The notes under the pieces: model-generated
What the model saw: only the letters and a program-made list of their open reading frames with translations
What the model was told of the DNA's origin: nothing
The model's database searches: none
NCBI GenBank assembly: GCA_015654855.1
Contig: JAATGA010000317.1
Span: 1 to 36,130 of the forward strand
Length of the DNA: 36,130 bases
Direction of reading: 5' to 3'
Source of the DNA: Rhodobacterales bacterium
GTDB taxonomy: Bacteria > Pseudomonadota > Alphaproteobacteria > Rhodobacterales > Rhodobacteraceae
Program-made: the position numbers and the translations under genes
Shown: one piece after another, positions 1-36,130 of the stretch
Layout of the letters: every line of letters starts with the position of its first letter
Numbering within the stretch: position 1 is the first letter of the stretch

Positions 1-1256
1 TGCACGCCCTGCGCCCAATAGCCCAGCAGGGATGTCAGGTGCCGCTGCTCGGACGCCTTGGCGGCCGAAAGGGCCACCAACTCGCCCCAGATACGCTTTA
101 CCCGGTCCTCGCCGCGTTGCGTGGTCAGGGTTTCGTGCTCGTAGACCGCCTCATACAGCAGTTTCGCCGACCGCATGGACGCGCCTTGCGTCGCCGCCGT
201 CAGCGCCACCATCTTCTTCTGGAACAGAAAGCCGGGCAGCACCATCAGCAACCCGCCCGCGATCAGGATCCAGACGAGGTTGCCGGCAATCGAGGCGACG
301 AGCGCCAGAAAGATCAGGATGAAGGGCAGATCGGCCAGCGTGCCGATGGTCGAGGCGGTGAAGAACTCCCGGACCGAGCCGAATTCGCGCATGGTCGAGA
401 AAATCGCGCTCGGGCGGCGGTCCATGGGCGCCGAGCGCATCCCCAGCAGACGGTCCATCAGGAAGGATTGCGCCGACAGCTCGACCCGCCGTCCGGTCAT
501 GTCCATCAGCCCGGAGCGCGCGACTTTCAGGAACCCCTCCAGCAGGATCGCCAGCATCGCCCCGCCCGCCAGCACCCAAAGCGTCGGTTCCGACTGGTTC
601 GGGATCACCCGGTCGTAGACTTGCAGCGAGAACAGCGCGACCGCGACGGCGAGCAGGTTGGCCACCAGGGAGCCGAGCGCGACCTCGCCCATCTGCCGGC
701 GGAACCGGGCGAAGCGGCCCCAGAACCAGTGGCGTTCTCCGCCGCCGCCGCCGTGGCGGGATTCGATCTCCGCCATCGACGGGCGGGCGGTCAGGATACG
801 GCCGCCATAGACCCGCATGAATTCGGCGAAGGGCACCTCGGCGCGCAGATCGGGGCAGGTGTGGTCGTAAAGCTCGACCCCCCGGTCGTCCTCGCCCAGG
901 ACCAGCACGACCTGGCCGCTGGTCATCTCGGCCAGGGCGGGCCAATGGGCGGGGCGCGGGTGGCGGGGCGCGTCGACCCGCGCATCGAGTCCTGCGGCAC
1001 CGAAGACCGCCGCCAGGTGTTCCAGCGTCACATCTCCGCCCGAGGCCGCGATTTCCAGATGCTCCAGCAGGTCCGAGGCCGAGATCTCGGCTCCCAGCAA
1101 TCCGGCATAGACCGCGCCGATCTGGGCGCGGGAAATAGCCCGCGCACCATGGCGGGGGGCGGCCGGGGCGGCAACGGGCGCCGTCGCCGTGACGCGCGGC
1201 TCGGGCCGGGCGACCTGGGCCGCGTTGATCTCGAAGGACACCACACGATCGTTCAC
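1..1256 (-). CDS. Type I secretion system permease/ATPase (ABC exporter), partial, runs off the left edge
   Basis: Reverse frame from GTG at 1256 reads VNDRVVSFEINAAQVARPEPRV...EFMRVYGGRILTARPS...GSLVANLLAVAVALFSLQVYDRVIPNQSEPTLWVLAGGAMLAILLEGFLKVARSG; typical N-terminal and TM region of LapB/LssB-like exporters. GTGA overlaps the TolC stop. Not in the ORF track because it is open at the edge and starts with GTG. Confidence 0.85.
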   Translation of the reverse strand, partial: MNDRVVSFEINAAQVARPEPRVTATAPVAAPAAPRHGARAISRAQIGAVYAGLLGAEISASDLLEHLEIAASGGDVTLEHLAAVFGAAGLDARVDAPRHPRPAHWPALAEMTSGQVVLVLGEDDRGVELYDHTCPDLRAEVPFAEFMRVYGGRILTARPSMAEIESRHGGGGGERHWFWGRFARFRRQMGEVALGSLVANLLAVAVALFSLQVYDRVIPNQSEPTLWVLAGGAMLAILLEGFLKVARSGLMDMTGRRVELSAQSFLMDRLLGMRSAPMDRRPSAIFSTMREFGSVREFFTASTIGTLADLPFILIFLALVASIAGNLVWILIAGGLLMVLPGFLFQKKMVALTAATQGASMRSAKLLYEAVYEHETLTTQRGEDRVKRIWGELVALSAAKASEQRHLTSLLGYWAQGV

Positions 1257-2560
1257 AGCCGCCCTCCATCCACCAGAAGCCCGCGATCCCGCGCGATTTG
1301 CAGTTTCAGCGTCGCGATATCATACCGCAATGAGACCTGATCGCGTTCCAGCCGGGCATAGTCGTCGTATTGCGACACCAGCTCCAGCAGGGTGCGGCGG
1401 CCGGCCTTGTATTGCACCGAGAAGGTCTCGAAGTTCTTCGCCGTCTGGGCCAGAACCACCGCCCCCTCGGCCCGACGCGACTCATAGGCCGCGATCTGGC
1501 GGTTCAGGGCGACGATCTTGCGGTTCGCATCCTCGACCGCATCGGCGTTGCGTTTCGCCGCGACCTCCGGGGCCGCATCCAGCGCCCGGTTCGTGGCGCG
1601 GTTGCCCGCGCTCATCAGCCCGCCGAGACTGACCGAGGGGCTGATCCCGCCGCTCGTCAGGCTGGCGTCAAGCCCGATGCCGGGCAAAAGGCCCGAACGT
1701 TCTGCCTGGGCCTGGGCCACGGTGCGTTTACCCTCGGCCCGGGTTTCCAGCACCGACAGCGGTTCGGGCTTGCCGTCATCGGGCGGCAGGTCCTGCACGC
1801 CCGAGATGCCCGGCAGCGGCCCGCCGGCGATGGCGGCGAGTTCGGCCATGGCGGTGCGCTCGCTCTCGCGGTCGTCGGCGAGGGTGGCGCGCATCTCCAT
1901 CAGCTTTTGCGAGACGATCTGCGCCTCAGATCCGTCGGACAGACCGCCCTCGACCCGGACGCGCATGATCCGCTCGAATTCCAGCAGGCGGGCCGTGGCG
2001 CGTTCGGCCACCCCGGCCTGGTCGCGCGCGCTTTGCGCCGACAGGTAATAGGTCAGCCCGTCATAGACGCGCTGGTTCATCTCGACCGACAGGGCGATGG
2101 CCGCAACCTCGACATCGGCGGCGGCATAGGCCCGTTCGGCCTTGCGCTTGCCGTTGTCGAACAGCGCCTGTTCCAGCACCAGCCCCGCCGCGATCGACGA
2201 CAGCGAGGTCAGGCTCACATCCGGGCCGATCTTCGGCAGCCAGTTCTTCGCCTGGGCCCGGGCGCGCAGCCGGGCGACGCGCAGTTCCGCCTCGGACGCG
2301 CCGGTCGAGGCGTGCAGGACCGCCTCGGCCACATTGGCATAGGGGCCGTTCGCCGGCAGGACCGACCGGCGCGCCATCAGATCCGCGATCAGGGGCGAGG
2401 CCACCTCTTCCTGCGGCGAGAGCGCGGGCGCCGCCCCTGGGGCGAAGTCGGATTTCGACACATCCGCGTTCGTTCCGCCGCCGACGCAAGCCGCCAGCAG
2501 GATGCACGCCACCAGTGCCGGAACCGCAGTCCCGGCCTTCAGCCTGTGGTCCAAGGCCAT
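1253..2560 (-). CDS. TolC-family outer membrane efflux lipoprotein of a type I secretion system
   Basis: 435 aa, lipobox-like LLAAC, two repeated helical OEP halves; adjacent to ABC exporter and adhesin. Confidence 0.85.
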   Translation of the reverse strand: MALDHRLKAGTAVPALVACILLAACVGGGTNADVSKSDFAPGAAPALSPQEEVASPLIADLMARRSVLPANGPYANVAEAVLHASTGASEAELRVARLRARAQAKNWLPKIGPDVSLTSLSSIAAGLVLEQALFDNGKRKAERAYAAADVEVAAIALSVEMNQRVYDGLTYYLSAQSARDQAGVAERATARLLEFERIMRVRVEGGLSDGSEAQIVSQKLMEMRATLADDRESERTAMAELAAIAGGPLPGISGVQDLPPDDGKPEPLSVLETRAEGKRTVAQAQAERSGLLPGIGLDASLTSGGISPSVSLGGLMSAGNRATNRALDAAPEVAAKRNADAVEDANRKIVALNRQIAAYESRRAEGAVVLAQTAKNFETFSVQYKAGRRTLLELVSQYDDYARLERDQVSLRYDIATLKLQIARDRGLLVDGGRL

Positions 2561-2586
2561 GGGCCTTCCCCTCCGCGTGTCAGCGA

Positions 2587-5500
2587 TCAGATGATCGTGG
2601 TGTGGATGTCGTCGTCGACCAGCAGCGTGTTGCCCGTCCCCAGCGTGTAGATCGTGTAGCTTTCGCCATCCACGGTCGCGTTGCCGCTGGCAACCCCGCC
2701 GACGATGTTCACGCTGTCGTCGCTGCCGCCGGCGACGGTCAGCTGGTGATCCTCGCCGGTGATGGCTTTGAGCTGCGACTCGTCGATCGTCAGACTGGCC
2801 TGCGGCGCGAGCGTCAGGTCGATCTTGGTGAAGTCAAACTCCGACAGGCCGGCGCGGTTCAGGTCGACGGTCACCGTGTTGGTGTTGTTGACGATGAACA
2901 GGGTCGAAGCCGAGTTGCCGGCGACATCGGTGTTCTCGATCACCAGATAGCTGCCGTCGGCAACGCCCTTGTCGAAATCATAAATGTCTGTCGTCGGCCG
3001 ATCCGTCTTATCCACTGCTATGGTCGAGGTCTCACCCGAGGCGTCCACCTGATGGAACGTAACATCTTCGCCGTCGATATTTGCATAGATGCCGGTCATC
3101 GCGCCCGCGTCGCGCACGATCTTCGAGACATCGGGCGAGTCGGGCGCGACCGTATCGACCACCACCGACTGGCTGATGACATCCGAGACGTTGCCCGCGA
3201 CATCGGTGGCGGTGATCGTGACCGCCAGCGTGGTGCCCTCGCCCGTCGGCAGATCGGCCGTCGGGATCGTCGCCGACCAAGCGCCGGTGGAGCTTGCGAC
3301 CGTCGTCACCGAATGGCCGTTGCCAAGGTCGATCACGACGGTCGAACCCGCCTCGACCGTTCCCGAGACCAGCACGCCGTCGGCACGTTCCAGGGCGTTG
3401 ATATAGCCGTCGCCGCCGATCTTGCCGGTCAGGGTGAAGTTCTCGACCAGCGTATCGGTCTTGACCGAAGAGCTCAGGGTCGAGGTGTTGCCCACGGCGT
3501 CGGTCGCGACTGCCGTGATCGCCACGGTGTTGCCGGCCCCCTGCGGGATCGCACCCGCCGGGATCGTCGCGACCCAAGTCGTGCCGCTGACCGTCGCGGT
3601 ATAGGTACCGTAAGATCCGAAGGTCACCTTGACCGTGGACCCGGCCTCGACCGTACCGGTGATCGTCAGACCGGCGGCGGATTCGACTTTGTTCAGGATG
3701 CCGTCACCGCCGGTGGACAGAGGCGCCTCGGTGAAAGGTTTGACCTCGGTGTCGATGGCGATGGTCCGGGTGGCGGTGGCGGTGTTGCCGGCCGCATCGG
3801 TCGCCGTGACGGTCGCGACAGCGCTGGTCGTGCCCGAGGGGATTTCCGAGGTCCCGAAGCTCGCCGTCCAGGTGCCGGTCGACGAGGCGGTCACGGTCTT
3901 GGTCGCGCCGGCGAAGGACACGCTGACGATCGAACCCGCTTCGGCCGTGCCGGTCAGCGCGATACCCGCCGCACGTTCCGCGCCCGAAACGGTGTCGTCG
4001 CCGCCGGTCTGACCGGCGGGCAGGGCGACCGAGATCTCGGTGTCCACGGCGACGGTTTTGGTTGCGGTGGCGGTGTTGCCGGCCACATCGGTCGAAACTA
4101 CGGTGACGGTCGAGGAATAGGTGCCGCCCGGAACGCTGGCGTATTCCGCGCTCCAGCTGCCCGAAGAGGAAACCGGGGCGGTGACGGTCGTGCCGTTCCA
4201 GGTGACCTTGACGGTCGATCCGGCCTCGCCCGTGCCGGTCAGGGTGACACCGGCGGTCGATTCCGACAGGTTGACGATGTTGTCGGCCGCCACCGGGCTG
4301 GAAATCGCCACGGCGTTCTGCGTGTCGACATTGAAGGTGTGGCTGCTGTTCGTAACGTTGCCCGCAGCATCGGCAGAGGTGACCGTGACGGTCGAGGAAT
4401 AGGTGCCCGAGGCGACCGTTCCGGCCGGCCAGCTCGCCGACCAGCTTCCATCCGAGCCGGCGGTGACGGTCTGCGACACGCCGGCGATGGTGAAGGTCAG
4501 CGTGGCCCCCGCGGTCGCGCTGCCGGTCAGGGTCAGCAGATCCTGCGATTCCACCAGATTGACGGTGTTGTCCGATGTCACCGAATTGAAGGTGACGGTG
4601 TTCGGCACCGTATCGACGACCAGCGTGTCGGTGATGGTGGTGACGTTGCCGTTCACATCGGTCGCGGTGACGGTGATCCCGGTTTCATATTCGCCCGAAG
4701 TGACCTGATCGGTGGTGAAGGTCACGGTCCAGGTGCCGTCGGATCCCACGGTGGTCGACTGGCTCGACCCCGCGACCTCGACCACGATTGTCGCGCCGGC
4801 TTCGCCCGAACCCGAGATCGACACGCCGTCGGTGTATTCGGTCGCGTTCTCGACATCGCCGGTGCTTTTCGCGCCTTCGGTGATCGCCACATCGGGCGGG
4901 GTCATATCGATCAGCGTTTCCGGCCCGGTCAGGGTCACGTCGCCACCCGGCGTGGTGACCACGACCTCGGCGGAATAATCCCCGTCGTCCGGCAGATTGT
5001 CGGTCGGGAAGGTGACGCCCCAGGTGCCATCCTCGTCGATCGTCGTCGTCTCGGTCTTGTCGCCGATGGTTACGGTCACGCTGTCGCCCGGCTCCCCGGT
5101 GCCGGTGACGGTGATCGAGGGAGTATCGGTGTTGGTGGTCAGCGTGGTCTTGTCGCGCGGATCGACGGTCGGCTCCGCACGGTCGCGATCGCCGCCCGTG
5201 TCGCCGTCGCCATCCCCGTCGCCCGTGCCGGTATCACCGCCGCCCGTGCCCGTGTCGCCGCCGTCGCCATCCCCTTCACCCGTGCCGGTATCACCACCGC
5301 CAGTGCCCATGTCGCCACCGCCGGTGTCCCCGTCGCCCATGCCGTTGTCGTCATCGGAGTCACCACCGCCACCGCCGATGATCGCGGCACCGCCGCCGAT
5401 CACAGCGGCCGCTGCCGCCGCCGAACCCAGACCGCCGCCGAAGCCCAGCAGGCCCGGGATCAGCGGCGCCATGCCCGCGGGGCTGGTGTCGACCACACCG

Positions 5501-5898
5501 GCAGCCAGAGGATCGGCCTCGCTGAATTTCAGATGGTCCAGCGGGCTCCATTTCTCGAAGCCCTGGACGGGGCCGTAATCGGCGAACAAGGCGCCGTTGC
5601 CGCCGTCGCGGATGACCACTTCCATGATCTGGTCGTCGTGTGACAGGAAGAGATGGTTGGCCTCGCCCGCCTCGACGTTGAAATAGTTGACGAGGGTGAC
5701 CGTGCGGCCATCGGCCAGTTTCACGATCAGGTCGCGGCCCTGCTGCTCATAGCCGACGACGCTGGCCTGCGAGATGTTCAGCGAAACGCTGTCCCCCGAC
5801 GCGACCTGGATAAAGTTGCTTTGACCTTCGCCTGCGACAGTGCCGTTCTGAACGCTGCCCGCACCATCGCGGACCGCGAAATGAATCGCCGTACCCAT
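2587..5898 (-). CDS. BapA-like large adhesin with BapA-type prefix domain, tandem Ig-like domains and type I secretion C-terminus
   Basis: ORF 2587..5916; likely start MGTAIHFAVRDGAG at 5898 with GGAG upstream. Multiple ~90-aa Ig-like repeats (xxITGTVEAGSTVKVTF...VTATDAAGNT). C-terminus YTIYTLGTGNTLLVDDDIHTTII. Confidence 0.9.
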   Translation of the reverse strand: MGTAIHFAVRDGAGSVQNGTVAGEGQSNFIQVASGDSVSLNISQASVVGYEQQGRDLIVKLADGRTVTLVNYFNVEAGEANHLFLSHDDQIMEVVIRDGGNGALFADYGPVQGFEKWSPLDHLKFSEADPLAAGVVDTSPAGMAPLIPGLLGFGGGLGSAAAAAAVIGGGAAIIGGGGGDSDDDNGMGDGDTGGGDMGTGGGDTGTGEGDGDGGDTGTGGGDTGTGDGDGDGDTGGDRDRAEPTVDPRDKTTLTTNTDTPSITVTGTGEPGDSVTVTIGDKTETTTIDEDGTWGVTFPTDNLPDDGDYSAEVVVTTPGGDVTLTGPETLIDMTPPDVAITEGAKSTGDVENATEYTDGVSISGSGEAGATIVVEVAGSSQSTTVGSDGTWTVTFTTDQVTSGEYETGITVTATDVNGNVTTITDTLVVDTVPNTVTFNSVTSDNTVNLVESQDLLTLTGSATAGATLTFTIAGVSQTVTAGSDGSWSASWPAGTVASGTYSSTVTVTSADAAGNVTNSSHTFNVDTQNAVAISSPVAADNIVNLSESTAGVTLTGTGEAGSTVKVTWNGTTVTAPVSSSGSWSAEYASVPGGTYSSTVTVVSTDVAGNTATATKTVAVDTEISVALPAGQTGGDDTVSGAERAAGIALTGTAEAGSIVSVSFAGATKTVTASSTGTWTASFGTSEIPSGTTSAVATVTATDAAGNTATATRTIAIDTEVKPFTEAPLSTGGDGILNKVESAAGLTITGTVEAGSTVKVTFGSYGTYTATVSGTTWVATIPAGAIPQGAGNTVAITAVATDAVGNTSTLSSSVKTDTLVENFTLTGKIGGDGYINALERADGVLVSGTVEAGSTVVIDLGNGHSVTTVASSTGAWSATIPTADLPTGEGTTLAVTITATDVAGNVSDVISQSVVVDTVAPDSPDVSKIVRDAGAMTGIYANIDGEDVTFHQVDASGETSTIAVDKTDRPTTDIYDFDKGVADGSYLVIENTDVAGNSASTLFIVNNTNTVTVDLNRAGLSEFDFTKIDLTLAPQASLTIDESQLKAITGEDHQLTVAGGSDDSVNIVGGVASGNATVDGESYTIYTLGTGNTLLVDDDIHTTII
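3050..5140 (-). repeat. Tandem Ig-like domain-encoding repeats (about 7-8 units, ~270-300 bp each)
   Basis: Recurrent motifs GTxEAGSTV, GxWxAxxP and TATDxAGNxxxxxxxxxVDT in the adhesin translation. Confidence 0.8.
5150..5370 (-). repeat. Low-complexity Gly/Asp/Thr linker-encoding repeat in the adhesin
   Basis: Translation GGGGGDSDDDNGMGDGDTGGGDMGTGGGDTGTGEGDGDGGDTGTGGGDTGTGDGDGDGDTGGDRDRAEP. Confidence 0.85.
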
Positions 5899-6403
5899 TA
5901 TACTACTCCGCCTCAAAGCCGCGCCTCAGCGTGCGCGACGTGTTTATTGGCCCCGGTTTTCCGAAACCTATTGCGGCCAGTGATAAATAGGAATTTTTGA
6001 AATTTCTAGTCGTTGCTTTCGCCTATGCCGCAACTTTCGCCCATTTCCCCCCAAATTTTGACAAATTTGCCATGGCGATCCATCGGGCCACTACCTCCAG
6101 GTGTATTGATCCCGGGGCGGCGCAACCCCTGCCCCTTGCACCTCGGGCCAGCGCCCCCCGAAACACCGCCCGCCACCCTCATCGCAGGAAGAAACTTGCG
6201 CCATCAACGTCCCATCTTCCTCTGGTAAGGAAATACGCCGGGTAGTCCGAGGGGCCGGCGGCCCCAAGCATGGCGCTTCGACCGGATCCGAGCTGTCGGA
6301 CCAATGCCAAATTAATACCGATCAGCCGGATTCGCGTGCGCTTCCGCTGTTTCAGAGCAAAATTGGTCGAATCTTTCGATCCTCCTTTCCATGCGGTATC
6401 TTT

Positions 6404-6416
6404 TTGGTATTATCAA
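6404..6416. promoter_or_regulatory. Candidate GntR/HutC-type operator upstream of the amino-sugar operon
   Basis: TTGGTA-T-TATCAA imperfect dyad (5/6) 16 nt upstream of the kinase ATG; resembles TGGTnnnnACCA-type sites of NagR/YvoA-like regulators. Confidence 0.4.
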
Positions 6417-6431
6417 TGCGAAGAGGATCGC

Positions 6432-7274
6432 ATGACCTGGTATCTGGGAATAGACGGGGGCGGCACCGGCTGCCGGGCGGCGCTGACCAATACGGCGGGC
6501 CGCGTGCTCGGCCGGGCAGAGGGCGGGCCGGCCAATATCGCCTCGGATCCCGAAGGTGCGCTGGCCAACCTGCTCGCCGTGGCCGGGGCCGCAACGCGGG
6601 GCATCGCGCCGCTGTCGCAGATCGTGGCCGGCCTGGGGCTGGCCGGGGCCAATGCGGCAGGGGCGGCCGGACGGCTGGCGGCGGCTCTGCCCTTCGCCCG
6701 CGCGCGGATCGTGACGGATGCGATCACCGCGCCGCGCGGCGCGCTCGGGCCTCGCGACGGGATCGTCGCGGCCATGGGCACCGGATCGGTCTATGGCATC
6801 CAGCGGGGTGGTCGGCTGCGGCAGATCGGCGGGCGTGGCCTGGCCGTTGGCGACGAGGCGAGCGGTGCCTGGCTCGGCCGCAACGCCATGGCCCGCGCGC
6901 TGCGCGCCGCCGACGGGATGGAACCGCCGACACCCTTCCTCTCCGCGCTGATCGCCCGCCATGGCGGGGACGAGGCCGCCACCGGCTGGACCGTCACCGC
7001 GCGCCCCGTGGATTTCGCCCGCCTCGCGCCCGAGATCGCGGCCAGCGACGACCCCGCTGCCCGCGCCCTGATCGCCGAGGCGGTGGCGCAGATCGACGCC
7101 GCCATCGCTGTCCTGCAAGAGGGTGTGGATCTGCCGGTCGTGACGATCGGCGGGCTGGCGCAGGTCTATGCCCCCTTCCTTTCCCGCCGCTGGCGGATCG
7201 CGCCTGCGGCGGGCAGCCCGCTCGACGGCGCCCTCGCCCTCGCGCGGGGCGAGATCGCGGAAAGCGGCGCATGA
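6432..7274 (+). CDS. BadF/BadG/BcrA/BcrD-type ATPase, N-acetylglucosamine kinase-like
   Basis: MTWYLGIDGGGTGCRAALTN...; GxDGGGT phosphate motif, GTGSVYG; start 6432 inside the longer ORF 6270..7274. Confidence 0.85.
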   Translation: MTWYLGIDGGGTGCRAALTNTAGRVLGRAEGGPANIASDPEGALANLLAVAGAATRGIAPLSQIVAGLGLAGANAAGAAGRLAAALPFARARIVTDAITAPRGALGPRDGIVAAMGTGSVYGIQRGGRLRQIGGRGLAVGDEASGAWLGRNAMARALRAADGMEPPTPFLSALIARHGGDEAATGWTVTARPVDFARLAPEIAASDDPAARALIAEAVAQIDAAIAVLQEGVDLPVVTIGGLAQVYAPFLSRRWRIAPAAGSPLDGALALARGEIAESGA

Positions 7275-8029
7275 CCGGCATCTTCACCGCCCATGGCTTC
7301 GACAAGGCCGGGCCGCTTTATCTGCAACTGCAACACCGCATCGCCGGGGCGATGGCGCGGGGGGAACTGCCGCCCGGCGCGGGCCTTCCGGCAGAGCGCG
7401 ATATGGCGGCGATGACCGGCCTGTCGCGCGTCACCGTCCGCAAGGCGGTCGAGGGGCTGGTGGCGCGGGGACAACTGGTGCAGCGGCGCGGGTCCGGCAC
7501 CTTCGTCGCGCCAAAAGTCGAGCGGATGGAGCAGGCCCTGTCCCTGCTGACCTCGTTCACCGAGGATATGGCCCGTCGCGGCCGCCCGGTGGAAAGCCGC
7601 TGGATCGCCCGCAGCCTCGGCGCATCCGCGCCCGAGGAGGTGATGGCCCTCGGCCTCGGGCCAGGCGACCAGGTGGCACGGCTGGAACGGGTGCGGGTCT
7701 CGGGCGACCTGCCCGTCGCCCTGGAACGCACCGCCCTGCCCGCCGACATCCTGCCCGCCCCGGAACGGGTCGGGCATTCGCTCTACGCCGTGCTGGAGGC
7801 AACCGGCCACCGCCCGGTGCGCGCCGTCCAGCGCATCTTTGCCGCCAACCTCGGCGCGAAGGAGGCCGGCCTTCTGGGCGTTGCCCCCGGTGCGGCGGCG
7901 CTGAGGATCGAACGGATCAGCCACCTGCCCTCGGGCCGCGTGGTGGAATTCACCCGGTCGCTTTATCGTGGCGATGCCTACGACTTCGCCGTGGAACTGA
8001 AACGCGCATCCGAAGGGACGGCGACATGA
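7271..8029 (+). CDS. GntR-family transcriptional regulator with UTRA domain
   Basis: MTGIFTAHGFDKAGPLYLQLQHRIAGAM...GLSRVTVRKAVEGLVARGQLVQRRGSGTFV; ATGA overlap with the upstream gene. Confidence 0.9.
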   Translation: MTGIFTAHGFDKAGPLYLQLQHRIAGAMARGELPPGAGLPAERDMAAMTGLSRVTVRKAVEGLVARGQLVQRRGSGTFVAPKVERMEQALSLLTSFTEDMARRGRPVESRWIARSLGASAPEEVMALGLGPGDQVARLERVRVSGDLPVALERTALPADILPAPERVGHSLYAVLEATGHRPVRAVQRIFAANLGAKEAGLLGVAPGAAALRIERISHLPSGRVVEFTRSLYRGDAYDFAVELKRASEGTAT

Positions 8030-9051
8030 CCCAAACCCATATGGCGGCCGAAGTCGCCGAAATCCCCGAGGCCACGCGCCGCTTCCTGACCCTGTCGGCC
8101 CCGGCGCTGGCCGAGGCGGCGGCGGCCTTCCGCGCCCGGGACCCAAGGCTGCTGGTCACAGTGGCGCGGGGGTCTTCCGACCATGCCGCCACCTATCTGA
8201 AATATGCGGTCGAGATCCTGGCGGGCGTGCCCGTCGCCTCGGTCGGGCCTTCGGTCGCCTCGATCTACCACCGCACCCTGCGGCTGGACGGCGCGGCCTG
8301 CATCGGGATTTCGCAATCCGGTAAAAGCCCGGATATTGTCGAGATGATCCGTGCCGCCGGGGCGGGCGGCGCGCTGACCGCCGCGATCACCAATGTCGCC
8401 GATAGCCCGATGGCGCTCGCCTCGGCGCATTGCCTGCCCTTGCAGGCGGGGGTGGAGAAAAGCGTCGCGGCCACCAAGACCTTCGTGACCTCGGTTCTGG
8501 CCGGGCTGAGCCTGCTGGCCGAATGGCAGCAGGATGCCACCCTGCGCGCCGCCGTCACCGCCCTTCCGCAAGCGTTCGAGGCCGCGCTGCGCCTCGACTG
8601 GGAGCCGTTGGCGGCACGCCTGTCCCGCGCGCAGCAGCTTTTCGTCCTGGGCCGCGGGCCGGCCATCGCGATTTCCAACGAGGCGGCGCTGAAGTTCAAG
8701 GAAACCTGCGGGCTGCACGCCGAAAGCTATTCGGCGGCCGAGGTGCTGCATGGCCCGGCGGCGATCGTCCAGGCGCAGTTCCCGGTCCTGGCGCTTGGTG
8801 TCGACGACGCGGCGCTGCCGCAGATGAAGGCGACCGTCGAAAGGCTTGTCGGCCAGGGGGCGGATGTCTTCCTGACCGGCGCCGAAGTGCCGGGCGCGGT
8901 CACCCTGCCCTCGGTGCCGGGCCTGCATCCGCTGGTGGCGCCGCTGGTGCTGGCGGTGTCCTTCTACGCCTTCGTCGAGGGGCTGGCGCGGCGGCGTGGC
9001 TTCGACCCGGACCTGCCGCCCCATCTGCGCAAGGTGACGGAGACCCTGTGA
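8026..9051 (+). CDS. SIS-domain protein, glucosamine-6-phosphate deaminase/isomerase-like (NagB-II/AgaS type)
   Basis: MTQTHMAAEVAEIPEATRRFL...LLVTVARGSSDHAATYLKYAVE...CIGISQSGKSPD...; overlapping start in an operon with nagA. Confidence 0.85.
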   Translation: MTQTHMAAEVAEIPEATRRFLTLSAPALAEAAAAFRARDPRLLVTVARGSSDHAATYLKYAVEILAGVPVASVGPSVASIYHRTLRLDGAACIGISQSGKSPDIVEMIRAAGAGGALTAAITNVADSPMALASAHCLPLQAGVEKSVAATKTFVTSVLAGLSLLAEWQQDATLRAAVTALPQAFEAALRLDWEPLAARLSRAQQLFVLGRGPAIAISNEAALKFKETCGLHAESYSAAEVLHGPAAIVQAQFPVLALGVDDAALPQMKATVERLVGQGADVFLTGAEVPGAVTLPSVPGLHPLVAPLVLAVSFYAFVEGLARRRGFDPDLPPHLRKVTETL

Positions 9052-10193
9052 TGAACGGCCAGATTTTCACCGGCGCGACCGTCTTCGACGGAGCGAGGCT
9101 GATCGAGGGCGTCTCGGTCGTGGTCGAGGACGGCATCGTCACCGCCCTGACCCGCACCCCGCCGGAGGGCGAGGTCGTGCGGCTGAACGGCGGCATCCTG
9201 GCCCCGGGCCTGCTCGACCTTCAGGTCAACGGCGGCGGCGGGCTGATGGTCGACGGCGCGACGGATGTCGAAGGTCTGCGCCGGATCTGCGCCGCCCATA
9301 TCGGCCTCGGCGCCACGGGCTGTCTGCCGACGCTGATCACCGACACGGCCGAGGTCACCGCGCGGGTGATCGAAGCCGGGATCGCCGCAGCAAAGGCGCG
9401 GGTGCCGGGCTTTCTGGGCCTGCATCTGGAGGGGCCGCATCTCGATGTCCGACGCAAGGGCGCGCATGATCCGGCGCTGATCCGGGTGATGGAGGACGGC
9501 GACCTTACCCTGCTGATCGCGGCGGCAGAGGCGCTGCCGACGCTGATGGTTACGGTCGCGCCCTGTTCGGTGACGCCGGCGCAGATCGCGGCGCTTTCGG
9601 CGGCGGGGGCGGTGGTCAGCCTCGGGCACAGCGAATGCACGCTGGACGAGGCGCGCACGGCCATCGCGGCGGGCGCGGGCTGCGCCACGCATCTGTTCAA
9701 CGCGATGAGCCAGCTTGGCCATCGCCAGCCCGGGCTGGTCGGCGCGGTGCTCGACAGCGACCTGCCCTCGGGGCTGATCGCGGACGGGGTGCATGTGTCG
9801 GATACCGCGATGAGGATCGCGCTGGCGGCAAAGGCGCACGGGCTGTTCCTCGTCACCGATGTAATGCTGTTCGCGGGCACCGACATGACCGAGTTCCTGC
9901 TGCACGGCCGCCGGGTGCTGCGCCGGGACGGACGGCTGACGCTGGCAGACGGCACGCTCGCGGGGGCCGATCTGACCCTGCCCGAGGCTGTCGCCCATGT
10001 CGTCGGCCTGGGCCAACCCCCCGAGCGCGCGCTGTCGATGGCCACCGCCGCCCCCGCCGATGCCATCGGGCGCGGCGGCGAGCTGGGCCATCTGATGCCG
10101 GGGCGCGTGGCCGACATGGTGCATCTGGACGAGGATTTCGCGCTGCGGAGCGTGTGGAAGGCGGGCACCCGCGTCGCCGGCCCGCACGCCTGA
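9051..10193 (+). CDS. nagA: N-acetylglucosamine-6-phosphate deacetylase
   Basis: MNGQIFTGATVFDGARLIEG...GLLDLQVNGGGG...FLGLHLEGPHLD...SLGHSECTLDEA...ATHLFNAMSQLGHRQPG. Confidence 0.92.
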   Translation: MNGQIFTGATVFDGARLIEGVSVVVEDGIVTALTRTPPEGEVVRLNGGILAPGLLDLQVNGGGGLMVDGATDVEGLRRICAAHIGLGATGCLPTLITDTAEVTARVIEAGIAAAKARVPGFLGLHLEGPHLDVRRKGAHDPALIRVMEDGDLTLLIAAAEALPTLMVTVAPCSVTPAQIAALSAAGAVVSLGHSECTLDEARTAIAAGAGCATHLFNAMSQLGHRQPGLVGAVLDSDLPSGLIADGVHVSDTAMRIALAAKAHGLFLVTDVMLFAGTDMTEFLLHGRRVLRRDGRLTLADGTLAGADLTLPEAVAHVVGLGQPPERALSMATAAPADAIGRGGELGHLMPGRVADMVHLDEDFALRSVWKAGTRVAGPHA

Positions 10194-10289
10194 CCTGGGC
10201 CCCAGGGGGCGGAGTTATCTGAAACCCCACCCCGATTTCTTCGCGGAAACCGGGGATCCGAGCCCGGAACCCGGAACCCGGAACCTGGC

Positions 10290-11252
10290 CTAAAGCCACC
10301 TCTTCCAGCGGAACAGCCCCCAGGCCGCGAATGCCGAACCTATCATCAGCCCGATCGCCATCGGATAGCCCCAGGGTTTGTCCAGTTCCGGCATATGCGC
10401 GAAGTTCATGCCGTAAAGGCTCGCGATCAGGGTCGGCGGCATGAACAGCACCGTCAGGACCGAGACGATGCGCATCGTATTGCTCTGCGCCAGGTTGATC
10501 ATCCCCATCGCCGCATCCGAGGCGAGGCCAACGCGTGCCGTCAGGAAATCGGCATGGACCTCCAATGCCGAGATGTCGCGCTCGCGCGCCTCGGCCACCG
10601 GGCGCAGATCCTGCGCCACTGGCCGGGCGGGCAGGCCGTTGACGAAGAACAGCACCGCCCGCTGCATCGACAGCAGCGACATGCGCACCTTGCCCACCAC
10701 ATCGCCGGCGTGCCCCACCGCCTCCAGCGATTTTTGCAGATCCTCCTGGCCATGGCCGCGCGAGCCGGGGCGATAGATGTTGCGCATCGCCTCGTCGAGT
10801 TCTCGGCCCGTCCCTTCGAGGATGTCGGCCAGCCGGCCGACGATTTCCTCGACCAGGCCCAGGAAGACAGCCTCGGGCCGGTCGCAGCCGGCATCGGTCT
10901 TGTCGGCGCGGGTCGGAAAGGTCTCGAACGAGCGCGGGCGGTGGTGGCGGACCGTCACCAGCCGTCCGGGCGCCAGGATGAAGCTGACCGGCATCGAAAC
11001 CGGGGCGGGAACGCCCACGACACCAGGCAGGACGACCGTCATCACCTCGGCCCGCCGCTCGCGGTAAAGCCGGTTCGACACCTCGATCTCTTCCATATCC
11101 TCGATCGTCGGCACCTCGATGCCAAGCGCGGCGACCCGGATACATTCCGCGACCTCGGGGCGGAAGAGGTCGATCCACAACGCCTCGCTCAGCGGGCGGT
11201 CGGGGGGCAGGGGTTCCAGCACCCCGTCGGCATGGCGATAGGCAGTCAGCAT
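10290..11252 (-). CDS. CorA-family divalent metal (Mg2+) transporter
   Basis: Start MLTAYRHADGVLEPL at 11252; C-terminal ...VLTVLFMPPTLIASLYGMNFAHMPELDKPWGYPMAIGLMIGSAFAAWGLFRWKRWL with the GMN motif. Confidence 0.92.
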   Translation of the reverse strand: MLTAYRHADGVLEPLPPDRPLSEALWIDLFRPEVAECIRVAALGIEVPTIEDMEEIEVSNRLYRERRAEVMTVVLPGVVGVPAPVSMPVSFILAPGRLVTVRHHRPRSFETFPTRADKTDAGCDRPEAVFLGLVEEIVGRLADILEGTGRELDEAMRNIYRPGSRGHGQEDLQKSLEAVGHAGDVVGKVRMSLLSMQRAVLFFVNGLPARPVAQDLRPVAEARERDISALEVHADFLTARVGLASDAAMGMINLAQSNTMRIVSVLTVLFMPPTLIASLYGMNFAHMPELDKPWGYPMAIGLMIGSAFAAWGLFRWKRWL

Positions 11253-11495
11253 GAGGCCCCCGGGGCGGTCCTGGTCCGTCACGATACCTGGACCAGCGCG
11301 GGCCGGCCGGCAAGCCGCGACCGCTCCCGCAGGAGCGCATCCCTTCACCCGTGCCGCCGGGAGACGGGGAGACGATGCAGGCGTCAAGTCCCGCCCCCGC
11401 ACCGGCAGTTCCTTATTCGCGAGGCAGCGTCACATGGCCGTTGCCTTGCCGGGTTATCCACAACCGCAACGTTCATTCCCCGCGAGCCCGCCGCA

Positions 11496-12590
11496 ATGCC
11501 CGCGCTGTTGCCCCCTTTGCGCCTGACCGGCGCCCTCGTCCTGCGCGACGGCGCGCTTCAGCGCCGCTCGATCGCCTTTGCCGCAGGGCGGCTGACGCGC
11601 GGGCCGCTGCCCGAGGTCGATCTGTCCGGCTATCTGGTGATGCCCGGCATCGTCGACGCCCATGCACCCCTGCCGCCGGGACCGTTCGAGACCACGACGC
11701 TCGACCCTGCCGCCGCCGCCGGGGTGACGACCTCGGTCGTGGTCCTGCCCTGGGGCTGGCGCGGGGGCCCGCGCGCCGCGACCATGGCCGAGGCCGCCAT
11801 GGCCCGCATCGCCGCCTTGCGCCCGCGCCTTGCGCCCGACGTCCGCCTGCATCTGCTGGCCGAGGCGACCGCGGTCCGCGACGAGGCACGGCTGATCGCC
11901 GCCGCCGGGCGCCGACATCTGCATGGCGTGGTCTTCGCCGACAGCCGGGTCGAGCCGCACAGCCTGCCCGAGGATCTGCGCGCGGCCTATGTCGCGGCGC
12001 AACGCGACCGGCGCGACGTGCCGCGCCACCTCTGCCGCCTGGCCGAGGCGCTGGACGCGCTGGCGCTGCCCTATGGCAGCCATTCCGACCCCGACGGCGA
12101 AACGCGCGAGCGGCATTCGATGATCGGCGCGCGGATCGCGGTCTTTCCCGCCACCCGCTCCGCCGCCGTCGCCGCCCATGCGATGATGAGCCCGGTGATC
12201 CTGTCCGCTCCGCGCCTGCTGGCCGGGGACCGGGTGACGGCGGGACTGATCGCCGAAGGGGTCTGCGACGCGCTGGCGTCAGAGGGCGAACCGGCCAGCC
12301 TTGCCCGCGCGGCGGCGCTGCTCGCGCCCGATCTGGGCTGGCCGAAGGCATGGGGCCTGATCTCCTCCGGCCCGGCGGAGGTGTTGCGGATGGCCGACCG
12401 GGGCCGGCTCGATTCGGGCGCGCGCGCCGACCTTACGGTGGTCCATGCCGAAAGCGGCGCAGTCGAGGCGACGATCTGCGCCGGACGCCTGACCTGGCTG
12501 TCGGGCGAGGCGGCGCGGCGATTCCGCGCCCAGGCCTTCGCCGCGCCGCTGCTGTCGCGGACGCTGCCACCGCCGATGGCTGCCGAATAG
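11496..12590 (+). CDS. PhnM-like amidohydrolase (phosphonate-metabolism-type), possibly divergent
   Basis: MPALLPPLRLTGALVLRDGALQRRSIAFAAGRL...GYLVMPGIVDAHAPLPPGPFETTTLDPAAAAGVTTSV...SHSDPDGETRERHSMIGARIAVFPATRSAAVAAHAMMSPVILSAPRLL...GLIAEGVCDALASEGEPASLARAAALL. Confidence 0.6.
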   Translation: MPALLPPLRLTGALVLRDGALQRRSIAFAAGRLTRGPLPEVDLSGYLVMPGIVDAHAPLPPGPFETTTLDPAAAAGVTTSVVVLPWGWRGGPRAATMAEAAMARIAALRPRLAPDVRLHLLAEATAVRDEARLIAAAGRRHLHGVVFADSRVEPHSLPEDLRAAYVAAQRDRRDVPRHLCRLAEALDALALPYGSHSDPDGETRERHSMIGARIAVFPATRSAAVAAHAMMSPVILSAPRLLAGDRVTAGLIAEGVCDALASEGEPASLARAAALLAPDLGWPKAWGLISSGPAEVLRMADRGRLDSGARADLTVVHAESGAVEATICAGRLTWLSGEAARRFRAQAFAAPLLSRTLPPPMAAE

Positions 12591-12613
12591 ATATTTTCAC
12601 GACACGCGATTTT

Positions 12614-12651
12614 CCGCGGAACCCGCGGGCGGCGACGGCATTATTCCGTCG
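12614..12651 (+). terminator. Two adjacent perfect inverted repeats downstream of the PhnM-like gene (possible terminator, no T-run)
   Basis: CCGCGG-AAC-CCGCGG (12614-12628) and CGACGG-CATTATT-CCGTCG (12633-12651). Confidence 0.4.
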
Positions 12652-13115
12652 GACCGATATGGAGATGCAGCACATGCCCCGACCTGCCGACCGGATCGCG
12701 ACCACCGGCCCCGCCGGCGACGGATGCCCGACGACAGCCAGCGGGGTGCTTTCGCCATGCCTTCGGGGTTCAGGTCTCTGAGGTTTCATATCCGCAACCA
12801 GCGACGCGCGGCCGGACACGGGAAATTCCCGCGAAGGTCGTGCGCATTAAACAACAGGAAAGCCTTGATCCCCATGCTCGCTTTCATCGCCCCTGCGACC
12901 GGCCCGTGGATCCTTGCGGCCCCGGTCGTGCCCGGATGCGTGGAAGGTGGCGCGACGGGGGCCATCACCCCGGCCTTCCACCCGGAACGGGACGACAGCC
13001 GCCCGCGGCGGTCGTCCCGCGTGTTCGTAGCAAGTCGGGCAGTGTCACGCTCTTATTGACGAGTTACGGTCATCGGTTCGGGCCGTGACCGAATGTGTTG
13101 TGGTGTAACCAGTGC

Positions 13116-13146
13116 GGGCCGGGGCCTTTCGCCCCGGCCCTTTTTT
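13116..13146 (+). terminator. Strong intrinsic terminator without an obvious upstream CDS
   Basis: GGGCCGGGGC-CTTTC-GCCCCGGCCC followed by TTTTTT; perfect 10-bp stem. Confidence 0.9.
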
Positions 13147-13294
13147 CGTCGTTTCCCGGCGAAAACGATACTGACAAGCGCCGCGACTCGCCGCCTCTGA
13201 CCCGTCGCAAATCACGCCCGGCGCGCCGTCGCCGCGACCTCGCCTCCGCGAGACTTCGACCGGAAGATTCTTTTCAGGATTCCGCAAACAACAG

Positions 13295-13319
13295 GGAACC
13301 CGACCCGGATCGTTGCGTT
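13295..13319 (+). promoter_or_regulatory. Candidate EcfG-dependent promoter
   Basis: GGAAC (13295-13299) N16 CGTT (13316-13319), matching the GGAAC-N16/17-CGTT GSR promoter form. Confidence 0.6.
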
Positions 13320-13326
13320 GATCCTT

Positions 13327-13434
13327 GCCTGCGGAGCATAGCTACTTCCCTGGACCGCAGGCACGACCGGGTTATTTCGCCCGGACCGTAAACGCCGGAG
13401 GGAGGGTCCCCAGCCGCCCTCCGGCACCTTTACG
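13327..13434 (+). ncRNA. Candidate GSR-controlled small RNA, convergent with the phyR 3' end
   Basis: Downstream of the EcfG-like promoter: GCCTGCGG..20-nt loop with CUUCCCU..CCGCAGGC; CCGGG..CCCGG; large terminal hairpin CGTAAA-C-GCCGGAGGG..CCCTCCGGC-ACC-TTTACG. No convincing ORF on the + strand. Confidence 0.45.
13387..13434. terminator. Long hairpin between phyR and the convergent candidate RNA
   Basis: CGTAAA C GCCGGAGGG (loop) CCCTCCGGC ACC TTTACG; 6 + 9 bp arms; no clear U-tract on either strand. Confidence 0.5.
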
Positions 13435-13450
13435 CCCCCTGGCCACGCCA

Positions 13451-14257
13451 TCACGACGACAGCGTCTCGGTCGAGGCGAAGAACATCGCCTGGCTGACGG
13501 CCGAGCGGAGCTGATCCTCGGCATAGGGTTTGGCGATCAGGAAAGCCGGTTCCGGCTTTTGCCCGGTCAGCAGCCGCTCGGGGAAGGCGGTGATGAAGAT
13601 CACCGGAACATCGTCGAACTGACGCAGAATGTCGTTCACCGCGTCGATGCCGCTGGAATGATCGGCAAGCTGGATATCGGCGAGGATCAGGTCGGGCCGG
13701 TCCTGCGAGGCGAGGTCCACCGCCTGCGCCCGGGTGCGGGCGATGCCGGTGACGCGGTGGCCCATCTCGGACACGATCATCTGGATGTCGATGGCGATGA
13801 TCGCCTCGTCCTCGATGATCAGCACGGCGCCCGCGACGGAATCGGCCATTTCGCGTTTGGCGACCTGCACCAGATCCTCGGCGGCGCCGGCGTCGATGTC
13901 CATGATCCGCCCGATCTCGGCAAAGCGGAACCCCTCGATCGCGCTGAGCAGCAGGGCCTCGCGGCTGTTGCGGGTCAGGCTGGCCATATGCGCCTGCGCC
14001 TGGCCCGAAAGCCGGCTGTCGGGATCGCCCAGGGGCGCCCCCGCGCTGGCCCAAACCAGGTGAAAGGCGCGGAACAACGCGATCCGCGGATCCTCGCCCG
14101 CCAGCGCCCCGGCATCCTCAAGCAGCGCTTCGAGCGTCATCGCCGCGAAGCGGTCGCCGGTCGACTGGCTGCCGGTCAAAGCCCGGGCATAGCGCCGCAA
14201 AAACGGCAAATTCCGCGCTATGACCGAAACAGGATCGTCCGTTGCACCCGATTGCAT
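13451..14257 (-). CDS. phyR: PhyR-type response regulator (sigma-like domain plus receiver domain)
   Basis: MQSGATDDPVSVIARNLPFLRRYARALTGSQSTGDRFA...VLIIEDEAIIAIDIQMIVSEMGHRVTGIARTRAQAVDLASQDRPDLILADIQL; divergent from nepR-ecfG. Confidence 0.95.
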   Translation of the reverse strand: MQSGATDDPVSVIARNLPFLRRYARALTGSQSTGDRFAAMTLEALLEDAGALAGEDPRIALFRAFHLVWASAGAPLGDPDSRLSGQAQAHMASLTRNSREALLLSAIEGFRFAEIGRIMDIDAGAAEDLVQVAKREMADSVAGAVLIIEDEAIIAIDIQMIVSEMGHRVTGIARTRAQAVDLASQDRPDLILADIQLADHSSGIDAVNDILRQFDDVPVIFITAFPERLLTGQKPEPAFLIAKPYAEDQLRSAVSQAMFFASTETLSS

Positions 14258-14283
14258 ATAAGCTGCTCCATTAAGCGAAACCC

Positions 14284-14317
14284 GGGAACCAAACGCAACC
14301 TTCGACGTTTTGTTCCC
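14284..14317. promoter_or_regulatory. Symmetric bidirectional EcfG promoter between phyR and nepR
   Basis: + strand GGAAC 14285-14289, N16, CGTT 14306-14309; - strand GGAAC 14316-14312, N16, CGTT 14295-14292. Both share a dyad centred at 14300.5. Confidence 0.85.
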
Positions 14318-14344
14318 GAACCGAGGCCGGGATCTTACGATATC

Positions 14345-14509
14345 ATGTCTGGAAATACAGGAAAACGTCAGGATTCGGCCGCCTCCAGGGCCCTGATCGA
14401 GGACAATCTTCGCAAGGTCTATCAGGAGACGCTGAACGAAGAGATCCCCGACAAGCTGCGGGATCTGCTCGAACGCCTGCGCCAAACGCAGCAGGAGGCG
14501 GGAAAATGA
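14345..14509 (+). CDS. nepR: NepR anti-sigma factor
   Basis: MSGNTGKRQDSAASRALIEDNLRKVYQETLNEEIPDKLRDLLERLRQTQQEAGK; 54 aa, overlaps the ecfG start. Confidence 0.9.
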   Translation: MSGNTGKRQDSAASRALIEDNLRKVYQETLNEEIPDKLRDLLERLRQTQQEAGK

Positions 14510-15084
14510 CGGATCGCCCTCCGGCCGACGCCGTGCGCGACCCGCGCGACGAGTTGCCCGAGCATCTGCCGGCGATGCGCGCCTTCGCCATCAGCCTGAC
14601 GCGCAATTCGGCCTCGGCCGACGATCTGGTGCAGGACGCGGTGGTCAAGGCCTGGTCGAACTTCCACAGCTTTCAGCCCGGCACCAATATGCGGGCCTGG
14701 CTGTTCACCATCCTGCGCAACACCTTCTATTCCAACATGCGCAAGTCCCGGCGCGAGGTGCCGGACCCCGATGGCGCCTATTCCGCCATGTTGTTCGAGA
14801 AACCCGCGCATGACGCGCGCCTTGCCATGACGGATTTCCGCACCGCCTTCGATCAGCTTTCGCCGCAGCATCGCGAGGTGCTGATCCTGGTCGGCGCCTC
14901 GGGCTTTTCCTACGAGGATGTGGCGGAAATGACCGGCGTCGCGGTGGGCACGGTGAAAAGCCGCGCCAGCCGCGCCCGGCTGCGTCTGGCCGAACTGCTG
15001 CACCTTGAGGCGGGCGAGGATTTCCTCGGCGAGGACAAGACGACCGCCGCCGTGATGAGCCGCTCCGGCATCCAGGCGGCATGA
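14506..15084 (+). CDS. ecfG: EcfG-type general stress response ECF sigma factor
   Basis: MTDRPPADAVRDPRDELPEHLPAMRAFAISLTRNSASADDLVQDAVVKAW...LSPQHREVLILVGASGFSYEDVAEMTGVAVGTVKSRASRARLRL. Confidence 0.93.
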   Translation: MTDRPPADAVRDPRDELPEHLPAMRAFAISLTRNSASADDLVQDAVVKAWSNFHSFQPGTNMRAWLFTILRNTFYSNMRKSRREVPDPDGAYSAMLFEKPAHDARLAMTDFRTAFDQLSPQHREVLILVGASGFSYEDVAEMTGVAVGTVKSRASRARLRLAELLHLEAGEDFLGEDKTTAAVMSRSGIQAA

Positions 15085-16835
15085 GCGGCCGGACCCCAGG
15101 CCGGCGCGGGGGCCGGGGTCGGCTGGCGAACCGGTTCGGCGTCCGGCTCGGCCTGATCCTGACGCTGGCGCTGGCGCCGGTCGGGATCATCGCCTTGGTC
15201 CAGACCGCCGGACGCAACGACGAATTGCGCGCCCGAACCGAGGCCGCGCTGGCCGGCGCGACGCTGCGCGCCTCGGCCCCGAAGCTGGTCGAGATCGCCG
15301 AACTTCAGGCGGTGTCGCGCGGCCTGTCGCTTGGCCTCGATCCGCTGGCGGAGGCGGATTGCGCCGCCGTGGTGCGCGAACTGGCGGGCGAGGGCCGGCG
15401 CTATACGCTCGCCGCGATCTACAACCGGGCGGGGCAGGCGCGATGCAGTTCGACCCCGGGCTTCGCCGATGTCGCGGCCTGGCCGTTTCTGCCAGTCTTT
15501 CTTGACGGGGCGAAGCCGGCGTTGCGCCTGGTCGAGGGGGCGTCGCCGCTGCTGGTTGCCCTGACGCCGGTTTTCGACGCCGGCGGGGCCGTCTCCGGCT
15601 TCGCCGCAGTTGGACAGCGCCAGGTTCCGCCGCAGGGCGAGGCCCCTGCCGGCACGGCGCCCGAGGCCCCGGCACCGGCCGTCTTTCTGTATGACAGCGG
15701 CGGCAATATCCTCGGCTCGACCGTCGGGCGCGAGGCGATCCCCGGGTTTCTGCCGGATATGGCGACGCTGAGAGAGCATTTCCTGCTGGCCGACGGCATG
15801 TTCCCCGGGCAAAGCGAAAGCGGGACGGGACGGGTCTATTCCGCCAATACGCTGATCCCGGGCGAGATCCACGCGCTTGGCGTCTGGCCGGAACGAGCGG
15901 TGCTGACCGGGGCGCTGCACAGCGTTTCGCCCTTCCTTCTGCCGGCGCTGACCTGGGCGATCTGCCTGCTGGCTGCCTGGGCGGTGTCCGAGATGATGGT
16001 GACGCGGCACATGCGCCGCTTTCGCCGGGCGATCACCTCTTTCGCGCAGGGCGACCGCCGCGTCGGATCGCTCGCCATGGCCTCGGCCCCGACCGAGATC
16101 CGCGAGGCCGCCGACGCCTTCGAGCATATGACCGAAACCATCGTGAAGGATGAGGCCGACCTGGAAAACTCGGTCCGCGAGAAAGAGGCGCTGCTGCGCG
16201 AGGTGCATCACCGGGTCAAGAACAACCTGCAACTGATGGCCTCGATCATCAATATGCAGCTGCGCCGCACCCGGTCAGACGATGTGAAGCGCATCATCCG
16301 CCGGCTTCAGGACCGGATGCTCAGCCTCGCCACGGTGCATAACGGGCTGTTTCACACGGCGAGCATGACCGAGGTCCGGGTCGACACGCTGCTGTCCGGG
16401 ATCGTCGATCAGGTCGTGGTGTCGGGGGCGGGCGCGGGACAGAGGTTCCATGTCGAGACCGGGTTCGATCCGCTGGTCCTGTCGCCGGAACAGGTCGTGC
16501 CTCTCGCCCTGCTGCTGACCGAGGTTCTGGGTCGCGCGCTGCGATCCGCCAGGGGCGAAGAGCCGCATCTGGCCCCGTCCCTTCGCGTGACGCTGCGCGC
16601 CGAGGATGGCGGCGCCGTCCGGTTCGAGGTCGTCCATCTGCCCGCGGATGAGGGCTGCGACGAATCCGATCATGACGACGAGGCGCTCGGCACTCAGCTG
16701 ATCCACGGGTTCACCCTGCAACTGGGCGGGATCTACCGGCGCGAAGCCGACGGGCGGCACTGCGTCCAGCGGGTGGATTTCCGCCCGCAATCCGCGACGG
16801 GGCTGGCGGGAAAGCTGCCGCAGCCACAGGGCTGA
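15081..16835 (+). CDS. Membrane sensor of the HisKA_2/HWE histidine kinase family, degenerate ATPase domain
   Basis: TM1 near N-terminus, TM2 FLLPALTWAICLLAAWAVSEMM, H-box LLREVHHRVKNNLQLMASIINMQLRR; ATGA overlap with ecfG. Confidence 0.88.
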   Translation: MSGRTPGRRGGRGRLANRFGVRLGLILTLALAPVGIIALVQTAGRNDELRARTEAALAGATLRASAPKLVEIAELQAVSRGLSLGLDPLAEADCAAVVRELAGEGRRYTLAAIYNRAGQARCSSTPGFADVAAWPFLPVFLDGAKPALRLVEGASPLLVALTPVFDAGGAVSGFAAVGQRQVPPQGEAPAGTAPEAPAPAVFLYDSGGNILGSTVGREAIPGFLPDMATLREHFLLADGMFPGQSESGTGRVYSANTLIPGEIHALGVWPERAVLTGALHSVSPFLLPALTWAICLLAAWAVSEMMVTRHMRRFRRAITSFAQGDRRVGSLAMASAPTEIREAADAFEHMTETIVKDEADLENSVREKEALLREVHHRVKNNLQLMASIINMQLRRTRSDDVKRIIRRLQDRMLSLATVHNGLFHTASMTEVRVDTLLSGIVDQVVVSGAGAGQRFHVETGFDPLVLSPEQVVPLALLLTEVLGRALRSARGEEPHLAPSLRVTLRAEDGGAVRFEVVHLPADEGCDESDHDDEALGTQLIHGFTLQLGGIYRREADGRHCVQRVDFRPQSATGLAGKLPQPQG

Positions 16836-16847
16836 TCCGCCACAGCG

Positions 16848-16873
16848 GGAACCGGACACCGCCGCTACGCGTT
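16848..16873 (+). promoter_or_regulatory. Candidate EcfG-dependent promoter for the DUF1328 gene
   Basis: GGAAC (16848-16852) N17 CGTT (16870-16873); ATG at 16911 with GGAGG upstream. Confidence 0.7.
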
Positions 16874-16910
16874 AAAGTGTGCACGTCTCAACTTCGCAGA
16901 GGAGGCCAGA

Positions 16911-17084
16911 ATGCTGGGCTGGGCACTTACTTTCCTGATCGTCGCGCTGATCGCGGGCGCATTGGGCTTTACCGGCATCGCCGGAACCTCGGTAGGGATC
17001 GCCAAGATCCTGTTCTTCGTCTTTATCATCCTGTTCGTCGTGGCGATGATAAGCCGCGCCCTGCGGGGCAAGCCGCCGGTCTGA
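16911..17084 (+). CDS. DUF1328 family small membrane protein (YtjA-like)
   Basis: [57 protein letters not shown], 57 aa. Confidence 0.88.
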
Positions 17085-17109
17085 TCCGGCGGAACGCGCC
17101 ACCGGTGGT

Positions 17110-17400
17110 TTACCGGGCGCGGGATTTAAGGGGCGGGGCGCGATCTGATTTAAGGGGCGGGGCGCGATCTGCCCCGCCTGTCGTTGTGGCGTATCCGGGT
17201 TCCCGCGCATATCGGACGGGACGGACCGCGCCATCCCCCTGCGGGCGCGGCTGATGACGGCGGCCGAGTTCGCCCATCAGCGCCGCGAGCCGGTCGTTCG
17301 CCGCCTCGTCGCCGGAGATGTCGTCGCAGGGCGCGCCATAGACCCGCCGCAGGTTTTCAGCGACCGGATCGGCGATCATCGGTTTGTGAAATTCCGGCAT
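17110..17400 (-). CDS. Small protein with NepR-like N-terminal motif
   Basis: MPEFHKPMIADPVAENLRRVYGAPCDDISGDEAANDRLAALMGELGRRHQP...; ENLRRVY...LAALMGEL resembles DNLRKVY...LRDLLERL of nepR in this window. Confidence 0.45.
   Translation of the reverse strand: MPEFHKPMIADPVAENLRRVYGAPCDDISGDEAANDRLAALMGELGRRHQPRPQGDGAVRPVRYAREPGYATTTGGADRAPPLKSDRAPPLKSRAR
17123..17170. repeat. Perfect 24-bp tandem duplication
   Basis: gatttaaggggcggggcgcgatct x2, in frame with the minus-strand ORF (DRAPPLKS x2). Confidence 0.95.
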
Positions 17401-17512
17401 GGGGCAAGCTTTCGGCGATGCGTTGATCTGCGATCCGGGAAACGCGCCAACCCGCCGGACAGGTTCCGCCGAAACGCCGGCTTTTCATCGACTGTGACGG
17501 AATAACAACAGG

Positions 17513-18202
17513 TCACAGCCCGACGTAGTGGCGGAACTGCGGCGCATCGGGGCTCAGCGGGCCGGTCACCTCTGCCACCCGGCCCTGCTCCATGAAGACC
17601 ACGCGGTCGGCGATGCGGATCACCGCCCGGGTTCGCTGTTCTACCAGGACCACCGCGACGCCCCTGCCGCGCAATTCGGTCACCACCTCGCGGATCAGCG
17701 CGATCATGCCGGGCTGCAACCCCTCCGTCGGCTCGTCGAGCAGCAGGACGCGCGGGTCGAGGCACAGGGCGCGGGCGATGGCCAGCATCTGCTGCTCCCC
17801 GCCCGAAAGCGTGGCCGAGGTCTGGTCCAGCCTTTCCCGCAGGCGCGGGAAGAGGGCGAGCACCCGCTCCCGCAGGGCGGGGTCGCCCTTGCGGACCAGG
17901 AGGCCGACATCGAGGTTTTCCGCCACCGTCATCGGGCCGAACAGCCGCCGGCCCTGCGGCACCCAGGCGATGCCCTCGCCCGGGATGCGATGCGCGGAAA
18001 GGGCTGCGATGTCGCGCCCGTCGAGCAGGATGCGTCCCGCAGTCGCCGGCACCAGGCCCATGACGCATTTCAACAGCGTCGACTTGCCCGCGCCGTTGCG
18101 GCCCATGACGCAGGTGATCTCGCCCGCCCGCGCCTCGAAAGCCACGTCGCGCAACACGGTGACCGGGCCGTATCCGGCGGATACACCCTCAAGCCGCAGC
18201 AT
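17513..18202 (-). CDS. Branched-chain amino acid-type ABC transporter ATP-binding protein (LivF-like)
   Basis: MLRLEGVSAGYGPVTVLRDVAFEARAGEITCVMGRNGAGKSTLLKCVMG...TLSGGEQQMLAIARALCLDPRVLLLDEPTEGL. Confidence 0.92.
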   Translation of the reverse strand: MLRLEGVSAGYGPVTVLRDVAFEARAGEITCVMGRNGAGKSTLLKCVMGLVPATAGRILLDGRDIAALSAHRIPGEGIAWVPQGRRLFGPMTVAENLDVGLLVRKGDPALRERVLALFPRLRERLDQTSATLSGGEQQMLAIARALCLDPRVLLLDEPTEGLQPGMIALIREVVTELRGRGVAVVLVEQRTRAVIRIADRVVFMEQGRVAEVTGPLSPDAPQFRHYVGL

Positions 18203-18881
18203 CGTCACCCCCCAGATAGGCCGCCTGCACCGCCGCATCGGCGCGAATCTCCGCCGGCGTGCCGCGCGCCAGAACCCGGCCGAAATCCAGCACGGTGATC
18301 CGGTCGGCCAGATCCATCACCACATCCATATTGTGCTCGATCAGCAGCACCGTCGTCGCCGGAGTGATCTGGCGGACCAGGGCCCTGAACCCCGCGACCT
18401 CGCCCTCCGACAGGCCTTGCGTCGGCTCGTCGAGGATCAGGACGCGGGGCTTCAGCGCAAGGCCCATCGCCACCTCCAGCAGGCGCTGATGGCCATAGGA
18501 CAGGCTGCCCGCCACCTGCTCCGCCCGGTCGGCAAGGCCCACGCGCGCCAGGTCTTCGATGCCGCCGCGCGCGAGATCGACGTTTTCGGCCACCGTCAGC
18601 CGGGGATAGATCGAGGTGATCTGGAACGTATAGGCGATGCCCTTTCGAACCCGGCGATGCGCGGGCAGATGCACGATTTCCTCGCCGCCCAGCAGGATCG
18701 AACCGGCATCCGCCGCGATCCGGCCCGACAGCAGACCGACGAGCGTAGTCTTGCCCGCGCCGTTCGGCCCGATCAGGGCATGGACTTCGCCCGTCCGCAA
18801 TGCGATGTCGACGCCATCGACGGCGCGCACCCCGCCGAAATGCCGGTTGAGGCCCCGCGCCTCCAGGATCAGGGCAGCCAT
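18189..18881 (-). CDS. Branched-chain amino acid-type ABC transporter ATP-binding protein (LivG-like)
   Basis: MAALILEARGLNRHFGGVRAVDGVDIALRTGEVHALIGPNGAGKTTLVGLLSG...LEVAMGLALKPRVLILDEPTQGL; alternative start 18890. Confidence 0.92.
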   Translation of the reverse strand: MAALILEARGLNRHFGGVRAVDGVDIALRTGEVHALIGPNGAGKTTLVGLLSGRIAADAGSILLGGEEIVHLPAHRRVRKGIAYTFQITSIYPRLTVAENVDLARGGIEDLARVGLADRAEQVAGSLSYGHQRLLEVAMGLALKPRVLILDEPTQGLSEGEVAGFRALVRQITPATTVLLIEHNMDVVMDLADRITVLDFGRVLARGTPAEIRADAAVQAAYLGGDDAAA

Positions 18882-19807
18882 TTCGCCCACCTTTCCCGGA
18901 TCAGCCCCAGCATTCCCCTGGGCGCGAACAGCGTCAGCGCCACCAGCGCGACGCCCACCACCATCAGCCAGGCACTGGTCAGGCCCGAGGCGATGTCGGT
19001 CAGCCAGAACATCACCGCCGTGCCGACCAGCGGACCCAGCACCGTGCCCGCCCCTCCGGTCAGCACGTAGAGCAGCGGCAGGATCGAATACTGGATGCCG
19101 GCGAAACTCGCCCCCGCATAGCCGAACAGCAACGCATAGGCGGCCCCCGCCAGGCCCGCGTAAAGGCCCGAGATCGCCAGCGCCGTCAGCTTCACCGCAT
19201 AGGGGTTGTAGCCCAGCATCCGGCTGCGCTCCTCATTCTCGCGCATGGCGACCATGATCCGGCCGAAGCGCGAGCGGACGAGCGCGAGGCAGGCAAGCAT
19301 GGCTGCCGAGAACAGCAAAAGCGCGGTCATGTAACGCATCCTGTCACCCGACAGCGCGAAGCCGAACAGGCTGCGCGCGGTGGCGGGAACCGGAAAGCCG
19401 TCGTTGCCGCGCGTGTATTCGGCGAAGTAAAGAATCGTTAAATATCCGGCCTGGGCGAACATCAGCGTCACGATCATGAAGCTGACCCCGGCGGTCCGCA
19501 GCGCCAGCAGCCCCGCCGCTCCGGCAAGCGCCCCTCCGGCCAGCAGGCCCAGGATCAGCGCCGTCCCGCCGCCCACGCCGAAATGCAGCGCCGGCAGCCC
19601 CGCGCCATACATCCCGGCGGCGAAGAACAGCGCGTGACCGAGGCTCAGCAGGCCCGTGTAGCCAAAGGCGATGTTGTAGCCCATGGCAAAGACCGCCAGC
19701 ACCATGATCCGCGCAAGGCTCGTGACGTGATAGGACGGCAGCACGAACTGCGCCGCGAAAAGTGCTGCCAGCACGGCCAGATGCAGGGCAAGGATGCGGG
19801 CCGTCAC
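18869..19807 (-). CDS. Branched-chain amino acid-type ABC transporter permease (LivM-like)
   Basis: ...MGYNIAFGYTGLLSLGHALFFAAGMYGAG...; overlaps neighbours; GTG start. Confidence 0.9.
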   Translation of the reverse strand: MTARILALHLAVLAALFAAQFVLPSYHVTSLARIMVLAVFAMGYNIAFGYTGLLSLGHALFFAAGMYGAGLPALHFGVGGGTALILGLLAGGALAGAAGLLALRTAGVSFMIVTLMFAQAGYLTILYFAEYTRGNDGFPVPATARSLFGFALSGDRMRYMTALLLFSAAMLACLALVRSRFGRIMVAMRENEERSRMLGYNPYAVKLTALAISGLYAGLAGAAYALLFGYAGASFAGIQYSILPLLYVLTGGAGTVLGPLVGTAVMFWLTDIASGLTSAWLMVVGVALVALTLFAPRGMLGLIRERWAKWLP

Positions 19808-20682
19808 GCCTTCGCTCCGAACAGACCCTGCGGGCGGAAGACCAGCACCAGCGCCACCAGCAGCGTCGCGAGGATCTTGGCAAGCGTCGCGGTGTAGAAC
19901 ATCGCGATCACCCCGTCCGACAACCCGATCACCAGCGCCGCGACCAGGGTGCCGCGGATGCTGCCAAGCCCGCCGATGATCACCACGATGAACGACAGGA
20001 GCAGCGGATCGCCCCCCATCAGGTAATGCGCCTGCTGGATCGGCACCACCAGCACCGCGCCCAGCGCGGCAAGCCCGGCGCCAAGACCGAAGACCAGGGC
20101 ATAGACCTTATCCGTGTCGATGCCGAAGGCGCGCGCCGTATCCCGGTCGATCTGCGTCGCCCGCATGATCAGCCCGGCCCGCGTGCGCGTCATCAGGAAC
20201 CAGACCGCCAGCAGAATCGCCCCCGCCGCCAGGATCACAAAGACCTTGTAGCCCGACCAGCCGAACCAGGGCAGTTGCAGGCGCAGTTCGAACGGGGCCG
20301 GCACCGGGCGGGCATCGGGGCCGAACAGGCTGAGCGCCGCCTGTTGCAGGATATAGAGCAGGCCGATGGTGGCGACGATGGTCGCCTCGGGTTCGTAGTT
20401 CAGCCGGCGCAGCACCAGCCGGTCAGCCAGAACCGCGATTGCCGCGACCACCAGCGGAGCGACGACCAGCGCCACGGCAAAGTTCATCCACGCCGCCCCG
20501 CCGAGGTGATCGGCGACGAACCAGGCGATCACCGCGCCCAGCATGAAGAATTCGCCATGCGCGACGTTCACCACCCGCATCGTGCCGAAGACCAGCGACA
20601 GGCCGACCGCCGTCAGGGCAAGGACGGCGGCCATCACCATGCCCTCCATCAGGGCCAGAAGCAGGAAGGGTCCGAAGGACAA
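19804..20682 (-). CDS. Branched-chain amino acid-type ABC transporter permease (LivH-like)
   Basis: MSFGPFLLLALMEGMVMAAVLALTAVGLSLVFGTMRVVNVAHGEFFMLGA... Confidence 0.92.
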   Translation of the reverse strand: MSFGPFLLLALMEGMVMAAVLALTAVGLSLVFGTMRVVNVAHGEFFMLGAVIAWFVADHLGGAAWMNFAVALVVAPLVVAAIAVLADRLVLRRLNYEPEATIVATIGLLYILQQAALSLFGPDARPVPAPFELRLQLPWFGWSGYKVFVILAAGAILLAVWFLMTRTRAGLIMRATQIDRDTARAFGIDTDKVYALVFGLGAGLAALGAVLVVPIQQAHYLMGGDPLLLSFIVVIIGGLGSIRGTLVAALVIGLSDGVIAMFYTATLAKILATLLVALVLVFRPQGLFGAKA

Positions 20683-20780
20683 GCAACGCTCCCGTCAGGG
20701 GATTATTCCGGGCGGGAATGCCCGCCCGGAATGTGAACAGATGTTTTGTTATGCGGGTGCCGAACAGGCCGGAGCCCTGT

Positions 20781-22073
20781 TCAGAAGGATTGCGTCGTGT
20801 AATCCACCTGGTCGGGATAAAGCCCGTCCCCGATCGTGGTGCGATGCACGCGGATCAGTTTGCCATCCGTCACCTTCGAGATGTTCTGGATGCCGAATGC
20901 CTGGTGAGTCTTGCCGTTGAAGATCTTTTCGCCCTGCGGATGTTCGCGGCCGAAATCGAAGGCGGTCATCGCCTCGATCGCCTCGACGAACTTCTGCCGG
21001 TCGGCGGTGGTCTGATAGCCCGAAGCCTCGATCCCGGCCTTGATGACGAACAGCGTCTCCCATACCGAGAACATATGGGCATAGGTCGACACGTCTTTCG
21101 GATCGGCCAGCGAGGCGCCGTTGTCATCGACCCCCACCGCCGCGCGGTAGAAGGTTTCGGCATCAGTCGCGTCGGCCTGCTTATACCGGCACTGACCTTC
21201 CCAGAAATGCGTGCCTTCGAGAAAGCCCAGCCCCGGCGCAGTCATATCCACACCTTCCAGCGAGTCGATGAAGCCAAAGATCTCGGGCCGCGCGCCGGTG
21301 CCGTAGAACTCCCCCAACTCCTTGACGAAGGTCAGGACCGAGGGGCCGATCATCACATGATAGATCACCTCGGTCTCGCGCGGGATCTGCGCGAAATAGC
21401 GGGTGAAGCTGGTTTCGGTCGCAGGAATGCCGATCTTCGCGATCACCTCGCCGCCCTGCGCCTTGATCGCAGGTTCAAAGCTGTCGCGGTGATCATGGCC
21501 GAAAGCATAGTCGGGATAGATCATCGTGATCTTTTTCCCGAGGTTTTGCGCAACCCAGGGCGCCATCGCCTGAACCTGGGACCGGACATCGGTGATCCCC
21601 GGTTGCAGGGTCCAGCGGTTGGTCAGGCCCGAGGCAACGTGGTTGCCTTCGGAACAGACCAGATAGGGCACTTTCAACTCGCCCGCGCGAGGAGCGGAAC
21701 CGATGACGACATGGCTGAACAGCGGTCCGAAGATCAGATCGACCTTGTGCTGGCTGACCAGCTTCTCGACCACCTCGGCGCCGCGCTTGGGGTCGGTGCC
21801 GTCATCCTCGAACACGATCTCGACCGCGCGACCGGCAATTCCGCCGCCCTCATTCACCACCTTCAGCGCGGAATTGGCCACGCGCTCATACCAGCGGCCA
21901 TAGGAAGCCCCGATCCCGGTGCGATGGACCTGAAAGCCCAGCTTCAGCGGAGCGGCCTGCGCCTGGACATAGCCCGGCATCGCGGCCGAAGCGATCAGCC
22001 CTGCACCGATTCCCTTCACCACCTTTCGCCGCGTAAGAACGGTCTGATCCGGTGTTGTGATCGTTCTGGTCAT
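20781..22073 (-). CDS. ABC transporter substrate-binding protein (Leu/Ile/Val-BP-like family), Tat-like signal
   Basis: MTRTITTPDQTVLTRRKVVKGIGAGLIASAAMPGYVQAQAAPLKLGFQVHRTG...; strong GGAGGAG upstream. Confidence 0.9.
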   Translation of the reverse strand: MTRTITTPDQTVLTRRKVVKGIGAGLIASAAMPGYVQAQAAPLKLGFQVHRTGIGASYGRWYERVANSALKVVNEGGGIAGRAVEIVFEDDGTDPKRGAEVVEKLVSQHKVDLIFGPLFSHVVIGSAPRAGELKVPYLVCSEGNHVASGLTNRWTLQPGITDVRSQVQAMAPWVAQNLGKKITMIYPDYAFGHDHRDSFEPAIKAQGGEVIAKIGIPATETSFTRYFAQIPRETEVIYHVMIGPSVLTFVKELGEFYGTGARPEIFGFIDSLEGVDMTAPGLGFLEGTHFWEGQCRYKQADATDAETFYRAAVGVDDNGASLADPKDVSTYAHMFSVWETLFVIKAGIEASGYQTTADRQKFVEAIEAMTAFDFGREHPQGEKIFNGKTHQAFGIQNISKVTDGKLIRVHRTTIGDGLYPDQVDYTTQSF

Positions 22074-22234
22074 GCGCTTTCTCCTCCGCCCTGCTGCGGT
22101 TGCGCCGTTGAAAGCGAAAAAAACCGACAGGTTCAACGCATTTCTTGAGCATTTGCGTCTTCTTTTCCAACCAAATGGTCAAGAACCGACCATGATTTCA
22201 GCGATTGCGGCGGTTTTTTCGCATCGGAATCGCA

Positions 22235-22258
22235 AAACCCGACACCTATGTCGAGTTT
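22235..22258. promoter_or_regulatory. Candidate operator palindrome in divergent liv/oxidoreductase promoter
   Basis: AAACCCGACA-CCTA-TGTCGAGTTT, 9/10 bp arms. Confidence 0.5.
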
Positions 22259-22322
22259 ATGCTTTCGCGAGGACAAATCCCAAGCTTAGCTTCGGATTCG
22301 TGCCAGCACGGAGCCGCCCGCC

Positions 22323-24413
22323 ATGTCCGCCCATCTCTCGCAAAGCCGCGTGTCCAGTGACCCGCTTCTGCAACCGTTCCAACTGAAACACCTGACGCTC
22401 AGGAACCGGATCCTGACCACCAGCCACGAGCCGGCCTATACCGAGGACGGGATGCCGAAGGACCGTTACCGGCTCTATCACCTGGAAAGGGCGAAGGCCG
22501 GGGTGGCGATGGTGATGACGGCCGGTTCCGCCTCGGTCAGCCGCGACAGCCCGCCCGCCTTCGGCAATATCTACGCTTGGAAGGATGAGGTCGTGGGCTG
22601 GATGAAGCGCCTGGCCGACGACTGTCACGAGGCGGGTGCTGCGGTGATGATCCAGCTGACGCATCTGGGCTATCGCACGCGGTGGGACAAGGCCGACTGG
22701 CTGCCGATGCTGGGCGCGGGTCCGGCGCGTGAGCCCGCTCACCGCCATATGCCCAAGGTGATCGAGGATTGGGACATCGACCGCGTGATCGGCAATTTCG
22801 CCGATGCGGCCGAACGGATGCAGGCCGCCGGCCTCGACGGAGTGGAGCTGGAGGTCTACGGCCACCTGCTCGACCAGATGTTCAGCCCGCTGACCAACCG
22901 GCTCGACGCACCCTGGGGCGGCAATTTCGACAACCGCATCCGCTTTGTGATGGAAGTGATGGATGCCTGCCGTAAGCGGGTGGGGCCAGATTTCCTGGTC
23001 GGGATGCGCTATGTCGCCGATGAAATCCAGCCGGGCGGGATCAGCGCCGATGATGGGGTCGAAATGGCCCGGCGCTTTCGCGACGCGGGTTATATCGACT
23101 TCGTGAACGTGATTCGGGGGCGGATCCACACCGATCCGGCGATGACCGACATCATCCCGGTCCAAGGGATGAAATCGGCGCCCCACCTCGATTTCGCCGG
23201 CCGGATCCGCGCGGAACTGGGGATGCCGACCTTCCACGCCAGCCGCATCCCGGATGTTCCGACGGCACGTCATGCCGTGGCCTCGGGCGCACTGGATATG
23301 GTCGGGATGACGCGGGCGCATATGGCCGATCCGCATATCGTGCAGAAGATCGCCGAGGGCCGCGAGGACGAGATCCGGCCTTGTGTCGGGGCGACCTATT
23401 GCCTCGACCGGATCTACCTCGGCTCGATGGCGCTGTGCATCCACAATGCCAGCACCGGGCGCGAGGCGGAACAGCCGCACCGGATCGCGAAGGCCGATAC
23501 CCGCAAGACGGTGGTCGTCGTCGGCGCGGGCCCGGCAGGGCTGGAGGCTGCGCGGGTCGCGGCTGAACGCGGCCACCGCGTCGTGGTCTTCGAGGCGGCG
23601 GATCAGCCCGGCGGCCAGATACGCCTGATCGCCCGCACCAGGCGCCGGTCCGAGATGATCGGCATCGTCGACTGGCGCATGGCGCAATGCGAGGCCCTGG
23701 GGGTCGAATTTCGCTTCAATACCTGGGCCGAGGCTTCGGACGTTCTGGCCGAGAAGCCCGATGCGGTGATCGTCGCTACCGGCGGCCTGCCGCAGACGGA
23801 GATCCTGTCGGCGGGCAACGATCTGGTGGTCTCGACCTGGGACATCCTGTCGGGCGATGCGAAACCGGGGCAGAACGTGCTGATCTTCGACGATTCAGGC
23901 GATCACGGCGCGCTTCAGGCCGCGCAACTGCTGGCCGAGGCGGGGGCGACGGTCGAGATCATGACGCCCGACCGCACCTTCTCGCCCGAGGTTATGGGGA
24001 TGAACCTGGTGCCCTACATGCGCGCGCTTCAGGACAAGCCCGTCACCTTCACCGTTACCTACCGGCTGGAGGCGGTGGAACGCGACGGCAATCTGCTGAA
24101 GGCCAAGGTCGGCAGCGATTACGTCCAGCTTGACCCCGCGACGCGCGAAGGCTTCGACGTGGCCCGGGAGCGGCGCGTCGACCAGGTGGTGGTCAATGCC
24201 GGGACCCTGCCGCTCGACGACATCTATTTCGAATTGAAACCGCTGTCGGAAAACCTTGGTGCCGTGGATTATGAGGCCCTGGTCGAGGGGCGGGCTCAGA
24301 CCGGCGGCAAGGGGCCTGAGGGCTTTCGCCTGTACAGGATCGGCGATGCGGTCGAGGCGCGGAATATCCATGCCGCGATCTATGACGCGCTGCGACTGGT
24401 GCGGCAGATCTGA
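22323..24413 (+). CDS. FMN/Fe-S/FAD oxidoreductase (OYE-like, 2,4-dienoyl-CoA reductase / methylamine-type demethylase architecture)
   Basis: Old-yellow-enzyme-like N-terminus (LTLRNRILTTSHEPAYTEDGMP), Cys cluster CVGATYCLDRIYLGSMALC, NAD/FAD Rossmann KTVVVVGAGPAGLEAARVAAERGH. Confidence 0.82.
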   Translation: MSAHLSQSRVSSDPLLQPFQLKHLTLRNRILTTSHEPAYTEDGMPKDRYRLYHLERAKAGVAMVMTAGSASVSRDSPPAFGNIYAWKDEVVGWMKRLADDCHEAGAAVMIQLTHLGYRTRWDKADWLPMLGAGPAREPAHRHMPKVIEDWDIDRVIGNFADAAERMQAAGLDGVELEVYGHLLDQMFSPLTNRLDAPWGGNFDNRIRFVMEVMDACRKRVGPDFLVGMRYVADEIQPGGISADDGVEMARRFRDAGYIDFVNVIRGRIHTDPAMTDIIPVQGMKSAPHLDFAGRIRAELGMPTFHASRIPDVPTARHAVASGALDMVGMTRAHMADPHIVQKIAEGREDEIRPCVGATYCLDRIYLGSMALCIHNASTGREAEQPHRIAKADTRKTVVVVGAGPAGLEAARVAAERGHRVVVFEAADQPGGQIRLIARTRRRSEMIGIVDWRMAQCEALGVEFRFNTWAEASDVLAEKPDAVIVATGGLPQTEILSAGNDLVVSTWDILSGDAKPGQNVLIFDDSGDHGALQAAQLLAEAGATVEIMTPDRTFSPEVMGMNLVPYMRALQDKPVTFTVTYRLEAVERDGNLLKAKVGSDYVQLDPATREGFDVARERRVDQVVVNAGTLPLDDIYFELKPLSENLGAVDYEALVEGRAQTGGKGPEGFRLYRIGDAVEARNIHAAIYDALRLVRQI

Positions 24414-24433
24414 GGGCACCGCCTGCCGCACAA

Positions 24434-24459
24434 CCGCCGATTTTCATTGAAATCGGCGG
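24434..24459 (+). terminator. Terminator-like hairpin after the oxidoreductase gene
   Basis: CCGCCGATTT-TCATTG-AAATCGGCGG perfect 10-bp stem; no T-run. Confidence 0.5.
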
Positions 24460-24560
24460 CGGCCCCGGTCCAGGGTCACGCCTGTCGGGCGGCACCCCTC
24501 CTCCCCCGCGCCCGATCAGGCGCGGACGGGGACCCGCCGCCCGTAAGGGAGCGAGAGAAT

Positions 24561-25835
24561 ATGGACAGGGATTTCGAGCCGAAGGCCTTTCTGGCCGAGG
24601 TTTTCGCGGCGGCGGTAAAGGCGGCCGATCCGCTGGCGGCAATCCGGGCGCATCTGCCCGACCGACCGCGCGGACGCACCGTGGTCGTCGGCGCGGGCAA
24701 GGCGGCAAGCCAGATGGCCGCCGCTTTCGAGGCGGTCTGGGACGGACCCGTGGCCGGCGCGGTGGTGGCGCAGCACGGCCCCGTGGCCGAAACCCGGGCA
24801 ATCGAAGTGTTGCAGGCCGCCCATCCGGTGCCCGATGCCGCAGGCCTTGCCGCTTCCGAACACCTGCTGTCGCTGGTCCGGGACCTGACGGAGGATGATC
24901 TGGTCATCGCCCTGATCTCGGGCGGGGGGTCCTCGCTGCTGCCCGCCCCGGCGGGGGCGTTGACACTCGACGACGAAATCGCGGTGAATCGGGCGCTTCT
25001 GGCCTCGGGCGCGCCGATTTCGGCGATGAACGTGGTGCGCAAGCATGTCTCGCGCATCAAGGGCGGGCGGCTGGCCCAGGCCGCGCATCCGGCGCGGGTG
25101 GTCAGCCTGATCGTCTCGGACGTGCCGGGAGATGTGGCGGCGCAGGTCGCATCAGGCCCGACGGTGCCGGATGCAAGCCGCAGGGAGGATGCGCTGCGGA
25201 TCGTCGCGCAATACCGGATGGACCTGCCGCCGGCCGTCATGGCGCACCTGAACGCACCGGAGGCGGATGCGCCCCTGCCCGATGCCCCTGGTTTTGCGCG
25301 GGATGAGGTGAAAATCGTGGCCTCCGCCCGTCTGTCGCTGGAGGCAGCCGCCGCCACATCGGCCGCCTATGGTCTGCCGGCGGTGATCCTGTCGGACGCC
25401 ATCGAGGGCGAGGCGCGCGACATCGGCCAGATGCACGCCGCCATCGCCCGCGAGGCGCGCGCCCGCGCCCGGCCCTTCGCGCCGCCGGTGCTGATCCTGT
25501 CGGGGGGCGAGACGACGGTGACGCTTGGCCGGGACGAAGGCGGGCGCGGCGGGCGGAATACCGAGTTCCTTTTGTCCCTCGCGCTGGCCATCGACGGGGT
25601 GGCGGGCATCCATGCGCTGGCCGCCGATACCGACGGGCGCGACGGGACCGAGGACAATGCCGGGGCCTTCTGCGACGGGGATACGGCGGCGGCGATCCGG
25701 GCGGCGGGCCGCGACCCGCGCGGGATGCTGCTGGCCCATGACGCCTGGGGCGCGTTTCAGGCGGCGGGCGGGCTGTTCGTCACCGGGCCGACCGGCACCA
25801 ATGTGAACGATCTGCGGGCGATCCTGCTGATCTGA
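24561..25835 (+). CDS. Glycerate 2-kinase (MOFRL/GckA/TtuD family)
   Basis: TVVVGAGKAASQMAAAFE...LVIALISGGGSSLLPAPA...VSLIVSDVPGD...ASGPTVPD...LILSGGETTVTLGRDEGGRGGRNTEFLLSLAL...ADTDGRDGTEDNAGA. Confidence 0.92.
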   Translation: MDRDFEPKAFLAEVFAAAVKAADPLAAIRAHLPDRPRGRTVVVGAGKAASQMAAAFEAVWDGPVAGAVVAQHGPVAETRAIEVLQAAHPVPDAAGLAASEHLLSLVRDLTEDDLVIALISGGGSSLLPAPAGALTLDDEIAVNRALLASGAPISAMNVVRKHVSRIKGGRLAQAAHPARVVSLIVSDVPGDVAAQVASGPTVPDASRREDALRIVAQYRMDLPPAVMAHLNAPEADAPLPDAPGFARDEVKIVASARLSLEAAAATSAAYGLPAVILSDAIEGEARDIGQMHAAIAREARARARPFAPPVLILSGGETTVTLGRDEGGRGGRNTEFLLSLALAIDGVAGIHALAADTDGRDGTEDNAGAFCDGDTAAAIRAAGRDPRGMLLAHDAWGAFQAAGGLFVTGPTGTNVNDLRAILLI

Positions 25836-25991
25836 CGGGCAGAGGGGCGCAAACCGGGGCGCAAAGGGAAGAAACCTGTCGCCTCCGCCGGGCGATTTGA
25901 AAGGTCCGTATCGCGGCCCCTGTTGCGCCCCGGCGCGACCGGGGCCATCCTGCGCCGCATCCGCCGCCCGGAAACCCCCGGAGAGAGTTCC

Positions 25992-26522
25992 TTGTCCACC
26001 CAAGCAGAAATCCAGTTGTCGACCGCTTTTCGCGAGGCATTCCGCCATCACCCCTCGGGCGTGGCGACCATCACCGCCGATCCCGGCGACGGGCCGGTCG
26101 CGCTGACGATCAGTTCGCTGATCTCGGTCAGCGTCGCGCCGCCGACCGTGGCCTTTTCGCTGTCGTCGAAATCCTCGGCGACGCCGGCGATCCTGGCCGC
26201 GAAGACCATGGTGATCCACCTGCTGCGGCTGGCCGATCTGCCGATTGCTCGGCTGGGCGCGACCAGCGGGATCGACCGCTTCGGCCCCGGCATCGCCTGG
26301 GAGCGCCTGCCCACGGGCGAGCCGCGCTATGCCGAGGTTTCGACCTGGTTCCGGGCCAGAATCGTCGGCACCCTGCCGGTCGGGGGCGCGACGGTCGTGG
26401 TGGCCGAACTGCTGGAGGGCCATGTCGACCACGCCGCCGAAGGCGGGGCCGAGGCGCATTCGGTCGTCTATGTCGACCGGCGCTGGCACGGGCTGCGCGC
26501 GCCGGAAGACGATACGAAGTAA
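25992..26522 (+). CDS. Flavin reductase family protein (FMN-binding split-barrel)
   Basis: TTG start with GGAGAGAG upstream; STAFREAFRHHPSGVATITADPGDGPVALTISSLISVSVAPPTVAFSLSSKSS. Confidence 0.88.
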   Translation: MSTQAEIQLSTAFREAFRHHPSGVATITADPGDGPVALTISSLISVSVAPPTVAFSLSSKSSATPAILAAKTMVIHLLRLADLPIARLGATSGIDRFGPGIAWERLPTGEPRYAEVSTWFRARIVGTLPVGGATVVVAELLEGHVDHAAEGGAEAHSVVYVDRRWHGLRAPEDDTK

Positions 26523-26537
26523 GCTTCATCAGACCCG

Positions 26538-27107
26538 TCAGGCGGCGCGGCGGCGACCGGCCATTTTGGCCAGAGTGCCGTCGCGCCACATGCCCTCATG
26601 CACGCCGACCATCACGATATGCCCGGCGATCAGCGCCGCCATGACCCAGGCCAGTTCGCCATGCAGGGCGCTGCCGAGGCCTGTCGCCCATGCGACCTCT
26701 TCCGTCCGCGGGGCAAAGATGGTGAAGCCGAAGGGCGCGAAACCCCGGGTCGACCCCCAGGCCCGCAGGATCGCGACCGACGGCACGATCAGCATCAGCG
26801 CGTAAAGCGCCAGATGCCCGAGGCGTGAGGCGATGCCGATCAACCCCGCGCCATGCGCCGGCCGGTTGCCGCGATTGGCGATGGCCCAGACGAAGCGGAT
26901 CAGAACCAACACGAAAATCACCGTCCCCACCGGCTGATGGCTGCCGACGAAAAAGCCTACGAAGGGCTGGCGGCCAAAGATCAGCCGCAGCCCCATTCCC
27001 AGAAGCTGCCACAGGATCAGCGCGGCGATGGTCCAGTGCAGCAGCCGGCTGATCCGGCCATAGACGCGCGATGTATCGCGAAGGGGGATCGGGCTGGCGG
27101 TGCTCAT
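26538..27107 (-). CDS. Cytochrome b561 family protein
   Basis: MSTASPIPLRDTSRVYGRISRLLHWTIAALILWQLLGMGLRLIFG...SHQPVGTVIFVLVLIRFVWAIANR...HGELAWVMAALIAGHIVMVGVHEGMWRDG; 4-TM with paired His. Confidence 0.92.
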   Translation of the reverse strand: MSTASPIPLRDTSRVYGRISRLLHWTIAALILWQLLGMGLRLIFGRQPFVGFFVGSHQPVGTVIFVLVLIRFVWAIANRGNRPAHGAGLIGIASRLGHLALYALMLIVPSVAILRAWGSTRGFAPFGFTIFAPRTEEVAWATGLGSALHGELAWVMAALIAGHIVMVGVHEGMWRDGTLAKMAGRRRAA

Positions 27108-27309
27108 GGCATGTCCTTCTGGCCGGGGCGGGATGCTTTCCGTTTACGACGCCCATGCAGTCTTGCGCCATGACACGGGTCAAAAAACTTCGTGAACTTG
27201 CACCGCCGCGCAAAAGTTGACTATTTTTATTTGTTCGCCTAACAGGCAATCGGCATTCGACGGACCGCATCGCCCGATCCGGTCCGCTCCAGGCAAGAAA
27301 GTTAAGCAA

Positions 27310-28959
27310 GTGGCCGATTCCCGGGATAATCCTGTCGCCCAGGCCCTGCCCCCCCGGCAGGTCTGGCCGGCGGAATTCGCCGCGCGCTATCGCGACAAAG
27401 GCTATTGGCGGGGCGAGACCTTCGGCGATCTGCTGCGCGCACGGGCTGCGGCGCACCCCGACCGGGTGGCGGTGATCGACGCGCAGAACCGGCTGACATA
27501 TGGCGACCTGCTCGCCAGGGCGGAACGGGCGGCGCGGGGCTTCCTCGATGCAGGTCTGGTGCCCGGTGACCGGGTGATCGTGCAGATCCCGAATATCGCG
27601 GGCTTCTTCCCGGCGGTCTTCGGCCTGTTCCTTGCCGGTCTGGTGCCGGTCTACGCCCTGCCCGCGCATCGTCAGACCGAACTGGTTCATTTCGCCACTC
27701 GCTCGGGCGCGAAGGCCCTGGTCATCGCCGACCGGCATGAGGGGTTCGATTACCGCCCTCTTGCCGCCGCCGTGCGAGCCGGGGTTCCCGCCATCACGCA
27801 GGTCTTCGTCCTGGGCGATCCGGGCGAACATCTGTCCTTCGACACGCTCGACGGCCCCGCGCGCGACCTGCCCCGGCCCGATCCGTCCTCGGTAGCCTTC
27901 TGCCAGATCTCCGGCGGCTCGACCGGGCTGTCGAAGCTGATCCCGCGCACGCATGACGACTATATCTACAGCTTCCGCGAAAGTGCGCGCATCTGCGGCT
28001 GCGGACCGGATACCGTCTACCTGACCGCTTTGCCCGTGGCCCATAATTTCCCGATGAGTTCGCCCGGAGCATTCGGGGTCCTCTGGGCCGGGGGCCGGGT
28101 GGTGATGGCACCGAACCCGGCGGCGGAAACCTGCTTTGCGCTGATCGCGAAGGAGCGGGTGACGATGTGCGGCCTCGTCCCGCCGCTGGCGCTGTTGTGG
28201 ATGCAGGCGGCACCCGGAACGAAGCACGACATCTCCTCGCTTGAGGTCTTGCAGGTCGGCGGAGCGAAGTTCATCCCCGAGGCGGCGGCGCGGGTGCGCC
28301 CGGTGCTGGGATGCACGCTGCAACAGGTCTTCGGCATGGCCGAGGGTCTGGTGAACTACACCCGGCTCGACGATCCCGAAGAGGTCATCACCGGCACACA
28401 AGGCCGCCCGATCAGCCCCGACGACGAGGTGCTGGTGCTGGACGACGACGGCCATCCGGTGCCCGAGGGCGCGCCGGGCAACCTGCTGACGCGCGGCCCC
28501 TACACCATCCGCGCCTATCACAACGAGCCGGGGGCCAATGCCCGCAGCTTCACCCCCGACGGGTTCTACCGCACCGGCGACATCGTGAAGCGTCTTCCCT
28601 CCGGCCATCTGGTCGTGCAGGGCCGCGCGGGCGATCACATCAACCGCGCGGGCGAGAAGATTTCCGCCGAAGAGATCGAGGATCACCTGCTGGCGCATCC
28701 GAATGTCTTCGATGCCGCCGTGGTCTCGATCCCCGACCCGTTCCTTGGCGAGCGGATCTGCGCCTTCGTCATCCCCCAGGGCGAAAGGCCGAAGATCCCG
28801 GCGCTGAAGGCTTTCGTGCGCGGCCGCGGCATCGCCGAGTTCAAGGTGCCCGACCAGATCGTCTTTGCCGAGGCGTTCGAGACCACCGCCGTCGGCAAGA
28901 TCAGCCGCAAAGCCCTGCGCGCATCCTTGCGCGAAAAGTTCCTGAAGGAGGCGACATGA
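27310..28959 (+). CDS. entE: 2,3-dihydroxybenzoate-AMP ligase (EntE/DhbE-like aryl acid adenylation enzyme)
   Basis: GTG start VADSRDNPVAQALPPRQVWPAEFAARYRDKGYWRG...; VAHNFPMSSPG matches the DHB-type pocket (Asn and Ser positions) rather than the salicylate-type Cys. Confidence 0.9.
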   Translation: MADSRDNPVAQALPPRQVWPAEFAARYRDKGYWRGETFGDLLRARAAAHPDRVAVIDAQNRLTYGDLLARAERAARGFLDAGLVPGDRVIVQIPNIAGFFPAVFGLFLAGLVPVYALPAHRQTELVHFATRSGAKALVIADRHEGFDYRPLAAAVRAGVPAITQVFVLGDPGEHLSFDTLDGPARDLPRPDPSSVAFCQISGGSTGLSKLIPRTHDDYIYSFRESARICGCGPDTVYLTALPVAHNFPMSSPGAFGVLWAGGRVVMAPNPAAETCFALIAKERVTMCGLVPPLALLWMQAAPGTKHDISSLEVLQVGGAKFIPEAAARVRPVLGCTLQQVFGMAEGLVNYTRLDDPEEVITGTQGRPISPDDEVLVLDDDGHPVPEGAPGNLLTRGPYTIRAYHNEPGANARSFTPDGFYRTGDIVKRLPSGHLVVQGRAGDHINRAGEKISAEEIEDHLLAHPNVFDAAVVSIPDPFLGERICAFVIPQGERPKIPALKAFVRGRGIAEFKVPDQIVFAEAFETTAVGKISRKALRASLREKFLKEAT

Positions 28960-29207
28960 GCCTGACGCTTGACCGGATGCGCGGCGATATCGCGAAGCTG
29001 ATCTACCTCGACCCCGAGGATATCGGCGACGACGACAACCTCGCCGATCTGGGCCTCGATTCCATGCGGCTGATGAGCCCGGTGCTGCAATGGGAACAGG
29101 GCGGGCTGAAAGCCGATTTCGGCACCTTCGCCGAGTTCTACACCTTGGGCGAATGGTGGCGCGCGGTCGAACGCATCCAGTCGCGCACCGCCATCGCGCA
29201 GCCCTGA
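28956..29207 (+). CDS. Stand-alone aryl carrier protein
   Basis: MSLTLDRMRGDIAKLIYLDPEDIGDDDNLADLGLDSMRLM...; LGLDSMRL phosphopantetheine site, 83 aa. Confidence 0.88.
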   Translation: MSLTLDRMRGDIAKLIYLDPEDIGDDDNLADLGLDSMRLMSPVLQWEQGGLKADFGTFAEFYTLGEWWRAVERIQSRTAIAQP

Positions 29208-29222
29208 CATCGCAGCCCTGAA

Positions 29223-33086
<3,864 letters not shown>

Positions 33087-33095
33087 CCCCCGTCG

Positions 33096-33929
33096 CTATC
33101 CGGCGGCGAAGGGCAGGGCCAGCGGCAACGAGCCGGCGATGGTCTGGATATGCGCATGGTCCTTCAGCACATGCACCTGCGGGGCAAGGCCGGGATGCGC
33201 GCGCAGGCCGGCGATGAAATTCATCGTCGCGAGCGCCGGCCCGTCCGGCACCGGCCCCTCGACGCCCGAACGCTTTTCCTTGTCGCCAAGCGCCACAAGC
33301 AGCGGCGGCGCGACAGCGGAAACTCCGGCTCCGGCAGCTATGCGACGGATCAGCGCCTCGTCCCACCAGATCGAGGGACTGATCGCCGCATAGCGGTTGA
33401 AGGCCCCCGGCCGTGACAGCAGGGCATAGAGCGTGAACAGCCCGCCGAAGGAATGGCCCCACAGCGTGCGGCGTGCCGGATCGACCGGCAGCCCGGTTTC
33501 CGCAGCCTCGCGCAAAGGCCCCGTCAGCCGGTCGAGGAACTGTGCCCCGCCGCCGGCCATCCGCCCCTCATGCACATGATCGGGGCGAATGCCGTCGCCA
33601 GGCCCCTCGGGTGCGGTGAAATCGAGCGTCCGACGTTCGCGCGCGAACTGGCGGTCGGTGTCATAGCCGACGCCCACCAGCATCAGCCCCGGCACCAGCG
33701 CCAGATGCGCCACCGTCAGAAAGTCGAAGGCCGCGTTGCCGTCCAGCAGATACAGCACCGGCCAGCCTTCGGCCGGCGGCAGCGATTTCGGCACCGCCCG
33801 GAACAGCCGGTGCCCGGGTCCCGTCGCCACCCGCAGCACATCCAGCCGGTGCGTCGGCGGGTCGGACGACAGGATGTCCAGCGCCGCCTCTTTCCGCGCG
33901 TGATCCGGGCCGGCCTTGCCGTGCATCAT
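33096..33929 (-). CDS. Alpha/beta hydrolase, siderophore esterase (IroE/Fes-like)
   Basis: ...GWPVLYLLDGNAAFDFL...RTLWGHSFGGLFTLYALLSRPGAFNRYAAISPSIWW...DHAHIQTIAGSLPLAL; start uncertain (33938/33929/33926). Confidence 0.82.
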   Translation of the reverse strand: MMHGKAGPDHARKEAALDILSSDPPTHRLDVLRVATGPGHRLFRAVPKSLPPAEGWPVLYLLDGNAAFDFLTVAHLALVPGLMLVGVGYDTDRQFARERRTLDFTAPEGPGDGIRPDHVHEGRMAGGGAQFLDRLTGPLREAAETGLPVDPARRTLWGHSFGGLFTLYALLSRPGAFNRYAAISPSIWWDEALIRRIAAGAGVSAVAPPLLVALGDKEKRSGVEGPVPDGPALATMNFIAGLRAHPGLAPQVHVLKDHAHIQTIAGSLPLALPFAAG

Positions 33930-33970
33930 TGCTTGCATCCTCTTTGTCGCGCCCGCTCGCGCGGGTTTTA

Positions 33971-33989
33971 GTTGACAAGGATAGTCAAC
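33971..33989. promoter_or_regulatory. Candidate iron-responsive operator (TGA-N9-TCA palindrome)
   Basis: GTTGAC-AAGGATA-GTCAAC, between divergent esterase and beta-propeller genes. Confidence 0.55.
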
Positions 33990-34069
33990 ATTATACTTCT
34001 GCGGCCGAACCAAGCCAGACTGCGCATCGCCTGTCGAGCCATTCCGTTTTCTCAGGCAAGGAGCCTCAA

Positions 34070-35545
34070 ATGGCAATCACCACAACCTCCCTCTGGCGGA
34101 GCTTGCTGGCCGGTTCGGCGCTGACACTTTCCTTTGTGGCCGTGCCGGCTTTGGCCGACACCGCCTTTACGGCCAGCGCCGACGGCTTTGTCGGCCAGGT
34201 CCGCGCGGCCGGCGCCCAGCCCGGCGCGCCGGTCTACAAGGGTTCGAAGGTCACGATCTCTGGCCAGGGCCTGATCCCCGGCCAGAGCATTACCCTTCTG
34301 CGCGGCGCAACGGTTCTGAACGCAGAGCCGATCGCCGTCGACGGCGAGGGCAAGTTCAGCGCCGGGATCGAAATCGACGCCGATGCCGAGACCGGCCTGC
34401 AACCCGTCGTCGTGATCGCCGAGAAACCCGCCGCCGCCACCGTGATCGACCTGAAAATCTCCCCCGAAGTCCCGCTGTCGGGCGCCGAGCTTTTCTCGGT
34501 GAAAAGCGAGCCGGTCACCCGCGGCCTGTATCAGGTCGCCTACAGCCCGGCCTCGAATGCGCTCTTCGTTACCTCCGCCGTGGGCCGTCCGCCGGTCAGC
34601 GAATCGAAACTGGTCAAGCTGAATCCCGAAACGCTCGCCATCGAGGCCGAGGTCACCCCGCCCGAGGCGCCTGCCCGCGCGGGCGGCCCCGGCGCGCCCG
34701 GCGAAGCCCCGGCCGGCGCGGCGCCAGCCGGCAGCGGCCAGCCCGGCGGTCAGCCGCAGGGGCCGGGCGTCTATGCCGTCTACGGTGTGGGTGTGGACGA
34801 TGCGAACGGCACGGTCTGGGTGACCAACTCCCGCCAGAACACCGTCGCGGTCTACAAGCAGTCCGATCTGTCGCTGGTCAAACAGTTCGAACCGGGCGCG
34901 GCCAACCATGCCCGCGACGTGCTGGTCGACACCGAGAACAGCCGGGCCTATGTCAGCACCAATTCCGACAGGATCGAGGTCTTCGACAGCAAAACGCTGG
35001 AACAGCTCGAACCGATCGTGCTGCGCTCGGCCCAGCGCGGCGCCGACTTCAGGACCATCCCGCTGGCGCTCGACGCGAAAGGCGGCAAGCTCTTCACCAC
35101 CAGCATGAGCTCGAACGAGGCCGCCGTGATCGACCTTGCCACCGGCGAGGCGAAGGTCTTCGCCCTGCCCGGCGCGCGCAGCCCGGTGGGCGCGGCCTAT
35201 GACCCGCAGGAAGATCTGCTGTTCATCGTCTCGCAAGGCTCCGACAACCTGCTGATCGTCAAGGCCGAAACCGGCGAGACGCTGGCCGATGTCGAGGTCG
35301 GCGCCGGTGCGCTTTATGTGGCGTTCGATCCGGTCAGCCGGCAGGTCTTCGCCGGCAGCCGTGGTGCGGGCACGATCACCGTGCTGGACACGACCGGCAA
35401 GATCCTCGCGAACCTCGACGCAGGCAGCTATCCCAACGGGCTGACCGCCGACGGCAAGGGCGACATCTGGGCGGTGAACAAATCGCGCGGCCAGGACGAC
35501 GATTCCGGCGACCGCCTGTGGCGCATCGCCCCGATTGCGAAGTAA
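34070..35545 (+). CDS. Secreted YncE-like beta-propeller protein with Pro/Gly/Ala-rich insertion
   Basis: MAITTTSLWRSLLAGSALTLSFVAVPALADTAF signal peptide; repeated blades (VTNSRQNTVAVYKQSDLSLVKQFEPG, VSTNSDRIEVFDSKTLEQ, AGSRGAGTITVLDTTGKIL). Confidence 0.8.
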   Translation: MAITTTSLWRSLLAGSALTLSFVAVPALADTAFTASADGFVGQVRAAGAQPGAPVYKGSKVTISGQGLIPGQSITLLRGATVLNAEPIAVDGEGKFSAGIEIDADAETGLQPVVVIAEKPAAATVIDLKISPEVPLSGAELFSVKSEPVTRGLYQVAYSPASNALFVTSAVGRPPVSESKLVKLNPETLAIEAEVTPPEAPARAGGPGAPGEAPAGAAPAGSGQPGGQPQGPGVYAVYGVGVDDANGTVWVTNSRQNTVAVYKQSDLSLVKQFEPGAANHARDVLVDTENSRAYVSTNSDRIEVFDSKTLEQLEPIVLRSAQRGADFRTIPLALDAKGGKLFTTSMSSNEAAVIDLATGEAKVFALPGARSPVGAAYDPQEDLLFIVSQGSDNLLIVKAETGETLADVEVGAGALYVAFDPVSRQVFAGSRGAGTITVLDTTGKILANLDAGSYPNGLTADGKGDIWAVNKSRGQDDDSGDRLWRIAPIAK

Positions 35546-35551
35546 GAACCT

Positions 35552-35581
35552 GAAAGGGGGCGGATCCGTCCGCCCCCTTTC
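35552..35581 (+). terminator. Hairpin between the beta-propeller gene and the binding protein gene
   Basis: GAAAGGGGGCGGA-TCCG-TCCGCCCCCTTTC, perfect 13-bp stem. Confidence 0.7.
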
Positions 35582-35623
35582 ACCGCCGGCCGGACCGGCA
35601 GGATCCCCGGGGAAGGCTGGCCC

Positions 35624-36130
35624 ATGTTCCGCAGGTTTCTTCTGCTGCTGACCGCGACGCTGGGTCTGGGCATGACCCCCGCCATGGCCGAGATCCGCGT
35701 GACCGACATCGTCGGGCGCGAGGTCGCGATCCCCGCCCCCGCCAAGCGCATCGTTCTGGGAGAGGCGCGGCACCTGGCGGTCCTTGGCCTGATCGACGCG
35801 GATCCGGTGGCGCTGGTCGCGGGCTGGCGCACGGACAAGGGCCTCGACGCCCCGACGATGGATGCCTGGCGCGCGAAATTCCCCGCCATCGACGCGATCG
35901 TTCCGGTGGGCTCCGGCAACCGCGACCTTTCGGTCGAAAGCGTCATCGCGCTGAACCCCGATCTGCTGATCCTGTCGCTGATCGACAGAGGCGACCCGGC
36001 GATGGAGGTCGCGCGCGAGCGGATCGAAGCGGCGGGCATTCCCGTCGTCTATGTCGATTTCTTCTCGCATCCGCAGGAAAACTCGATGCCCTCGCTGCGC
36101 ATCCTCGGCCAGTTGATTGGCCAGGAGGCA
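35624..36130 (+). CDS. Periplasmic iron-siderophore/cobalamin-type binding protein (FepB/FecB-like), partial
   Basis: MFRRFLLLLTATLGLGMTPAMAEIRVTDIVGREVAIPAPAKRIVLGEARHLAVLGLID...VESVIALNPDLLILS; runs off the right edge. Confidence 0.88.
   Translation, partial: MFRRFLLLLTATLGLGMTPAMAEIRVTDIVGREVAIPAPAKRIVLGEARHLAVLGLIDADPVALVAGWRTDKGLDAPTMDAWRAKFPAIDAIVPVGSGNRDLSVESVIALNPDLLILSLIDRGDPAMEVARERIEAAGIPVVYVDFFSHPQENSMPSLRILGQLIGQEA

Follow-up and report, generated by a model that had tools for sequence, protein, structure and literature searches.

The window, by which we mean the whole 36,130-nt stretch of Rhodobacteraceae DNA analyzed here, contains a complete general-stress-response locus consisting of phyR, nepR, ecfG, and a gene for a HisKA_2/HWE kinase (Table 1). 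When cells are stressed, phosphorylated PhyR titrates NepR, freeing EcfG. The sigma-EcfG promoter pattern GGAAC-N16-SGTT occurs three times in this 36-kb window, compared with 0.42 occurrences expected, and only 2 of 100 shuffles reach three. Two of these sites, the promoters of nepR-ecfG and phyR, overlap and are divergent. The third is the GGAAC-N16-CGTT promoter proposed in the original prediction, which has the claimed spacer and aims at the tail of phyR, with 132 nt from the end of the promoter to the phyR stop; the phyR gene itself, whose stop had been placed just past the last of the predicted hairpins, is confirmed by Pfam. An intrinsic terminator further upstream insulates the small RNA (sRNA) gene against transcription from that side. 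We note that approximately 500 bp (12591-13115), from the upstream open reading frame (ORF) to this T6 terminator, lack a Pfam-supported gene, and that an extra EcfG-like site with a longer spacer (GGAAC-N17-CGTT, 16848-16873, + strand) lies directly 3' of the histidine kinase gene.

Table 1. Features of the stress-response locus and of the candidate sRNA, with positions in the window
Feature	Position	Strand	Basis or remark
Intrinsic terminator, 10 GC pairs then T6	13116-13140	+	Terminator scan
Sigma-EcfG-type promoter, GGAAC-CCGACCCGGATCGTTG-CGTT	13295-13319	+	Pattern match; spacer exactly 16
Candidate sRNA, ~109 nt, three hairpins	13326-13434	+	Fold; start and end predicted
Hairpin 1, 9-bp stem UGCCUGCGG/CCGCAGGCA, 20-nt loop containing CUUCCCU	13326-13363	+	Predicted fold
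Pyrimidine-rich, anti-Shine-Dalgarno-like loop segment CUUCCCUGG, putative seed	13345-13353	+	Sequence; C-rich promoter-proximal loops recur near phyR in other genera
Hairpin 2, CCGGGU/GCCCGG; loop lacks the C-rich character seen in relatives	13367-13384	+	Predicted fold
Hairpin 3, long and G+C-rich, closing the structure; probable terminator lacking a U-tract	13387-13434	+	Predicted fold
phyR	13451-14257	-	Pfam PhyR_sigma2, PhyR sigma-like, Response_reg; convergent with candidate sRNA
EcfG-type promoter of nepR-ecfG	14285-14309	+	GGAAC-N16-SGTT pattern match
EcfG-type promoter of phyR	14292-14316	-	GGAAC-N16-SGTT pattern match
nepR, anti-sigma factor	14345-14509	+	Pfam NepR, 3e-12
ecfG, general stress sigma factor	14506-15084	+	Sigma70_r2/r4_2 and PhyR_sigma2 matches, plus position
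HisKA_2/HWE sensor histidine kinase	15081-16835	+	Domain matches

Folding of the candidate RNA reproduces the three stems as they had been drawn, including the CUUCCCU loop and the hairpin ending at 13434, with a minimum free energy of -57.2 kcal/mol compared with -38.9 +/- 3.4 for shuffled sequences (z = -5.4); none of 200 shuffles is as stable. The fold of the complementary strand, for which a slightly longer stretch was used, is ordinary (z = -1.3). Directly after hairpin 3 comes CACCUUUACG rather than a U-tract, and this hairpin is not among the terminators called by the scan. No convincing coding sequence was found for the RNA on the + strand, again as predicted: the sole + strand ORF starting in the RNA (13325-14509) begins with TTG and reads through phyR in antisense and on into nepR. 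The window RNA has no match at gathering score among the Rfam 15 families, and SorX (RF02784), a Rhodobacter singlet-oxygen sRNA and thus also a Rhodobacteraceae stress sRNA, has no match in the window. Searches by blastn against 60 other genomes and the plasmid collection found no relative of the RNA; two short matches were rejected as promoter-like chance matches within coding regions.

Because blastn finds no relative, phyR loci were compared instead, using 30 loci from named genomes. In the four closest (L004 to L007; PhyR 76-78%), which belong to one genus (that of G422, hereafter the sister genus), a convergent EcfG promoter lies 155-198 nt past the phyR stop and is followed by a structured stretch. 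Additional copies were sought in 19 genomes of this genus and two were found (L087 and L089), such that promoter and three-hairpin RNA are present at the equivalent place and orientation, within 155-205 nt past the phyR stop, in six of the seven sister-genus species with a close PhyR; the RNA is absent from the remaining one (L090). A PhyR match at E 1e-60 is missing from 11 of the 19 genomes, so the locus, including the sRNA, is patchy within one genus, with the caveat that some assemblies may be incomplete. Conservation of the promoter in relatives, whose absence the original prediction had named as a possible refutation, is thus seen at the syntenic site, with same-position counterparts of the 13295-13319 promoter in L004, L005, L006, L007, L087, and L089, and also in L265 (see below). 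All six sister-genus copies have the EcfG promoter and a long closing hairpin, which as in the window lacks a U-tract. In the clearest four, two hairpins with pyrimidine-rich loops precede the closing hairpin; their stems vary, but the loop sequences, CCGUCCUGUCCGAA and GCGUCCCC(C)UGUC, do not change among the four. The window RNA matches these RNAs in place, orientation, promoter, and hairpin order but is the most divergent copy, having one C-rich loop compared with two in its relatives. A multi-copy C-rich motif shows no excess in the sister genus.

A covariance model (R1) built from the clearest four sister-genus RNAs recovers the two left-out members, each as the top match of its 4-Mb genome (E values of 0.0056 and 0.007) and exactly at the promoter beside phyR, and finds nothing at E < 0.01 in 13 other sister-genus genomes. 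The left-out members score 29 bits, which is not far above the next match (L036, 26.9 bits). Covariation of the stems, the other property expected of relatives, is evident in the sister genus: in five aligned members, 14 of 34 stem pairs are changed on both sides and 96.9% of cells are paired, which none of 500 shuffles equals, although fitting the alignment to the structure biases it in favor of this result; when the structures are slid, pairing drops to ~42-52%. R1 does not recover the window RNA, with which only hairpin 3 aligns (10.1 bits). The suggested covariance-model search succeeded for the left-out sister-genus members and failed for the window RNA, whose kinship with the sister clade consequently rests on position, promoter, and architecture.

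The R1 match at L036, which lies 1.3-1.4 kb from phyR, turned out to be another EcfG promoter followed by two hairpins, the 5' one C-rich, and a T7 terminator. We therefore surveyed 175 phyR loci, which were picked by PhyR similarity and in which copies within one lineage are not independent. In further genera, strongly structured RNAs follow EcfG promoters at L227 (z = -7.2), L224, L277, L124, L152, and L166, as well as at L130, L265, L132, L236, L216, and L112. In at least nine further genera, an EcfG promoter near phyR, mostly convergent to it, is combined with a promoter-proximal hairpin that has a C-rich loop. The L265 RNA lies, as in the window, in the interval (113 nt) from the EcfG promoter to the stop of phyR. 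Seven of the surveyed RNAs (L227, L224, L124, L277, L265, L236, and L166), from seven other genera, have two hairpins, the first with a 7- to 8-bp stem and a loop of 7-10 nt (for example, CCGUUCCCU, CUGUUCCC, CUGUCCCC, UUGUCCCC, and CUCCCGAA).

This association with phyR is also seen in a count of C-rich-loop hairpins that is independent of folding scores. Such hairpins, in promoter-proximal position, follow 14 of 166 EcfG sites located on the 3' side of phyR and convergent to it in the 175 loci. The corresponding counts are 3 of 486 for the remaining EcfG sites, 6 of 422 for permuted promoters, and 263 of 13520 (1.9%) for random positions. Five of the 14 are from the window and the sister genus, and another one (L135) is otherwise unstructured. 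Among structured sites, a C-rich motif is present in 13 of 19, compared with 1 of 12 after permuted promoters. Across 397 genomes, an EcfG promoter with a UGUCCCY pattern is overall not above a reversed-pattern control; among the matches listed, six are within 3 kb of phyR (G312, G010, G359, G006, G369, and G217), for which our own arithmetic gives an expectation of ~0.1. A k-mer enrichment after EcfG promoters was dropped, being dominated by phyR and nepR coding starts. At L174 (G066 C25), an EcfG-like promoter sequence precedes a match to SorX that stays below threshold (33.6 bits, E 1.6e-4). This candidate was rejected as a member of the phyR-linked class; it is SorX-like instead, and on a different contig from phyR in its genome.

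The obvious point of comparison is GsrN of Caulobacter crescentus, which is sigma-T (EcfG)-dependent and pairs via a 5' C-rich loop (Tien et al. 2018, PMC5869019). BLASTn matches of GsrN are confined to Caulobacteraceae. EcfG-associated RNAs adjoin the stress locus both in that family and in several Rhizobiales, and putative EcfG-regulated GsrN-like RNAs are listed for Rhizobium, Sinorhizobium, Brucella, Rhodopseudomonas, and Bradyrhizobium; Rhodobacter goes unmentioned (PMC5869019). The window RNA resembles GsrN in its EcfG-type promoter, a near-consensus EcfG-binding site immediately 5' of the RNA; in its size near 100 nt; in the exposed C-rich loop of a 5' hairpin (CUUCCCUGG, within the 20-nt loop of hairpin 1 in the predicted structure); in a gene position adjoining phyR, nepR, and ecfG, as in most Caulobacteraceae; and in the presence of an Hfq gene in the genome that carries the window. 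It differs in having three hairpins, in a loop of ACUUCCCUGGA compared with six tandem C in GsrN, and in a katG-leader pairing that is not above chance. The Rhizobiales RNAs were similarly predicted from an EcfG site and a position beside the stress locus, with a C-rich 5' loop in Rhizobiaceae, but they are of another order and other sequences, and some have transcript evidence (PMC5869019), whereas the window RNA is predicted from sequence. By analogy, we regard the window RNA as GsrN-like in functional kind, and no sequence homology to gsrN is claimed. In the seven two-hairpin RNAs of the survey, the first hairpin resembles the arrangement reported for the GsrN 5' end, and these RNAs probably represent an undescribed class of GsrN-like sRNAs.

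Since the promoter, position, and folded shape are kept in related bacteria, the window RNA is probably a GsrN-type regulatory RNA induced by stress. We think it likely that it is a free-standing sRNA gene of the general stress response, transcribed with sigma-EcfG and acting like GsrN through its C-rich loop. The original prediction of an EcfG-driven, structured, GsrN-like RNA fares well in the sister genus (promoter, covarying stems, and conserved C-rich loops) and in the architecture recurring in further genera; it fares less well for the window's own copy, with its diverged loops and its failure to be found by R1. Under stress, EcfG-RNA polymerase would start at ~13326, and the ~109-nt RNA would fold into three hairpins: one at the 5' end exposing ACUUCCCUGG, one in the middle, and a strong one at the 3' end. 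By analogy with GsrN, the CUUCCCUGG loop may pair with G-rich translation-initiation regions of stress targets, probably with Hfq, and so alter their translation or stability. Apart from the RNA, its own genome (73% complete) has 10 sites carrying the loop complement, which is below the count for the reversed control. The one Shine-Dalgarno-proximal 9-nt site, located 20 nt upstream of the sucC ATG, does not exceed chance (we estimate about one in eight). With the likely initiation region of katG, the strongest pairing is no better than shuffles (0.55).

An alternative that we consider unlikely is that the promoter gives rise to a long readthrough transcript, antisense over phyR and continuing into nepR-ecfG, as a stress-induced antisense RNA or alternative leader in which the hairpins act as a leaky attenuator. 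The RNA is on the nepR-ecfG strand with antisense phyR alone in between, and the closing hairpins of the window and the sister clade lack U-tracts, which would permit such readthrough. However, the covarying stems and conserved loops indicate a short RNA as the product, T5-T7 follows the last hairpin in other genera (L130 and L277), and nepR-ecfG has its own EcfG promoter. An effect of the convergent sRNA on the 3' end of the phyR mRNA is possible. Rhodobacteraceae could have fast-evolving, syntenic sigma-EcfG sRNAs convergent with phyR that act at two levels: in trans by way of their C-rich loops, and in cis where readthrough or convergent transcription reduces phyR and supplies nepR-ecfG. 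One transcript would thereby couple the post-transcriptional output of the stress response to feedback on the switch behind it; this is a speculative and rather improbable extension.

It is also quite doubtful that the hairpins are instead part of the phyR mRNA, forming its minus-strand 3' UTR and terminator beside a coincidental EcfG-like site. The long hairpin is 16 nt past the phyR stop codon and, being nearly symmetric, could terminate transcription from both sides; if hairpin 3 alone acted as a bidirectional terminator, this would be compatible with the sRNA. Nonetheless, the minus strand is not unusually stable, and the promoter recurs at the equivalent site in six relatives and in L265. 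It is very improbable that the promoter serves a short unannotated peptide, as phyR-convergent EcfG promoters at ~300-350 nt in other genera do for a short protein-coding gene, given that the sole ORF starting in the RNA continues as phyR antisense and that variation among relatives preserves stems and loops, not a frame.

Returning to the GsrN-type sRNA that we favor, EcfG-regulated sRNAs have been predicted solely in other orders (PMC5869019); PhyR of Rhodobacter sphaeroides has a specialized role only, and by the authors' account there was as of 2018 no analysis of PhyR in other Rhodobacterales (PMC5830050). We found no EcfG or general-stress small RNA reported for Rhodobacteraceae or Rhodobacterales in the searchable literature, which covered few subscription papers. 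With the GsrN-type class known from Caulobacteraceae and Rhizobiales, the window RNA thus belongs to an established functional type that seems not to have been described in its own family so far. If true in approximately ten or more Rhodobacteraceae genera, a post-transcriptional arm would be added to the general stress response, and a conserved EcfG-driven C-rich-loop RNA beside phyR would supply ready candidates for GsrN-like function. For one genus, a searchable covariance model is gained.

The survey also revealed other candidate products of EcfG-like promoters. At L186 (G082 C2:363959-364023) and L198 (G132 C8:444068-444140), an EcfG-like promoter precedes a structured RNA with the common loop CUGUCCCUCGUUC and a T6-T7 terminator, possibly another stress sRNA. 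In many other Rhodobacteraceae (L011, L013-L016, L020, L022, L025, L029, L032, L041, L045, and L051), a convergent EcfG promoter located ~610-690 nt past the stop of phyR precedes a protein-coding gene with the C-terminus TADLITARSAFHEKAAWMLRAT, which looks Dps-like. In L125, L152, L159, L161, L166, L217, L229, and others, an EcfG promoter 300-350 nt past the end of phyR leads into a short membrane-protein gene.
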